Below, in pieces: positions 1-64,000 of a stretch of 64,000 bases of DNA (positions are counted from its first letter, which is position 1; each line of letters begins with the position of its first letter). The translations under genes were made by a program, and so were the position numbers. Source of the stretch: Phycisphaerae bacterium (GTDB lineage: Bacteria; Planctomycetota; Phycisphaerae; Sedimentisphaerales; Anaerobacaceae). A model generated the notes under the pieces. The model worked only from the letters and a program-made list of their open reading frames with translations. It ran no database searches and was not told the DNA's origin. The DNA is taken from the NCBI GenBank assembly GCA_017993835.1, contig JAGOLX010000018.1, positions 1-64,000 on the forward strand, written 5' to 3'.

Positions 1-772
1 GCCGCCGCCGGCCGGCTGCTGACTCCTGACGATCACGACGAGCGAGGGCGTCCGCGGACTTGGGCGACTTCGGCGGTCCCACAGGATTCGCCGCGTTTGC
101 GGGTTCGGACTCGGTAGAGGCGTTCGGCGAAGCCGCCTTCGGCTTGGAAGACGGTGGCTCGGGCTTCCCGACAAGACGGTGCGACGACAAGAGCGGTGGG
201 CACAGCCCACCCTACGCCTACGCCCTTCGTGTCGCTTCGTGGTTTCATTGTCGTCGCTCGGGACTCGGCCCTCGTCGCTCGGGTGGATTCCTGCTTCCGC
301 AGGAATGACAAGAGGGATTGCCGCGTTGTCGCGCGTAATGATGTCGATTGAACGCGTGGGTTGGGAACCCACCCTACCCCCTTCGTGTCGCTTCGTGCCC
401 TTCGTGGTTTCACGGATTGGACCAGCGGCGGGGAATACACCCTGACGCCCAACGCGGATCTCGCGGATCTCCTGGGCAGCAGCGTGGTGGGATTCCTGCG
501 ACGACGGCACATGCTGTAATCTGCCGGGATTCTGAGTGCTCACTACAAGCACTGCGAGAGTCTTCGCAGCCTTTTTCATGCGCGCCCAACGCCGGGAGGA
601 TTCAGATGAGGACCGCGACCACGGCCCCCCGTCTGGACTCTGTTCCCTCTGCGGTTTCCATCGTCCAACCCATCCGACCAGGCTCAGGGTTGCGGTTCCT
701 TGCGGGATTTGGTATGGATGGGGACGGATTTCACACTGGAACTCTGTTGGCTTCCGTCGAAAGGAGATCGCC
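1..772. other. Repeat-rich region without a convincing gene
   Basis: No reading frame here shows a recognisable protein. The stretch carries two REP-like palindromes ending in CCCACCCTAC (about 193-215 and 354-377) and a GGATTCCTGC/GCAGGAATGAC palindrome (285-309). It also holds repeats of the phrases CTTCGTGTCGCTTCGTG and TCGTCGCTCGG. The long plus-strand frame open from 536 is only an upstream extension of the sugar kinase gene, whose own ribosome site lies just before 773. Confidence 0.6.
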
Positions 773-1852
773 GTGAGTATTGAACTGAAGAAGAATTGCC
801 GATACGCGTTGCTCGTCCCGACCAGTATGGGGATTCGCCTGACGCCCGACAGCGGGCAGCCGTTCCATTGCAGCCGGAGGCTCACCATGCAGGCGACCAG
901 CGCCGAGACCAACGTCGCCAGCGTCTCGTCGTACCTGGGCCTGCCGGTCAAGGTGCTGACGACGTTCGTCAAGGGCAGCCCGATCGCGAGGTTCATCAAG
1001 GACGACCTCGCGAGCCGGCACATGGACGTCGAGGGCAAGGAAGTCCCGCAGGGCGGGCCCTGGGGTTACCGTCACCAGTTCAACCTCGCCGACTGCGGCT
1101 ATGGCTCTCGCGGCCCTCGCGTCTCGAACGACCGGGCGGGCGAGGTCGGACGGACCTTGAACGTCAAGGACTTCGATCTGGAACGGATCTTCGGCAAAGA
1201 AGGCGTCCAGATCGTACACCTGTCGGGCCTGATCGGGGCGCTGTCTCCCGAGACCGGGACCTTCTGCCTGGAGATCGCCCGGGCCGCGAAGAGGCACGGA
1301 ACGCGGATCGCGTTCGACCTGAACTACCGGGCCTCCTTCTGGAAGGGCCGGGAGAAGGAGCTTCGCACGATCTTTCACGAGATCGCAGGCGTCGCGGACA
1401 TCCTCGTCGGGAACGAGGAGGATTTTCAGCTCTCGCTGGGCATCGAGGGCCCGGAGGCAGGCGGCAAGGGTCTGGCTGCCAAGATGGACAGCTTCAAAGT
1501 GATGATCGACCGCGTGCGGAAGGCGTATCCCAACGCCTCGGTCTTCGCGACGACGCTTCGCGAGGTGGTCAGCTGTAATTGCCACCGCTGGGGCGCCCTG
1601 ATGGCCGAAGGGAGCAACTGGCACGTCGTCGAGCCTCGCGAGATCGTCGTGCTCGACCGCATCGGCGGCGGCGACGGCTTCGTCGGCGGCATGCTCTACG
1701 CCATCCTGCGAGCCTGGGAGCCCGCCAAGTGGGTCCAGTTCGGGTGGGCGACCGGCGCCCTGGTCACGACGCTGCTGACCGACTACGCCCAGCCCGCGGA
1801 CGAAGAGGAAATCTGGAGCATCTGGGAGGGCAATGCCCGCGTGAAGCGATAG
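773..1852 (+). CDS. kdgK: PfkB-family sugar kinase, probable 2-dehydro-3-deoxygluconokinase
   Basis: A 359-residue PfkB/ribokinase-family kinase that would phosphorylate a sugar acid, most likely 2-keto-3-deoxygluconate, in the cytoplasm. The family's C-terminal signature is plain: GGGDGFVGG around residues 298-306, with the catalytic Asp at 301. Upstream, DLNYRASFW (about residues 182-190) matches the substrate-pocket stretch of KDG kinases. The start is GTG at 773 because AAGGAG sits six bases upstream; the frame is open further upstream but shows no family sequence there. KDG is the usual product of uronate and polysaccharide breakdown, which fits the carbohydrate-active genes elsewhere in the window. 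Substrate assignment is inferred; fructokinase or another PfkB activity is possible. Confidence 0.8.
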   Translation: MSIELKKNCRYALLVPTSMGIRLTPDSGQPFHCSRRLTMQATSAETNVASVSSYLGLPVKVLTTFVKGSPIARFIKDDLASRHMDVEGKEVPQGGPWGYRHQFNLADCGYGSRGPRVSNDRAGEVGRTLNVKDFDLERIFGKEGVQIVHLSGLIGALSPETGTFCLEIARAAKRHGTRIAFDLNYRASFWKGREKELRTIFHEIAGVADILVGNEEDFQLSLGIEGPEAGGKGLAAKMDSFKVMIDRVRKAYPNASVFATTLREVVSCNCHRWGALMAEGSNWHVVEPREIVVLDRIGGGDGFVGGMLYAILRAWEPAKWVQFGWATGALVTTLLTDYAQPADEEEIWSIWEGNARVKR

Positions 1853-1938
1853 CGGAACGGGCCTTCGGCGCGCAAGACCGTCTCCACATGTGAAACCACG
1901 AAGGGCACGAAGGATACGAGTACAGAGAGAAACCTCCT

Positions 1939-3105
1939 ATGAAAGTACATCGATCTGTCTTGAACTCGTGGTTGGCGGTTCTGTCTGTCACGATTGTGGG
2001 ACCAGCGCGGGGGGCGGAGGTGATCGATCTTGGGCCGGAACTGGCGGCGGTGCGAGAGGAGAACAAGTTCCCGGCACTCGGGGCGGCGGTGATCGTGGAG
2101 GGCAAGCTCCATGCCCTCGGCGTGGTCGGCGTGCGCAAAGACGGCAGCGAGGTCCCCGCCGAGCCCAACGACGCCTTTCACCTGGGCTCGTGCACCAAGG
2201 CCATGACCGGCTCGCTGATCGCGATGCTCGTCGAGCAGGGCAAGCTCAAGTGGGACACGCCGCTGATCGAGTACTTCCCCGAGATGAAGGACACGATGCA
2301 TCCCGACTACCGCGAAGTGACGCTGCTGCACCTGCTGTCGCACCGGGCGGGCGTCCCGTCCATGACCGCGGGCTTCGCGCCGGTCGAGGGCCAGCAACTC
2401 GACGAGGTTCTCGCGATGCAGTCCCCCGCCGCCCAGCGGAAGCGCCTCGTGGAAATCGTCCTGGCCCAGCCCCCAGTCAACAAGCCCGGCGAGAAGCACG
2501 AGTACTCCAACGCGGGCTTCACCATCGCGGGCGTCATCGCCGAGCGGGTCATGGGCGAGGACTATGAGTCGCTGCTGACGCGGATGCTGTTCGAGCCGCT
2601 GGGGATGCGGACCGCTGGATTCGGGCCGATGGGCACGCGGGGAAAGACCGACGCGCTGTGGGCCCATCGCAAGGAGGGCGACAGGATCGTCCCTATCGAG
2701 CCCGGCCCGCAGGCCGACAATCCTCCCTTCCTGACGCCGGGCGGGCGCGTCCACTGCTCGATGGCCGATTGGGCGAAGTACATCCAGTGCGTGCTGGCGG
2801 CTATGCGGAGCGAGCCGGGCCTGCTGCCCCCCTCCTGCGTCGGGCAACTGAAGCATCCCCCCTTTGGCGGCACATACGCTTTGGGCTGGGGCCTCTACGA
2901 ACGCGACTGGGCAAGCGGCACGGCCCTCTCTCACGGCGGCAGCAACACGAAGAACTACGCCATCGTCTGGGTCGCCCCCCAGAGGAACTTCGCGGTCCTC
3001 GTCGCGACGAACCTCGGCGGCGACGACGCCGCAAAGGGCCTGGACAAGCTCTGCAGCGCGCTGATCCGCACGTTCCTGACCCCGATCCCTTGCTCCACGT
3101 CGTAG
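1939..3105 (+). CDS. Beta-lactamase-fold serine hydrolase (class C/esterase type)
   Basis: A 388-residue exported serine hydrolase of the beta-lactamase/penicillin-binding-protein-like family (class C, EstB-type). An N-terminal signal peptide covers about the first 25 residues. The three family motifs are in order: S-C-T-K with nucleophile Ser84 and Lys87, Y-S-N at Tyr189, and H-G-G near residue 332 in place of KTG. HGG is typical of esterase and peptidase members rather than true resistance enzymes, so a role in peptide or ester hydrolysis outside the cytoplasm is more likely than antibiotic resistance. It follows the kinase by 86 bases that include a GAAACCACGAAGGGCACGAA repeat phrase, so it is probably not tightly coupled to the kinase. 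The Shine-Dalgarno is weak. Confidence 0.8.
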   Translation: MKVHRSVLNSWLAVLSVTIVGPARGAEVIDLGPELAAVREENKFPALGAAVIVEGKLHALGVVGVRKDGSEVPAEPNDAFHLGSCTKAMTGSLIAMLVEQGKLKWDTPLIEYFPEMKDTMHPDYREVTLLHLLSHRAGVPSMTAGFAPVEGQQLDEVLAMQSPAAQRKRLVEIVLAQPPVNKPGEKHEYSNAGFTIAGVIAERVMGEDYESLLTRMLFEPLGMRTAGFGPMGTRGKTDALWAHRKEGDRIVPIEPGPQADNPPFLTPGGRVHCSMADWAKYIQCVLAAMRSEPGLLPPSCVGQLKHPPFGGTYALGWGLYERDWASGTALSHGGSNTKNYAIVWVAPQRNFAVLVATNLGGDDAAKGLDKLCSALIRTFLTPIPCSTS

Positions 3106-3206
3106 AAGATAACGCCTTACGGCGTCACTACGAACGAGTGAGTCGCCAACCAGTGCCCGTTTCGGATCTCGGTTATTCGAGCTTGTTCTGGACTTCGATA
3201 TTCGTG

Positions 3207-5690
3207 CTATTGCTTGATCACGCGGATGTCGTCGATGAGGATCACGCCGGTAGCGCCGGAGACCGGGCTGGTCCGGCTGCCCACGCCGATGTACAGCGTC
3301 TGGATCTTCGTCGTCTTCACGCCGGTGAAGCTGCTGAGCGGGATGCTCCACTGGGTCCAGGTCGTCGCGTTGACCAGTGCCGTGTCTTCGCTCTGGACAT
3401 AGGCGACCTTCCCGGTGTTGTCCTCGAGCCCAACGTACAGCGGCGCGGCGACGTTGTCCGCCTTGCCTCGGACGAAGAGGACGAGCGTGTCCATTCCTTC
3501 GACGGTCCAGTTCTGAGCGGAGGCGAACTCCCGCGTGATCTCGGCATAGTGCGGCGAGCAGGAGTTGTCGTACTGGAAGGGCATGGACTGATAGCCCTCA
3601 TCGGCGATCTTCTGCTCGACGTACGGGGCGTCCAGGTACCCGACGAGCGAGCCGCACATGTTGTTGGTGAACCATGTGTCGGTCCAGATGTCGTAGATTC
3701 GGCTGCCCTCGTCGGCCGTATAGATCTCGAAGTCGTCGACGACGAGGAAGGCGGCGGTCGTGAAGCTCCACACGGCGCCCTTCCACGGACTGCCCGTGCC
3801 GGCGTCGTTCACCTCATCGACGCGCCAGTAGTAGGTCTTGTTCCACTCGAGGTCGCCCGGTTCGAAGGTGGACTCCGCAGCGTCCTGGCGGCCCTGGTAG
3901 ATGCCGGCGGTCGTCGCGTCGGCGTCAGCCACCGCAGCGGCGTCCTCGCCAAAGTACACGTCCTGCTGCGCGGCGGCGGGCGCCGCGGTCCAGCTCAGCA
4001 CCGGCGTCTGCGGTGCGCTCGCCGACCCGTTGGCCGGATACGGATTCGTCGCATGGACCGGCAACTGGAGCACGCCGGTCGGGATGATGTCCCGCGCGAT
4101 CGACGGGCTCTCCCAGGACAACTGGGCGACGGCGCCGCCGCCCTTCTCGTAGTACTCCATCCTCACGCGGTAGAACTGCCCTGCGGTCAGATCGACCGTC
4201 GCAATGTCGTCGGTGGTGCCGTGGTCGGTCCAGTTGTCGATGACCAGGCGCCCGTCGAGCCAGAGCCGCACGCCGTCGTCGGTCGTGGTGATCAGATCGT
4301 AGGTCCCCGTCAGCGGGGCTTTGAGATCGGCGGTCCAGCGGGCGGACACATCGTCGCTGAGGGCGCCTGCGACGACATCGCTGCCCCAACTGTGGTTGAT
4401 GGCTTCTTCCGTCGCGGTGGCGATCGGGTCGCCCGCCAGTTCCGTGCCCTTGAAGTACTGGGCGTAGACCCCGTCGCCAGGACCGACGGTCGTGAAGCTC
4501 CACACGGAGCCCGGATAGACCGCGCCGGCCCAGTCTTGCTCGTCAATCCGCCAGTAGTACGTCGTGTTCTCGGCGAGCGTGCCCGGGTCATACTCGGTCA
4601 GCAGGGTGTTGCCCTTGAGTGCGGCCGGGTCGCCGGCCTTGACGGCGGCCTTGTCCGTACCGAAGTAGACGTCGCTGGACGAAGCGTTCAGGCCCGCTGT
4701 CCAAGCCAGGTCCGCATCGACGCTGACGCCGGCACGCCCATCCCATGGCAGGGGCAGGTAGGCCGTCGCAGGGGCCGCCGTGAAGGACCAGACCGTTCCG
4801 GGATACACGGTCGTGCCGTCGGCGCCGACCTCGTCGATCCGCCAGTAGTACTTGGTCATCGCGGTCAAGCCGGCGATATGCCAGTATGCGTTGGCGCTCG
4901 CCGCCTGCTGGCCCATGAGGTCGGCGGCGCCCAGGGTCGGACTGGTCCCGAAATAGATGTTGTGAAACGCGGCGGTCACGCCCGACGTCCAGCTCATCAG
5001 CGGCGACTGGACGTATTGGGCGCCGTCGGCCGGACTGGGGCTGGTGGCCTGGACCGATCCGCTGTCGAACTTCGCGGTCATCAGCTTGCCGCTGACCTCG
5101 GAAGCCACGGCGTAACCGACGTAGATGCTCGACGGGATTCCGGCGACCGACGTGCTGTACACTTCAGTCCACACCTGCTTGTCGCGCGAGGAGTAGGCTG
5201 CGAAGGTGTTGCCCGCCCGTTTGACTTTGACCCACAGCGGGGCGCCCACTGTCCCGGTGCTGACCTCCTCGGCCGCGCCGCCCAGGCTTTCGCGTCCCCA
5301 GAAGGTGACCGCGTGCTCACCGCCGTCCGTATTGGCGCTGACGCCCATGAACAGGTACGGCGAGTTCGGCAGGAGCAGCACGCGGAGCATGATGCCCGCC
5401 ATGGACCAGTCGGACTGCGAAGACTCGAGGCTGGCCACCCGCGCGACGAGCTCGCCGTCGCCGGAGAGCGTCTTGTACACGAAGTGGAACTGGTCGGACG
5501 AACCGCGAATGCCCGTGCCGTCTCCGCGGATCGTCCAGGTCAGCGTGGAAGCGTCGTACGCCGCACTGCCTGCGACCGCGGGACTACCGATGCCCGCGCT
5601 GGTCCAGCCGGCAGGCAATTGACCGAACAGCGGTGTTGCAAGAGACATCACCCCGAGCACACAAACCGAACACGTCATCGCCCTACGCAT
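3207..5690 (-). CDS. Large secreted protein with PA14 and Fn3-like modules
   Basis: An 827-residue exported protein. The start at 5690 is fixed by AGGAGG eight bases upstream and by the signal peptide that follows (MRRAMTCSVCVLG, ending near FGQ). The first third looks like a concanavalin-A-like/DUF1349 module of the type ending in Y-V-G-Y-A-V. Three Fn3-like modules follow, each with a W-T-A and D-V-Y-F-G core and Y-Y-W-R-I/V-D-E ending. Within them lies a PA14 domain (YAQYFKGTELAG to about WESPS) likely to bind carbohydrate. The last 160 residues resemble a sugar-binding jelly-roll ending in ILIDDIRVIK. No catalytic domain or dockerin is apparent. It diverges from the glycosyltransferase gene across 236 bases. 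Exact ligand unknown. Confidence 0.75.
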   Translation of the reverse strand: MRRAMTCSVCVLGVMSLATPLFGQLPAGWTSAGIGSPAVAGSAAYDASTLTWTIRGDGTGIRGSSDQFHFVYKTLSGDGELVARVASLESSQSDWSMAGIMLRVLLLPNSPYLFMGVSANTDGGEHAVTFWGRESLGGAAEEVSTGTVGAPLWVKVKRAGNTFAAYSSRDKQVWTEVYSTSVAGIPSSIYVGYAVASEVSGKLMTAKFDSGSVQATSPSPADGAQYVQSPLMSWTSGVTAAFHNIYFGTSPTLGAADLMGQQAASANAYWHIAGLTAMTKYYWRIDEVGADGTTVYPGTVWSFTAAPATAYLPLPWDGRAGVSVDADLAWTAGLNASSSDVYFGTDKAAVKAGDPAALKGNTLLTEYDPGTLAENTTYYWRIDEQDWAGAVYPGSVWSFTTVGPGDGVYAQYFKGTELAGDPIATATEEAINHSWGSDVVAGALSDDVSARWTADLKAPLTGTYDLITTTDDGVRLWLDGRLVIDNWTDHGTTDDIATVDLTAGQFYRVRMEYYEKGGGAVAQLSWESPSIARDIIPTGVLQLPVHATNPYPANGSASAPQTPVLSWTAAPAAAQQDVYFGEDAAAVADADATTAGIYQGRQDAAESTFEPGDLEWNKTYYWRVDEVNDAGTGSPWKGAVWSFTTAAFLVVDDFEIYTADEGSRIYDIWTDTWFTNNMCGSLVGYLDAPYVEQKIADEGYQSMPFQYDNSCSPHYAEITREFASAQNWTVEGMDTLVLFVRGKADNVAAPLYVGLEDNTGKVAYVQSEDTALVNATTWTQWSIPLSSFTGVKTTKIQTLYIGVGSRTSPVSGATGVILIDDIRVIKQ

Positions 5691-5926
5691 GGCATACCTC
5701 CTGAAATGAATCCACGTGGCACGCCGGTCGCGTCGCCACAAATCGGAAAGACCTCCACACGATGCCAAACACCTGTCCTTGGACTCCACCATCCCTCTTA
5801 TACCACATTCTCGGTCGAAACGCAAGAGGAATCGGGAGCCCCTTGCCGGTCGGCGACCTGCACGATAAGCTCTGCACGTACCCGGCTCCTGGGACGATCC
5901 CGGCCGGACGGTTGCCGAAGAGTCGG

Positions 5927-8650
5927 ATGCCTATGGATGCCCAGAGCCCCATGCCTGATCTCTCGGTCGTGGTGCCCACGCTCAACGAAGGCCCAAACGT
6001 GGATCTGCTCCTGGCCGGGTTGTTCCGGGCCTTCCGCGAGGAAGGTCGGGAAATCGAAGTCCTGTTCGCCGACGGCGGCTCGACGGACGGGACCCGGGAG
6101 AAGGTGCAGGCCTGGACGGACCGGGCGCCGGTCCGACTGGTCGACGCGAGGAGCGGATGCGGGCTGGCGGGCGACGTCCTGATCGCCGCTCGCGAGGGCC
6201 GGGCGGAGGTCGTCCTGGTGATGGACGGGGACCTCAGTCACGACCCCCAGGCGGCGCCGGACGTGGCCCGACCGGTGATCGAGGGCCAGCGGGACATGGT
6301 GATCGGCAGCCGGTATGTGCCCGGCGGTACGACCCCCGGCTGGTCCTGGCCCCGTCGGGCGATGTCACGCATGGCCAGGGCCCTCGTCTGGCCGCTCACC
6401 GACGTGCGCGACCCGACCTCCGGGTTCTTCGCCATCCGACGGGATCGGCTCCTGGCCGTCGGCGATGACGCGGAGGGCTTCAAGATCGCCCTGGAGACGC
6501 TCCTGCGCAACGACGAAAGCCTTCGCGTCGGCGAGGTTCCCATCTGTTTTGCAAGCCGGTCCTCCGGGCAATCCAAGATGAGCCCGCGCCAAGCCGTGTG
6601 CTATCTGCGCCGCGTCATCGCCTTGACCGGCGCGACCGCTGCCGCCGTCACCGCCCGACGGTTCGTCCCGCTCGCCCTTGCGGGTCTGGTCCTCGACGTG
6701 GGCGTTCTCCAGGTCCTTCATCGCCTCGCGGGCAGCCTGGCGGTCTCCCACATCGTCAGTTGCCTGTTGGCGATGGTCGTGGTCTATCAGTTGACCAGTC
6801 GCTGGGCGTTCCGACCCGCGACAGGCGGGCGTCGGGACGCGGGAGCGGCTCTGCGTTTCGTCCCAGTGTGTCTGGTGACTCTGTTTCTTCGTGGGGGCCT
6901 CCTGGCGATGCTGACGGAACGGGCCGGGTGGCTCCCCTGGCAAGCGGTCGCAGGCGCGGGCGCAGTATCCGCGGTCCTCGCCTACGTCGGCATGGCGTTC
7001 TTCGTCTTCCGCCGGGACGACGGGACGCCCGCGTTCCTCTCCCGGCGTCTCGCGGCCGTCGGATGGATCGGCGCCGCCCTGCTGCTGCGACTGGCCTATC
7101 TCGGACTGCCCGATCTGCTGCCGGAGGAGGCCTACTACTGGAACTACGCCCAGCACCCGGCGCTGAGCTACCTGGATCATCCGCCCATGGTCGCCTGGTT
7201 GATCGGCCTGGGCACTGCGGCGTTCGGCGACACCGAGTTCGGCGTGCGGATCGGCACGTTCCTGTGCTGGTTCGTCACCGCAGGGTTCTGCTTCGCAACC
7301 GCACGCGACCTCTTCGGCAAGGGGGTCGCCCTGCAGACGGTCGCGCTGGCTGCGGTGCTGCCCTTCTTCTTCGTGTTCGGTTTCTTCGCGACGCCGGACG
7401 CGCCTCTGACCGCGGCCTGGGCCGGGACGCTGTTCTTCCTCCAACGCGCCCTGCTGGCCGACCAGGAGCGGGCCTGGTGGGGCGCCGGCATCTGCCTCGG
7501 CCTGGGAATGCTCTCGAAATACACGATCATCCTGCTGGGACCGGCGGTGTTGCTGTTCCTCGCACTGGATCGTCCAAGCCGGCGATGGCTGCGGCGTCCT
7601 GAGCCGTACCTGGCGGCGCTCGTCGCGACGATCCTGCTGACCCCGGTGATCGTGTGGAACCTGCGGAACGACTGGGTCTCGTTCTTCTTCCAGACGACGG
7701 GCCGGCTCAACCGCCCGAGCGAGTTCGGACTGCCCCTGCTCGTCGCCTCCGTGCTCCTTCTGGTCACGCCGCTCGGGGCGCTCGACGCATTCCGGGCCTT
7801 GTTCTCGTCGCGCGCCGAGCGCCGGGCGTCGGGCGTCAGCCCAGCCACGACGCGCCAACGGCTCTTCATGGCGGTCTTCACTCTCGTGCCGCTGTCGGTC
7901 TTCGCCGTCTTCAGCCTTCGGCACGCGGTGCGACTCAACTGGACCGGCCCAATCTGGCTGGCCGCACTGCCCGGCATCGCGGCATGGATCTCAAGGCCGT
8001 CCTCCGCGGCCGGCCGCAGGAGCGAGACGATCACGCAACAGGTCTGGGCCTTCACGCCTGCGGTCCTCGTGCTGTCGTTCGGCGCGTTCTTCCACTACCT
8101 CGCGATCGGGCTTCCCGGCCTGGGGATCGACCGCGACATGGGGCTGCCGATGGCGTGGGAGGAGATCGGGCGGGACGTGGAGTCGCTGGCCCAGCAGATG
8201 GAGCGAGATCACGGGGTCGCGCCGCTCGTCGTCGGGATCGACCGGTACGGCCTGGCCAGCGAGCTGGCGTTCTACCGTCGGGCGGGCAAGAAGGGCGTCG
8301 AACAGACCTGCGGTCGGCACCTCTTCGGCGGCAATGCCCTGATGTACTTCTTCTGGTTCAAGCCCGAGGAGCAGGCGGGCCGGCTGATGCTGCTGGTCTC
8401 CCTGGACCGGGGGGACCTCGACCGTCCCAACATCGTCCGCTGGGTCCGGCTCGACCCCATCCAGGAACGAATCGTACACAAGCACGGCCTGGAGGCGCGG
8501 TACTTCTGCCGGGTCGCATACGACTACCGCCCGCCGCCGCCGCAGGATCGACCCGATTCCTTCCCCCTGCGGAGGGTGATGTCCCAAGAAACGGCTCTCC
8601 CGGTCGACGGAGCTTGCCGCCGGCTCCCCTGCTATGCTGCAAGTCGGTGA
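5927..8650 (+). CDS. Three-module membrane glycosyltransferase: GT2 (DPM1-like)-GtrA-GT39
   Basis: A 907-residue fusion. Residues about 8-230 are a dolichol-phosphate-mannose-synthase-like GT2 domain: VVVPTLNEGPN, DGGSTDGTRE, the metal-binding DGD of VMDGDLSHDP, and DPTSGFFAIRRD. Residues about 240-370 are a GtrA-like four-helix membrane module. The remaining part is a PMT_2/GT39 (ArnT-like) multi-membrane transferase with the typical acidic loop EEAYYWNYAQHP and HPPM. The combination suggests one polypeptide that makes a polyprenyl-phosphate sugar, helps move it across the inner membrane and transfers it to an outside acceptor. Start ATG at 5927 is chosen before MPDLSVVVPT; 5933 and 5951 are alternatives and no ribosome site is decisive. 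The acceptor is unknown. Confidence 0.82.
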   Translation: MPMDAQSPMPDLSVVVPTLNEGPNVDLLLAGLFRAFREEGREIEVLFADGGSTDGTREKVQAWTDRAPVRLVDARSGCGLAGDVLIAAREGRAEVVLVMDGDLSHDPQAAPDVARPVIEGQRDMVIGSRYVPGGTTPGWSWPRRAMSRMARALVWPLTDVRDPTSGFFAIRRDRLLAVGDDAEGFKIALETLLRNDESLRVGEVPICFASRSSGQSKMSPRQAVCYLRRVIALTGATAAAVTARRFVPLALAGLVLDVGVLQVLHRLAGSLAVSHIVSCLLAMVVVYQLTSRWAFRPATGGRRDAGAALRFVPVCLVTLFLRGGLLAMLTERAGWLPWQAVAGAGAVSAVLAYVGMAFFVFRRDDGTPAFLSRRLAAVGWIGAALLLRLAYLGLPDLLPEEAYYWNYAQHPALSYLDHPPMVAWLIGLGTAAFGDTEFGVRIGTFLCWFVTAGFCFATARDLFGKGVALQTVALAAVLPFFFVFGFFATPDAPLTAAWAGTLFFLQRALLADQERAWWGAGICLGLGMLSKYTIILLGPAVLLFLALDRPSRRWLRRPEPYLAALVATILLTPVIVWNLRNDWVSFFFQTTGRLNRPSEFGLPLLVASVLLLVTPLGALDAFRALFSSRAERRASGVSPATTRQRLFMAVFTLVPLSVFAVFSLRHAVRLNWTGPIWLAALPGIAAWISRPSSAAGRRSETITQQVWAFTPAVLVLSFGAFFHYLAIGLPGLGIDRDMGLPMAWEEIGRDVESLAQQMERDHGVAPLVVGIDRYGLASELAFYRRAGKKGVEQTCGRHLFGGNALMYFFWFKPEEQAGRLMLLVSLDRGDLDRPNIVRWVRLDPIQERIVHKHGLEARYFCRVAYDYRPPPPQDRPDSFPLRRVMSQETALPVDGACRRLPCYAASR

Positions 8651-8993
8651 ACCGGGCGGAAAAATCTCGCCTTGGCCCGCCTGCAAGGGCCCTGCCGAAA
8701 CGACCCGCCCCCTCCCTCGCCGGGAGGAGAACCCAGCCAGAGCACAGAGAGCTGTGGTGTTATAGGACTGCCGATCTTCATCAAAACGCCGCACGGGCCG
8801 CCGCCCGATACAGAGGACGCGCGCGCCAGACCGGGCTTGACCCTCCAGTCATCCCGGCGTATAATAAGGGCAAATCGGGTGCTGGGTGTACGGACACTTC
8901 CCTCGTGGCAGAACATCTTTCCGACAGTGCAGTCCACTGCATGGATAAGTCTGGATCAGCGAACTGGGGTCGAAGAACAGACATAGTCCGATC
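8651..8993. other. Intergenic region upstream of the lipoprotein pair
   Basis: 343 bases without a supported gene. The only structured signal is the near-consensus promoter at 8837-8865. No hairpin followed by a T-run was seen after the glycosyltransferase stop. Confidence 0.5.
8837..8865 (+). promoter_or_regulatory. Sigma70-type promoter
   Basis: TTGACC at 8837 and TATAAT at 8860 with a 17-base spacer, a near-consensus vegetative promoter. Transcription would begin near 8872, giving a leader of about 120 bases before the first DUF4056-like lipoprotein gene. Confidence 0.65.
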
Positions 8994-10151
8994 ATGAAGG
9001 CAAGCAACACATTGTGGCAAGGGCATCTCCTAGGTCTGGCGTCGCTGGTATTCGCGGCTGCCGGGTGTGGCATGTTGCCCGAGCGTACCTCGTCAGAATC
9101 GGCTGGCCGGCTGGTCACCCGAGGGCTTGACGTGCCTCCCCGGACGCGGTTCGGCTGCTATGCGGCCGCGATCCCCGGAATGACATTTCTCGGCCGCAAT
9201 CTGGGGTCTCACAGCTATCATTGGCCGTTCCTGGAGAAGAACGGAATCGTCTACACCTGTCGCGGCGGGCATATCGACCTCGTCCACCTCCGCAACGCCG
9301 CGGACTGGACCGCCTACCTCGCGGCCGACAGTTACAGGCACCTCATGAAGAAGGACCCGCGGTTCTCCTGCAAGATGCCGGTGGACCGCTCGCGGACCCA
9401 CGTGGAAATCGCCTACCCGCGTGGTTGGGATTTCCTGTCCGCTCAGGATCGTTCCGCGATTGCTGAGAAGATGGCGATGGCTCTCGGCCCGTACCTGGCC
9501 TTCACGATGACGACCTGGCACGAGGTCACAACCTGGTACGGCTACAAGTGTACGCTCCTGCCCGTCGAGTACGATTCCGCGTTCAGTTGGGAGGACTCCT
9601 ACTCGAACCTGCTGGGCACGAGGATCGCCCTGCGGGCCCTTCAGGACACGAAGCACTCGTACGATCAGGCGATGACCATCGCGCTGGACGAGGAGATGGC
9701 CGCTCTCGGCATCGTGCCGACGGCCCGCGAGGCCTACCGGGCCAGCCGGTCCATGAAGGGTCAGTGGTACACCGGGACGTGCGTCCTGCTGTTCGACATG
9801 AAGAAACGCAATTTCGACGTCGGACTGGACGACGGGTATGTCACTCCGACTCTCGTGCCGAACGCGTCGTCGTGTCCCCAGGCGCAACCGCAATCCTATC
9901 CGGTCCCGACCCTCGATGCCCTGAGCAACTACGGGTTCACGGTAACGGTTGAAATCGAGCCTCGCGAGTGGGAAAAAGACAAGATCCTGCGGGCCGCGTT
10001 TGGCGACGAACGCCAGAAACGAATCGACCCGACAGTCCATCTGGCCATCATCATGGACCACATCCAGCGGGAGGCGGCCGCGAAGTACGGCCCCCAATAT
10101 GAGCCCGACGTCCCGTGGCCCGAGGCAAGATACGTACGGACAGACAGGTAA
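8994..10151 (+). CDS. DUF4056-like lipoprotein (first of tandem pair)
   Basis: A 385-residue predicted lipoprotein. The signal peptide ends in a lipobox-like FAAAGC, so the mature protein would be lipid-anchored at Cys25. The body contains GGHIDLVHLRNAADWTAYLA and TWHEVTTWYG, with a conserved His-Glu pair; together with SAFSWEDSYSNLLGT these recall the DUF4056 family, whose biochemical role I do not know. The HExxTW stretch could be a metal-binding or catalytic centre (inference). The next gene is a paralogue of the same length class with the same motifs, pointing to a tandem duplication. The near-consensus promoter at 8837 probably drives both. Alternative: an unrelated periplasmic hydrolase family with the same conserved core. 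Confidence 0.7.
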   Translation: MKASNTLWQGHLLGLASLVFAAAGCGMLPERTSSESAGRLVTRGLDVPPRTRFGCYAAAIPGMTFLGRNLGSHSYHWPFLEKNGIVYTCRGGHIDLVHLRNAADWTAYLAADSYRHLMKKDPRFSCKMPVDRSRTHVEIAYPRGWDFLSAQDRSAIAEKMAMALGPYLAFTMTTWHEVTTWYGYKCTLLPVEYDSAFSWEDSYSNLLGTRIALRALQDTKHSYDQAMTIALDEEMAALGIVPTAREAYRASRSMKGQWYTGTCVLLFDMKKRNFDVGLDDGYVTPTLVPNASSCPQAQPQSYPVPTLDALSNYGFTVTVEIEPREWEKDKILRAAFGDERQKRIDPTVHLAIIMDHIQREAAAKYGPQYEPDVPWPEARYVRTDR

Positions 10152-10189
10152 CATCGCCCCGCGGGCACCGGGCGACCAAGGCACAAGGA

Positions 10190-11314
10190 ATGAAAGAACG
10201 CCGAGCTTCCCTTCGACTATCGCTTGCCGGGCTCCTGCTGTTGGCACTCGCAGGGACCGGGTGCCGGATCATCCCCGACAAGGGACTTGCAGTTCCCGCG
10301 GATGAACTGGTTCTCCACGGACTGAATTTCGCGCCGCGAATCCGCTACGGCGCCTATCCCACCTCGATCCTCGGGACCCCCTGGGCCGGCCCGAAGCTCG
10401 GCAACCACGGATACTACTGGCGCCTCTCCGAGAAGAACGGCATCGCCTGCACGTGCCGGGCGGGGCACGTGGACATCATGCACGTTCGCATCGCGGCCGA
10501 CTGGACCGCCTACCTCGCGGGCGAGAGCTACCGGCACATCCTGCGAGGCGACAAGACCTTCGCCTACAAGCTGCTCGTGGACCGGTCGAAGAACCACGTC
10601 GTCCTGTCCTATCCCGAGAACTGGCGGAACCTCCCGCAGGAGGAGCGCCAGCGGATCGCGAAGGAGGTGGCGCTGGCCCTGGGTCCGTACCTGGCCTTCA
10701 CGATGGTCACCTGGCACGAGATCATCACGTGGTACGGGTTCCAGTGCATCGGCCTGCCGACCGAATACGCGTCCGCGTTCAGTTGGGAGGATTCCTACTC
10801 GAACCTGCTGGGCACCATGGTGGCGGCCCGAGCCCTGCGCGACAGCGAGCACTCATACGACAGAGCTATGAAGATCGTCCTCGACGACCAGATGAAAACG
10901 CTCGGCGTCCTGCCCGCCAAGGTCTCGAAGCAGGCGAGCGAGTCCGTCTACGGCGACTGGTACAAGGGCCGGGTCTCGATGTTCGTGGACCTCCGCAGAC
11001 GGAACTTCGACATCGGCCTGGGCGACGGGTACATCACGCCGACGCTGCTGCCGAACCTGGCGGGCTGCGAGGGCGCCAGACCGATTTCCTATCCAGTGCC
11101 CACGCTGGATGCCCTGTCCCGGTATGGCTTTTCCGCCCACGTCGAGATCCAGCCGCGAGAGTGGGAGAAGAACCGGGTCCTGCGCATCGTCTATCCGCAC
11201 ACCAAGGGCAAGCGGATCTTCCCCGCGGAGCACTTCCCCATCATCATGGCCCAGATCCGCCGGGAGGCCGAGGCCAAGTACGGCCGCGAAATGGTCGCCG
11301 ACCCGCACCCCTGA
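10190..11314 (+). CDS. DUF4056-like lipoprotein (second of tandem pair)
   Basis: A 374-residue paralogue of the preceding gene. It starts 38 bases after it, at an ATG preceded by ACAAGGA. The lipobox is LAGTGC (Cys near residue 23). The shared core is nearly colinear: RAGHVDIMHVRIAADWTAYL, ALGPYLAFTMVTWHEIITWY, SAFSWEDSYSNLLGT and the C-terminal REWEKNRVLR. Retention of both the GH-hD-H-R-ADWTAYL motif and the TWHE motif in both copies argues both are functional. They are probably co-transcribed and may act as a pair on the same envelope substrate, but nothing in the sequence tells what that is. Confidence 0.7.
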   Translation: MKERRASLRLSLAGLLLLALAGTGCRIIPDKGLAVPADELVLHGLNFAPRIRYGAYPTSILGTPWAGPKLGNHGYYWRLSEKNGIACTCRAGHVDIMHVRIAADWTAYLAGESYRHILRGDKTFAYKLLVDRSKNHVVLSYPENWRNLPQEERQRIAKEVALALGPYLAFTMVTWHEIITWYGFQCIGLPTEYASAFSWEDSYSNLLGTMVAARALRDSEHSYDRAMKIVLDDQMKTLGVLPAKVSKQASESVYGDWYKGRVSMFVDLRRRNFDIGLGDGYITPTLLPNLAGCEGARPISYPVPTLDALSRYGFSAHVEIQPREWEKNRVLRIVYPHTKGKRIFPAEHFPIIMAQIRREAEAKYGREMVADPHP

Positions 11315-11735
11315 GCGCACGCTGTCGTGTCTGTGAAGAGAAACTGGCCATCGGGTGGTCATGACGAGCGCCGGCCTGCTTGTAGTGTGCCCGTGCAGGC
11401 ATCCATCTGGATCTGGGCCTCGTGCCCTCGGGCATCGCACAAGGGCCGGGCCCCATCCCGACTCCGTCGCTATCGAGGTCTTCTCCCCCGTCCGCGAGGA
11501 TTACCTGCCGAAATGAGCCCTGCACAGGGGTTCTGAGTGAACCCAGCCGGCTTTTGGGTCGATCCTACCTGAGGATGAGCCGGCAATCGGTCTGCGGACC
11601 CATTGTCCCCATTGGTTTGACACAGGTCTGATAATATCGACCGAATCCTGGTTCCTGCTTGTTCGATTTCGATTGAGCCAATTAGTGAATCTGGGTATAA
11701 TGAGCGCTTTGGGATACCTTAGAATCGGGGGTTGT
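11315..11735. other. Intergenic region with promoter and short repeat
   Basis: About 420 bases without a supported gene. It contains a GTAGTGTGCCCGTG-type repeat near 11385-11405, also present near 16358, and a strong promoter for the beta-helix gene at 11673-11701. The rest shows no recognisable RNA or protein. Confidence 0.5.
11673..11701 (+). promoter_or_regulatory. Sigma70-type promoter of the beta-helix gene
   Basis: TTGAGC at 11673 and a perfect TATAAT at 11696 with exactly 17 bases between. The expected start of transcription is near 11708, about 28 bases before the ATG at 11736. Confidence 0.68.
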
Positions 11736-14057
11736 ATGGATAAGCGCATCGCAGCTCTGACGGTACTCGTTCTGGCCTTTTCCTGCTCGGCCGACGTTTT
11801 CACGGTCGACGACGACGGCGTGGCGGATTTTCAGACTATCCAGGACGCCATCGACAACTCCTGGCACGGCGACACGATCATCGTCATGCCGGGAACCTAC
11901 GAGGAGCAAATCGTCTTCGGTGGTCGGCAGATCACCGTCCGCAGCGAAGATCCCGAGGACCCCAACGTGGTGGCAAACACCGTGATTGCCTCGGACTCCG
12001 ACGCCGGCGTCCTCTTCGAGTTCGGCGAGAACGAGGATTCCGTGCTGATGGGCCTGACCATCACAGGGGCCGGGATCCTCTGCACCGGCGCCTCGCCCAC
12101 CCTCTTCGGCAACGTCATCCGCGACTGCGCCGGGGTCGGCATCCTGGGCCAGAGCGACGCCCGCCCGACAATCGTCGCCAACCAGATCCTCGACAACGCA
12201 CAGGAAGGCATCCTCGCCTGCGACGGCCTCATCCAGAGCAACCTCCTCTCCGGCAACACCGCCGGCATCGCCTCCTGCACCGGCTCGATCCTCGACAACA
12301 CCATCGCCCACAGCACCGCAGGCGGCGGCCTGTGCTCCTGCACCGGCGAGATCGCCCGCAATCTGATCGTGGGCAACTACGTCCCCACCCTGGGTGGCGG
12401 ACTCTACCAGTGCACCGGCGAGGTCCACCACAACGTCATCGCAGGCAACCGGGCCGACCAACAAGGCGGCGGACTCTACGGCTGCACATCCCCCATCTAC
12501 AACAACACCATCGTCGGCAACCGCGCCGGCGAGGCCGGCGGCGCCCTCAGCGAGTGCCCGACCGCCGTGTACAACAACATTATCGCCTTCAACAAGGCGC
12601 CGGTCGGAGCCGGCTTATACGGCGAGTACACGAACACGTACAATGCCTTCTGGAGCAATAGCGGCGGCAATTTCGCCGGCGGGGCCGCCGCCGGGACCGG
12701 CGACATGTCCGTCAATCCGCGATTCGCTTCCAACGGTTCCTGGGACGACAACGGCACCACGGACGCCAACGACGATTCCTGGGTGAATGGCGACTATCAT
12801 CTGCAATCCGAGATCGGCCGCTGGGACGCCAACGAGCGATCCTGGGTGGTCGATAGCCAGACCAGCCGGTGCATCGACGCGGGAGACCCGAGTTCAACCT
12901 GGGCCGCGGAACTATGGCCCCACGGACGGCGCATCAATCTCGGCGCCTACGGCGGGACCGCCCAGGCGAGCATGTCCTCCTCCGACGCGGGTCTGGCGAC
13001 GGATCTGGATTCCGACGGGAGCGTCGGGGCGCCCGACCTCATGCTGCTCGCGGAGAGCTGGCTGACCGACGAGGCGCCGGTAGCCGCAGATCTCGACCGC
13101 GATGGCGACGTGGACTCGTCCGATCTGGCAATCCTGGCACTGGACTGGGGGACCGGGCCGGCCGGCCCGCCGACCCCGAGTCCAATGACGTTCGCCACCG
13201 CGCCGAAGGCGACGGGACCCTACTCGATCGCGATGGTCGCCACGAAGGCGACGTCCACGGACGGGACCGCAGTGGAATACTACTTCGAGGACTACTACTC
13301 GCCCGCGTACAACAGCGGATGGCTGTCGTACAAGGCAAACGAGGAGCCTCGGTGGGAGGACACCGGCCTGTCGCCGTTGACGCGCTACACCTATCGCGTC
13401 AAGGCCCGCAACCGGGGCAACCGGTTGGCAACCGAGTGGTCCGAGCCGCTCGGTGCGGTGACGACGCAGGAAGATTTCACCGCCCCGAAGCCGAACCCGA
13501 TGACCTGGCAGACGGAGCCCTACGCCGTCTCCGCGACGCTGGTCCGCATGATCGCGACGACCGCCGCCGACATCAGCGGCGTCGAGTACCAGTTCGAGTG
13601 CACCTCGGACCCCAACTACAGCAGCGATTGGCAGGACAGCGCGACCTGCGAGATTGCCGACCTGCCCGACGGATACTACACGTTCCGAGTCTGGGCGAGG
13701 GACAAGTCGCCTTATCAGAACACGACATCCGCATCCAACGAGGTGTCCGTGGATCTGCTGCCGCCGACGCCCGACCCGATGGAGTGGGCGTCCGAGCCGG
13801 ACGAGATCAATGGCGGCGGAGGCACCTTCGACTACTACGCCGCCATGACCGCGGTCGAAGCGAGCGACGACGCCGGCGTCGAATACTTCTTCCAGTGTAC
13901 GACGGAGTCCGCTTTCAGCAGCGGCTGGCAGTCCTCTCCCGAGTACAAGGTCAAGGTCGGCCGCTCCGGCCAGCAACATCGGTTCCGAGTCAAGGCCCGC
14001 GACACCTCGCCCAGCCACAACGAGACCGGCTGGTCCTCCCTCGTGGTGGCCAGATAG
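11736..14057 (+). CDS. Secreted parallel beta-helix protein with dockerin-like and Fn3-like modules
   Basis: A 773-residue exported protein. After a signal peptide (residues 1-19) comes FTVDDDGVADFQTIQDAID, the opening of NosD/pectate-lyase-like beta-helix proteins. About 270 residues of short right-handed-helix repeats follow, with NTI and GGGLY turns. Around residues 425-470 sit two dockerin-type calcium repeats: DLDSDGSVGAPDLMLLAESW and DLDRDGDVDSSDLAILALDW. The C-terminus has three modules of about 95 residues, each with a VEY-F-C/D...YxSGW core, resembling Fn3 or bacterial surface repeats. The architecture fits an extracellular polysaccharide-binding or -cleaving protein held in a cell-surface assembly. 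A catalytic site cannot be assigned by eye. The ATG at 11736 follows a strong promoter. Confidence 0.75.
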   Translation: MDKRIAALTVLVLAFSCSADVFTVDDDGVADFQTIQDAIDNSWHGDTIIVMPGTYEEQIVFGGRQITVRSEDPEDPNVVANTVIASDSDAGVLFEFGENEDSVLMGLTITGAGILCTGASPTLFGNVIRDCAGVGILGQSDARPTIVANQILDNAQEGILACDGLIQSNLLSGNTAGIASCTGSILDNTIAHSTAGGGLCSCTGEIARNLIVGNYVPTLGGGLYQCTGEVHHNVIAGNRADQQGGGLYGCTSPIYNNTIVGNRAGEAGGALSECPTAVYNNIIAFNKAPVGAGLYGEYTNTYNAFWSNSGGNFAGGAAAGTGDMSVNPRFASNGSWDDNGTTDANDDSWVNGDYHLQSEIGRWDANERSWVVDSQTSRCIDAGDPSSTWAAELWPHGRRINLGAYGGTAQASMSSSDAGLATDLDSDGSVGAPDLMLLAESWLTDEAPVAADLDRDGDVDSSDLAILALDWGTGPAGPPTPSPMTFATAPKATGPYSIAMVATKATSTDGTAVEYYFEDYYSPAYNSGWLSYKANEEPRWEDTGLSPLTRYTYRVKARNRGNRLATEWSEPLGAVTTQEDFTAPKPNPMTWQTEPYAVSATLVRMIATTAADISGVEYQFECTSDPNYSSDWQDSATCEIADLPDGYYTFRVWARDKSPYQNTTSASNEVSVDLLPPTPDPMEWASEPDEINGGGGTFDYYAAMTAVEASDDAGVEYFFQCTTESAFSSGWQSSPEYKVKVGRSGQQHRFRVKARDTSPSHNETGWSSLVVAR

Positions 14058-14116
14058 GAGCCACGCAGCGTCCCATCGACGGGGTTACGCTGCACGCCGC
14101 CAACGGACTATCCGCT

Positions 14117-14271
14117 GAAACTCGAAGCGCGAAACTCGAAATCCGAGACAAATTCAAATTGGGGAAATCCAAGTGCTCGAAACGCTGTCGCCGGTCGGGC
14201 GAGCGGTTTTGGATTTGGCATTTCGGTCATTCGTGCTTGTTTCGGATTTCGAGTTTCGAATCTCGGATTTC
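14117..14271. repeat. MITE-like palindromic repeat, copy A
   Basis: About 155 bases with inverted ends built on CTCGAAATCCGA-ACAA and TTGTTTCGGATTTCGAG, and an interior containing AAACGCTGTCGCCGGTCGGG and TCGGTCATTCGTGC. The same element occurs in opposite orientation at 14751-14900 and in degraded form near 46581-46706. It sits immediately upstream of the archease gene. No protein is encoded. Confidence 0.75.
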
Positions 14272-14318
14272 TTCTGCTACCATGAGGCGCGTCTCGCAGA
14301 CATGGAGCATCGCGTGTT

Positions 14319-14741
14319 ATGGCCACAGGGCACTGGGAGCATTTCTCGCATCCGGCGGACATCGGCATTCGCGGCGTGGGACCGACCCGTGAGGACGCCT
14401 TCGCCCAGGCGGCGACCGCACTGACCGCGGTCCTGGTCGATCCCGCGAAGGTCGAGCCCCGAGAGGCGGTCGAGATCGTCTGCACCGAGCAGGACGACGA
14501 GATGCTCTTCATGAGTTGGCTGGCGTCGCTGCTCTACGAGATGGACACGCGAAGGATGCTGTTCAGCCGATTCGAGATCGAGCCGATCGAGGGCGGCATC
14601 CGGGCGAAGGCCTGGGGCGAGCCGATCGACGTCGCCAGGCACGAGCCCGCGGTCGAAGTGAAGGCGGCCACCTACGCCGGCCTGAAGGTCCAAAGGGACG
14701 CCGCCGGCAACTGGCTCGCCCAGTGCATCGTGGATGTGTAG
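14319..14741 (+). CDS. Archease, RtcB activator
   Basis: A 140-residue archease. In known systems this small protein binds the tRNA-splicing ligase RtcB and speeds its guanylylation, allowing multiple turnovers. The family signature is clear: HPADIGIRGVGPTREDAFAQAA at the N-terminus with the metal-binding Asp, DDEMLFMSWLASLLYEMD in the middle, and HEPAVEVKAATYAGLKV then CIVDV at the end. Length matches the family (about 140). The rtcB gene follows 180 bases downstream on the same strand, the usual pairing, but here the gap is filled by an inverted palindromic repeat, and another copy lies just upstream of this gene. No clear Shine-Dalgarno precedes the ATG. Confidence 0.9.
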   Translation: MATGHWEHFSHPADIGIRGVGPTREDAFAQAATALTAVLVDPAKVEPREAVEIVCTEQDDEMLFMSWLASLLYEMDTRRMLFSRFEIEPIEGGIRAKAWGEPIDVARHEPAVEVKAATYAGLKVQRDAAGNWLAQCIVDV

Positions 14742-14750
14742 GAAGAGAAG

Positions 14751-14900
14751 CACGAAGTCCGAAGTTCGAAATCCGAAACAAGCACGAATGACCGAAATCG
14801 CAAATTTGAAACAGATCGCCCGACCGGCGACAGCGTTTCGAGCCTTTGGGTTTTTCCAATTTGAATTTGTTTCGGATTTCGAGTTTCGGATTTCGGATTT
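14751..14900. repeat. MITE-like palindromic repeat, copy B (inverted relative to copy A)
   Basis: The reverse complement of this segment reads almost identically to 14117-14271, including AAACGCTGTCGCCGGTCGGG and CGGTCATTCGTGCTTGTTTC. It occupies nearly all of the gap between archease and rtcB. Because the two copies are inverted, their transcript could fold back and loop out the archease message (inference). Confidence 0.75.
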
Positions 14901-14920
14901 GTTTGCAGGGAGCAGAAGAG

Positions 14921-16351
14921 ATGTTCGCCAAGAGATTGCAGAAGCAGGGAGAAGCCTGCTGGGTCATTGAGCCGTTCGACAGGATGCGGGCGCCGGTGGT
15001 CGTCTTCGCCGACGAAGAACTGGTCCGCGAGATGGAAGAGCAGGTCTACCAGCAGGCGGCCAACGTGGCGGCTCTGCCGGGGATCGTGACGGCCTCGTAC
15101 GCGATGGCCGACGCCCACTGGGGTTACGGCTTCCCCATCGGAGGCGTCGCCGCCTTCGATCCGAACGAAGGCGGGATCATCTCCGCCGGCGGCGTCGGCT
15201 TCGACATCTCCTGCGGCGTCCGCGCCCTCCGCACCGGCCTTACCTATGACCAGATCCAGGGCAAGGAGAAGGAGCTGGCCGACGTCCTGGCCCGGCGTAT
15301 CCCCGCGGGCGTCGGCAGCGAGGGCCGGATCAAGCTCTCCGCGTCGCAGATGGACGACATGCTCCTGGGCGGCGCCCTCTGGGCGGTCGAAGAGGGTTAC
15401 GGCGCCCGGAACGACCTCAAGTACATCGAGGAGGGAGGCCGGGTGTCCGGCGCCGAGCCGCGATACGTCTCCGACCACGCCAAGCAGCGACAGGAGAAAG
15501 AGGTCGGCACGCTCGGCTCGGGCAACCACTACCTCGAAGTCCAGCGCGTGACCGCAGTCTACGACGAGGACATCGCCAAGGTCTACGGCCTGGCCCTCAA
15601 CGACATCATGGTGATGATCCACTGCGGCTCGCGCGGCCTCGGCCACCAGATCGCCACGGACTTCGCGCCGCGGATGATCAAGGCGGCCGCCGAGCACGGC
15701 CTGGAGCTGGCCGACCGCGAGCTGGCCTGCGCCCCGATCCAATCCGACGTGGGACGCCAGTATTACGGCGCGATGTGCGCCGGGATCAACTGCGCCCTGG
15801 CCAACCGCGAGGTCCTCACGCACCTGACGCGGGAGGCCTTCGCCAGGCTCTTCCCGCAGGCGGATCTGACGCTGCTCTACGACGTCTCGCACAACACGTG
15901 CAAGGTCGAGGAGCACAAGATCGACGGCAAGCCCAGGAAGCTCTACGTCCATCGCAAGGGCGCGACACGGGCCTTCGGGCCGGGACATCCCTCGCTGCCG
16001 GAGGACCTGCGCCCGGTCGGCCAGCCCGTCCTCATCGGCGGCACGATGGGCACCGCCTCCTACATCCTGGCGGGCACGAACGAGGGCATGGGCCTGTCCT
16101 TCGGCTCCTGCTGTCACGGCGCCGGTCGGGCCGTGAGCCGCAGCCAGGCCACCAAACGCTGGCACGGCAAGGACATCGTCATGCACCTGGCCCAGAAAGG
16201 CATCGTCATCCGCGGCTCGTCCATGCGCGGAATCGCCGAGGAGGCGCCGGGCGCCTACAAGGACGTGTCCGTCGTCGTCGACGCCACAGAGAAAGCGGGC
16301 CTGGCCCGCAAGGTCGCCCGCCTGGAGCCGCTGGCCTGCGTGAAAGGCTGA
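14921..16351 (+). CDS. rtcB: RNA-splicing ligase RtcB
   Basis: A 476-residue RtcB ligase, which joins RNA 2',3'-cyclic-phosphate or 3'-phosphate ends to 5'-OH ends using GTP and Mn(II), acting in RNA repair or tRNA splicing. Visible family motifs are ADAHWGYGFPIGGVAAFD, GGVGFDISCGVRAL (metal-binding Cys), LGSGNHYLEVQ, IHCGSRGLGHQIA, DVSHNTCKVEEHK and CHGAGRAVSR with the His that carries the GMP intermediate. Length is normal. The start at 14921 follows GCAGAAGAG and gives the family-like N-terminus; the longer open frame upstream is the repeat element. Paired with archease upstream. No rtcA or rtcR-type regulator is visible in the window. Confidence 0.95.
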   Translation: MFAKRLQKQGEACWVIEPFDRMRAPVVVFADEELVREMEEQVYQQAANVAALPGIVTASYAMADAHWGYGFPIGGVAAFDPNEGGIISAGGVGFDISCGVRALRTGLTYDQIQGKEKELADVLARRIPAGVGSEGRIKLSASQMDDMLLGGALWAVEEGYGARNDLKYIEEGGRVSGAEPRYVSDHAKQRQEKEVGTLGSGNHYLEVQRVTAVYDEDIAKVYGLALNDIMVMIHCGSRGLGHQIATDFAPRMIKAAAEHGLELADRELACAPIQSDVGRQYYGAMCAGINCALANREVLTHLTREAFARLFPQADLTLLYDVSHNTCKVEEHKIDGKPRKLYVHRKGATRAFGPGHPSLPEDLRPVGQPVLIGGTMGTASYILAGTNEGMGLSFGSCCHGAGRAVSRSQATKRWHGKDIVMHLAQKGIVIRGSSMRGIAEEAPGAYKDVSVVVDATEKAGLARKVARLEPLACVKG

Positions 16352-16441
16352 GCGTTCGTAGTGTGCCCGTGAGGGCATATCCTGCTTGTGGCTCGTGACC
16401 GGTGTCTCGTGGCCCGACTCGCGAGGCACGGGCCAGACACT

Positions 16442-16466
16442 GTCATTCCTGCGAAAGCAGGAATCC
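16442..16466. repeat. GTCATTCC palindromic repeat
   Basis: A perfect hairpin built from ATTCCTGC and GCAGGAAT around GAAA. The same family recurs at 285-309, 16500-16524, 31495-31519 and 45973-45997, in both orientations and only between genes. Confidence 0.7.
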
Positions 16467-16499
16467 AGTAACCATGGCATGCGACAAATCCCAGGAAGT

Positions 16500-16524
16500 G
16501 GATTCCCGCGTCCGCGGGAATGAC
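16500..16524. repeat. GTCATTCC palindromic repeat (opposite orientation)
   Basis: GGATTCCCGCG/CGCGGGAATGAC hairpin, 33 bases from another copy in the opposite orientation, a paired arrangement like that of REP clusters. Confidence 0.65.
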
Positions 16525-16798
16525 ATTCCAGGGGCTCCGTGAACCCCTACTGTACCCGCGCAGATGCGGACATGCCCCCCCCACCGTTTGGAGGCGTCTG
16601 AAGCAGACAGATGCTCTACTGTGTTCAGCATGACAAGTCCGAATGCAGCGACGCAACACACACGACGCAGAACGCAACACGCCAAGGGAGACGGATTTTG
16701 CGAGGGCGATGGCGGGCGTCACGTGGTAGAATACTCCCGGCCTGCGTTCCGCGTCGCGGTCGGTCGGGGGCGGGCGGGTTCTTTGCTGGAGGCAGATC

Positions 16799-17647
16799 AT
16801 GTCGGATGCAACCATGCCCACGGGCAAGATCGGCAATCTCACGATCGGCCGGCTCATCATCGGCGGCAACCAGTTCAGCGGGTGGTCGCACAGCCGGGAC
16901 CTGAAGTACCTGCGCGAGCTGTTCAAGGCGTACGCCACGCCGGAACGGATCATGCAGACACTGGAACTGGCGGAGGAGAGCGGCATCAACACGATCCTCT
17001 CCGGTGAGGCCGACTACATCACCCGGTACAACAAAGAGCGCGGCGGCAAGATGCAATGGATCGCCCAGGTGCATCCCAGCACCACGGACCTGACGAGCAA
17101 CATCAAGCGGGCCATCGACGTCGGGGCTGCGGCCGCCTACGTCCAGGGCGGAGTCGGCGACAGCTTCGTCAAGGGCGGGCGGGTCGATCTGCTCGGCAAG
17201 GCGCTGGACTTCATCCAGAGCCAGGGCATCCCCGGCGGCATCGGCGGCCACTCCATCCAGGTGCCCATGGCGGTGGAGAAGGCAGGGATCAAGCCCAATT
17301 TCTACATGAAGACGCTGCACCACGGGGACTACTGGTCCGCGACCCCGCCGGAGAAGCGGGTCGAGTTCAACGTGGACAGCAACAGCGGCGACGACCACGA
17401 CAACATCTGGTCCATCACGCCGGAGAAGGATATCGAGTTCATGAAGACCGTCGCGGCGCCCTGGATCGCGTTCAAGGTCCTGGCGGCCGGCGCGATTCAC
17501 CCCAGCAGCGGATTCCAGTACGCCTTCGAGGGCGGCGCGGACTTCATCTGCGTCGGCATGTTCGACTTCCAGATCCGCGAGAACGCGATCATCACCCGGA
17601 AGGCGGTGGCGGCCTGCCAGAACCGGGCACGCCCCTGGAGGGCGTGA
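16799..17647 (+). CDS. Uncharacterised TIM-barrel-like protein
   Basis: A 282-residue cytoplasmic protein whose family I recognise only in outline. It reads like an alternating beta/alpha barrel: IGRLIIGGNQFSGW at the start, INTILSGEADYITRYN, MQWIAQVHPST, GAAAAYVQGGVGDSFV, GIGGHSIQVPMAVEKAG, then PWIAFKVLAAGAIHP and ADFICVGMFDFQI at the end. The opening resembles aldo/keto reductases, but the catalytic Asp-Tyr-Lys-His set is not obvious. The late FKVLAAGAI and FICVGMFDFQI segments resemble the phosphate-binding end of barrel enzymes. GGAGG six bases upstream supports the start. It converges with the lptG-like gene across 33 bases. No neighbour suggests a substrate. Confidence 0.6.
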   Translation: MSDATMPTGKIGNLTIGRLIIGGNQFSGWSHSRDLKYLRELFKAYATPERIMQTLELAEESGINTILSGEADYITRYNKERGGKMQWIAQVHPSTTDLTSNIKRAIDVGAAAAYVQGGVGDSFVKGGRVDLLGKALDFIQSQGIPGGIGGHSIQVPMAVEKAGIKPNFYMKTLHHGDYWSATPPEKRVEFNVDSNSGDDHDNIWSITPEKDIEFMKTVAAPWIAFKVLAAGAIHPSSGFQYAFEGGADFICVGMFDFQIRENAIITRKAVAACQNRARPWRA

Positions 17648-17680
17648 CAGGCGACGAGCGAGCCGGGCGCGCCGGGCAGC

Positions 17681-18790
17681 TCATGTCTTCATCGAGTCCA
17701 GCTCGATGATCGCGATGGGCAGGAAGATCATGACGGGCAGCCAGGCCCAGAATTCCGGCATCACGCGATTGCCGAGGACGACCTCCGTCGCGAGCATCTT
17801 GCAGACGAAGCTCGTGACGAAACAGGAGGCGGTCAGGACGAAGCTGACCAGAATGGCGGACTTCATCGTCCGCGGATCACGGCAGATCAGCACGGGCAGG
17901 CTCACCATGAGCATCGTCAGGTTGATGATCGGGTCCGTGATCCGGAAGTGCTTCTGGCTCAGGAGCTGGGCCATGTCGCGGACCTTGGTCTTCTGGGCCG
18001 CCAGGGCCGCCAGTTGGCGGGAGCTGAGCAGGGAGTCGAAGCCGACGTTGCGCCGCAGGTCGATGTCCTTGGGGTGCAGGTCGGGGGCGGCGTAGACCGG
18101 GACGGCGCGGGCGCTCTCGTTGGGGTCCGTGCTGACGTACAGGCCATTGACCAGATCCCAGTTCCCCGTCTGCGGATTGTACGTGGCGGAGTCGGCGGAG
18201 ATCCGTCCGGTGACCTCCCAGACGCCGAGCATGTCCTTCGTCTCCCGGCGGGTGATGATCGTCGGATGGAGCAGCGTCGCGTTCGCGATGTCGAACTTCG
18301 GGGAGCACAGGAGCGAGCCCTTCCCATCCACCAGGAACCACACGCCGTAAGCCTTCTGCCCGGCGATGTCGTCCTCGTCCCGAACGAGATAGTCGCTGAT
18401 CGAGGGAATCAGCAGCTCCTGATCGACCACGGACAAGCCCGTGAAGAAGATCGCTAGAAGGAGGATGGGACCGACGATCCGCTTGGCGCTGACCCCCGAG
18501 GCGATCATAGCGACCAGCTCGTTGTTTCGCACCATCCGTCCCAGCGAAAAGGCCGCGGCCACCACGGTGATGACGCCCGCGATGTCGCGGAAGTAGACCG
18601 TCAGGTTCATCCCGTAGAACGTCACGATGTTCGCCATGACGCCCCAGGCGCCGACGTCCTCGGCGCTCTCGGCGAACTCGTCGAGGTTCACGAACAAGTC
18701 GACGAGCACGCGCAGCCCGATCAAGACGCCGAAGGAGATGACGTAGCCGATCAGGAAGTTCTTCGCGATGTACCGATCCAGGATCTTCAT
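17681..18790 (-). CDS. lptG: LptF/LptG-family permease (LptG-like)
   Basis: A 369-residue YjgP/YjgQ-family membrane protein. In Gram-negative bacteria LptF and LptG form the inner-membrane channel that, with the LptB ATPase, extracts lipopolysaccharide. The opening MKILDRYIAKNFLIGYVISF and the helix with GRMVRNNELVAMIASGVS are family hallmarks. Two or three membrane helices precede a roughly 160-residue periplasmic beta-jellyroll region, and the last 100 residues hold three more helices. It follows the LptF-like gene by 77 bases, the usual order. A Phycisphaerae-type organism with this gene should have an LPS-bearing outer membrane. LptF and LptG are hard to tell apart; the naming by position is tentative. 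Confidence 0.82.
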   Translation of the reverse strand: MKILDRYIAKNFLIGYVISFGVLIGLRVLVDLFVNLDEFAESAEDVGAWGVMANIVTFYGMNLTVYFRDIAGVITVVAAAFSLGRMVRNNELVAMIASGVSAKRIVGPILLLAIFFTGLSVVDQELLIPSISDYLVRDEDDIAGQKAYGVWFLVDGKGSLLCSPKFDIANATLLHPTIITRRETKDMLGVWEVTGRISADSATYNPQTGNWDLVNGLYVSTDPNESARAVPVYAAPDLHPKDIDLRRNVGFDSLLSSRQLAALAAQKTKVRDMAQLLSQKHFRITDPIINLTMLMVSLPVLICRDPRTMKSAILVSFVLTASCFVTSFVCKMLATEVVLGNRVMPEFWAWLPVMIFLPIAIIELDSMKT

Positions 18791-18867
18791 GGATTGATTA
18801 AGGATAATGGATGATGGACCATTGGGATTCGTCCAGCGATCATTTCAATCATCGATTGTCAGTCTCC

Positions 18868-20460
18868 TCAGTTCCGTCGCAGTTTCGTATAGATACCCGC
18901 GGCCAGCAGGAGCAGAAACGCCAGCCCAACCCACATAATGAGAACCCCGGTGAAGCTCTCGGCGCCGAGGTTGACCGTGAGGTTCTTGCCGCTGACGATG
19001 GCGACGATGAGCACCGCGGCGGGCAGGCAACTCGCCCCGAAGGCGCTGAGCAGATGACCGCCCCGGTGGAGGATGCCCAGGCCGATCCCGATCAAGATCA
19101 TCGGGACGCACCCGATCCCGAACACCAGGCGGGAGTGGACCTCCGCCCGAATGTCCGTCAGCGTCTCGCTGATCGTATCGAGCAGATCCTCCTGCCGTCG
19201 TGCCAGGATGGGACTCGGCGCCCCCTTCAGGGCCGCCGCGAGGTCGCCTCGGGCCACATCGAGCCTGGAGGGACCGCTCAATCCGCGACGCACTTTCTCC
19301 GACGCCGCCAGGTCCCCCGCCACGTATTGCACGAGCGACTGGCCCGTCTCCGTCACCTGCGGATTGTAGAGGCAGACGGTCAGCGTGGGATCTGCTCCGT
19401 CCGTCTGGACCAGGATCTCTGCGGTCTTCTCACACAGCAGTCGACGGAGGCGCCCGGAATGGTCCCGCTCTTCCACCATCACCGGCGGCGTCAACGCGAT
19501 CATCGCCGGCTCCCGCAGCTCGCACCCTTTCGCGGACAATCGAATGGACTGCGTCGGACCGCGGAACTCATACGCCCGCCCGGCAGCAAACGCATCGTTG
19601 ATGTCCCGCGCCAGAAGCTCCGTCGCATACTGCACGTAGACCGCCTGCACGTCCCGAGCCACCGGGTCGAAACGCATCAGATCGGCGCCGATCCGCTTCA
19701 TTTCCTCAATCCTCTTGAACTTGATCTCGTCGCCCAGCAGCGGACCGATCTCCCTCCTCACCGAGAACGACCCCACCCGGCTCCGCCAGTAGTCGTCCCC
19801 CGATCCCATCTGCCGGCAACCGTACACCGCCAGGCGGACCGCGTTCGCCTGACCCTGCGAATCGAACGTCACCACGGTCTTGGACGACGTGAAGAGGTTC
19901 TGCGTTCCCTCTCGGGAGGCCTCGACGACGACGATTCCGTACAGCGTGTCGTTCTTGAGATCCGGATAATCGGCATAGATCAGGTAGCTGTCCGATCCCC
20001 CCGTCGGGACCTTGTAGAACCCCCGGCGCTGGATGTTGCGAAAGAGGATCTGCTTGGCGTCGGCCTTGAGCGATCTCTCCGCCAGGTGCACGAAGTAGGG
20101 CATGACATGGAAGCTGAGCATGAGGTTGGCGATTGCCACGAGGATCGCCAGGGTCAGGCCGGGGTAGACCAGCGTCATCATGCCGATTCCGCTGGCCCGG
20201 CACGCGTCCAGCTCGTTGTCGCTCGCGAACCGCCCGTACGCCAGAGCCGAGGAGAACAGCGCCGCCATGGGCAGGACGAACGTCAACGTGATGGGCATGA
20301 CGTAGACCAGGATGTGGAGGGTCTGGCGCGGACCGACGCCGTATTCCTGCGACATGCTCAATCCCAGGCCCAGGCTCAGGATCAACGTCAATCCGACCGC
20401 GGCCAGGATGAAGATCCGCAGCAACTCGCGGAATATGTACCGTTGCAGCGTGAAAACCAT
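18868..20460 (-). CDS. lptF: LptF/LptG-family permease (LptF-like)
   Basis: A 530-residue paralogue of the next gene, longer than the usual 360-370 residues because the periplasmic region between helices 3 and 4 is expanded. Family features are MVFTLQRYIFRELLRIF at the start, the NELDACRASGIGMMTLVYPGL helix and the final run of helices starting at SRLVFGIGCVPMILIGIG. With the LptG-like partner it would form the LPS-export channel of the inner membrane. It lies 69 bases after the SurA-like gene, so the chaperone and both permeases look like one transcription unit for outer-membrane biogenesis. The enlarged periplasmic domain could dock a modified LptC or LptA (inference). Confidence 0.82.
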   Translation of the reverse strand: MVFTLQRYIFRELLRIFILAAVGLTLILSLGLGLSMSQEYGVGPRQTLHILVYVMPITLTFVLPMAALFSSALAYGRFASDNELDACRASGIGMMTLVYPGLTLAILVAIANLMLSFHVMPYFVHLAERSLKADAKQILFRNIQRRGFYKVPTGGSDSYLIYADYPDLKNDTLYGIVVVEASREGTQNLFTSSKTVVTFDSQGQANAVRLAVYGCRQMGSGDDYWRSRVGSFSVRREIGPLLGDEIKFKRIEEMKRIGADLMRFDPVARDVQAVYVQYATELLARDINDAFAAGRAYEFRGPTQSIRLSAKGCELREPAMIALTPPVMVEERDHSGRLRRLLCEKTAEILVQTDGADPTLTVCLYNPQVTETGQSLVQYVAGDLAASEKVRRGLSGPSRLDVARGDLAAALKGAPSPILARRQEDLLDTISETLTDIRAEVHSRLVFGIGCVPMILIGIGLGILHRGGHLLSAFGASCLPAAVLIVAIVSGKNLTVNLGAESFTGVLIMWVGLAFLLLLAAGIYTKLRRN

Positions 20461-20529
20461 CGTCCCAATCGCCTGCGTGCCCGTCGGTTCCCGGCACTCA
20501 GCCCGCCGGATCGTCCGGGCGGGCGAATG

Positions 20530-22041
20530 TCACATCCCTGCTCCCGCCCCCGGATTGTCCGGCTGCTTCGCCGCAATCTCCAGCACATCCAGATCCCGGA
20601 TCTGGTCGAGGAAGACCTCGTGCGGGTACTTCGCGAGCATCTCCTGCTCGAAGTCCTTCAGGGCCTGCTGTCGCCACTCGGCAAAGAGCGCCCACTTGAC
20701 GGAGTTCCCAAGCTGCTCGGAGAACGGCTTCACCTGGGCCGGCGTCTTCTCCAGGACCTTCACGATCCGCCACTTGACGCTGGCGCCATAGAAACCCCGC
20801 ATCGGGCCGACGACCTGATTCGGCTCACACTTCCACAGATCGGCCCAGAAGGGACCTTCCGTCCCCGCCGACAGGCTGTAGACCTCGGTGTCCTTCTGAA
20901 GGGACTGCTCCTTCTTGACCGTCTGGAAGTCGGCGCCTCCGTCCAGCAGTTCCTTGACCTTCCTGGCGGTCTCTTCGTTCGGACACCAGATCTGGTCGGC
21001 CTTCAGGACCGCAGGGGACGAGAATCGCTGCGGGTCCTTCTCGTAGTACTCCTTGACCTGCTCGGCCGTGGGCTGCTGAATGTGCCGGGTCTTCACTTCC
21101 TGCATCTTGCCCAGCAACCGCTGGTCCTCGAGCTTCCGGACGTCGCGGCGCACCTCGGCGACTTTGTCGTATCCACGGGCCTGGGCCTCGGCGGCCAGAA
21201 TGGGCAAGCGCAACGAGCCGTCCAGCAGCCTCTCCACCCCCTGGGGCGTGCCCAGGTCCTTCGGCCGGCGAGGCGGCGCCGCGTTGCACAGGTATATGAA
21301 CCAGTCCTTCAGGGTGACCTGCCCGCCCTCATAGACCGCCAGGGGCAGGTTCCGCTCCTCGTCCGACAGGTCGGTCGTGATCTGGCTGTTCGCGATCCAG
21401 TATTGCCCCTGCGAGCGCGGCTGCTGGGGCTTCGTGAGGAGTCGCTCATGGATCTCGGCCGCCCGGGCGAAATTCTCGGTCATCTTCTTGAGGCCCCGCT
21501 TCTCGCTCACCTGGGCGTAGAATTCCTCGCGGAGCTGGATCACCTTGTTGCGCTGCACGGCCATCTTCGCCTGCTCCCGGGTCGCCTGCGGGTTCTCTTT
21601 CATCAGGCGCTCGACCTCGGCGTCGTCGATCGTCAGCTTGCTGCCCAGCTCGGCCTGCAGCATTCGCCCGACGATCTGCTGCTGCTCGAACTGCGAGATG
21701 CTGGTGTGGATCTGGTCGTCCTGGAGGTAGCCGAGCCTGCGTCCCTCCATGCTGGTCGCCTTCTCCGCCAGCAGCGAGCGGACGACCTCTCCGGCGGTCG
21801 GCGGCTGGAACTCCTGCTGGAACTCCTCCTCGTGGGGCCGCAGTCCCTGGAGGAGCCGGCGCGCCACATCATCCCTCGTGATCGCGAAGTCGCCGATCCT
21901 CGCCACGACGGAGCCGCTCTGGGGAACGATCTCCGGAGCCGGTCTCGATCGGGACGCCGCCATGCCGACGGCTGTCACACACAGAACACCCAGTCCCGCG
22001 ACGAGGCGAGACACACCCATCCGCAAATCAGTCCTGTTCAT
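20530..22041 (-). CDS. SurA/PpiC-type periplasmic peptidyl-prolyl isomerase
   Basis: A 503-residue exported protein. A signal peptide (about residues 1-27) is followed by a SurA-like N-terminal helical domain (VVARIGDFAITRDDVARRLL, then QAELGSKLTIDDAEVERLM). After a central helical part comes a parvulin/PpiC-like segment near residues 310-420 (VKEYYEKDPQRFSSPAVLKADQIW, then GPMRGFYGASVKWRIVKVLE). Its likely job is folding or delivery of outer-membrane proteins. The start codon overlaps the hisG stop as TGATG, so the two are translationally coupled despite unrelated roles. Downstream are the LPS permeases. The parvulin active-site residues are weakly preserved, so chaperone activity is safer to predict than isomerase activity. 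Confidence 0.75.
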   Translation of the reverse strand: MNRTDLRMGVSRLVAGLGVLCVTAVGMAASRSRPAPEIVPQSGSVVARIGDFAITRDDVARRLLQGLRPHEEEFQQEFQPPTAGEVVRSLLAEKATSMEGRRLGYLQDDQIHTSISQFEQQQIVGRMLQAELGSKLTIDDAEVERLMKENPQATREQAKMAVQRNKVIQLREEFYAQVSEKRGLKKMTENFARAAEIHERLLTKPQQPRSQGQYWIANSQITTDLSDEERNLPLAVYEGGQVTLKDWFIYLCNAAPPRRPKDLGTPQGVERLLDGSLRLPILAAEAQARGYDKVAEVRRDVRKLEDQRLLGKMQEVKTRHIQQPTAEQVKEYYEKDPQRFSSPAVLKADQIWCPNEETARKVKELLDGGADFQTVKKEQSLQKDTEVYSLSAGTEGPFWADLWKCEPNQVVGPMRGFYGASVKWRIVKVLEKTPAQVKPFSEQLGNSVKWALFAEWRQQALKDFEQEMLAKYPHEVFLDQIRDLDVLEIAAKQPDNPGAGAGM

Positions 22042-22919
22042 CAGTGAATCACCTTGTTCAAAGGATACGTAATGATGCCCGAGGCGCCGGCGCGCTTCAG
22101 CGCGGGGACCAGGGACCTTTCCACCGTCTCGTCGATGATGACCTCGATAGCCACATAGTCCGAATTGGCCAGGCTGGACACCGTCGGACTCTTCACCGCG
22201 GGCAGCACCTGGAGCACGGAGTCCAGATCCGCCTTGCGGACGTTCATCTTCAGACCGACCATCCCCCGCGCGGCAATCGCCGCCCGCAGCAGAATACTGA
22301 TATTCTCGATCTTTTCCCGCTTGAAGGAATCCTGCCAGGCGGCCCTGTTGGCGATGAACCGGGTCGTCGAGACGATCACCGTGTCGACGATCCGCAGGTT
22401 GTTCGCCCGCAGCGAGGTCCCGGTCTCGGTCAGCTCGACGATCGCGTCGACGAGGCGGGCCTTGACTTCCGTCGCCCCCCAACTGAATTCGACCCGGACG
22501 CGAACGCCCTTGTTCTCGAAGTACCGCTTCGTGACGCCGACCAGTTCCGTCGCGACGATCCCGCCGTCGAGGTCTTCCGCTCGCGTCACCTTGGATTCAC
22601 TCGGCACCGCGAGGACCCATCGGGCGGGGTTGCTGGTCGCCTTGCTGTAGGGCAGCTCGCAGACCTCCGTGACGTCGCAGGCGTTCTCCTGGATCCAGTC
22701 AAAGCCGGTGATGCCCGCGTCCAGAACACCGTCTCCGACGTAGCGCCCGATCTCCTGGGCGCGAAGATAGACGAGCTGGATTTCCTCGTCGTCCACGGCG
22801 GGGAAATAGCTTCGTTTGGAATCGGAAATATGGAGACCCGCCTTGTCGAACAGGTCCACCGTGGCCTTCTGCAGACTGCCCGCAGGGAGGCCGAGCTTCA
22901 GAATTCGTTCGGATGCCAC
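22041..22919 (-). CDS. hisG: ATP phosphoribosyltransferase, long form
   Basis: A 292-residue HisG, the first and feedback-regulated enzyme of histidine synthesis, which joins ATP and PRPP. Typical stretches are LGLPAGSLQKATVDLF at the start, DAGITGFDWIQEN, VATELVGVTKRYFENKG and the pyrophosphate-binding DAIVELTETGTSLRANNL. The extra C-terminal domain (GMVGLKMNVRKADLDSVLQVLPAVKSPTVSSL) is the ACT-like histidine-sensing domain of the long form, so no HisZ partner is needed. No other his gene is nearby; hisG sits alone between an HhH protein and the SurA-like gene, whose start overlaps its stop as TGATG. Confidence 0.93.
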   Translation of the reverse strand: MASERILKLGLPAGSLQKATVDLFDKAGLHISDSKRSYFPAVDDEEIQLVYLRAQEIGRYVGDGVLDAGITGFDWIQENACDVTEVCELPYSKATSNPARWVLAVPSESKVTRAEDLDGGIVATELVGVTKRYFENKGVRVRVEFSWGATEVKARLVDAIVELTETGTSLRANNLRIVDTVIVSTTRFIANRAAWQDSFKREKIENISILLRAAIAARGMVGLKMNVRKADLDSVLQVLPAVKSPTVSSLANSDYVAIEVIIDETVERSLVPALKRAGASGIITYPLNKVIH

Positions 22920-22982
22920 ATCAACTCCGTATACTACCCACTGTCATCGTCCGACGGTCGTCGCCCCACAGGAGGGAGACCG

Positions 22983-23645
22983 TCACTTGCGCTTCGCCTT
23001 GCCGTTCTTGCGGGCCGCCTGCCGAGGCTTCTTTCCCAGCTTCGGGGATTCGCTCTCCCGACGCAGAAGGGCGTAGAACTCGTAGGCGTCCTTGGCGGCG
23101 ATCTGGCGAGTCAGAAAACCTTCTATATCCTCTTCGTCCGCATCGACGGAGATCGCCCCGTGGCGGCGAAGGTACTCCATCATATTCTTCGTCAGCGGCA
23201 CGGCATGGGCCTCCATCGACGTCAACATGCAGTAGTTGACCACGAACCGGCTGACCCCCCGGATCTTTTCGAGCCCCTCGCGGGCGGGCCGCTTGCCCAG
23301 CTTCTTGAGGATCGCGAGACTGATCCGGTGGTGCTCGTCGAAAATCGCCCGCAGCGCCGCGGTGAGCGACATCGCGGCGTCGCGCCCCGCGGACGCGTTC
23401 GAGCCCAGCGCCTCGGCGATCTCCTCGACCCGCGCGACGCGCAGATCGTTCCAATCCACGAACGACGTCCGAATCTCCCGCAGGGCCCTGCCCGTCGCCG
23501 CTTCGCTCAATCTCTCGCTGATGATCCCCCAAATCAGAGCCTCGGCCGGATCCTCATATGTCGGCCGCTCGATCTTCGGGTGTACACGCTTCAGTTCTCG
23601 GTACAACTTGTGAAGCCGTTGAGCGTATTCCTTGCTATTCTTCAT
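22983..23645 (-). CDS. HhH-GPD (endonuclease III-like) protein without the catalytic residues
   Basis: A 220-residue protein with the layout of DNA glycosylases of the endonuclease III superfamily. It has ALIWGIISERLSEA, a helix-hairpin-helix near residues 125-137 (LEKIRGVSRFVVN), and the following AHAVPLTKNMMEYLRRHG, which corresponds to the VDTHVxR strand of Nth. In Nth the hairpin is followed by a catalytic Lys and the VDTHV stretch holds the catalytic Asp; here the aligned positions read Phe134 and Pro/Leu. The four iron-sulfur cysteines are also missing, and the tail is very basic (KKPRQAARKNGKAKRK). It may bind DNA or RNA without cutting (inference). It sits between rbfA and hisG, 94 and 63 bases away. 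Confidence 0.65.
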   Translation of the reverse strand: MKNSKEYAQRLHKLYRELKRVHPKIERPTYEDPAEALIWGIISERLSEAATGRALREIRTSFVDWNDLRVARVEEIAEALGSNASAGRDAAMSLTAALRAIFDEHHRISLAILKKLGKRPAREGLEKIRGVSRFVVNYCMLTSMEAHAVPLTKNMMEYLRRHGAISVDADEEDIEGFLTRQIAAKDAYEFYALLRRESESPKLGKKPRQAARKNGKAKRK

Positions 23646-23739
23646 GGCCCTTCCAGATACCCCAGCAGGTCGGCAACGTCACCAATCCGGAATGCGGGCG
23701 TCGCCGAACGTCGACCGGGGCGGCAGCAGAGACGCCCCG

Positions 23740-24123
23740 TCACTCCTGCGGCTCGGCGTCTTCCAGCTTTCGGCGTTCACCCGCCACTTCATCGATCAAC
23801 CTCATCACATCCAACGTCTTGCGAAACTGCTCGTCCACGTGAAAACGCAGCACGGGACAGAACTTCATATCGAGCGACTCCGCCAGGAAGGACTGGATCC
23901 GCGTCCGCGCGTGCGTGATCGCGGCGAACGTCTTGTCCTGGGCGGCCGCGTCCGAGGCGAAGACGCTCAAGTACACGTCCGCACTGCGCATGTCCGCCAT
24001 GACGGCCACCCGTGTGACACTGACGAAGCCGGTGATCCGCGGGTCGTTCAGGTGGTTCGCGATCACGTCGCTGACCACCTCCCGGATTACGCGGGCCACC
24101 TTCTCCTGCCTTCGCGTCGGCAT
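23740..24123 (-). CDS. rbfA: Ribosome-binding factor A
   Basis: A 127-residue RbfA, which binds the 30S subunit and helps mature the 5' end of 16S rRNA. The KH-like fold is readable: VARVIREVVSDVIANHLNDPRI, FVSVTRVAVMADMRSADVYLSVF, ARTRIQSFLAESLDMKFCPVLRFHVDE. Length is normal, with a slightly acidic tail. It starts 36 bases after infB with AGGAAG upstream, in the conserved nusA-infB-rbfA order. The usual downstream truB is absent and an HhH-GPD-like gene follows instead. Confidence 0.92.
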   Translation of the reverse strand: MPTRRQEKVARVIREVVSDVIANHLNDPRITGFVSVTRVAVMADMRSADVYLSVFASDAAAQDKTFAAITHARTRIQSFLAESLDMKFCPVLRFHVDEQFRKTLDVMRLIDEVAGERRKLEDAEPQE

Positions 24124-24159
24124 AGGGTATCTTCCTTAGGGCCGGCGACCCCACGGATC

Positions 24160-26889
24160 TCACGATCCCAGTGTTCTGGCCACCTTGACGATCTCATAAA
24201 AGTCCAGGACGTCGTCCACTTTGATATCATCAAACCCGGCCAGCTTCACGCCGCACTCCAACCCGGTTTTGACTTCTCGAGCGTCGTCCTTGAAATGCTT
24301 GAGGGACTCGATGGCCACATTATCGCGCACCACGATGTTGTTGCGGATCAGGCGAACCTTGGCGTGCTTGGCCGCCACCCCGTTCGTGACGAAACAGCCG
24401 GCCACGGTCCCGATCCGGGAGACCTTGAACGTGGCCCGGACCATAGCGCGACCCAGGGCCCGCTCCTGCTCTTCCGGCTCCAGCAGACCGGCCATCGACT
24501 TCCTCAGATCGTCCGTGATGCGGTAGATGATGTTGTACAGCCGGATATCGACCCCCTCGGCCTCGGCCACCCGCTGCGCTCGCTCGTCGGCCACCACGTT
24601 GAAGCCGATGATGATCGCGTTGGAGGCCTCCGCCAGAAGGACATCGCCTTCCGTGATCCCGCCGGGCATCGCCTGCAGGATATTCAAACGCACCTCGCTG
24701 GTGCTCAGCTCGGATAGGTACTTCTTCAGCACGTCCACCGAGCCCTGCACGTCGGCGCGGATGATGAGGTTCAGTTCCTTGACGTTGCCCGCCTCGATCT
24801 GGCTGAACAGGTTCTCCATGGTGACCTGCGTCCGCTCGGCCAGCGACTTCTCCCGGGCTCGCAGCTTGTTCTCTTCCGCCGCGGCCTTGGCCCGGTTGAT
24901 ATCCTTGAGACAGTAGAACCGGTCGCCCGCCAGAGGGACGTCGCTCAGACCGGCCACCGCGACGGGCATGGACGTCGTCGCGACCTTGAGCTTCTTGCCA
25001 TAGCTGTCGGTCATCGTTCGGACGCGCCCGTAGGCCTTGCCCGCCAGGATGATGTCGCCCTTTTCGAGCCGGCCTTCCTTGATCAGGAGCGTCGCCGTGG
25101 GCCCCTCCGTGCTCGACATCCTGGCCTCGACGACCCAGCCGGTGGCGGGGATCGTGTCGTCGGCCTTCAGTCCGAGCAGCTCGGACACGTAGTCGAGCGC
25201 CTCGAGCAGATCGCTGACGCCCTGGCCGGTCGTGGCGCTGGTCTTGACGACTTCGGTCTGGCCGCCCCACTCGGTGGGGGCCAGCCCATGTTCCGACAGT
25301 TGCGCGTAAATGCGATTGATGTCGTAGCCCGGCAGGTCGGTCTTGTTGAGCGCCACGATGATGGCGACGCCCGCGGCCTTGCTGTGGGCGATCGCCTCGA
25401 TCGTCTGGGGCATGACCCCGTCGTCGGCCGCGACCACGAGCACGACGATGTCCGTCATGTTGGCGCCACGGGCCCGCATGGCGGTGAACGCCTCATGCCC
25501 CGGCGTGTCCAGGAACGCCACCGTCTTGTCGTCCCAGCTCACCGAGTAGGCGCCCGTGTGCTGCGTGATGCCGCCGGCCTCGCCCGCCGCCACGTGCGTC
25601 TTGCGGATGCGGTCCAGCAGGCTCGTCTTGCCGTGGTCCACGTGTCCCAGCATGGCCGCCACGATGGGCCGTTTCTTGAGGTTCTTGCGCTCGCGCTGAT
25701 CGAACTCCTTCTGGATTTCCTCTTCCAGCGTCGCCCTTCGCTCGACAATCAGCTCCGTTTCGAACTCCAGCGCCACCAGTTCCGCCACTTCGCTGCTGAT
25801 CGCCTGATTGGCCGTAGCCATGACCCCCTGCTGCATCAGCCTGCTAATAATGTCCGTGGCCTTGACCGCCAGGGCGGCGGACAGGTCCTTCACGATGATC
25901 GGCTCGCTGACCGTGACGCTCTTGGGACGCGAGGGAGCGGCGCTCTCGTGAGAGGCCTTGGAGGCGATCCGGCGCGTGGGTCGAAGGCGCAAACCCTCCC
26001 CGCCTGCGGCGGTCAGACGCGCCTGCCTCTCCTCGATATCCCGCTGACGCCAGTTCTTGTGGAGCTTGCTCTTCTTGGCGTCGTCGTCCACTTCTTCTTT
26101 TCGCCGGCCGTGCGTACGGTCCTTACTGCCTCGCGGTTTCGCGCCTTTCTTGTCGGACGCCTCGGAGGTCGCCGCAGGGGCGGGTTTGCCCCTGTTGTAC
26201 ATCAAAGGCTCGGTCACCGGGGCGTCGTAACGCGGTTTGAAGCGGGATCGCGGACGATCCAGAGGCTCCGGCGCCTCGACGCGAACGACCTTGGGCCCAC
26301 TAAGCTTGGCAGGTCTGGGTTTGTCCAGCATCGGACCGGCCGGCAGGACCACGAGGGGCTCCTTCGGCTTCACCAAGGGCTTGGGCGGCTCGACGGGTTT
26401 CTCCGGCGCCGCGACAGGCGGTGCCTCCTGCGGCGCAGGCGCCGCCATCGGCGCCGGGGCGACCACCGGGGCCGACTCCGCGGGATGCGCGACCTCGACG
26501 GGCTGCGGCTCGACGACCTCGATCGACGGCGTCTCGACCACTGCGGGCTCGACAGGAGTCGTCGCCTCCACTACCAGGGACTCCGCCGGCTCCAGCACGG
26601 ACACGTCGGTCTCCCCGTAGTTCTCGGATTCACCCAGGGCTTCGTCCGCCTCCGCATGCTTGGGCTTCCTTCGCACGCGGACCTCCTCCAGATCGACCCG
26701 ATCGGCCGTTTCCACCGTCGTGAGATTCTCGCCCTCGCTGAACCATTCCCGAATCGTCGCAGCCAGCCCCGCACCGATCGTGGCCATGTGGTTCCGGACG
26801 TCCAGGCCTTCATCCTGGCATTTCTTCACAATCGCAGAACTCTTGACCCCAAGTTCCCGAGCTAAGATATAGACCCTTGTAGTAGCCAA
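24160..26889 (-). CDS. infB: Translation initiation factor IF-2
   Basis: A 909-residue IF-2, the GTPase that brings initiator tRNA to the 30S subunit. The N-terminal IF2_N helix motif ([15 protein letters not shown]) is followed by about 330 low-complexity residues rich in Pro, Ala, Val and Glu, then a second IF2_N motif. The G domain comes next, with [12 protein letters not shown] near residue 413, DTPGHEAF and NKTD, and then domains II to IV. The most family-like start is TTG at 26889: GGAGG lies four bases upstream, and the frame then opens [14 protein letters not shown] as other IF-2 proteins do. An ATG 36 bases earlier (26925) is in frame but overlaps the nusA stop and has no ribosome site. 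It follows nusA by 14 bases. Confidence 0.93.
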
Positions 26890-26903
26890 AAAGCCTCCAC
26901 GTA

Positions 26904-28139
26904 TTACTCCGCATCCTCTCGGCACGTCGTCTCCGACGTCTTCGCTTGCTGAGCCAGTTGTTTCTGCGCCTGCTTCTGATCCGCCTCCGCGGTCAACGCC
27001 TTGGCTTCACGATCCGCCTTCTCGACCAGCCTTTCGGCCAGTCCCCGGTCCAGTTTGAGTTCCGCCACGAGCGGATCGGGACCCACGTCGTCCAGATCGA
27101 GCACCGAGATGATCCCCAGGGCGATGAGCTTGTCCACGAGGACATCCTCGGCCCCCTCGACCCCCTTGACACATCCGGCCAGCCGCTCGATTCCCTGGTT
27201 GTACTCGTCCGGGGTCAGGATATCGATATCCCAGCCCGTCAGCCGGGCCGCAAGACGGACGTTCTGCCCGTGCTTGCCGATGGCCAGGCTCAACTGATCC
27301 TCCTCCACGACGACCGTCGCGCGACCCAGCTCGAAACACAGCGCGATCTCGCTGACCTTCGCCGGCATCAGGGCGTTCGCCACCAGAATCTGCGACGAGT
27401 CGTTCCAGCGGACGATGTCGATCTTCTCGCCTCCCAGCTCGTCGACGATGTTCTTGATCCGGCTGCCTCGGACGCCCACGCAGGCGCCGACCGGGTCCAC
27501 CTTGTCGTCGAAGGACATCACGGCCACCTTGCTGCGATACCCCGCCTCGCGAGCCAGGGCGCGGACCTCGATGATCCCCTCGGCGATCTCGGGCACCTCC
27601 GACTCGAACAGCCGGCGGATGAAATCCGGGTGCGTCCGCGACAGGATGATCTTCACCTGGCTAACGGACTCCTTCACGTCGAGAATCAGGCAGCGGACCC
27701 GCTCGCCGGCTCGGTGCGTCTGGCCCATGATCTGCTCGCCCTTCGGCATGATGCCTTCCGTCCAGTGGTCCAGGTTGACCACCAGGGCCCCTCCCTCATA
27801 TCGAACGACCGCGCCGCTGACGAGCTGCCCCTTGCGCTGAACGAATTCGCTGAAGATGCTGTCCCGTTCGTCTGCGCGCAGCTTCTGGATCATGACCTGC
27901 TTGGCGGTCTGCGCGGGGATCCGACCGAGACGCTTGATATCGATGGGCTGATTGTCCTTGAACGCGGCCACCGCGCCGCTGGCCCGGTCGATCTGAACGA
28001 CAATCGTGCTCTCCGCGTCGGCGAAGTGCTTGCGAACCGCAGAGACCATAGCCTCCTCCAGATCGGCAAAGATCGACTCCTTGTCGATGTTCTTGTCCCT
28101 CGCGATGTTGTCCACGATTCTCAGCAGTTCCTGGTTCAT
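26904..28139 (-). CDS. nusA: Transcription termination/antitermination factor NusA
   Basis: A 411-residue NusA, which binds RNA polymerase and nascent RNA and modulates pausing and termination. In order are the polymerase-binding N-terminal domain (MNQELLRIVDNIARDKNIDK), an S1 domain with GAVVRYEGGALVVNL, two KH domains (DPVGACVGVRGSRIKNIVDELGGEKID and VEEDQLSLAIGKHGQNVRLAARL), and one short HhH-type C-terminal region. It is shorter than the Escherichia coli protein, lacking the second acidic repeat. The start at 28139 gives the family N-terminus; an upstream ATG at 28154 adds five residues. A T-tract hairpin lies about 30 bases upstream of the start. The rimP gene that normally precedes it is missing. 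Confidence 0.93.
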   Translation of the reverse strand: MNQELLRIVDNIARDKNIDKESIFADLEEAMVSAVRKHFADAESTIVVQIDRASGAVAAFKDNQPIDIKRLGRIPAQTAKQVMIQKLRADERDSIFSEFVQRKGQLVSGAVVRYEGGALVVNLDHWTEGIMPKGEQIMGQTHRAGERVRCLILDVKESVSQVKIILSRTHPDFIRRLFESEVPEIAEGIIEVRALAREAGYRSKVAVMSFDDKVDPVGACVGVRGSRIKNIVDELGGEKIDIVRWNDSSQILVANALMPAKVSEIALCFELGRATVVVEEDQLSLAIGKHGQNVRLAARLTGWDIDILTPDEYNQGIERLAGCVKGVEGAEDVLVDKLIALGIISVLDLDDVGPDPLVAELKLDRGLAERLVEKADREAKALTAEADQKQAQKQLAQQAKTSETTCREDAE

Positions 28140-28159
28140 GATCCCTTTTTCCACAAGCC

Positions 28160-28195
28160 AAAAAAAAGAGTGGGACGCCGTTGCCTGTTCCCACT
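28160..28195 (-). terminator. Intrinsic-terminator-like hairpin in the nusA leader
   Basis: On the minus strand AGTGGGA and TCCCACT (28189-28195 and 28169-28175) form a seven-base stem around a 13-base loop, followed by C and a run of eight T. This is the classical form of a factor-independent terminator, yet it stands only about 20 bases upstream of the nusA start and points toward it. It may attenuate the nusA operon or end an upstream short transcript. Confidence 0.6.
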
Positions 28196-28785
28196 TTCAA
28201 ATGCCGCTGCCCGACTGAGGTTGTCATCTTCCCTTCGCCTACATCAGTTGCCTCCGAGAGCGGCTTGACCCTTCAGCGAGCCCAAAAAGCCAAACCCCAT
28301 CTTCAACCTCACCGGCACGCGGACATTGAAGCAGAAACTCCGATTCCACAGTCGCCGTGTGTGCAAGAATGCAGCGCACCCTATGCCTCATATGCCCATG
28401 CCGCCGCACTATTCGCACACCCACTCAAGAGCCATTCCTTGCACCTTTTCACTGTGCTAGACGCTGTGGTAGCCATCAATTCTACTACCGAACACGTCAT
28501 CATAATCGTCAACCCTTTTGCTGGCAATAACTTTTTCGGAGATTTTGCCCTTTTTGGCCGGAAGTCCGCCAGTTCGGACCAGACAAACACGGATCGACCG
28601 GCAAGTCCTATAACGCCATGGACATCGACGGGCATCTGCTAGACCCCGCTGCAACACAGACCGCAGGATTCGCAGATCCAGCCGGCATGACGCCATACAT
28701 ATTGAAGACATCGACGCCGTACCACAATATATAGGGGGCATGGCATTCCGACGTGCCCGACACCGATTCGACATCGCCTTGCCCC

Positions 28786-28814
28786 TTGCCAAAAGGCGGG
28801 CGCGTCGCTATATT
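28786..28814 (+). promoter_or_regulatory. Sigma70-type promoter of dapB
   Basis: TTGCCA at 28786 and TATATT at 28809 with a 17-base spacer, five of six matches in each box. Transcription would start near 28821, some 25-35 bases before dapB. Confidence 0.6.
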
Positions 28815-28855
28815 CCCTCCACCGAAGGCAGCACAATCATACTATGGAGCAACAG

Positions 28856-29653
28856 ATGGCTACAGAACTGGTCGTGGTCGGAGCAGGCGGTCGAATGGGC
28901 CGGCGGATCGTCGCCCTCGCCGTGGAGTCAAAGCGTTTTGATATAATCGGTGCAATCGACAAAGCCGATCACCCCGACATCGGCAGGGATGCCGGCGTCT
29001 TGGCGGGCGCCGAGAAGCTGAACGTCCCCCTCTCCGCGGCATGGCCGGCGTCGGCCCAGGTCGCCATCGATTTCTCTCTGCCCGAGGCCGCCGAGGAGAC
29101 CGCCAGGCACTGTGCCGCCGCGGGCATACCCCTGGTCATGGGCACGACCGGACTGACGCCGGCCCAGCAGGAGCCCCTCAGGACGGCTGCCCGCAAGGTT
29201 CCCATCGTCTACAGCACGAACATGAGCATCGGGATGAACGCCCTGTTCGTCCTGGTCGCCAAGGCCGCCGCCATGTTGGGCGAGGACTACGACATCGAGA
29301 TCGTCGAGGAGCACCACCGGTTCAAGAAGGACGCCCCGAGCGGCAGTGCCATGACGCTGGCCCAGAACATCTGCAAGGCGACCGGCCGGCCCTTCCCCGA
29401 CTGCCTCGTCCATGGCCGAAGCGGAAAGGAGGCCCTCCGCAAAAAGGGCGACATCGGCATGCACGCGGTCCGCGCCGGCGACATAACCGGCGTCCACTCC
29501 GTGATTTACGGCTCGCTGGGCGAGACAATCACCCTGAACCACACCGCCCACAGTCGGGACGTCTTCGTCCGCGGCGCCCTGCGGGCCGCAGAATGGCTGC
29601 AAGGCAAACCGCCGGCCCTCTACTCCATGGCGGACGTCCTGGGAATCCAGTAG
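28856..29653 (+). CDS. dapB: 4-hydroxy-tetrahydrodipicolinate reductase
   Basis: A 265-residue DapB, which reduces hydroxy-tetrahydrodipicolinate with NAD(P)H in lysine and meso-diaminopimelate synthesis. Visible motifs are the dinucleotide-binding VVVGAGGRMGRRI, MGTTGLT, NMSIGMNALF, the catalytic EEHHRFKKDAPSGSAMTLA and GSLGETITLNHTAHSRD. Length is normal. The start at 28856 is preferred because GGAG lies five bases upstream; an ATG at 28844 would add four residues. A five-base GC stem (29655-29667) follows the stop without a T-run. It appears to be transcribed alone from the promoter at 28786. Presence of a DAP pathway argues for a peptidoglycan-containing wall. Confidence 0.93.
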   Translation: MATELVVVGAGGRMGRRIVALAVESKRFDIIGAIDKADHPDIGRDAGVLAGAEKLNVPLSAAWPASAQVAIDFSLPEAAEETARHCAAAGIPLVMGTTGLTPAQQEPLRTAARKVPIVYSTNMSIGMNALFVLVAKAAAMLGEDYDIEIVEEHHRFKKDAPSGSAMTLAQNICKATGRPFPDCLVHGRSGKEALRKKGDIGMHAVRAGDITGVHSVIYGSLGETITLNHTAHSRDVFVRGALRAAEWLQGKPPALYSMADVLGIQ

Positions 29654-29710
29654 CCCCGCGGAGCGGGCAGACTCAAGACACGACTAGTTCCCGGCGACTA
29701 CAGTCCGCCG

Positions 29711-30664
29711 CTACAGCCCGGGCTGGGCGATGGCGTGGGACTCCAGCTCCTGTTGAACTTGCGCGACGGTGGCGGCCACTTCGGTCGCGTAGTCGCCCTT
29801 CACGGCGTCGACCGCCGCGGTTACGATCTGCTTCATCAGGTCCGCCGGCACATCGACGACAACCCCCTGAGCGCCCGCCAGGAGCTGCTTGCACAACTCC
29901 ACTCCCTGTTCCGCCAACGCTTCGATTGGATCGTCCTGGCAGAGCGCGGCTCCGTACACTTCCATCTGCACTCGAAACTCGTTCTCCGCAGCAACGATGA
30001 GCGGCGAAGCCACAGACTCGGTGGTCCCTGCGGTCGCAGCGAGGTCGGCCGCATAGGCCTTGCACAACAGGATGGGAGCGGACCAGCCGCGGGTCTGTGC
30101 CGCCAACACCAGACGCTGGCCGAGGTCGGGATCCTCACTCTGGCACAGCAGCAGATCGACGGCCGTCTCGATGGCGGTGTGCGCCACCGTGGGCAGCGCC
30201 GCGTCAAGGACCGCGTCGGGATTGGACACGCCGTTGGCGAGCAGAAACAGGCGCACCGAGGGTCGGAGAATCGCGGCCAGTTCCTCGCTCTTGCGAATGA
30301 CGTAGCCGCTCTCCGGGTTGTCCATCGCACTGATGTGCGCAGTTCGATCCGCGCCCCACGACTCGTTGTGGCTTGCGAATCCGTAGGCGAGGGCCTTGTC
30401 GCTCTGCGATTGGGCCTGGTCGACAAGTTTCTGGAAGTCGTAATGGGTCAGCGTCCACAACGGGTCCCGGTAAGGGTCGCTGACCATCGTATTGAACACG
30501 TCCGCCAGGACGGAGCCGTAGATCGCCTGCATATCGGCCGATCCCTGCCCGACGAGCTGGTGCGCGACGTACGCATGGGTCGCCGAGCCCCAGCCGTAGA
30601 CCGACGAGGGAACGCCCCACACAAGAACAGAGACAGCGATGACGAGAAGTGCCGGTCGTTTCAT
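29711..30664 (-). CDS. Exported zinc-dependent phospholipase C-like protein
   Basis: A 317-residue exported protein. The signal peptide ends near VYG and the mature part would begin WGSATHAYVAHQL. A tryptophan at or near the mature N-terminus followed by a His-rich helix is the pattern of the zinc-dependent phospholipase C/S1-P1 nuclease fold, where the terminal Trp itself binds zinc. Further candidate ligands are in HNESWGADRTAH and VAHTAIETAVD. The C-terminal half is alanine-rich helical and not recognised. Likely substrate is a phospholipid or phosphodiester outside the cytoplasm, but metal ligands are assigned by pattern only. It converges with dapB over 57 bases and diverges from the small lipoprotein gene. 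Confidence 0.65.
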   Translation of the reverse strand: MKRPALLVIAVSVLVWGVPSSVYGWGSATHAYVAHQLVGQGSADMQAIYGSVLADVFNTMVSDPYRDPLWTLTHYDFQKLVDQAQSQSDKALAYGFASHNESWGADRTAHISAMDNPESGYVIRKSEELAAILRPSVRLFLLANGVSNPDAVLDAALPTVAHTAIETAVDLLLCQSEDPDLGQRLVLAAQTRGWSAPILLCKAYAADLAATAGTTESVASPLIVAAENEFRVQMEVYGAALCQDDPIEALAEQGVELCKQLLAGAQGVVVDVPADLMKQIVTAAVDAVKGDYATEVAATVAQVQQELESHAIAQPGL

Positions 30665-30790
30665 GTTCCACCTCCATTAGTCAAGTCCCCTGCTCCGCCG
30701 CAGCCACACGGGTGATATTAGACCAGATTGGCCCACCTGCGTCAATCGCCGCAGCCCCTCGTCGTCGTGAAACATCGCCGCAAAATGTGC

Positions 30791-30819
30791 CTGACATATT
30801 CCATTCTCTCGGATACACT
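30791..30819 (+). promoter_or_regulatory. Candidate promoter of the small lipoprotein
   Basis: CTGACA at 30791 and TACACT at 30814 with a 17-base spacer. Transcription would start about 18 bases before the ATG at 30844, just ahead of its GAGAGG ribosome site. Confidence 0.45.
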
Positions 30820-30843
30820 ATGTTATCTTTGAGAGGTGATCGC

Positions 30844-31392
30844 ATGAGGTTACACAGCATTCGCCAGGTCTTGCTCGCCGGGATCGTGCTGGCGACGGCA
30901 GGTTGCCACACACAGTTCAGTCCACAGTGGACCCATCACGAGATCGAACGCCAGACCGGCGCAACGCCCGAGGACTCCTTCGAGTTCAAGCTGGATGGGA
31001 CCACGATGAAGCTCGCCAAGGTCGCGGCCTCCCGAGTCGCAGGCGAGCCGGCCAGCCTCGCGGGCCTCTCGCGTATCCACCTGGCGATCTACGAGCTGCC
31101 CTCCGGCGGGCGTCTGGATTTCAACAGGATGCGGGCCCGAGGGTGGGACAGAGTCATCCAGACGCAGGAAGGCAAGTTCGGCCTGCTCGTCCTCGTGCGG
31201 ACCAAGGGAGACACGCTCGACGATCTGGTCGTCTTCGCCCAAGGCGAAGGCCGGCTCCTCTACGGCCGCCAGAAGGGCAAACTCGACCGCAACCTGCCCT
31301 CCACTCTCCAGGGAGTCCTGCGGACAACCGGTCTCCAGGGCCTCAGGCAGCGGTTCCTCTCCGCAGCCGAAGGCGACGCCACTTCCCCATAA
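30844..31392 (+). CDS. Small lipoprotein of unknown function
   Basis: A 182-residue predicted lipoprotein: signal peptide with lipobox ATAGC and lipid-bearing Cys near residue 21. The start at 30844 has GAGAGG upstream. The body (IHLAIYELPSGGRLDFNRM, GWDRVIQTQEGKFGLLVLVRTKGDTLDDLVVFAQGEG, then GLRQRF at the end) has the feel of the DUF4252-type small lipoproteins, with a conserved middle strand and a final helix. That match is by general pattern only. No motif suggests an enzyme. It stands alone between a divergent phospholipase-like gene and a repeat-laden intergenic stretch. Confidence 0.6.
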   Translation: MRLHSIRQVLLAGIVLATAGCHTQFSPQWTHHEIERQTGATPEDSFEFKLDGTTMKLAKVAASRVAGEPASLAGLSRIHLAIYELPSGGRLDFNRMRARGWDRVIQTQEGKFGLLVLVRTKGDTLDDLVVFAQGEGRLLYGRQKGKLDRNLPSTLQGVLRTTGLQGLRQRFLSAAEGDATSP

Positions 31393-31424
31393 CGCCAGAC
31401 CGCGAGGACCGCCCGAACGCAGGT

Positions 31425-31449
31425 GTAGCGTGGGTTCTCAACCCACGCG
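31425..31449. repeat. GTGGGTT palindromic repeat
   Basis: GCGTGGGTT-CTC-AACCCACGC hairpin preceded by GTA, related to the copy at 354-377. It lies directly after the small lipoprotein gene and could also serve as its terminator, though no T-run follows. Confidence 0.6.
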
Positions 31450-31494
31450 TCCAATCTCCGTCATTGCGAGCGACAGTGCGGCTATCCCTTCTAT

Positions 31495-31519
31495 GTCATT
31501 CCCGCGGGAGCGGGAATCC
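31495..31519. repeat. GTCATTCC palindromic repeat
   Basis: GTCATTCCCGC/GCGGGAATCC hairpin, same family as the copies at 285, 16442, 16500 and 45973. It belongs to a 200-base stretch (31393-31596) that otherwise carries no gene. Confidence 0.65.
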
Positions 31520-31596
31520 ATCGAGCGACAAGACGCGAAACACGAGATGCGCACTCTGCCCGAGGTCAAGGAATGCTGGAGGCCCGCAAGAGCCTC

Positions 31597-31755
31597 TCAT
31601 CCACGTCTCTGGCGCCGGCGGTCCACCACTTTCGACGGGTGTTCCTTCTCCCACCGGCGCAGGTCTTCCACGATCTTCTTCAGATCATGCTGATGTTGCG
31701 CAACGTACGCATCGCGGTTCCGCCAGACTTCGGCGATGATCTCATCTTCATACAT
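31597..31755 (-). CDS. Small acidic/basic partner of the PIN protein, antitoxin-like
   Basis: A 52-residue protein, MYEDEIIAEVWRNRDAYVAQ followed by a basic tail ending RRRQRRG. Its ATG overlaps the end of the PIN gene by eight bases, so both are made from one message. Short proteins opening MYEDxIIAEVR commonly accompany PIN-domain genes of this kind and are annotated as antitoxins or hypothetical proteins; which is correct here cannot be told from sequence. Here the small gene comes after the toxin-like gene, the reverse of the usual order. Confidence 0.6.
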   Translation of the reverse strand: MYEDEIIAEVWRNRDAYVAQHQHDLKKIVEDLRRWEKEHPSKVVDRRRQRRG

Positions 31756-32236
31756 CGGATGATTCCTCCGAGAGCAACTCCAGCGGCGTACAAATCTCCG
31801 GACACGAATAACCTGCGACGGCACACATAGACCGAATGATCGGTTTGGTGACCGCGTTGTTTATATGGCGGCAGTTCCACGTCAACAGGTAATCGATCTC
31901 GTGAACGGCGGCTATGGCGATGTGAAGCGCGTCGCCCTCAGCCCCGACAGGCACCCCGCCGCCCGCCATCAGCCTGTCGGCGAATCGTTCCGCCTCGTCG
32001 TCGACAGTGAGCTTGTCCAGATTCTCCAACACCTGCAAACGTCGTCGTGACGCATCGGGGTCCCCTTGCGACGCTTCTTCCATGACGAGCGCCGACGTAC
32101 ACAGTTCATACTTGGCGCGTTCTTGCCACCACCACTGAGTCGTGATTTGCTGCCATGCAGCCGCACGCAGATCCCGGCTCGGCTGAGCCGTCAGGTAACT
32201 GACAATCGATGTCTCAATGTAAACGGTCTTCCGCAT
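31748..32236 (-). CDS. PIN-domain protein, VapC-like
   Basis: A 162-residue PIN-domain protein, a fold of Mg-dependent RNases and typical toxins. It begins MRKTVYIETSIVSYLTAQPS, where Glu8 stands in place of the usual first Asp. Further acidic positions are in VMEEASQGD, EGDALHIAIAAVHEIDYLLTWN and the following RHINN, matching the DxxH-xxxA and LxTxD/N part of the family. It probably cleaves RNA when free of its partner. The overlapping downstream small gene is the likely antitoxin. Confidence 0.75.
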   Translation of the reverse strand: MRKTVYIETSIVSYLTAQPSRDLRAAAWQQITTQWWWQERAKYELCTSALVMEEASQGDPDASRRRLQVLENLDKLTVDDEAERFADRLMAGGGVPVGAEGDALHIAIAAVHEIDYLLTWNCRHINNAVTKPIIRSMCAVAGYSCPEICTPLELLSEESSDV

Positions 32237-32521
32237 ACCACTAGACTACAGAATTCGATTCGCTCTGGCAAGGTCTTCCAAGCGTAGGTACCCTACATGA
32301 CGCATGACAATTCCCCGGCCGCCGGGCTCCCCTGATCAACCTCCATGCCCACCTCTCGTCGAGCGCCTGCCGCTCCTCGCCCCTCCCCCTCAATCTGCGT
32401 CAATCGGCGAAATCGGCGGATGCCTCCTCCGGAATCATCCCGGACTTGTCGGCTCTGGTATCCGCGATATCCGCCAAAGCTTGAAGCGATGCCTGCCCCT
32501 CGAAGCTCTGGGGCTACTTCC
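32237..32521. other. Intergenic stretch with common phrase repeat
   Basis: 285 bases with no supported gene. Near 32385-32430 lies the phrase CAATCTGCGTCAATCGGCGA followed by AATCGGCGG, one of the phrase repeats that recur between genes (see also 45071 and 45925). Confidence 0.4.
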
Positions 32522-33382
32522 CTACGGCACTGGGAGGCCGAGATCCGCAAGCTCCCTTGCGACGAGGTCTCTATCCACAGCAACGTCCATGATCGTCTGG
32601 AGTTCACGCGTCATGGGGGACGCTGAACCGGTGTCACCCAATCCGATTCCGGCCAGGACCGATTTCGCAAGCTCGTAGTCGCTCCGGAGGACTGCCAGGC
32701 CGAACTGATACCGCAAGCGGAAGAGTTTCAGGATAGCCGGGGGCCACAGATTCCGACCCTTCTTCAAATCGCCTTTCAGGCGGGCCACGCCGCCAAGCCA
32801 GTTGGTCAGCGCCTCACGATGTCCGTACAGGCGTCCGGAGGGGTCGAGTCCCATCAGGAGTATCTCAGGAGCCGTCTGGCTGACCGACAGCCGACCGGCA
32901 GGCCGGTCGAATACGACTCCGCGGATCAACCTCCCATCCTCCTTCAGTCGGTGCGGGCCCAGATAGGCCAGCTCCACCCCCTCGAATGCGGCCGGATGCC
33001 GATAGTCCCTGATCTGCTCGGCGGTCGTGCCCAACTCGCGGGCCAGCCTTCTCAGGATCGATTCCGCCCGCTGAACCATGGCGGGCGTCGCCTGCGTCAG
33101 GTTGCTTTCCGAAGGCCCCATTTCCTGCGGGCTCATCGGGATCGCAACGGTGAAATCGAAATCGTGAACGCGGGCGCCCGTGAGGGCATCGCGGACGGCC
33201 CCGCCGGTCAGGACAATGTCCTCCAGTCCATTCTCTGCGAGGAAGCCCAGGAAGCGTCGCAGGCGGTCATCGGCGATCCGGGCGACATCGATCCTTCCTC
33301 GGTCCAACGCTTTCTGCAAGCGGCCGGCGTCCACCGTTTCGAAGGGTCTTATGCACTCCAGGAGAATGTCGTGATCTGCCAT
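32522..33382 (-). CDS. Poly(A)-polymerase/tRNA nucleotidyltransferase head-domain protein
   Basis: A 286-residue protein with the head domain of class II nucleotidyltransferases: VLTGGAVRDALTGARVHDFDFTVAI, where GG and the D-x-D pair bind the nucleotide and metals. It is shorter than true CCA-adding enzymes. After the head come residues typical of the linker (RGVVFDRPAGRLSVSQTAPEILLMG) and a helical region (LKLFRLRYQFGLAVL) but no clear HD or tRNA-binding tail. It may be a specialised nucleotide-transferase rather than the housekeeping CCA enzyme. Start ATG at 33382 follows GGATGAG and is ten bases after the preceding stop; an in-frame ATG at 33427 overlaps the preceding gene. Confidence 0.65.
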   Translation of the reverse strand: MADHDILLECIRPFETVDAGRLQKALDRGRIDVARIADDRLRRFLGFLAENGLEDIVLTGGAVRDALTGARVHDFDFTVAIPMSPQEMGPSESNLTQATPAMVQRAESILRRLARELGTTAEQIRDYRHPAAFEGVELAYLGPHRLKEDGRLIRGVVFDRPAGRLSVSQTAPEILLMGLDPSGRLYGHREALTNWLGGVARLKGDLKKGRNLWPPAILKLFRLRYQFGLAVLRSDYELAKSVLAGIGLGDTGSASPMTRELQTIMDVAVDRDLVARELADLGLPVP

Positions 33383-33392
33383 GAATGATGAC

Positions 33393-34316
33393 TCATCCGG
33401 CGTTTCCCGAACTCGGCGGAGCGACATTCCCAGCCCCTTGCTCCCTGGGAACGGGTCCTTCCCAATACGCCGGATGATCGACTACATGTTCCTGCGTGTA
33501 GAGCGGACCCGTGTAGCCATCGTAAATCTCTGCTTCATGGGAGACTTCCTGGTCATGTCCTTCTTCCGGGTGAAATACGTAGATCATGCTGCCTCGCGGA
33601 TCGCCCAGATTGTGCAGAAGGTCGGAGATCGTGTTGTAGCGGGCATCCTTCACCCGTGACAGGTCCTCTGCCAGTTTGTCTCTTTGCTCTTGTGTCAGGC
33701 CGAGCACGGTCAGAGCCTCGGCACACCAGGGGCAGCCCGGCAACAATCCCTTGAGGTATGCGTTGACCAACTGCTCTTTCGTTGCTCCGAGCGCATCGAG
33801 TGCCTCTCTGACCTCCTTGGCGCCGTACGAATCAATATTGGACAATGCTCTCAGATACCCGTTGGTCAGTTGCTCTCTGGTCGCTCCGAGCGCATTCAAG
33901 GCTTCCCGGGCCGCGAGGCGGACGTCGCGATAGTGATTCGCCAACAGTTCCAGGAGCGGCTCGATCGCCTGCGGGTCGCCCAGGCGACCCAATATCCTGG
34001 CTATCACCTCTCGGATTCTGGAATCATAGCAACCACACTTCCGCAACCGCTTCAAGAGGATCGGGACTGCCCGCTTGTCACATAAGCCATCCAGTGCTCG
34101 CGTTGCCGCCGCAATGACCTTGGAAGACCAACTCGTCCCCAGTCGCCAGAGATTCCCACGGATGGTGTACCGGCTCCAGTAGTAGTATATGCCTCCAGCA
34201 ATTCCAGCAACCACCGCGATGACGCCGACGAGAATACCTGCGGTCGCCAACCAATGCTCCTGCGCCACTGTCCAAAGCGAATGGAAAACTGACGAGCCAG
34301 CCAAGGGAATGGTCAT
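33393..34316 (-). CDS. Membrane-anchored HEAT-repeat protein
   Basis: A 307-residue protein with one membrane helix (about residues 22-45, ATAGILVGVIAVVAGIAGGI) followed by three or four HEAT/Armadillo-type helical repeats: ILKRLRKCGCYDSRIREVIA, GDPQAIEPLLELLANHYRDV and two near-identical ALNALGATREQLTNGYL / ALDALGATKEQLVNAYL units. AGGAG seven bases upstream sets the start at 34316. The repeats suggest a protein-binding scaffold facing the cytoplasm or periplasm. It precedes the nucleotidyltransferase gene by ten bases, so they are probably one operon; no established system with this pair is known to me. Confidence 0.6.
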   Translation of the reverse strand: MTIPLAGSSVFHSLWTVAQEHWLATAGILVGVIAVVAGIAGGIYYYWSRYTIRGNLWRLGTSWSSKVIAAATRALDGLCDKRAVPILLKRLRKCGCYDSRIREVIARILGRLGDPQAIEPLLELLANHYRDVRLAAREALNALGATREQLTNGYLRALSNIDSYGAKEVREALDALGATKEQLVNAYLKGLLPGCPWCAEALTVLGLTQEQRDKLAEDLSRVKDARYNTISDLLHNLGDPRGSMIYVFHPEEGHDQEVSHEAEIYDGYTGPLYTQEHVVDHPAYWEGPVPREQGAGNVAPPSSGNAG

Positions 34317-34861
34317 TGTCTCTCTCCTGCGGCGGAACTTGAAGGGCTCAGGCACACGTCTTCGGGTCTCCTCGATACCACAACGGCTCCCTGCATCGTT
34401 CTGGTCTCTCGCGTTACGACTGCAGGCCCGCTAAGCTGGATCTGATTGTGACCGCACAGGGAGGAGATGTCAAGGCCCGTCTTGCGGGCCTTGACCGTCG
34501 CTCGTGATCCGGCCCTCGTCGCTCGATAGATTCCCGCCCCCGATCGGGTGGAGGGCAGGCTTTGCGCGGGACTGACACACCGCACAGTCTCTGCGTCCCT
34601 GCGCCTCCGCGTGAGTTGGTCTCCCTTGCTTCGTGGGTCTTTCCCCGCTTTCGCGAGGACAGGCTGCGAGCTTCGTGGTTTCCCATATGGGACCCGCGGC
34701 GGGCGAAGCCCGCCCTACCGCTGCTGCGGTCCTCTGTGCGTCGTTCGTGGAGCGAGAAGCGTCGCGCCGCATGCGTGGCCGTCCGACCTTCTCACCTTCT
34801 GACCTTCTCACCTTCGTCTTCACTCTGGGTCCTCTCTGTGGTGAAGACACCGGGCGAACGG
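34317..34861. other. Repeat-laden intergenic region
   Basis: About 545 bases with no supported gene. It holds a REP palindrome (34697-34729), CGTCGCTCGATAGATTCC, and TCTGCGTCCCTGCGCCTCCG and CTCTGGGTCCTCTCTGTGGT phrase repeats. These explain the overlapping open frames seen on both strands. Confidence 0.55.
34697..34729. repeat. REP palindrome, reverse orientation
   Basis: GCGGGCGAAGCCCGC followed by CCTACCGCTGCTGC, same family as the REPs bracketing the transposase at 44404. The loop arms have changed together, keeping the hairpin. Confidence 0.65.
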
Positions 34862-36076
34862 TCACTTGTCCGTCCGGCGGGCGGGGGCCGGGACGATCTT
34901 ATAGACCTCGCCGTCGGAGGAATCGAGGAGGTACATCTCGCCGTCCTCGTCCTCGCCGAACGAGGAGACCTGGCCGATCCGGCGCGGGGCGGGGTCCAAT
35001 TCGTTGGTGCGATCGGTCAGGTCGGTCACCCTGCGACCGTCGTAGCGGAACGACCCGATGCGGGCCCAGCCGCGGTCCGCGAAGAAGTAGGTCCCCTGAA
35101 GTCCCCGGATGGCCGACCCGCGGTAGACGTAACCGCCCGTCACCGCGGCGCCGGGCTCGTACTCGTACTCATAGATCGGCGGGACGGGGCGGGTTCGACT
35201 GCCCAACACGTCTGTCCCGACCCAGAGGTTGCCCGTGCGATAGGTCCCCTCGAGGACGGGCCAGCCGTAATCCTCGCCGCCCCGACTGGAGGCCGACTGG
35301 ATACTGATCTCCTCTCTGCGGTCGTGGCCGATGTCGCCGATGTAGAGGTTTCCCGTCAGGCGGTCGAAGCTGCAGCGCCAGGGATCGCGCAAGCCGCAGG
35401 CCCAGACCTCGGGACGGGCCGGTCCGTTGCCCACGAACGGATTGGTCGCAGGGACGCTGTACAGCCGGCTCGGGTCGGTCGGGTGTACGTCGATGCGCAG
35501 GAGCTTGCCCAGCGGGGACGCAGCATCCTGGGCGTGGTTGGCCCGATCGAGCGGGTCGCCGTCGCCGGTGGCGATGTAGAGATAGCCGTCGGGCCCGAAG
35601 CCGAGCCAGCCGCCGCCGTAGTTGTCCCGCGACTGGGCGTAGGAGAAGACGACCGCCATGCCCCGCGGATCGGCGAGATTCGGATTGAGTTCGGAGGCGG
35701 TGTACCGCCGGATTTGCACTATGCCGTCGAAGGTGGTCACGTTCACGTAGACCCTGCGGTTCTGTGCGTAGTTGGGATCGATGGCGATGCCGCGGAGGCC
35801 GTGCTCGTCGGCGGTCCACAGTCCCGTGATGGTCACAAACGGGACCGGCAGGAGCGTGCCCGTCGCCATGTCGAGAATTCGGATGCGCGACGAGTACTGC
35901 TCGATGAGGAACAACCGTCGGGAGCCGTCGGGCGGGTATGCCATTCCCACGGGCCGGCTCAAGCCGGAGGCCACGCGCTCCAGACTCAAAGGATAGACCC
36001 TCTGCGCCTCCGCTGGAGAACACACAATCGCCGCAAGAATTGCTGCGACAAGAACAATCGGCCGGAACACCGTCAT
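34862..36076 (-). CDS. PQQ-dependent sugar dehydrogenase (soluble aldose type)
   Basis: A 404-residue exported protein of the glucose/sorbosone dehydrogenase family (six-bladed beta-propeller), which oxidises aldoses in the periplasm with pyrroloquinoline quinone. A signal peptide (residues 1-24, ending AEA) is followed by ERVASGLSRPVGMAYPPDG, HGLRGIAIDPNYAQNRRVYV, YGGGWLGFGPDGYLYIATGDG, GNGPARPEVWACGLRDPWRCSFD and LYIGDIGHDRREEI. These include the usual His and Arg near the cofactor. The start at 36076 follows GGGGG closely; an ATG at 36121 is in frame but would spoil the signal peptide. No pqq synthesis gene is in the window. It diverges from the sulfatase gene. Confidence 0.82.
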   Translation of the reverse strand: MTVFRPIVLVAAILAAIVCSPAEAQRVYPLSLERVASGLSRPVGMAYPPDGSRRLFLIEQYSSRIRILDMATGTLLPVPFVTITGLWTADEHGLRGIAIDPNYAQNRRVYVNVTTFDGIVQIRRYTASELNPNLADPRGMAVVFSYAQSRDNYGGGWLGFGPDGYLYIATGDGDPLDRANHAQDAASPLGKLLRIDVHPTDPSRLYSVPATNPFVGNGPARPEVWACGLRDPWRCSFDRLTGNLYIGDIGHDRREEISIQSASSRGGEDYGWPVLEGTYRTGNLWVGTDVLGSRTRPVPPIYEYEYEPGAAVTGGYVYRGSAIRGLQGTYFFADRGWARIGSFRYDGRRVTDLTDRTNELDPAPRRIGQVSSFGEDEDGEMYLLDSSDGEVYKIVPAPARRTDK

Positions 36077-36295
36077 ACCCCCACAAGAATACCCTGTGGC
36101 GCCGACAAATGCCACTGTCATCCTGCACTATCCTACGCGAAATCGCGAGGGTCGGTTCCGCAATTCGGACCTTGAGCTGTCGAGTCCAGGCGGCTATCAT
36201 GGCGCTGAGAGCCGGCGGGCATCGGCTCCGTTCCGGCCAGGACCGATGGCATCGGCGGAGAGGCTCGTGCCGGCCGGTTCTGTGGAGTGACAGAC

Positions 36296-37840
36296 ATGAA
36301 TCGAAGGGACTTCCTGATCCGGTCCGGCGTCGCGGGCCTCGGGCTCGGCGCCCTGGCAGGCTGCACATCCACCGCGGAGCGACGGGGGGCGTCGCGACGG
36401 CCCAACATCATCTACCTGCTCGCGGACCAGCTCCGCTACCAATCCTGCGGCTACGCCGGCGACGGCAAGGCCCCCACGCCGAACCTCGACCGACTCGCCC
36501 GCGAAGGCGTCAGCTTCCGCCAGGCCGTCTCCTCGATGCCCGTCTGCTCCGCTTACCGCGCATCGCTCTTCACAGGCAAGTACACCACCGGCACCGGCAT
36601 GGTCATCAACGAGCTGCGGATGAATCCCAACCAGACCTGCCTGGGCCACGTCCTGACCGGCGCCGGCTACGAGACGGGCTACATCGGCAAGTGGCACCTG
36701 TACGCCAACGAGCTGGGCAACCACTTCGAGCCGCGGAACTCCTTCGTCCCGCGAGGGCCGCACCGACTGGGCTTCGACGGCTACTGGGCGGCCTTCAACT
36801 TCCACCACGACTATTACGGCGCCTATTACCACACCGAGTCGCCCGAGAAGATCTTCTACGGCGAAGGCGTCTTCGAGCCGGACGCCCAGACCGACATGGC
36901 CCTGGACTTCCTCGCAAAGAAGGCCGCGAGCCCGGCCCCCTTCTTCCTCCTGGTCTCCTACGGCACGCCGCACGACCCCTGGGTCCGCAGCAATGTCCCC
37001 GCCCAATACTACGAACAGTTCAAGGACGTGGAGTTCTCGCTGCCGCCCAACTACAGCGACGAAATGGACCCATACGGCGACGAATGGTCCAACATCAAGA
37101 AGGGCCCGCGCCAAATCGACGAGTGGATGCGGAATTACTACGCGATGACTGCCAATCTCGACTGGAACGTCGGGCGAATCCTCGACGCCCTGGACAAGGT
37201 GGGCCTCGCCGACGACACGCTCATCGTCTTCACTTCCGATCACGGCGAGATGTTCGGCGGTCACGGGCGGATGAAAAAGAACATCTTCTACGAGGAGGCC
37301 GCCCGCGTCCCGTTCCTCATGCGATGGACCGGCCAGATCCCCGCGGGCAGCGTCTCCGACGCGTGCCTGAACACGCCGGACATCATGCCGACCCTGCTCG
37401 GCCTGGCGGGCCTGCACTCGCGAATTCCCGAGGCGGTCGAAGGCATGGACCTGAGCCATCTGGCCAAAGGCCGCTCCGGCCCCGAGCCCGCAGCGGCGCT
37501 GCTCATGAACACCGGCGCCTGCGCCCTCTGGCAAGACGGCCACGAATGGCGAGCCCTCCGCGACAAGCGGTTCACCTACGCGGTCTTCCGCGGCGGCGGC
37601 CCGAGGAATCTGCCCCGCAAGGAGGTCCTGTTCGACCACGTCGCCGACCCGCTCCAGAGGACGAATCGGATCGACGACCCCGCCCATTTCCAACGTGTGC
37701 ACGAGTACCGAACCGCATTGAAGGGCAGACTGGCCGAGCTGAACGACACGTTCCCCCCTTCGACGTGGTACCGCGACCACTGGACGGACGGCAACCGTCG
37801 CATCATCGCGAGCGCCCAAGGCCCCTTCCCACCCGCCTGA
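36296..37840 (+). CDS. Tat-exported arylsulfatase-family sulfatase
   Basis: A 514-residue sulfatase that would remove sulfate esters from polysaccharides outside the cytoplasm. The N-terminus is a twin-arginine signal (MNRRDFLIRSGVAG) followed by a lipobox-like LAGC. The active-site motif C-S-A-Y-R with Cys84 is the sequence converted to formylglycine by the anaerobic or aerobic maturase. Metal and sulfate-binding segments are NIIYLLADQLRYQSCGYAG, TGKYTTGTG, IGKWHLY and FTSDHGEMFGGHGRMKKN. The start at 36296 has GTGGAG upstream; a GTG at 36287 is in frame. Families cannot be assigned by eye. The neighbouring dockerin protein and PQQ dehydrogenase fit a polysaccharide-use locus. Confidence 0.9.
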   Translation: MNRRDFLIRSGVAGLGLGALAGCTSTAERRGASRRPNIIYLLADQLRYQSCGYAGDGKAPTPNLDRLAREGVSFRQAVSSMPVCSAYRASLFTGKYTTGTGMVINELRMNPNQTCLGHVLTGAGYETGYIGKWHLYANELGNHFEPRNSFVPRGPHRLGFDGYWAAFNFHHDYYGAYYHTESPEKIFYGEGVFEPDAQTDMALDFLAKKAASPAPFFLLVSYGTPHDPWVRSNVPAQYYEQFKDVEFSLPPNYSDEMDPYGDEWSNIKKGPRQIDEWMRNYYAMTANLDWNVGRILDALDKVGLADDTLIVFTSDHGEMFGGHGRMKKNIFYEEAARVPFLMRWTGQIPAGSVSDACLNTPDIMPTLLGLAGLHSRIPEAVEGMDLSHLAKGRSGPEPAAALLMNTGACALWQDGHEWRALRDKRFTYAVFRGGGPRNLPRKEVLFDHVADPLQRTNRIDDPAHFQRVHEYRTALKGRLAELNDTFPPSTWYRDHWTDGNRRIIASAQGPFPPA

Positions 37841-38022
37841 CCGCGATTCGCGAAATCGCGGCAATTCTGCCCGAACGAATGGCAAGACCATTGCAGTCCA
37901 GGGAGGCCCGACGGTATCATGGAGGGCACAGCATGCGGGAGCAGCCATGGACGAAAGCAAACGGGCAAATCGCGATCGCGCCCGGCGCGACCATCAGGCA
38001 ACCCTTTTGAAGGAGGACTACG

Positions 38023-39468
38023 ATGTTCAAGAAAACGACGTGTCTGGTTCCTCTTGTCCTACTGCTGGTTCAAGTCCACAGCGCCTCGGCGCTCATCTCC
38101 TGGGACGACGGCGGCGGTGACCATCTCTGGAGCACGGCCGCCAACTGGAGTCCCAATACAGTCCCCAGCCGGATGGACGCCGCGTCCATCGACCAGCCGG
38201 CGAACACCCATTGCGTCATCCAGGACGGCATCGCCGCGGAGTGCGAGACCTTGCGGGTCGGCAACGGCAACGTCGCGACGAACCTCGACATCACCGGCGG
38301 ATCGCTCTGGGCCGCGGGCGCCTACATCGGCGTGGACAACCCCTCCGGCCACGGCATCCTCAACCTGAGCGGCGGCCGGTTCTCCACCGGGTCCTTGCAG
38401 GTCGGGTTGGAGGGCACCGGAACGCTGAACATGACCGGCGGCGTCATCGAGCTCACCGACAACCTCGTCGTCCCCGGCGGGGCCGGCACAGGCACGGTGA
38501 ACCTCCGGGGCGGCACGATCAGGGCGTCCGATCTCTACCTGACCAGCGACTCCGGCTCGATCGACGTCACCGCCGGCAAACTGATCCTTGAAGGCGACGA
38601 CACCGAGGCCATTCAGGCCTGGATCGACAGCGGCCGGATCACCGCCTACAAGCGCCAAGGCAGGCTGAACCTGGACTATGACGTCGCGAACGAAGGCCGG
38701 ACGACGCTGACGGCCATCGCGTTTCTCGATCCGCGCCCCATCGACGGGGGTCTCGTATCGCCTGGCGAAGTGACGCTGAGCTGGACGTTGCCCGATCCGT
38801 GCGTGCCGGGCGAGCCGGTGCTCGTGGACGTTTACTTCACCGACAAACTGGAGTTGCTGGAGCAGTTCACCGACCCGGCCGCCATCCGGATCGTCAACAA
38901 GCAAAACGTGACGTCCGCAGTCGTGCAGACGCAGGTGAAGAAGCGGTACTACTGGGCCGTCGATGCCTACGTCGGCAGCCCCAGCGATCCGGTCTTTGGC
39001 CCGATCTTCGGCTTCTTCGTCGACAACAGGCCTCCCCAGGTGAACGCCAGCGCCGACGTCGTGACCTGGCTGGAGGGAGGACCCAGGGCAGGAACGCTCG
39101 ATGCAACGGTCACGGACGACGGTCTGGTCACGGCCTGCACGGTGCAGTGGACGGTGGTGAGTGAGCCGAATGAAGGGAACGCGGTGATAGCGACGCCGAC
39201 CGCCGCGGGCACCAGCGTCACCCTGACAGCCGTGGGCCAATATGTCCTCCAGGCGGAGGCCTTCGATGGCGAATACTCCGGCTCGGACACGGTCACGATC
39301 AACGTGTACGACGACAAGACCCAGGCCACGAAGTCCGTGCCGGGCTACGTGCCCCTCGTCGGGGACCTGAACGGCGACTGCCGGGTCGATGACTTGGACC
39401 TGGCGATGCTGCAGGAGAACTGGCTGAAGGACAATTCGCTCACGGAAACCTGGCACCTCCTCGATTGA
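38023..39468 (+). CDS. Secreted repeat protein with C-terminal dockerin
   Basis: A 481-residue exported protein. AAGGAGG lies six bases before the ATG. After the signal peptide (residues 1-24) comes an autotransporter-like pattern of GTLNMTGGVIEL and GTVNLRGGTIRA repeats, as in PEP-CTERM-type beta-helix proteins. An Fn3-like pair follows (VDVYFTDKLEL and TDDGLVTACTVQWTVVSEPN). The C-terminus GDLNGDCRVDDLDLAMLQENW is one dockerin-type calcium repeat. No catalytic domain is evident, so it is probably a structural or binding part of a surface polysaccharide system. A 13-base GC stem follows the stop. Confidence 0.75.
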   Translation: MFKKTTCLVPLVLLLVQVHSASALISWDDGGGDHLWSTAANWSPNTVPSRMDAASIDQPANTHCVIQDGIAAECETLRVGNGNVATNLDITGGSLWAAGAYIGVDNPSGHGILNLSGGRFSTGSLQVGLEGTGTLNMTGGVIELTDNLVVPGGAGTGTVNLRGGTIRASDLYLTSDSGSIDVTAGKLILEGDDTEAIQAWIDSGRITAYKRQGRLNLDYDVANEGRTTLTAIAFLDPRPIDGGLVSPGEVTLSWTLPDPCVPGEPVLVDVYFTDKLELLEQFTDPAAIRIVNKQNVTSAVVQTQVKKRYYWAVDAYVGSPSDPVFGPIFGFFVDNRPPQVNASADVVTWLEGGPRAGTLDATVTDDGLVTACTVQWTVVSEPNEGNAVIATPTAAGTSVTLTAVGQYVLQAEAFDGEYSGSDTVTINVYDDKTQATKSVPGYVPLVGDLNGDCRVDDLDLAMLQENWLKDNSLTETWHLLD

Positions 39469-39494
39469 CCGAGATCACAACAGATTCCAACTCG

Positions 39495-39528
39495 CCGAGG
39501 CGTCTGGCGCCCCAACCAGGCGCCTCGG
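39495..39528 (+). terminator. Hairpin after the dockerin gene
   Basis: CCGAGGCGTCTGG (39495-39507) pairs with CCAGGCGCCTCGG (39516-39528) around an eight-base loop, 13 pairs including one G-T. It begins 26 bases after the stop. No T-run follows, so it would be a weak terminator or an mRNA-stabilising stem. Confidence 0.5.
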
Positions 39529-39567
39529 GCCCGCTTCCGCGGATAGATGGGAAACATGCACGGTAAC

Positions 39568-39597
39568 GCGACAGCGGTAGGGTGGGCTCTGCCCACC
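39568..39597. repeat. REP palindrome, forward orientation
   Basis: GCGACAGCGGTAG followed by the GGTGGGC/GCCCACC hairpin. The best-preserved form of the family in the window. Confidence 0.75.
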
Positions 39598-39628
39598 GCT
39601 CCTACGGACGGTTTTTGCATTTTTTGTG

Positions 39629-39657
39629 TTGACACACATCTAACATACCTGTACTAT
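39629..39657 (+). promoter_or_regulatory. Promoter of the HNH-AP2 gene
   Basis: Perfect TTGACA at 39629 and TACTAT at 39652 with a 17-base spacer. Transcription would start near 39664, about 80 bases ahead of the ATG. Confidence 0.6.
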
Positions 39658-39742
39658 CGGTGCAGTGTCGAGTGAAGCACCGTCGGCGGGCAAGGCGACC
39701 GCCGGCGACAACCGGACAACTGAAAATGGAAGGGAGCAAATC

Positions 39743-40540
39743 ATGGCGACGCCAACGTGCCGCAATTGCCTGTACTCGCACTGGGACCCGTGTGCCTGGC
39801 TGGTGACCGTGGGGATCGGATGGCCGCAGGGTCCGACCTGTGCCAATCACCCCGATTCGCTCGGCCGGATGCGTCGGACGCCCGCAGGCGGGGTCTGTCG
39901 CAATTACCGACCCAGGCCCCCCGAACCCGCCGAGGGGGCCAAGCAGATCCCCCTCTCCGACGGCGTCTACGCCTACGTGGACGCGGCCGACTACGAATGG
40001 CTCAGCCGCCGGACCTGGCACCTGCAGGACGGATACGCGATCCGCTGGGAGAAGGGCAAGAAGATCTACATGCACCGCGAGATCGCCCAGCCCCCGGACG
40101 GGATGATCGTGGACCACGCCAATCGCAACAGGCTGGACAACACGCGGATCAATCTGAGGGTCTGCACCCACCGCCAGAACATGTACAACCGCGTCAAGCG
40201 CGCCGGCTCGGTCTCCCGGTTCAAGGGCGTCGGCTTCCGCAAGCGGGACCAGAAATGGTATGCGGAGGTCGGCGGGGGTCGCAAACCCGTCTGGCTCGGC
40301 TTTTTCGACACGGAGATTGAGGCCGCCCGCGCGTACGACTACAAAGCGGTCGAGCACTTCGGCGAGTTCGCGAATGTGAACTTCCCCGAAGAATGGCCGC
40401 CGGAAAGGCGAGCGGAAGTCCACGCGCAGCGGGACGCTGCGAAGAGAGAAGGTAAGAAGGTGAGAAGGTCAGAAGATCGGAGGGCCACGACTCCCGAGGG
40501 CCGCAAGCAACCAAAACGCACCACGCATCCCGCACGATGA
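39743..40540 (+). CDS. HNH endonuclease with AP2 DNA-binding domain
   Basis: A 265-residue protein with three parts. Residues 6-52 hold five cysteines (C6, C9, C17, C33, C52), a possible zinc-binding or redox knot not usual for this family. Residues about 108-150 are an HNH nuclease (MHREIAQPPDGMIVDHANRN, then LDNTRINLRVCTHRQNMYNR). Residues about 158-213 are an AP2/ERF-type DNA-binding domain (SRFKGVGFRKRDQKW, WLGFFDTEIEAARAYDYKAV). HNH-AP2 proteins are known as phage or intron homing endonucleases. Here it is a free-standing gene. AAGGGAG sits upstream and a strong promoter at 39629. REP palindromes lie on both sides (39568 and 40578). Very basic tail. Confidence 0.85.
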   Translation: MATPTCRNCLYSHWDPCAWLVTVGIGWPQGPTCANHPDSLGRMRRTPAGGVCRNYRPRPPEPAEGAKQIPLSDGVYAYVDAADYEWLSRRTWHLQDGYAIRWEKGKKIYMHREIAQPPDGMIVDHANRNRLDNTRINLRVCTHRQNMYNRVKRAGSVSRFKGVGFRKRDQKWYAEVGGGRKPVWLGFFDTEIEAARAYDYKAVEHFGEFANVNFPEEWPPERRAEVHAQRDAAKREGKKVRRSEDRRATTPEGRKQPKRTTHPAR

Positions 40541-40577
40541 AAAGGAAGGTCGGAGGCAACACGGACCAACAGATAGG

Positions 40578-40607
40578 GCGACAGCGGTAGGGTGGGCTCC
40601 GCCCACC
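40578..40607. repeat. REP palindrome, forward orientation
   Basis: GCGACAGCGGTAG followed by GGTGGGC-TCC-GCCCACC, after the HNH-AP2 gene and before the convergent FG-GAP gene. Confidence 0.75.
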
Positions 40608-40693
40608 AATCTTCTGGTCGCGCATCGAGTTGGCAATCCTCTGCCCCGCCGAAACCCGCGTCACAGAGGGCGCGGTAGATTCGTCCGAATCAT

Positions 40694-43600
40694 TCACTCG
40701 TTCTCGTACCAGGCAATCTTGTCGTCGTAGGAAGAAGCCGAAAGGACGTCCAAGTCGCCATCGCCGTCCAAGTCCGCCGCATAGACGCAAGTCGCCTCAT
40801 CGACCGCTGTGGAGATCACCTGGCGGGGTCCGAAGTGGCCCGTCCCATCGTTCGCGTGCCAGGCAATCCTGCTAGAATGAGGATTACTCATACGGGAATA
40901 GACCGAGAGGACGTCCAAGTCGCCATCGCCGTCCAAGTCCGCCGCATACACACAACTTGGCTCGGGGACCGACGTGACGATCACCTGCTGGGATCCAAAC
41001 TGGCCCTTCCCATCGTTGGGATGCCAGGCGATCTTGTCGTCCCCCCCAGAAGCCGAGAGGATGTCCAGGTCGCCATCGCCGTCTAGGTCCGCCGCAAATG
41101 CCAGGACTGCCCCGCGGCCTTTTGAAGCAATCACCCGCTGGTTGCCGAACCGGCCGGAGTGGGACCGGTCGGATGTCTCGTACGGATACCATATGATCCT
41201 GCCGTCTTCGTAGGAAGCTGATAGCACATCCAGGTTTCCATCGCCATTGAGGTCCGGCGCATACACGAATCTGGCACCTACAACATCTGTAGCAATCACC
41301 TGCTGGTCGCCAAAATGGCCTGATCCGTTGTTCGCATACCAGGCAATCTTGTTGTCCCCCGCAGAAGCCGACAGGACGTCTGTGTCGCCATCACCGTCTA
41401 GGTCTGCTGCTTGGACGCACCACGCTTTATCGGCCGCCGTGGTGATCACCTGCTGAGGTCCGAAGCAGCCCGTCCCGTCATTCGCATACCAAGCGATCTT
41501 GTCGTCCCAATAGGAGGCGGAGAGGACATCCAGGTCACCATCACCATCCACGTCGGCTGCGTAGACAGACTGCGCGCATTTGGCCGCAGCGGTGATCACC
41601 TGCTGCGGGCCAAAGTGGCCTGTCCCATCGTTTGTATAACATGCAATCCTGAAGTCCACAAACGAAGCGGAGAGGACGTCCAGGTCTGCATCCCCGTCCA
41701 AATCCGCCGCATACACGCAGTGCGCCCCATCGGCCGTGGTGGTGATCACATGCTGGGAACCGAAGCGACCTGTCCCGTCGTTCATATACCAGGCTATCTT
41801 GGAGTCCTCAGAAGATGCGGAGAGGACGTCGAGATCCCCATCGGCATCTAGATCCGCCGCGTAGACGGACAGTACCCCATAGACCGCCGTGGTGATTACC
41901 TGTTGAGATCCGAATTGGCCCATGCCGTCGTTGGCGTGCCAGGCAATCTTGCCAGGGCCCAACATGGAAGAAGCTGAGAGGACGTCCAAGTCGCCATCGC
42001 CGTCTAAGTCCGCCGCATACTTGCCTCCGCTCGCCCACTCCTTCGCGGCGAAATGACCCCGTCCATCGCTCGCAAACCATCCAACGTCCGAGAGGACGTC
42101 CAAGTCGCCATCGCCGTCCAAGTCTGCCGCATAGACACATTCTGCCGCATCGCCCTCCGTCGTAATCACCTGCTGGGGTCCGAACTGGCCCCTCCCATCG
42201 TTGGCGCACCAGGCAATCTTGTTGTCCTCCGCAGAAGCCAAGAGGACATCCGGGTCGCCATCGCCATCCAGGTCCGCCGCATAGACGCTGTTCGCGCCAT
42301 CGGCCTCGGTGGTAATCACCTGCTGGGGTCCGAAACGGCCCCTCCCGTCATTCGAGTACCAAGCAATCCTGTTGTCCCCATATGAAGCCGAGAGGACGTC
42401 CAAGTCGCCATCGCCGTCTAAGTCTGCCGCATAGACGCAGCGCGCCCCGGCGGCCGTGGTGGTGATCACTCGCTGGGGCCCGAACTGGCCCTTCCCATCG
42501 TTGGCGTACCAGGCAATCTTGTTGTCCTCCGCAGAAGCCGAGAGGACATCCAGGTCGCCATCGCCATCCAGGTCGGCCGCATAGACGCTGTTCGCGCCAT
42601 AGGCCTCTGTGGTAATCACCTGCTGGGGTCCGAACTCGCCCGTCCCGTCGTTGGCATACCAGGCGATCTTGTCGTCCCCATAAGAAGCCGAGAGAACATC
42701 CAGGTCGCCATCGCCGTCCAGGTCCGCGGCACGGACGCAGCATGCCCCGCAGGCCGCGGTGGTGATTGCGTGCTCGGGTCCGAAGCAGCCTGTCCCGTTG
42801 TTGGCATACCAGCCAATCTCGTCATGCAAAGAGGAAGCCGAGAGGACGTCCAGGTCACCATCACCATCCAGGTCCGCCGCATAGATGCATGTCGGCCCAA
42901 TAGCCGCAGTGGTGATCACCTGCGGGGGTCCGAAGCGCCCTGTCCCATTGTTAGGGTACCAGGCTATCTTGGCGTCCGACAAAGAAGCCGCCATGATGTC
43001 CACGTCGCCGTCGCCGTCCAAGTCTGCTGTGCGGACGCAGCTTGCCCAGCGGGCTTCCGAAGCGATCACCTGCTGGCTACCGAAATGGCCTGATCCATCG
43101 TTCGCGTACCACACAATCCTGTCGTCGTCCTTAGAAGCCAAGAGAACGTCCGGGTCGCCATCGCCATCCAAGTCCGCGGCATACACGGATTGTGCCCAAT
43201 GAGCCGCGGTTAGGATCACCTGCTGATTGCCAAAGCGGCCTGATCCATCGTTCGCATACCAGGCAATCTTGTCGTCATCACTCGAGACCGAGAGGACGTC
43301 CAGGTCGCCATCGCCATCGAGATCCGCGGCGTGTACAGATTCCGCCCCTTTAGCCGCAGTGGTGATCATCTGCTGCGGTCCGAACTGGCCCGTCCCGTCA
43401 TTCGCATACCAGGCGATCTTGTCGTCCCAACAGGAGGCGGAGAGGACGTCCATGTCGCCATCGTCGTCCAAGTCGGCCGCGTAGACGCAGGTCGCCCCAT
43501 TGGCTTCTGTGGTGATCACCTGCTGGGGTCCGAAGTGGCCCGTCCCGTCATTGGCATACCAGGCAATTTTGTCGTCATCGCCGGAGCCCGAGAGGACGTC

Positions 43601-43850
43601 CGGGTCGCCATCACCGTCCAGGTCCGCCGCATAGACAGATTGCGCCCATTTGACTTCTGTGGTAATCACCTGCTGGGGTCCGAAGTGGCCCGTCCCGTCA
43701 TTGGCATACCAGGCGATCTTGCTGTCCGAAACAGAAGCTGACAGGGCGTCCAGGTCGCCGTCACCATCGAGGTCCACCGCATAGACGGATGCCGGCCCAT
43801 TGGTTTCAGTCTCTTCGATGACCCGTTGCTCTGGCCGGAAATAGCCAAGC
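40694..43850 (-). repeat. Tandem coding repeat, about 150-base period, 21 units
   Basis: Within the FG-GAP gene the phrases GAGGACGTCCA and CACCTGCTGGGG recur every 145-155 bases. Units 8 and 10 and units 9 and 11 form a closely similar two-unit block (ending ...EAYGANSVYAA / ...EADGANSVYAA), suggesting a recent duplication of two units. Confidence 0.7.
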
Positions 43851-43921
43851 ACCGGCGGGCACAACATGGACGCCACCAGCAGCAGAACGAGTCCTCTTTG
43901 CGTGTTGCACGATCGGTTCAT
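40694..43921 (-). CDS. Secreted FG-GAP/VCBS repeat protein with 21 repeats
   Basis: A 1075-residue exported protein. A signal peptide (residues 1-26, ending VLG) is followed by 21 consecutive units of about 50 residues, each of the form D-L-D-G-D-G-D-x-D-V-L-S-A-S then IAWYANDGTGHFGPQQVITT. The Asp-rich head binds calcium in known FG-GAP proteins, and such chains form beta-propellers or rods used for surface binding. Units 12 and 18 are irregular (shortened, and longer with an insertion). The last unit is cut short at the stop. The DNA repeats are also alike, so unit number probably changes by recombination. The start at 43921 follows AGGGTG. No enzymatic part is seen. Confidence 0.82.
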   Translation of the reverse strand: MNRSCNTQRGLVLLLVASMLCPPVLGYFRPEQRVIEETETNGPASVYAVDLDGDGDLDALSASVSDSKIAWYANDGTGHFGPQQVITTEVKWAQSVYAADLDGDGDPDVLSGSGDDDKIAWYANDGTGHFGPQQVITTEANGATCVYAADLDDDGDMDVLSASCWDDKIAWYANDGTGQFGPQQMITTAAKGAESVHAADLDGDGDLDVLSVSSDDDKIAWYANDGSGRFGNQQVILTAAHWAQSVYAADLDGDGDPDVLLASKDDDRIVWYANDGSGHFGSQQVIASEARWASCVRTADLDGDGDVDIMAASLSDAKIAWYPNNGTGRFGPPQVITTAAIGPTCIYAADLDGDGDLDVLSASSLHDEIGWYANNGTGCFGPEHAITTAACGACCVRAADLDGDGDLDVLSASYGDDKIAWYANDGTGEFGPQQVITTEAYGANSVYAADLDGDGDLDVLSASAEDNKIAWYANDGKGQFGPQRVITTTAAGARCVYAADLDGDGDLDVLSASYGDNRIAWYSNDGRGRFGPQQVITTEADGANSVYAADLDGDGDPDVLLASAEDNKIAWCANDGRGQFGPQQVITTEGDAAECVYAADLDGDGDLDVLSDVGWFASDGRGHFAAKEWASGGKYAADLDGDGDLDVLSASSMLGPGKIAWHANDGMGQFGSQQVITTAVYGVLSVYAADLDADGDLDVLSASSEDSKIAWYMNDGTGRFGSQHVITTTADGAHCVYAADLDGDADLDVLSASFVDFRIACYTNDGTGHFGPQQVITAAAKCAQSVYAADVDGDGDLDVLSASYWDDKIAWYANDGTGCFGPQQVITTAADKAWCVQAADLDGDGDTDVLSASAGDNKIAWYANNGSGHFGDQQVIATDVVGARFVYAPDLNGDGNLDVLSASYEDGRIIWYPYETSDRSHSGRFGNQRVIASKGRGAVLAFAADLDGDGDLDILSASGGDDKIAWHPNDGKGQFGSQQVIVTSVPEPSCVYAADLDGDGDLDVLSVYSRMSNPHSSRIAWHANDGTGHFGPRQVISTAVDEATCVYAADLDGDGDLDVLSASSYDDKIAWYENE

Positions 43922-44130
43922 CGAAGCACCCTGCCTTTCAAAGGTCCTGATGCCAACCGCCCACCATAGCTTCCCTGGGACCGCCGACAAAAGGTGCGTC
44001 CGGCCTGGCCGGCCCCTGCACTGAGCCTCCGTATGAATCTCTATGATACCGCTGCGACGTGGCATGACGCAAGACTTTGTTTCCCACCCAATGCACATCA
44101 ATCGGGGCAATATGCGGATGTACAAGAAGC

Positions 44131-44160
44131 GGTGGGCACAGCCCACCCTACCGCTGTCGC
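44131..44160. repeat. REP palindrome, reverse orientation
   Basis: GGTGGGC-ACA-GCCCACC followed by CTACCGCTGTCGC, the reverse of the forward copies at 39568 and 40578. Confidence 0.75.
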
Positions 44161-44297
44161 CTCATCCGAGTGCCGCCGTGAGCCAATGTCAGTTGCTGCC
44201 GTCTTGCCCGCGGCCCATCGCCACACTGCCCCGAACGCACAGGCATGACGACCGCTGGGCCCCGGGGTATTGTCGATCGCCATCGGAAATGAACCAT

Positions 44298-44327
44298 TTG
44301 TAGCGGACCTGTCTCCTCGCATATAAT
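44298..44327 (+). promoter_or_regulatory. Promoter of the REP-associated transposase
   Basis: TTGTAG at 44298 and a perfect TATAAT at 44322, spacer 18. It lies just before a REP (44342), so the REP hairpin would be in the 5' leader of the transposase message. Confidence 0.5.
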
Positions 44328-44341
44328 GGAGATACGATTGG

Positions 44342-44371
44342 GCGATAGCGGTAGGGTGTGCTCGGCACACC
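44342..44371. repeat. REP palindrome, forward orientation, left of transposase
   Basis: GCGATAGCGGTAG followed by a GGTGTGC/GCACACC hairpin. Arms differ from the standard copy by paired changes (G to T on the left, C to A on the right), keeping the stem. Confidence 0.75.
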
Positions 44372-44403
44372 ATCAGTCAAATGGACACGACAGGGCCAGT
44401 GTT

Positions 44404-44976
44404 ATGCCGAACTATCGACGGACCTTCCTGGCGGGCGGCACTTTCTTCTTCACGCTGGTGACGCAGCGACGACGGCGCCTGTTCTCGAATGACAGCGCGT
44501 GCCGTCTTCTGGGCGAGGCAGTCCGTGCGGTGCAGGCACAACAGCCGTTCGAGATCGTCGCCGTGGTTCTCCTGCCCGATCACCTGCATTGCATCTGGAC
44601 CTTGCCCGATGACGACCACGATTACCCGTCGCGATGGGCGGCCATCAAGAGATGGTTTGTCGAATCGTGGACCGCCGTGGGAGGCCACGAGGCAAGGATT
44701 TCCGATGCCCGGCGGGATCGCCACGAGCGAGGCATCTGGCAGAAACGCTTCTGGGAGCATCGCATCCGCAATCAGACGGACCTGACGCGTCACGTCAACT
44801 ACGTCCACTACAATCCCGTCAAGCATGGCTTGGTTCGATGTCCCCATGCGTGGCCGCACTCGAGCTTTCACCGCTGGGTCGAGCAGGGATACTGCAAGCC
44901 GGACTGGCTGTGCGATTGCGTGAACCCGCCGGCCGTGCCGCCGGGACTGATGGACTTGCCTGGTGCTGGAGAATAG
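44404..44976 (+). CDS. REP-associated tyrosine transposase (RAYT, Y1_Tnp family)
   Basis: A 190-residue single-strand transposase of the TnpA_REP/RAYT group within the IS200-like superfamily. The metal-binding HxH is DHLHC (His60, His62) and the nucleophile is Tyr133 in HVNYVHYNPVKHGL, followed by WPHSSFHRWV. GIWQKRFWEHRI is the characteristic middle segment. RAYTs are single-copy chromosomal genes thought to move or maintain short palindromes (REPs). A REP in forward orientation lies 33 bases before the gene (44342-44371) and a reverse REP starts 13 bases after it (44989-45018). At least seven more copies are scattered through this window. A promoter core lies at 44298. Confidence 0.88.
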   Translation: MPNYRRTFLAGGTFFFTLVTQRRRRLFSNDSACRLLGEAVRAVQAQQPFEIVAVVLLPDHLHCIWTLPDDDHDYPSRWAAIKRWFVESWTAVGGHEARISDARRDRHERGIWQKRFWEHRIRNQTDLTRHVNYVHYNPVKHGLVRCPHAWPHSSFHRWVEQGYCKPDWLCDCVNPPAVPPGLMDLPGAGE

Positions 44977-44988
44977 GAGAAACAAAAC

Positions 44989-45018
44989 GGTGGGCGGAAC
45001 CCACCCTACCGCTGTCGC
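44989..45018. repeat. REP palindrome, reverse orientation, right of transposase
   Basis: GGTGGGC-GGAAC-CCACC followed by CTACCGCTGTCGC. With the forward copy at 44342 it makes an inverted pair around the transposase gene. Confidence 0.75.
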
Positions 45019-45113
45019 CTTGCCCATGTCTCGTCCAAGTACGACAGCACGCAGGTACCATCGCTCCCTAACACTATCCGCGTGCATCCGCGTTCATCTG
45101 CGGTTGCAGGAGT

Positions 45114-45614
45114 CTACTCGGCTGCGTCCGATGGTTCTTGCCGCCGGAGCTGTCTGACCTTTTGCAGTTGCCGGATAGCCTCTCTGTCGTGGGGGCGGTT
45201 CATCGCCTTCTTGGCGGCGATCAACGCATCAATAGAGAGGACGCGGAATTCCACTCCTTCGGCCTCGAATCGCTCGCTGGATTGCCTGACCTGCTCATAG
45301 GCGCCAAGTCCGTCGACGTAGCTGAGGCAATCCAGCCAGCCGAGATCCGTGTCGAGATAGAGGTTCTTGAATTCTCCGGCGTTTTCACCCGTCAGCTCCA
45401 GAGGTCTGCGGCCGGGCGTCATACGATGGGCCGGATGCAGGTCGCTCAGGGCCTGCTGCAGGGCCAGAAGGTTGGCGGGCGAGAAATCACAGCAGATGTC
45501 GATATCCTGCGTGACGTAGGTGCAGCCGTGGACGATGCCCGCGTAACCGCCGACGATCACGAAATCCACGCCGGCACGCGCGAGTCGATGCAACAGGTTC
45601 CGCAAATCGCTCAC
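45114..45614 (-). CDS. Nucleotidyltransferase-fold protein (MNT/AbiEii-like)
   Basis: A 166-residue protein with the minimal nucleotidyltransferase motif: VDFVIVGGYAGIVHG with GG in the G-S/G position, then VTQDIDICCDF, where D-x-D binds metal, and a third acidic residue near WLDCLSYVDGL. The C-terminal RVLSIDALIAAKKAMNRPHD is typical of toxin-type or AbiEii-like transferases. Its ATG overlaps the stop of the small upstream gene by four bases (ATGA). Such pairs are often toxin-antitoxin modules, but the role here is inferred from this arrangement only. Confidence 0.75.
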   Translation of the reverse strand: MSDLRNLLHRLARAGVDFVIVGGYAGIVHGCTYVTQDIDICCDFSPANLLALQQALSDLHPAHRMTPGRRPLELTGENAGEFKNLYLDTDLGWLDCLSYVDGLGAYEQVRQSSERFEAEGVEFRVLSIDALIAAKKAMNRPHDREAIRQLQKVRQLRRQEPSDAAE

Positions 45615-45805
45615 AGACGTCTCGCCTTCTGAAGCATTTCGACGGTGGTCAGGGCGATGTCGTGGCGTCGCAGACGCTGGGCCACGGACAACGCGAGATT
45701 GTCCCGGAGCATGGCCAGGTCGATATCACAATCGACGGCCTCATGGACCGGGTCTGTGGGAGGGCATCGCATCGGTCCTGCCTGTTGTCCGGGTCTTGTC
45801 TTCAT
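45611..45805 (-). CDS. Small partner of the nucleotidyltransferase
   Basis: A 64-residue protein with DCDIDLAMLRDNLALSVAQRL followed by HDIALTTVEMLQKARRL. The length, acidic start and amphipathic C-terminal helix fit a small antitoxin or accessory subunit. It overlaps the start of the nucleotidyltransferase by ATGA. No family is recognised. Confidence 0.55.
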   Translation of the reverse strand: MKTRPGQQAGPMRCPPTDPVHEAVDCDIDLAMLRDNLALSVAQRLRRHDIALTTVEMLQKARRL

Positions 45806-45861
45806 AACCTGATTGTACCCGGGAGGTCGAACCACAACAAGCCGCGTCATGAATCAAGACC

Positions 45862-45890
45862 GCGGGCGAAGCCCGCCCTGCCGCTGTCGC
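45862..45890. repeat. REP palindrome, reverse orientation
   Basis: GCGGGCGAAGCCCGC followed by CCTGCCGCTGTCGC, close to the copy at 34697. Another palindrome of the CATTCC family follows at 45973-45997. Confidence 0.7.
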
Positions 45891-45972
45891 ACTGCCTGTG
45901 CCCGTTCAGACATCTCTCGGTGGTCATCGATCACATCCGCGTTCATCTGCGGTTTGTGTTCGTCGCTCGGAT

Positions 45973-45997
45973 GGATTCCTGCTTCCGCAGGAATGAC
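45973..45997. repeat. GTCATTCC palindromic repeat
   Basis: GGATTCCTGC/GCAGGAATGAC hairpin, identical in core to the copy at 285-309. Confidence 0.7.
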
Positions 45998-46046
45998 AAT
46001 ACCCAATACCTCTGTGTCCTCTGGGCCTCTGTGGTGAGATGCGTTC

Positions 46047-46538
46047 TCAGATGTTCTTCTGCATCCAGACGGCGTCGAAGGGGGTGCCTCGTTTAATGAC
46101 GACGTTGCGGAAGCGGCCGACTTCCTCGAAGCCGTGCTTGCGATGGAAGGCGAGACTCATCTCGTTCAGCGAGGAGATCGACGCCAGGATCGTGCGGATG
46201 CCTTGCGCCCTGGCTCGGGTTTCGAGGTCCGCGAGCATCTTCGAACCGAGGCCCAGGCCGGTCGAGTCGGGGGCGACGAAGTACGTGATCTCACCGACGT
46301 GGGAGCTGGTGGGCCAGGGGATGTGCGGGCGGAGCAGCGCGAAGCCCAGCAGCCGGCCGGAGGGGTCCCTGGCGGCCACGGTCGGCAAGCCGCGAGTCGC
46401 TTCGAGCAGGCGGTCGAAGAACGCCTCCGGCAGCGGAGTCTCGGGGAACGCAGCGAAGCTGTGCAGTACGTAGTGGTTGAACAGATCGACAACCGCCCGA
46501 CCGTCGGCAGGCGTGATGGGAGTCAACTGGATGTCCAT
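46047..46538 (-). CDS. GNAT-family N-acetyltransferase
   Basis: A 163-residue acetyltransferase resembling the phosphinothricin/PatA type. It contains ITPADGRAVVDLFNHYV at the start, GEITYFVAPDSTGLGLGSKML carrying the acetyl-CoA pyrophosphate-binding loop, and ILASISSLNEMSLAFHRKHGF near the end. AAGGAGA lies eleven bases before the ATG at 46538. The substrate is unknown; an amino acid or small amine is usual for the group. It stands alone between repeat-bearing intergenic stretches. Confidence 0.82.
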   Translation of the reverse strand: MDIQLTPITPADGRAVVDLFNHYVLHSFAAFPETPLPEAFFDRLLEATRGLPTVAARDPSGRLLGFALLRPHIPWPTSSHVGEITYFVAPDSTGLGLGSKMLADLETRARAQGIRTILASISSLNEMSLAFHRKHGFEEVGRFRNVVIKRGTPFDAVWMQKNI

Positions 46539-46580
46539 CGTCTGACGAGTCTCCTTCCCTGTGCGACCTTCGATATCGCG

Positions 46581-46706
46581 ACGGAAATCCGAAATTCGAA
46601 TATCGAAACTCGAAACAAATCCCAAGGATCAGAATCGGAATGACCAAAACATTGTCGCAGTGCCGGCGAGGCCATTTGGAGCTTCGGTCACTCGTGCTCG
46701 TTTCGT
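46581..46706. repeat. MITE-like palindromic repeat, copy C (degraded)
   Basis: Opens AAATCCGAAATTCGAATATC and CGAAACTCGAAACAAAT, and ends GCTTCGGTCACTCGTGCTCG, matching the two ends of the element at 14117-14271, but the interior is altered. It is followed by a GGGCAAGATGCCC palindrome near 46769. Confidence 0.6.
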
Positions 46707-46834
46707 CGTGGCGAAGCCGTCCCGGCCTTGCGTCGCGAGGGTGTCCCGGCCTCGCCTCCGAAGAGCAAGGGCAAGATGCCCTCGCCACGAGTCACGGATC
46801 ACGGATCACGAGCGACGAGGGCCGAGCGACGGCC

Positions 46835-47323
46835 TCAGTCATCGCCCGCGCCCTGGCGGGGCATGGCGATCGTGCCGGTGCGGGCGACGTTCTTGATCCC
46901 GTAGGGCCGGCAGACGTCGATGAAGGCATCGATCTTCGTCTCGGGACCGCTGACCTCGATCATGAGGGACCGGGAGCTGATATCGACGACGTGGCCGCGG
47001 AACATCTCGATGAGCGAGAAGACCTCGGGCCTCTTCTCCGGCGGGACCGCGACCGTGACGAGCATCAAGTCGCGGGCGACCACCGGCTTGTCGACGAAGT
47101 CCTGGACCTTGACGACCGGGACGATTCGGGCGAGCTGCTTGCGGACCTGCTCGACGATGCGATCGTCGCCGACGACGACGATGGTCATCCGGCTGAGCTT
47201 CGGGTCCTCGGTCCGACCGACGACCAGCGAGTCGATGTTGAAGCCGCGGGCGGCGAACATCCCCGCGACGTGGGCGAGAACGCCCGGCTTGTTTTCGACC
47301 AGTGCACTGATGATATGCTTCAT
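46835..47323 (-). CDS. ilvN: Acetolactate synthase small (regulatory) subunit
   Basis: A 162-residue regulatory subunit of acetolactate synthase. It has an N-terminal ACT domain (MKHIISALVENKPGVLAHVAGMFAARGFNI, with the valine-binding type turn) and a C-terminal half with QVRKQLARIVPVVKVQD, ELMLVTVAV-like strands and GPETKIDAFIDVCRPYGI. Known members make the catalytic subunit valine-sensitive. It lies 33 bases downstream of the first large-subunit gene, in the usual order, and is the last gene of the cluster. Confidence 0.92.
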   Translation of the reverse strand: MKHIISALVENKPGVLAHVAGMFAARGFNIDSLVVGRTEDPKLSRMTIVVVGDDRIVEQVRKQLARIVPVVKVQDFVDKPVVARDLMLVTVAVPPEKRPEVFSLIEMFRGHVVDISSRSLMIEVSGPETKIDAFIDVCRPYGIKNVARTGTIAMPRQGAGDD

Positions 47324-47356
47324 GGGAGACCCCGCTTTCTATTCCTTCCGGTCCAG

Positions 47357-49087
<1,731 letters not shown>

Positions 49088-49229
49088 TGGTTATCCTTTC
49101 TTGAACAATCGAGGGTCACGGATCTTATCCCGCCGACTGCCTGTCTGTCAATCATTGCGGCTTGGGCCGTGGCCGACGGAATGGGACCTATGGGACTGAT
49201 GGGACACATAGGACCCGGCCTGCCCCGCT

Positions 49230-51038
49230 CTACATCGCGTTCTGCAGGACTCGCAGGCCCTCCATTTCGTTCAGGCTCTTGCCCGAGGGGACCATCGGGA
49301 AGACGTTCTCCGTCGGATGGACGTGGAAATCGACGACGCACGGCCTGTCCGCCGCGAGCATCTGCTCGATGGCCGGGCCGACCTGGTCCTTCGACTCGAC
49401 CGTGATGCCGACGGCGCCGACCGCCCTCGCGTACTCGGCGTAGTCCGGATTCCGCAGGTGGCTGTAGTGATACCGTTTGGCGTAGAACAGCTCCTGCCAC
49501 TGGCGGATCATGCCCATGTACCCATTGTTGAAGATGCAGACCTTGATCGGCAACTCCTGCTGCACCGCGGTACTCAGCTCGGCCATCGTCATGTTGAAGC
49601 TGTGGTCGCCGTCGATATCGACGACCGTCGCGTCCGGCCTAGCGATCTGGGTCCCGATAGCGGCAGGCAGGCCGAAACCCATCGTGCCCAGGCCGCCGGA
49701 AGTGACTAACTGCCGCGGCCGACTGAACTTATAGAACTGGGCCGTGAACATCTGATGCTGCCCGACGCCGGTGGTGATGATGGTGTTGCCGGTCGCCCGC
49801 CGGGACAGTTCCTCGACGACATACTGCGGCTTGACCGTCGTCGCATTGCGGTCGTAGTCCGTTCTGCAGCGGGCCTTGAGGTCCGCGATTCTGGCGAACC
49901 ACGCGGACCGGTCGCGGTGCTCCGCGCACTCGCCCAACGCAGCCAAGACGGTCTTGACATCGCCCACGATCGGGATGTCCGCGTACACGGTCTTGGAGAT
50001 GTTCGACGGGTCGATGTCGATGTGGACGATCTTCGCATTGGGGGCAAAGGCCGAGAGCTTGCCGGTGACGCGGTCATCGAATCGGGCCCCCGCCGAGATG
50101 AGAAGATCACACTCCTGCACCGCAAAATTGGCGTAGGCCTGCCCATGCATGCCCAGCATGTCGAGCGATTCCGGCCTGCCCTGGTCGAAGCTGCCCAGGC
50201 CCATCAGCGTCATTGCAACGGGAAGATTTGCCTTAGTCGCCAAATTGCGAAGCTCCTCGGATGCGTTGGCGATGATGATGCCCCCGCCCGCGAGCAGGAT
50301 CGGGCGCTCGGACCGGTTGATCGCCTCCGCCGCTTCTGCAATCTGCCCGGCGTGGCCGTTCTTCGGGACCCTGTATCCCGGCAAGTTCACGTGGATCGGG
50401 CCGTCGTCCTTGTACTTCTGGAACTCGAGATCCGATGGGATATCGACCAATACGGGCCCAGGCCGGCCGGTCGAAGCGATGTGAAACGCTTCGTAAATCG
50501 TTTTGCCCAAGTCCTTTATGTCCATGACGATCGAGTTGTGTTTCGTCACGGACCGCGTGATCCCGGTCGTGGGCGCCTCCTGGAAGGCGTCGTCGCCGAT
50601 CAGGTCGGTTCGGACCTGGCCAGTGATCGCGACGAGTGGGATGGAGTCCATCATCGCGGTCGCCAGACCGGTGACGAGGTTGCACGCCCCGGGCCCGCTG
50701 GTCGCGACGACCACACCGACCTTGCCGCTGGCGCGGGCGTAGGCGTCGGCCATGTGGCAACCGCCCTGCTCGTGGCAGGGCACGATGAACCGGATGGGCG
50801 AATCGTAAATCCTGTCAAACAAAGGAAGTACAGACGCGCCGATGTAGCCGAAGACGGTGTCCACGCCGTGCGCGAGCAGCGCATCGACGATGATCTGCGC
50901 ACCGGTTCTGCGGGAGGAATCTGCTGTGGACTGCCCGGCCGGACTTGTCTGGCCGGGATCGCCTTGCGAGCTGGGCTGGGTACCGTAGGCATGTGTCCGA
51001 CGGCGCCGCCCCGTCGCAGGGGTAGGCTGGATCTGCAT
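49230..51038 (-). CDS. ilvB: Acetolactate synthase large subunit, copy 2
   Basis: A 602-residue paralogue of the next gene. It carries a 45-residue low-complexity N-terminal extension rich in Ser, Thr, Gly and Gln that the downstream copy lacks. Catalytic residues are kept (CHEQGGCHMADAYARASGK, GARFDDRVTGK, MGMIRQWQELFY, GDHSFNMTMAEL). The strand that normally reads GYPGG is GYIGA here and GYTGG in the other copy, a difference near the active site. AAGGATAAGG precedes the ATG at 51038. Both copies may be active, giving two holoenzymes with one small subunit; alternatively this copy serves another keto-acid carboligase role. Confidence 0.9.
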   Translation of the reverse strand: MQIQPTPATGRRRRTHAYGTQPSSQGDPGQTSPAGQSTADSSRRTGAQIIVDALLAHGVDTVFGYIGASVLPLFDRIYDSPIRFIVPCHEQGGCHMADAYARASGKVGVVVATSGPGACNLVTGLATAMMDSIPLVAITGQVRTDLIGDDAFQEAPTTGITRSVTKHNSIVMDIKDLGKTIYEAFHIASTGRPGPVLVDIPSDLEFQKYKDDGPIHVNLPGYRVPKNGHAGQIAEAAEAINRSERPILLAGGGIIIANASEELRNLATKANLPVAMTLMGLGSFDQGRPESLDMLGMHGQAYANFAVQECDLLISAGARFDDRVTGKLSAFAPNAKIVHIDIDPSNISKTVYADIPIVGDVKTVLAALGECAEHRDRSAWFARIADLKARCRTDYDRNATTVKPQYVVEELSRRATGNTIITTGVGQHQMFTAQFYKFSRPRQLVTSGGLGTMGFGLPAAIGTQIARPDATVVDIDGDHSFNMTMAELSTAVQQELPIKVCIFNNGYMGMIRQWQELFYAKRYHYSHLRNPDYAEYARAVGAVGITVESKDQVGPAIEQMLAADRPCVVDFHVHPTENVFPMVPSGKSLNEMEGLRVLQNAM

Positions 51039-51085
51039 GGACCTTATCCTTTCCTGATCGAGCGTTTCGGGTCCCCACCGTAGCA

Positions 51086-51135
51086 CGGGCATCTTGCCCG
51101 TGGTCCGGCACACATGGGCGGGACGCCCATGCTAC
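51086..51135. repeat. Double palindrome GGGCATCTTGCCC / CATGGGCGGGACGCCCATG
   Basis: Two hairpins in tandem, CACGGGCATCTTGCCCGTG and CATGGGCGGGACGCCCATG. The first has a copy near 46769 in opposite orientation (GGGCAAGATGCCC). A further repeat family between genes, here inside the ilvB leader. Confidence 0.6.
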
Positions 51136-51315
51136 TTGGGACCCTTCTGTCATTCCGGCGGATTGCAGCTTTATGGGTCCTTCCGGGCAACCAGCCGCAC
51201 CTGCTACGAGGAGCGACCCGCTGACCCGGAGATGCGCACCCTGCCGCAACTCCGTAACCATCCCACACGGGATGGACCAGGTTCGTGCCGCGGCGCCAGC
51301 CGCGAACACAGCTAA

Positions 51316-51344
51316 AGTATCGTCTATCCGCGGCCAATTGTCAA
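51316..51344 (-). promoter_or_regulatory. Promoter of the ilvB-ilvB-ilvN cluster
   Basis: On the minus strand TTGACA (51344-51339, perfect) and GATACT (51321-51316) with a 17-base spacer. The predicted transcript begins near 51309, so ilvB copy 2 has a leader of roughly 270 bases. Confidence 0.55.
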
Positions 51345-51424
51345 CTGATTTCCAGATTGCAAGCACAGAACGGCTGGACGGGGATACCCCCCAGGACCAA
51401 CTGCACAAAACGAACGGCTGCACA

Positions 51425-51453
51425 TTGCCCAGAGCTTACGGCAATGGTATCAT
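51425..51453 (+). promoter_or_regulatory. Promoter of the restriction-modification gene
   Basis: TTGCCC at 51425 and TATCAT at 51448 with a 17-base spacer. Transcription would start about 50 bases before the GTG at 51510. It is divergent from the ilv promoter. Confidence 0.5.
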
Positions 51454-51509
51454 AGTCTCGTTCGGAGGCTCAGGAACTCCGTCGCTATAGGTCAGGGAAG
51501 GACTGTGCC

Positions 51510-54500
51510 GTGGCTTCTCAGAAAGCTGCAATCCACGAAATCGACTTTTGCGGGCAGATTGCTGCCGCGACTTACGTCTTGATAAGCCAGAACCCAGAGG
51601 CCTATGCTCCCCTGCATGAAGCACGTCTGGAGGGCTTTGGCACAGGCACGGGACGTAGCAAACGCAAGGACTTGCGTTTCTTCGACCGCTACGGCAAAGT
51701 GGTCTTGTGCGGTGAAGTGAAGTTGCCCGGGACTCGGGAAGGCAGTTCACCTTACACAGAGAAACTCATGCAGGATGCCTTCGCCAAGGCGGAGAATGCG
51801 AACATCCAGTTCTTTTTCACCTGGAACGTCAACGAATTTGTGCTATTCGACCGCAGTCTGTGGGACCGCCCGCTGATCGAGCGCCGAGTCCGACCGTGGC
51901 GACTGGGGCGAACTCTGGCCGATCCTGAAGATGTCGCGAGAGAAGAGAATCTCAAGTTCATCAAGACGCGATTTCTACCGGATCTTCTCCACGATTTGGC
52001 AGACCTGATCTCCGGTCGTCGTGTCGAATGGCTACCACCAGACGACGTTTTCATCCATTCCCTTCAGGGCCACCTCAACTGGCCGGTGCAACTGATGGGT
52101 TCGTACCTTCTCGAGCACACGAACAAGAGCAAGCCATTTGATCTCCGCATTCAGCAATGGCTGGAAGGCCAGGATCGCACGTTCGTCCGCACTCCGCAGG
52201 AGGAGTGGATCAAGGCCATAGACAACATGGCCAAGACGCTCGTGTACGTCTGGGCAAACCGTTTCATCTTCTACAAAGCCCTGCGTGCCAGATTCAGCGA
52301 GCTGCCTCGCCTTGAACTGCGGCGTTCGATCAAAACACCCGAAGAGGCCGTGACTGCCTTCAACCGTTTTTTCCGGCGAGCCGTAGATCGCAGTGGCGAT
52401 TACGAGCCGTTATTGATGCCTGATGCGAAAGACTGGGCAACCCGCCTTGTCTTCGATCCACCCACGGCCTTGGATACGTGGCGCGGGGTGTTGCGCAATA
52501 TCGAATCGGTGGATTTCCGCGAAGTCGCCTCCGATGTCGTCGGGCGTATCTTTCAGAAACTCATTGGTCCAGACGAACGCCACCGCTACGGCCAACATTT
52601 CACGGGCGACGATGTCGTGGACCTGATCAACGGTTTCTGTGTCCGAAGCGGCGATGATGCCGTCCTTGATCCGGCCTGTGGGTCGGGCAGCTTCCTTGTC
52701 CGTGCCTACTACCGCAAGCGTCACCTGGACCCGTTGCGCCCGCATCTGGACCTGATCAGCGAATTGTTCGGTTGCGATATTGCCCTCTATCCGGCCCATC
52801 TGGCGACGCTGAATCTTGCGGCCCGTGAAATCAACGATGAGGCCAACTATCCGCGCATCGCGCGATGCAACTTCTTCGATGTCACGCCCGAGAAAGCGTT
52901 CTGCGAGATTCCTGTCCCGAGCGAATCCTCAGATCGGACGGCGGTACTGCTGCCGGAGTTGGATGCCGTCGTTGGCAATCCTCCGTACGTTCGTCAGGAG
53001 AAGGTCGAGAAGAAGGACAAGGTTCGTTTTGCCGGAATGGCCAGCGAGGCATGGCCTGATTTGCGTTTGAGCGGCCGAAGCGATCTGCACTGCTATTTCT
53101 GGCCGGGCGCAACACGTCTGCTGAAACCCGACGGCTACTTCGGTTTTCTCACCAGCTCTTCATGGCTGGACGTCGAGTACGGCTTTACCCTCCAGGGGTG
53201 GGTGCTCCGCCACTTCAAGGTTCTGACGATCATGGAAAGTGCGGCCGAACCCTGGTTCGAAGACGCGCGTGTCAAGACCTGCGTCACCATCCTCCAACGT
53301 TGTGACGATGAGATGGAGCGGATGGAGAACTCCGTTCGTTTCGTGCGTTTCTCGCGCAGGCTGGCCGACATCATCGCAATTCCACCGGGCCAGAATGAGG
53401 ACGCTCGCCAGGCTTCTATTGAGGCAATGCGATACCGGATTCTCGGCACGCAGACCGATCACCAGGACCAGGACATGCGGATCGTCGTCAAAATCCAGCG
53501 AGATCTCTGGAATGACGGCGTTCGCGCCGGCCTGATCCTGGGCAACGTAGAACTGGAGCCGCTCGCGGACGAATATGAGAATGGATGCGGACCCGAGTTA
53601 GAAGAGGGTACGGCGCTTGCCCCCGAGTCGATGAATAGTCCGAAAGAGAACGGTGATTACCATGCGGGCAAATGGGGACGGTACGTCCGCGCTCCAGACA
53701 TCTACTTTGAAATCATGCGTCGCTTTGGTAGTCGATTCGTTCACCTTGGAGAGGTAGCCACAATCCGCCGGGGGATAACAAGTGGATGTGACGCGTTCTT
53801 CATGCCCAAGGATGTCACGGCTGATGTCCTGGCAAAACACGAGACTGACCGCCTGTTCCCTCGGTACGCAGGGGGTGCACCCCGGAAAGAGGTCGAGGCA
53901 GGCAAGCTCAAGATCATTGAAGCGGGCGACGGAAGCATCCACCCCGTCGAAGCAAGATACCTGGCGCCCGAAGTCCACAGTCTGATGAAGCTGGATCGGC
54001 CCATAGTTCACGCCGGTGATCTAGATCGTGTCGTTCTGCTCGTTCGCGACCCGATGGACAGGTTGAAGACCAAGTCACCTTGGGTCTGGCGGTATCTGCG
54101 TTACGGTATGACCGCAACCTTTGTGTCCGAGAAGTCGAAGGGCAAACCCATTCCGAAACGCTCGACTTGCGCGGCGAGAGATCCGTGGTATGATCTGACA
54201 AGACTCGCAAAACCAGGTTTTGCATTTTGGCCCAAGGCGCAGCAATACCGCCACATCATCCCGGCCAATCCCTCGGCGACTATCTGCAACTGCAATCTCT
54301 ACGATGTATCCTCGGATGATCTCGCAAGAGATGAGCGAACGTCCTTGGTGGCTATTCTGAACTCAACACTGGTTGGTCTGTTCAAGACTTTCTATGGACG
54401 TTTCGCGGGCACGGAAGGCAACCTCAAGACCGAGGTGGTAGACGTGAATCTCTTGGAGGTACCCGACCCTCGCGGCATTTCGGCGAATCTGGCCCAACGT

Positions 54501-55310
54501 CTGAGCGATACCCTGGATCACATGAGCAAACGTGAGGTAGGTCGGCTGGTGGAAGAACAGTTGATGGACTGTCACACGCCCGAGCGTGCGCGGAGAATTG
54601 CCGCCGGGCAGCTCGTGCTATCCAACGAGTTGCACCAGCGAGACCGACAAGACCTGGATGATGCGGTCTTTGAACTGCTGGGTGTGACTGATCCGCAGGA
54701 GCGGGCCCACCTTGTTGGTCGGCTGTATGAGGCCACGGCACGACACTTCCGGGATATTCGCGTCGTCGAAATCGAGAAGATGCAGCAGCGGGCGAAATCG
54801 AACAATCAGCGTTTCAGTGTCCATGATCTGGCCGCCGACATCTGGGACGCTGGCGAGCTTGAAGATGCCACCCCACTGGCCGAATGGGTCGGGCAGTGGC
54901 CTGAATCCGCCATGCTCGTGGATATTCCGGAAGAGCGACCGGCGATCCTGTCACCCTCACCCATGTTCGATCCGAACACGGTTTACTTCGGAAAGACACG
55001 ACGAACACACGTTGACTGCCCATCCCGTGGACAGGCCGAATTGGTCGTGCGCCTGGCCAACTTCGGGGTGAGCGGGAAAGTGAAACTGCCCGGCGATCTG
55101 GACCCATGCCTGAAACTGCTGGACCGCATGGAAGTCCGGATCGACAAGGCGATGGCCCGATTCGCAGAGTTGGCCGAGAGTCGCACCGGGGATGAACGTG
55201 TCCGACAGCAGGTCCTGGAAGCTCTTGAGCGATGGTTTGTGCTTGGCCGCGAGGGGGGCAACGCCGACACTCCGCCGGAGGACCGAGACTCCGCGCCCGA
55301 CGACATCTGA
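51510..55310 (+). CDS. Single-chain restriction-modification enzyme (type IIG/IIL-like N6-adenine methyltransferase)
   Basis: A 1266-residue protein with nuclease, methyltransferase and recognition parts. Residues about 55-75 hold a PD-(D/E)xK-like site (DLRFFDRYGKVVLCGEVKLP). Residues about 385-400 carry methyltransferase motif I, LDPACGSGSFLVRAY, and residues about 488-491 the catalytic motif IV NPPY, the gamma order of N6-adenine methyltransferases. The C-terminal 550 residues, with RFVHLGEVATIRRGITSG and a later TRD-like part, would read the DNA. No separate endonuclease, specificity subunit or BREX/DISARM partner lies beside it, so it should act as a self-contained unit. GTG start with AAGGA upstream. 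Codon choice appears more mixed, less GC-biased, than its neighbours, suggesting transfer. Confidence 0.82.
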   Translation: MASQKAAIHEIDFCGQIAAATYVLISQNPEAYAPLHEARLEGFGTGTGRSKRKDLRFFDRYGKVVLCGEVKLPGTREGSSPYTEKLMQDAFAKAENANIQFFFTWNVNEFVLFDRSLWDRPLIERRVRPWRLGRTLADPEDVAREENLKFIKTRFLPDLLHDLADLISGRRVEWLPPDDVFIHSLQGHLNWPVQLMGSYLLEHTNKSKPFDLRIQQWLEGQDRTFVRTPQEEWIKAIDNMAKTLVYVWANRFIFYKALRARFSELPRLELRRSIKTPEEAVTAFNRFFRRAVDRSGDYEPLLMPDAKDWATRLVFDPPTALDTWRGVLRNIESVDFREVASDVVGRIFQKLIGPDERHRYGQHFTGDDVVDLINGFCVRSGDDAVLDPACGSGSFLVRAYYRKRHLDPLRPHLDLISELFGCDIALYPAHLATLNLAAREINDEANYPRIARCNFFDVTPEKAFCEIPVPSESSDRTAVLLPELDAVVGNPPYVRQEKVEKKDKVRFAGMASEAWPDLRLSGRSDLHCYFWPGATRLLKPDGYFGFLTSSSWLDVEYGFTLQGWVLRHFKVLTIMESAAEPWFEDARVKTCVTILQRCDDEMERMENSVRFVRFSRRLADIIAIPPGQNEDARQASIEAMRYRILGTQTDHQDQDMRIVVKIQRDLWNDGVRAGLILGNVELEPLADEYENGCGPELEEGTALAPESMNSPKENGDYHAGKWGRYVRAPDIYFEIMRRFGSRFVHLGEVATIRRGITSGCDAFFMPKDVTADVLAKHETDRLFPRYAGGAPRKEVEAGKLKIIEAGDGSIHPVEARYLAPEVHSLMKLDRPIVHAGDLDRVVLLVRDPMDRLKTKSPWVWRYLRYGMTATFVSEKSKGKPIPKRSTCAARDPWYDLTRLAKPGFAFWPKAQQYRHIIPANPSATICNCNLYDVSSDDLARDERTSLVAILNSTLVGLFKTFYGRFAGTEGNLKTEVVDVNLLEVPDPRGISANLAQRLSDTLDHMSKREVGRLVEEQLMDCHTPERARRIAAGQLVLSNELHQRDRQDLDDAVFELLGVTDPQERAHLVGRLYEATARHFRDIRVVEIEKMQQRAKSNNQRFSVHDLAADIWDAGELEDATPLAEWVGQWPESAMLVDIPEERPAILSPSPMFDPNTVYFGKTRRTHVDCPSRGQAELVVRLANFGVSGKVKLPGDLDPCLKLLDRMEVRIDKAMARFAELAESRTGDERVRQQVLEALERWFVLGREGGNADTPPEDRDSAPDDI

Positions 55311-55604
55311 CAGCTGGGGGCCTTGCGTACACCTTGGCTCTCGTTTCAACTACCCGGACTATAGCCGCGAGGAGATCCTGCCTTTCATATCACCTGTCCT
55401 TTGGACTCCCTCTAAGAATGCCAAGGGCTTCGCTTGGGCCGGAACAGGAGTCTACTCGCCTCTTCGTGGTTCACTCCCATCGAATGACGAAACCCGAATG
55501 ACGGACCAAGGGCGACGAGCCGCGGCGCCCCGCCATCTCTGCTCCCACGCTTCTGTGCGTACACGCTTCCACCAGGTATCGAGAGTCCCCGTCCGTCCCA
55601 AGTG
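55311..55604. other. Intergenic stretch after the restriction-modification gene
   Basis: 294 bases with no supported gene. Between convergent genes; no clear terminator seen. Confidence 0.4.
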
Positions 55605-56999
55605 CTACTCTTTCGGCTGCCAATTGCGGGAGCGGGAGCCTTGCGATGTGCGGCGGCGCGTCTCCTTGCCTGTGACGTTTTGCGGCAGGCTGGTGACGTA
55701 GCCCGCGAATCCGCCGGCGGTGTCTTTCACCTCGACCATCCAAGCGTCGGGCAACTTGCCCTTGACGTAGCCGGCCCATGTGCCGTCGGGCTGAGGGACC
55801 ATGAATTCCGGATACCACATCAGGTCGCGCCAGTAGGGCACGTCGTCGCAGTAGACATACCAGACCTTGGCCTGGATGATCTTGTTCGGCGTGTTCAGCT
55901 TGCAGCGGAAGAGCGTCCCGCCTCCGGCGCCGTAATTACGGCCACCCCATTCGAAATCTGGACTCTTCTCCTCGAACGCCAGATCGCTGATCGTCGTGAC
56001 GGGACGTCCCTCGAAACAATGGGCCACCCACATCTGCCAGTCGAGGAAGTGCTTCTCGGACATCGACGCGTGGCGGTAGTTCGGGACCATTTCGACGGTC
56101 CACTTGCCCTGCATTCGCTCCTGCATCCGATTGATGTTGAACATTTCGTAGCCGTCTTCATTGGTGCCCCCGATGTACAGCACGTCGGCCTTGACCCACT
56201 TTTGCAGGTACGGCGGCTCCAAGGCTCGAAACGGACTGGCGCCGTCGGAACGGTTCCAGAGCGACTCGTTGCCCATGTAGACGACGCCGACGACGCGATT
56301 GGGGTCCATAGCTGCGGCGGTGTAGGCCGTCACCCGCTTGCTGTGTCCGCCGAGGACGGCGCGGATATCCTTCTTGTCGATCTCCAGAATGCTCGCCATG
56401 ACGTCCATGGCGCAGAGATAGGGGATCGCCAGGCGGACGTAGGCGGTGTCCGCCAGGTTCTTGGTCTGCTGATACCGCCCGCCCAGGAAGCCGATGCCGA
56501 TCTCGCGTCCGTCTTCGCCGTCGTACTCGCCGGGGATCGGGCAGATCATCGTGGGATAGCCGGTCCGCGCGGCGATCGGCTCGCCGTAATTGCCCAGGAA
56601 CGCGCTTCGCCAAGGTCCGGTGGCCAGGCCGTCCCAACTCCGCTGCGCGACGATCACGACCTTGCCGCGACGATCCTTGGCCTCGCAGACCTGCCGGTCG
56701 GCGGGCAGGAAGATGACCGACGGGTGACCCCACTTGCGCCCGTCAATCTGCTGACTGTAGAACTTCACCTCGATGCGCCGGAGCTTCTTGGCCGGGTCCG
56801 TGTCGGACGTGACGATCTCGTCCTTCTCGATGGTGTATTCGACCGGCAGCAGCGTGTCGCCGCACAGTCCGAGCAGTTGTTGCGACGCGGGGAAATCCTG
56901 CTCGGTTTCTCCTGGATTACCGGGGGAAGCTGCCGCCTCAGACATGGTCGGAGGACAGAACAGGACGACGGCAATCAGAACGAGACAAAGTCGAAGCAT
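55605..56999 (-). CDS. PhoPQ-activated-protein-like alpha/beta hydrolase
   Basis: A 464-residue exported protein resembling the PqaA/PhoPQ-activated pathogenicity-related family. A signal peptide (residues 1-22) is followed by an alpha/beta-hydrolase core. The probable nucleophile is Ser in LGGHSKRVTAYTAAAMDPNRV, matching the family's G-x-S-K-R. The next acidic and His residues would be in GGTNEDGYEMFN and PNYRHASM. An extra C-terminal beta domain (KVWYVYCDDVPYWRD) completes the chain. The substrate is unknown. It lies downstream of the GH172 gene by 48 bases and is likely co-transcribed with it. Confidence 0.78.
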   Translation of the reverse strand: MLRLCLVLIAVVLFCPPTMSEAAASPGNPGETEQDFPASQQLLGLCGDTLLPVEYTIEKDEIVTSDTDPAKKLRRIEVKFYSQQIDGRKWGHPSVIFLPADRQVCEAKDRRGKVVIVAQRSWDGLATGPWRSAFLGNYGEPIAARTGYPTMICPIPGEYDGEDGREIGIGFLGGRYQQTKNLADTAYVRLAIPYLCAMDVMASILEIDKKDIRAVLGGHSKRVTAYTAAAMDPNRVVGVVYMGNESLWNRSDGASPFRALEPPYLQKWVKADVLYIGGTNEDGYEMFNINRMQERMQGKWTVEMVPNYRHASMSEKHFLDWQMWVAHCFEGRPVTTISDLAFEEKSPDFEWGGRNYGAGGGTLFRCKLNTPNKIIQAKVWYVYCDDVPYWRDLMWYPEFMVPQPDGTWAGYVKGKLPDAWMVEVKDTAGGFAGYVTSLPQNVTGKETRRRTSQGSRSRNWQPKE

Positions 57000-57047
57000 G
57001 GTAGTGGTCCCTGTGACAGTCTTTGCTTTTGCGGCTCCTGCGGGTCC

Positions 57048-58706
57048 TCACCTGTACAGCATCGGGTGTGCCTTCCAGTCCTTGTCTTTGTCGTGACCCA
57101 TCGTGGTCACGCGCGGGCGGCGCTCGCGGAGTCGCACGTATTCGAGGCCCAGAAGGCAACCGCTCGATGCGGCGTTCTTGCCCACGCATTCGAGCCGGAG
57201 CACGTAGTCGCCCGGTTCGGGCCAGAAGTCGAGCAGGTGGAATTCGTTGCTGTCGATCTTGTCGGCGTAGAAGTCCAGCGGTTCGCCCAGCTTGACACCG
57301 TTTAACGTCGCCTGATATTGCCCGTAGTCCGGCGCGCAGGTCGCGTGGATCAGCAGGCGGCGCGGCTCTTTGGCGGCGACCTTGAAGGGGATCTCGATCC
57401 ATGCGGCTTCTGCGCTCGCGGGCCTGTAGAGCAGTTGCGGCTCGCGATAGAGACTGGGCAGCGATTGGGGACGGGCTTCGCCCGGGCCGTGATGCTTCTC
57501 GTCGGTGAAATCCTTCGCGTACACAACGGTCCGATCCAGGCTCGGCAAGGTGCGCTCGCGGGCGTCGGGCGCGCGGGCGGCGAAGGTGGGCGTGCCGGTC
57601 TGGTACCAGTAGGCGACGCTGGCGTAGTCGTCCTGGCGCTCGTTCCAGCTCATGGCTTTGTAGTCCGGGTTCTCATCCGGGGACATCCAGCCCCAATGCT
57701 CGATGGTGACCTTGATGCCGGTGTTGAAGACGATCGGATCGGCCAGATGCCAGCGGTAGGAGCTGGTGTACGCGCCGACGCCGCGTTGCTTGAAATACGG
57801 CACGCCGAAGTACGGCGTCTTGCACGCCTTCAGGCCCCAGGCCGAGCAGAAGTAATCTTCCGTGCCGGTGCCCCAGATGGAAGGCTTCGCCTCGCCGTCG
57901 ATGTAGATCTTCTCGTCGCCTTCCCCAAACCAAGCGGGGCTTCGCATCCGAACGGCCAGGACGGTGCCCACGTAGTGGCCTTTGCCCTGGGTTTCGAGCA
58001 GCACGTAGTCCTTGCCCTGCTCGACCGGGTACTCCTGGCGATACTGGGCGTAGAAGTACGGCGTGTCCTCGGGCAGCGAGTCGAGCCGGACCCAGTCGAT
58101 GTTGTGGTAGAGGCCGCGGAGCGGTTTGTCACTCTGATTGATGACCTCGATCCTCGCCGACTTGCGGAACGGCATCCGCCAGTAACAGTTGTAGGAATCG
58201 GCGTCCTCCACCACCACCGGCAGACTGATGACCTCGCTGCGGAAGCCGAAGGCGTTGGCGAAGAAGTCGCCCATCGGCACTTCGACCGCGGGCTTCTCCT
58301 GATCGTCCCAGTACATCCGCAGCAGCATTTCCTGGTGGTTGGCGGCGCCGTTGGGGGCGCTCGCCGCGGGTTCGGGTCCGCGGAACGTGAACCAGATGTG
58401 CGTGACGACGCCGGGACCTTTCACGTCGAGCACGGTCTGCGTCTGGCCCGCCGGCAGGTCGCGGGCGTCGCGGTTGCTGATGGGTTCGGTCGTACCCAGC
58501 GGGTCGGCTTTGGGATCGTAATTGCCGTCGGCCCCCTTGCGGAACGCCGAGGTGGATCGCATGCTGCGACCGGGAATGGGCCGGGCCAAGCCTTCGAGCA
58601 ATCCCTGCGCGAGGACGGGACCCTCCAGAGCGAGGATCAGCAGGCCGGCAAGGATCGGCCGTGCGATGATTTGCGGTCTGGGATGTAGTCTGCGATCTGC
58701 GATCAT
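57048..58706 (-). CDS. GH172-family (DUF2961) glycoside hydrolase
   Basis: A 552-residue exported protein of the DUF2961 family, which includes difructose-anhydride synthase and arabinofuranosidases (GH172). A signal peptide of about 33 residues (ending VLAQ) precedes the core motifs: GPGVVTHIWFTFRG, YWDDQEKPAVEVPMGDFFAN, YWRMPFRKSARIEVINQS and GTGTEDYFCSAWG with the acidic pair expected at the active site, then RWHLADPIVFNTGIKVTIEHW. The C-terminal part is a second beta domain. The start at 58706 has AGGGAGA upstream. It probably acts on fructan or arabinan-type sugars outside the cell; the exact bond is not predictable. Confidence 0.85.
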   Translation of the reverse strand: MIADRRLHPRPQIIARPILAGLLILALEGPVLAQGLLEGLARPIPGRSMRSTSAFRKGADGNYDPKADPLGTTEPISNRDARDLPAGQTQTVLDVKGPGVVTHIWFTFRGPEPAASAPNGAANHQEMLLRMYWDDQEKPAVEVPMGDFFANAFGFRSEVISLPVVVEDADSYNCYWRMPFRKSARIEVINQSDKPLRGLYHNIDWVRLDSLPEDTPYFYAQYRQEYPVEQGKDYVLLETQGKGHYVGTVLAVRMRSPAWFGEGDEKIYIDGEAKPSIWGTGTEDYFCSAWGLKACKTPYFGVPYFKQRGVGAYTSSYRWHLADPIVFNTGIKVTIEHWGWMSPDENPDYKAMSWNERQDDYASVAYWYQTGTPTFAARAPDARERTLPSLDRTVVYAKDFTDEKHHGPGEARPQSLPSLYREPQLLYRPASAEAAWIEIPFKVAAKEPRRLLIHATCAPDYGQYQATLNGVKLGEPLDFYADKIDSNEFHLLDFWPEPGDYVLRLECVGKNAASSGCLLGLEYVRLRERRPRVTTMGHDKDKDWKAHPMLYR

Positions 58707-58813
58707 GGCGGTTCTCCCTGAAACGAAGTCTAACGATACAACCTGGGATTCGTTCACCAGTTCTTGTTCACATCTGTTATACGCCGGATACGTTCAAGCT
58801 GAAAACAGAAACC

Positions 58814-61087
58814 TCAGCGTTCCGGTCCTCGCCAGATGCTGCCGCCGAAGGTGGTGACATAGATCCGCCCGTCGTCAGCCGGGTCGAAGGCCACTCTCTG
58901 GATGTTCGAGAAGGGCAGGTCGTCGAAGGCCCGCCAGGAGCGACCGTTGTCCTGCGAGAGCCACAGACCCGCGCCGGGCGCGCCCTCGGTGAGCGTCATG
59001 TAGATCCACCCCTCATGTTTGGGGTGGAAGTAGCCGCCGAAGGTCTGCCAGGCCTGGCGGCCGATGCGTTGCCACGTGCGTCCGGCGTCTTCGGTCCGCC
59101 ACAGACCGCCGGACTGATCGCCTCCACCTGCATCGCAGACGCCTGCCAGAATGATATCGCTGTCCTGCGGATGGACCGAGAAGTCCTTGGGGTACAGGAA
59201 CAATTGCGACGCATTGACCTTCTCCCAGGTCTGTGCTCCATCCCTGGATCGGTACAGGCCGACCCCTTCGCTGCTGAGCGGTATTCCCTGCGCCGGGCGC
59301 ATGGCACAGATCATCGCAAAGAGCGTTCCATCCTTGTGCAGGATCACGCGGGAGACCCGCATGTTCTTCGGATGGCCCAGGCCGTTCTTCATGAGCGTCC
59401 AGGTCCTGCCGTCGTCGGTGGATTTGTACACGCCTTCCATGAAGACCCCGGCGTAGAGCGTACGGGCGTTCTTCGGACTGCGAGGGTCCAGCACGATGGA
59501 GGTCACCGGCCGCAGCGGCAGACCCTGCGCCTCCGGCTTCCACGAGGCGCCGAAATCCCGCGAAATGCACACCCCGCCGGGCCCGTTGTGCCCGTGACGT
59601 TCGGAGATGATGTTGTCGTTCGGGATGTCGTGGACGTTGGAGAAGGCGCCCCACATCTTGCCGGGGATGTCCGGGTCGAACGCGATTTCATAGCAGGTGT
59701 TTCGCCAGGGGGCCCACGTGTCCTTGTCCCACCAGATCCAGGTCCCGCCGCGATCGACGGATCGGGCGAAACCGATGTCCGTGTAGGCGATGTAGTGACG
59801 ATTCGCGTCGAATGGATCGAGATAATAGTTCCAGGTCGTCGTGACGACGAGACCGGTGCAGGCCCACGCGGAGCCCGGCCTGGGCTGCTGGCCGGGAGCG
59901 GGATAGGTGTCGCCATTGAACCACGTGGCGCCTCCATTGTCGGTGACGTAGGATTGGCTCCAGACCAGGATCAACCGGTTGGGATCGCTGTTGCAGATGG
60001 CCGCGCCGAAGGGGGTGTCGCCTCCTTTGTACGATTGGCCCGCCGAGGCGGTAGTGTAGTTCGGAGCCACGTTATACTGCTCAAAACGAGGGTCCTGGAA
60101 GAAGGTGGCTCTCCAGGTCTCGCCGGCGTCGTCGCTGCGATAGACGGTCTCGTGGTGCGGCGGATGGAAGCCTGTGCTCGTATTCGTGACGTAGACCGTC
60201 GATGGCCCGGCGTCCGTGGTCAGGACCTGTCTGTACTGTGCGATAGGACCGTAGGACCACTGGTCGGCCGTCGTCGTATCCACGTTGATGCCGCGCCCCA
60301 TCGCCGATTGCCAGCTTCGCCCACGGTCGCGGGAGCGGTAGACGCCACCTTGCAGGACGCCGTTCTCCAGTCTGCTGGTCAGCGTGCAGTAGAGCATCGT
60401 GCCTGTCGAATCGGAGCCGCCGTCGAAACCCTGGATCTCCTTCGAAGGCAGTCCATCGGTGCTCTCGACCCAGGTTCGACCGTGATCGTCGCTCCGCCAG
60501 ATGCCCCGGTCCGTCGCGGCGAACATCGTGCGCCCCTCGTTCGTGCGGTCGAAGTGGAATCCGATTGCTTGCCCCTGTGGGCCCAGGCAGGGAGTCCACG
60601 TCGCACCTGCGTCGCGTGAGAGTTGACACCTGCCCTCGCGACTGCCTGCGAGCAGGGTACTGGGATCGGAGGGATTGATCGCGATCTCGCCAAAGAGGGA
60701 GTCCTTCAGGTCGCCGATGGGCATGAAGGTCCGCCCGCGGTCCCGGCTGATTTTCAGCCGGCCCTCGGACGATGCATAGATCACGTTGGGATCATACGGA
60801 TGAAAGCCCGGCCGACAGCGGGTGTCGGTCCGCAACTGGGCATGGTGAATCATCCGCCAGTGATGGCCGCCATCTTCAGAGATGTAGGCGGCGCTCATGT
60901 CGCAATTGAGCATCATCAGGTTGGGGTCCGCTGGTGAAATCGCAGGGGTGAACATGCCGCCTCCGCCGGACAAGCCCAGAGGTTCCCAATCGCCGGCGAG
61001 CGGACCGCACAATCCGCAAGGGGACACAGACAACAGCAGGAGTGACATGCCGGCGCGGATTGCAGATGAGATGCATACTGAATTCAT
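58814..61087 (-). CDS. Secreted BNR/Asp-box repeat protein (sialidase/xyloglucanase-like propeller)
   Basis: A 757-residue exported protein. The signal peptide ends near CGLCG, and at least 13 Asp-box repeats (S-x-D-x-G-x-T/S-W) follow, for example ISEDGGHHWRMI, RSDDHGRTWVES, RSRDRGRSWQSA and LSQDNGRSWRAF. This is the arrangement of two seven-bladed propellers as in GH74 xyloglucanases or Vps10-like sortilin folds. The catalytic acids cannot be fixed by eye. AGGAG stands five bases before the start at 61087. The gene leads the minus-strand set with GH172 and the PqaA-like hydrolase, all secreted, so a shared role in carbohydrate breakdown is likely. Confidence 0.75.
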   Translation of the reverse strand: MNSVCISSAIRAGMSLLLLSVSPCGLCGPLAGDWEPLGLSGGGGMFTPAISPADPNLMMLNCDMSAAYISEDGGHHWRMIHHAQLRTDTRCRPGFHPYDPNVIYASSEGRLKISRDRGRTFMPIGDLKDSLFGEIAINPSDPSTLLAGSREGRCQLSRDAGATWTPCLGPQGQAIGFHFDRTNEGRTMFAATDRGIWRSDDHGRTWVESTDGLPSKEIQGFDGGSDSTGTMLYCTLTSRLENGVLQGGVYRSRDRGRSWQSAMGRGINVDTTTADQWSYGPIAQYRQVLTTDAGPSTVYVTNTSTGFHPPHHETVYRSDDAGETWRATFFQDPRFEQYNVAPNYTTASAGQSYKGGDTPFGAAICNSDPNRLILVWSQSYVTDNGGATWFNGDTYPAPGQQPRPGSAWACTGLVVTTTWNYYLDPFDANRHYIAYTDIGFARSVDRGGTWIWWDKDTWAPWRNTCYEIAFDPDIPGKMWGAFSNVHDIPNDNIISERHGHNGPGGVCISRDFGASWKPEAQGLPLRPVTSIVLDPRSPKNARTLYAGVFMEGVYKSTDDGRTWTLMKNGLGHPKNMRVSRVILHKDGTLFAMICAMRPAQGIPLSSEGVGLYRSRDGAQTWEKVNASQLFLYPKDFSVHPQDSDIILAGVCDAGGGDQSGGLWRTEDAGRTWQRIGRQAWQTFGGYFHPKHEGWIYMTLTEGAPGAGLWLSQDNGRSWRAFDDLPFSNIQRVAFDPADDGRIYVTTFGGSIWRGPER

Positions 61088-61698
61088 GACGACTCCTGCA
61101 CTGCCCAAGGGATGGTCACTTCGAGACAACTGCTGATATCATAACGTGCTCCGGCAGGACTGCAATACTTGGGATTTCAAAGCGGGATTCCCTGCTCTTC
61201 TGTTGCTTCCCTCAATCTATTTGGTTCATCACGGAATTGCGGGGACGCCTGTCGGAAGGAAGAAACGGACGTCCCCGGAATCCGCCGCATTGCGTCGGGC
61301 ATTTCCCCCTTTGGGCCAGCAGCATGGAGGTGGAAGAATCGGTCGCTCGACCGGAGCTTGTCTCGCCGTCTCTTCCTCCATTTTCATGCTGCTGGCTCAA
61401 TGCGCCAAATGCCGGGGGCTTGGGGGCAGCGCCCCCAAATGAAGGCACGTGGAGAACAAACGAGTGCATTACGTGTCTCTCAGAGCCGTGCCGATTTCCC
61501 CGCAATTCCGTGAAGAACCATTCATTTCGGGATAATGGGTGAAGAGACGACAGAGTGGATGGTGGCTCTCGCAGGAACGGAAGTCACCGAGAACATTCGG
61601 ACCCGTCGCGGCGTAGGATTGTTGAAGCGCGTGCCTGCGACGCTTCGATTCCAGTCTTGAGCGGGATCGTTGTGGTGAGCAAAGAGAGGACAACTGTC
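61088..61698. other. Divergent region holding a MITE
   Basis: 610 bases without a supported gene; about half is the palindromic element at 61223-61519. AGAGAGGA sits before the BchE-like start at 61699. No promoter could be placed with confidence. Confidence 0.55.
61223..61519. mobile_element. MITE-type palindromic element with 23-24 bp terminal inverted repeats
   Basis: A 297-base non-coding element. The left end GGTTCATCACGGAATTGCGG (continuing GGA) and the right end, whose complement is GGTTCTTCACGGAATTGCGG (continuing GGA), match at 22 of 23 positions. Inside, GGCCAGCAGCATGG and CATGCTGCTGGC are also inverted, as are GTGGAAGA and TCTTCCTCC, around a CGGTCGctCGACCG centre, so nearly the whole element is a palindrome. 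The flanking octamers are ATCTATTT and ATTCATTT, six of eight alike, possibly an aged 8-bp target duplication. It has no transposase; a trans-acting IS would be needed to move it. Confidence 0.8.
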
Positions 61699-63216
61699 AT
61701 GCGCATTCTGCTGGTCAATCCGCCTCATCCCTCCATCGGCAGCCGCATCCCCCACGAGCACTTGCCGCCCCTGGGTCTGCTGTCCATCGGGGGGCCGCTG
61801 ATCGACGCGGGACATGAGCTGCGACTGCTGGATGCGGAATTCGGGCCCATGTCCACACAGGAAATCGTGGAACAGGCCGTGACATTCGCGCCGCAGGTCG
61901 TCCTGCTGGGACACTCCGGCTCGACCTCGGGGCATCCCATCGCCGCGCAGGTGGCCCGCGCCATCCACGAGGCGATCCCCGCGGCCTGGATCGTTTACGG
62001 CGGCGTCTTCCCCACCTTTCACTGGCACCGGATTCTGGCCGACGAGCCGCAATTCGACATCATCGTCCGCGGCGAAGGCGAGGAGACGATTCTCCGCGTG
62101 ATCGACGCGATCGAGACCGATGTCCCGCTGGACGAGGTGCCCGGGATTGCCTACCGCAGGGCAGGCGTGCCGCGAGCGACCGCACCGGCGAGGATCCTCG
62201 ACGATCTCGACGCCTTTCGCGTGGGCTGGGAACTCATCGACCCGCGCCGCTATACCTATTGGGGAGACCGTCGGGCCGTCGTCGTGCAGTTCTCTCGGGG
62301 TTGTCCGCACCAGTGCAACTATTGCGGCCAGCACCCCTTCTGGCGACGTTGGAGACACCGCGACCCGCAGAAACTCGCGGCCGAACTCGCCTGGCTGCAC
62401 CGGACCCACGGGATCGAGGTCATCGATTTTGCGGACGAGAATCCGACCGCGTCCCAACCGGCCTGGCGGGCCTTCCTGGAGGCGCTCATCGCCGAGAACG
62501 TCCCGCTGACGCTGGTCGGCTCCACTCGGGCGGATGACATCGTCCGCGACGCGGACATCCTGCACCTCTACAAGAAGGCCGGTTTCGCCCGCCTGCTGTT
62601 GGGCATCGAGAACTACGACGAACAGACGCTCCGCAAGATCCGCAAGGGCGGCGCCACCGCCAAAGACCGCGAGGCCATCCGCCTGTTGCGCCGGCATGAC
62701 ATTCTCTCGATGGCGACCTACGTCGTCGGGTTCGACGACGAGACAGATCGCGACTACTGGCGCGGTCTGCGACAGTTGCTCTCCTACGACCCGGACCAGA
62801 TCCAAATGCTGTATGCCACGCCGCACCACTGGACGCCCTATTTCCACGTGGCCTCCGACCGGCGGGTCGTGCAGCCGGACCTTTCCAAGTGGGACTACAA
62901 GCACCAGGTGCTCGCCAGCCGGCATATGTCGCCTTGGCGAGTCTTGCTGTGGGTGAAGTTCATCGAGGCGGTCATGCAGTTCCGGCCCAAGTCTCTGCGA
63001 CGGCTCTTCGCACACCCCGATCTACCCCTCCGCGACGCAATGAAATGGTACTATCGCATCGGCCGGCGAGTGTGGCCGTACGAGATCCGCAACTTCCTCT
63101 TCCACGACCACTGCCGCCAGGACGGCCCCACCCTGGCCAAATTCTGGGGCTCGCCCGAGAAGGCAGGCGAGTTGAACCCCGTCGAACAGATCGTGTCGCA
63201 ATGCCTCCAGGAGTAA
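61699..63216 (+). CDS. BchE-like B12-binding radical SAM protein
   Basis: A 505-residue protein with an N-terminal cobalamin-binding Rossmann domain (MRILLVNPPHPSIGSRIP, LLGHSGSTSGHP, YGGVFPTFHWH) and a radical SAM domain. Its CxxxCxxC cluster is CPHQCNYC near residues 202-209. The N-terminus reads strongly like BchE, the anaerobic Mg-protoporphyrin IX monomethyl ester cyclase of bacteriochlorophyll synthesis. No other pigment gene is present and the genome type is not phototrophic. A related oxidative or methylating reaction on another substrate is more likely. Downstream of a MITE. AGAGAGGA precedes the start at 61699. The C-terminal 150 residues (WDYKHQVLASRHMSPWRVLLW) form the family's third domain. 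Confidence 0.85.
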   Translation: MRILLVNPPHPSIGSRIPHEHLPPLGLLSIGGPLIDAGHELRLLDAEFGPMSTQEIVEQAVTFAPQVVLLGHSGSTSGHPIAAQVARAIHEAIPAAWIVYGGVFPTFHWHRILADEPQFDIIVRGEGEETILRVIDAIETDVPLDEVPGIAYRRAGVPRATAPARILDDLDAFRVGWELIDPRRYTYWGDRRAVVVQFSRGCPHQCNYCGQHPFWRRWRHRDPQKLAAELAWLHRTHGIEVIDFADENPTASQPAWRAFLEALIAENVPLTLVGSTRADDIVRDADILHLYKKAGFARLLLGIENYDEQTLRKIRKGGATAKDREAIRLLRRHDILSMATYVVGFDDETDRDYWRGLRQLLSYDPDQIQMLYATPHHWTPYFHVASDRRVVQPDLSKWDYKHQVLASRHMSPWRVLLWVKFIEAVMQFRPKSLRRLFAHPDLPLRDAMKWYYRIGRRVWPYEIRNFLFHDHCRQDGPTLAKFWGSPEKAGELNPVEQIVSQCLQE

Positions 63217-63445
63217 CGGGGACCGTAAACCTCGCCAGCGATCTGCGTACAAGATCAGGGCAGATCACCACTCACGCCAAGGCCTGCAGCAAATGGGCCG
63301 TTGTGAAGAACCAATGTGAAGTCAGGCACCGGGGTCTCCTGCAAGGGTCTTCCCCCTGCCGCGTCGTTGTCTCAACTGTGCTCACAGTCCGCGAAGATGC
63401 CCCTGGTGCCATCTCGTCTCTCGTGGCATCATTCAACAGGATAAT

Positions 63446-63454
63446 ACTCATAGT
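63446..63454. promoter_or_regulatory. Candidate C-protein operator half-site
   Basis: ACTCATAGT, a perfect inverted repeat (ACT-cat-AGT), 41 bases before the XRE gene. Restriction-modification controller proteins recognise ACTnnnAGT-type boxes. Only one good half-site is visible, and the following bases resemble a phrase repeat, so this is a weak call. Confidence 0.35.
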
Positions 63455-63494
63455 CTCTGTCCATCTGCGGCCATGTCTCCGATACTCACGCTCA

Positions 63495-63728
63495 ATGCGA
63501 AGTGTTCAGGAACAATTTGGAGCGCGGGTACGCAACCTCCGCAAGGGGCGGGGCTGGACCCAGGAACAGTTGGCGGAAGCTGCGGGGCGGCACTGGACCT
63601 ACATCGGTGGCATTGAGCGAGGCGAAAGAAATGTCACACTACAGGTTGTGGCAGACATAGCTCAGGCACTGGACGTGGAAATCAGGGATCTGTTTTGTGA
63701 ATTCGGTACCACAAGGACCAAGAGGTAG
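63495..63728 (+). CDS. XRE-family HTH regulator, restriction controller (C-protein) type
   Basis: A 77-residue helix-turn-helix protein: FGARVRNLRKGRGWTQEQLA, AAGRHWTYIGGIERGERNVT and LQVVADIAQALDVEIRDLF, the size and pattern of C proteins, which time expression of type II restriction-modification genes. The next gene begins inside its last codons in another frame, so both are on one message. The first part of that gene looks like a nuclease, supporting the controller assignment. Confidence 0.78.
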   Translation: MRSVQEQFGARVRNLRKGRGWTQEQLAEAAGRHWTYIGGIERGERNVTLQVVADIAQALDVEIRDLFCEFGTTRTKR

Positions 63729-64000
63729 TATTGGACATCCGCTGGAGGAGTTGCTCAATGCTCCGGCAAAGGACATCCTCGACGCGATCAACAGCGGATT
63801 CCGCGCCCAAGTCGATGTCAAAGGGAAGCTTGCCGAGCTCTACTTGTGTCGCAGGTTGGAGGCCTTGCAGAAACAGGCTATCATATCCGAACTGCGATGG
63901 AGCGATAAGGACGGTGAACCGGACTTCTTCCTGTCCTACAAGAAACGGCACTTGACCATTCAATGCAAGAATGTCAGGAGCGGCAAGGAACGATGCAGGG
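63697..64000 (+). CDS. Restriction-endonuclease-like protein, truncated by window edge
   Basis: An open frame that runs past the end of the window. It can start at GTG 63697, after AGGGA, overlapping the XRE gene by 32 bases. The visible 101 residues include HPLEELLNAPAKDILDAINS, AELYLCRRLEALQKQAIISE and the likely active site GEPDFFLSYKKRHLTIQCKN, where Asp and the later Q-x-K match PD-(D/E)xK nucleases with Gln in the third position (Mrr-like). It is probably the endonuclease of a type II system whose methyltransferase lies beyond the window. The competing frame from 63731 looks like a shadow. Confidence 0.6.
   Translation, partial: MNSVPQGPRGSIGHPLEELLNAPAKDILDAINSGFRAQVDVKGKLAELYLCRRLEALQKQAIISELRWSDKDGEPDFFLSYKKRHLTIQCKNVRSGKERCR

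Follow-up and report, generated by a model that had tools for sequence, protein, structure and literature searches.

A radical SAM protein with a B12-binding domain from a planctomycete belongs to a family sister to the phototroph cyclase BchE

The radical SAM enzymes with an N-terminal B12-binding domain (class B) include BchE, the anaerobic Mg-protoporphyrin IX monomethyl ester oxidative cyclase (TIGR02026; e.g. from Rubrivivax, Roseinatronobacter and Thiodictyon), whose gene is found in photosynthesis gene clusters such as bchBNF-ppsR-bchEJG in Roseinatronobacter and bchLM-puhABC-bchE in Thiodictyon. Purified BchE requires SAM and a reductant, contains four-coordinate cobalamin and is inhibited by methylated cobalamin, and its reaction proceeds via hydroxy- and keto-intermediates; methylases make up most of the cobalamin radical SAM enzymes (PMC13142503). 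Another non-methylase is OxsB (PDB 5ul2-5ul4), the cobalamin radical SAM enzyme that carries out the ring contraction leading to oxetanocin, and a methylase relevant to the comparison below is HpnR (TIGR04367), which acts on C-3 of hopanoids. Here we describe a gene of this kind in a window of 64,000 nucleotides (the whole stretch of DNA that was analysed) from contig JAGOLX010000018.1 of a Phycisphaerae bacterium (GCA_017993835.1). The host, surmised from the letters alone to be planctomycete-like, is indeed a member of Planctomycetota, with a genome of 6.37 Mb that is 99% complete.

According to the ORF reading of the window, the gene is intact from the ATG at 61699 to the stop codon at 63214-63216 (Table 1). 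An alternative in-frame GTG at 61555 would lengthen the ORF, but the N-termini of the relatives begin in the alignment at the methionine of MRILL..., which matches the ATG and not the GTG. Both Pfam domains (B12-binding and Radical_SAM) are full-length and score above their cut-offs, and the cluster motif in the radical SAM core reads C202-PHQ-C206-NY-C209, so that both hallmarks of class B are present and the first-pass annotation was right in calling them complete. The BchE model TIGR02026 aligns over 1-497 of 497 and exceeds its curated cut-off of 481.35 bits. The second-best NCBIfam family, HpnR, matches residues 1-408 with 143 bits against a cut-off of 650, hence the protein is not an HpnR member.

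Table 1. Features of the gene and of its product, in coordinates of the window
Feature	Position	Strand	Evidence and details
CDS, BchE-sister cobalamin-binding radical SAM protein	61699..63216	+	505 aa + stop; TIGR02026 542.5 bits
B12-binding domain, residues 22-132	61762..62094	+	PF02310 62.3 bits; loops GHSGSTSGHP, GGVFPT, GEGE
Radical SAM core, residues 197-355	62287..62763	+	PF04055 72.5 bits
[4Fe-4S] cysteine motif C202-x3-C206-x2-C209	62302..62325	+	sequence; invariant in both clades
Clade signature IGSRIPHEHLPPLGLL, residues 13-28	61735..61782	+	alignment, 83+ clade members + 18 true BchE
Clade-specific TPHxWT ... WDYKHQVL, residues 374-405	62818..62913	+	true BchE here: TPWPF ... YNFVTPI
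3' gene part surviving alone in two congeneric genomes	63006..63156	+	G393:C173:2109-2270, G398:C263:9704-9838

The protein belongs to a separate family that is sister to BchE; NCBIfam lumps both as "BchE". It resembles BchE in the order of domains, in length and in the CxxxCxxC motif, but is only 26-31% identical to the BchE proteins of photosynthesis gene clusters, whereas its identity to the members of its own clade (80 loci from named genomes) amounts to 57-78%. This clade spans at least nine phyla (Planctomycetota, Chloroflexota, Hydrogenedentota, Myxococcota, Pseudomonadota, Verrucomicrobiota, Acidobacteriota, Bacteroidota and Cyanobacteriota). A relative from Sedimentisphaerales reaches 78%, and the same range covers Thermoflexales, Anaerolineales, Hydrogenedentota, Pyxidicoccus, Methylorubrum, many Mesorhizobium, Caulobacter and Stenotrophomonas humi, as well as members of Verrucomicrobiota, Holophagaceae, Bacteroidota and Cyanobacteriota; in Sphingobium and Allocoleopsis the family is found on plasmids. 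In both a wide tree (117 rows) and a tree of a careful set (41 rows) the two groups form clades on long stems, with bootstrap/SH-aLRT support of 100/99 for true BchE and 100/100 for the clade of the protein, and forcing the protein into true BchE is rejected in the 41-row tree (delta lnL 149, AU p=0.0004).

In the alignment, 50 positions have the same invariant residue (at least 97%) in either clade, among them the cysteines, QxxFW, ADExP, RxxxIxRD and GEGE, and 80 further residues are fixed only in the clade of the protein. The phototroph motifs GGAEIAGNWPP and TPWPF are not present; instead, the clade conserves IGSRIPxEHLPPLGLL and TPHxWT...WDYKHQVL. The C-terminal sequence also differs from that of BchE. 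The first-pass annotation had read the N-terminus as that of a phototroph BchE, which does not hold in detail, since IGSRIPHEHLPPLGLL occupies the position of GGAEIAGNWPP. That annotation had also set a placement outside the BchE clade against its own reading: the protein does fall outside phototroph BchE, but its clade is sister to that of BchE, and a single NCBIfam model covers both. Full-length true BchE proteins score about 754-831 bits with TIGR02026 and members of the protein's clade about 509-730 bits; as this equivalog model accepts the non-phototroph clade too, a score above the cut-off is not diagnostic for phototroph BchE. The notes to TIGR02026 presumably mention a non-phototroph clade, and our search of the available literature for such a clade found no description.

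The two types also coexist. Leptolyngbya PCC 7375 has one gene of each, and a single contig of a Myxococcales metagenome-assembled genome (L148) carries both, at 8001-9536 and 14095-15873. On this contig a true bchE next to a bchJ lies about 5 kb from the copy of the protein's clade, together with an MFS transporter that looks like a member of the BCD family, and the region represents a photosynthesis gene cluster in Myxococcota. As a separate observation, the copies from metagenome-assembled contigs titled Akkermansia muciniphila (L123) and Bordetella parapertussis (L129) group with cyanobacterial ones, and these titles are probably misassigned bins.

In the host genome, BchH/CobN gave no match while the controls were positive, and BchL gave none above the cut-off; the search for pigment genes covered these two. 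BchH is likewise absent from the three relatives' genomes that were searched (L085, L080 and Pyxidicoccus L083). Since there is no BchH, Mg-protoporphyrin is not expected in the host. The 11 other homologues in this genome are distant class B radical SAM proteins with at most 32% identity, so the description of the gene as a lone copy, with no other pigment gene among those searched, stands. The first-pass annotation had further proposed to check for cobalamin synthesis: CobQ has no match above the cut-off and CobS, like CobN, was not found, and both de novo synthesis and final assembly of cobalamin look absent, as judged from these gene searches, which points to cobalamin import.

The genomic neighbourhood offers no conserved partner. 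We compared all ORFs of 82 relatives' loci, of the window and of two deeper planctomycete loci, and no neighbour family is widely common across phyla in the 82 loci; the apparent conserved clusters that we checked were explained either by ORFs antisense to the gene itself or by synteny within one genus. Because this orphan gene travels alone across unrelated bacteria, a substrate from core metabolism appears more likely. A search for riboswitches near the gene found none, either in the window or at eight loci of relatives, and one scan of IMG/VR with the family alignment gave no confirmed viral relative. In the window the gene is flanked by restriction-modification genes, with a large Eco57I-type methylase on one side (51510-55310) and, from 63498 onward on the other side (L064:8697-10333), a small HTH regulator, an unassigned ORF and an N6/N4 DNA methylase.

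We propose, with about an even chance of being right, that the protein is a working class B radical SAM enzyme of a separate BchE-sister family, which carries out BchE-like oxidative chemistry on a substrate without Mg and uses imported cobalamin. The [4Fe-4S] cluster on C202, C206 and C209 would cleave SAM to yield the 5'-deoxyadenosyl radical, which would abstract a hydrogen atom from the substrate, and base-off cobalamin, taken up by the cell and held in the N-terminal domain, would stabilise or redox-tune the substrate radical; as for BchE and OxsB, the outcome would be an oxidation or the formation of a ring and not a methyl transfer. The substrate in this host would not be Mg-protoporphyrin monomethyl ester, but more likely a core-metabolism compound present in many unrelated bacteria, the leading guesses being a hydrophobic lipid or a tetrapyrrole that is metal-free or carries iron. 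Non-methylating oxidation is the most likely guess because of the sister position and the invariant residues shared with BchE, to which may be added that the non-methylase OxsB is the best match in the PDB profile search; the shared BchE-type residues, however, may mark common descent only. Of the two options raised by the first-pass annotation, another B12-dependent radical reaction thus gains support from the separate, well-supported clade outside true BchE and from the absent Mg-chelatase H, whereas a pigment relic does not (see below).

An alternative that deserves serious weight, even if we hold it to be somewhat improbable, is that of a cobalamin-dependent radical SAM C-methylase, in which methylcobalamin would give its methyl group to the radical on the substrate. 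Methylases prevail among class B enzymes (PMC13142503), and the second-best family model is that of the methylase HpnR. The AlphaFold2 model of the protein (mean pLDDT 88) matches AprD4, MgmA, CysS, TsrM, OxsB and TokK with Z of 22-29 over most of residues 1-437 and throughout the B12 and SAM part, and the matches to MgmA, CysS, TsrM and TokK equal that to OxsB in strength; OxsB itself has the same fold, but differs from the protein in an extra N-terminal region, a nucleotide substrate and a distant sequence. A model of true BchE (pLDDT 74, from a shallow alignment) retrieves the same top matches, with a top Z of 30.0, and since the two lists are nearly identical, the fold comparison does not separate the protein from true BchE. 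The predicted fold alone neither decides between methylation and oxidation nor proves cobalamin binding. Methylation is disfavoured by the scores of the family models (542 bits for BchE against 143 for the best methylase model), by the tree, in which the protein is closer to BchE, and by the presence of BchE-type motifs.

The top fold match of the protein is AprD4 (Z 29.2), whose B12-like domain, to our knowledge, binds no cobalamin. It is conceivable, but quite improbable, that here, too, the fold of the domain was kept while the use of cobalamin was abandoned, as reported for AprD4; cobalamin binding by the protein is predicted from its domains, AprD4 shows that the fold alone is insufficient, and CobQ and CobS, which act in cobalamin assembly, are absent from the genome. 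On the other hand, the Pfam B12-binding domain scores 62 bits, the clade conserves its GG(V)FPT and GEGE loops, which true BchE largely shares, and in the profile search part of the B12 domain aligns with OxsB, CysS and TokK, but no such alignment was obtained with AprD4. Moreover, the model of true BchE has the same top match, yet BchE binds cobalamin (PMC13142503).

It is very improbable that the protein is a genuine Mg-protoporphyrin monomethyl ester cyclase, whose substrate would be imported or provided by other enzymes. The score does exceed the NCBIfam cut-off for BchE, and the Myxococcales contig places one family member near a bchE-bchJ cluster, but the tree position outside true BchE, the replaced N-terminal and TPWPF motifs and the absence of BchH from the host and the three relatives argue against this reading, as does the fact that the hosts are mostly non-phototrophs and that two phototrophs among the carriers also have a true bchE.

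Comparison with the closest relatives gives dN of about 0.13-0.20 and dS of about 0.9-1.8, the latter near saturation, so that the dN/dS of about 0.1-0.2 (0.09-0.15 for the nearest relatives from planctomycetes, Chloroflexota and Hydrogenedentota) is approximate; the nucleotide differences are concentrated at third codon positions. The low ratio together with the third-position bias indicates a gene under purifying selection and not a relic. The GC content across the gene (0.64-0.65; GC3 0.82) is in line with most of the surroundings and does not suggest that the gene was acquired very recently from a source of different GC; the flanking restriction-modification genes are lower in GC than the gene. 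Intact copies above the cut-off are found in 2 of the 392 genomes of the Planctomycetota sample. Eight other genomes of the genus contain no intact copy, and two congeneric genomes (G393 and G398) keep only the last 40-60 codons. The remnant in G393 (L062, G393:C173:2109-2270) adjoins sequence whose counterpart in the host is located on the contig of the gene, at a distance of about 15 kb. The gene was once present in relatives and has been at least partly lost there. In L062 the gene breaks off directly next to a short GC-rich GGGCGGGCTCCGCCCACC-like repeat, further copies of which lie at several places in the window; the second 3'-end remnant is L063 (G398:C263:9704-9838). An upstream BNR-repeat gene is common to six congeners with differing flanks, which may reflect insertion or loss of the gene. 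The least probable reading is that the gene is left over from an ancestral pigment pathway and is decaying. The rarity of intact copies and the apparent loss from the genus could be cited for it, but the host has a full-length copy with dN/dS near 0.1-0.2, relatives in many phyla, mostly from non-phototrophs, retain 57-78% identity, and pigment genes adjoin the gene only on the one Myxococcales contig.

The direct sisters of true BchE also come from planctomycetes, namely from three families (L069:6258-7727 in G161, L070:3910-5409 in G123 and L071:6973-8460 in G145). Like the protein studied here, they are B12-binding radical SAM proteins of hosts in which BchH was not found, but they score just below the TIGR02026 cut-off and cluster with true BchE (38-41% identity) rather than with the protein (30%); the identity of 38-41% to true BchE was measured for the G161 protein, and the group takes the direct-sister position in both trees. 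Multihaem c-type cytochromes (4-22 CxxCH per ORF) are encoded near the gene in all three loci, and a homologous NHL-repeat protein is encoded directly downstream in G161 and G123, the neighbour in G145 being more weakly similar. Such a cytochrome was seen in none of the 82 loci of the protein's clade, nor, within 1.5 kb, in any of 42 further planctomycete loci for B12 radical SAM proteins. With three loci, in genomes that are perhaps rich in cytochromes, this linkage is a lead and not a result. It is tempting to speculate, although we regard it as rather unlikely, that the protein is a tetrapyrrole-modifying enzyme of non-phototrophs, acting on haem, a metal-free or another porphyrin, and that BchE was recruited from such a pool, since the planctomycete sisters of BchE that lack BchH adjoin multihaem cytochromes. 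If true, the family would be an unrecognised B12-dependent tetrapyrrole branch from which chlorophyll synthesis drew its E-ring step.

The automatic annotation "Mg-protoporphyrin cyclase" in at least nine phyla wrongly implies chlorophyll synthesis in non-phototrophs. The family, with at least 80 conserved members of patchy distribution, probably performs similar vitamin B12 and radical chemistry on a compound other than the substrate of BchE. The availability of active purified BchE (PMC13142503) makes a parallel assay of both enzymes possible, and, because sister lineages lacking BchH occur on either side of the split, the question of how the chlorophyll E-ring step arose can be put to the test.
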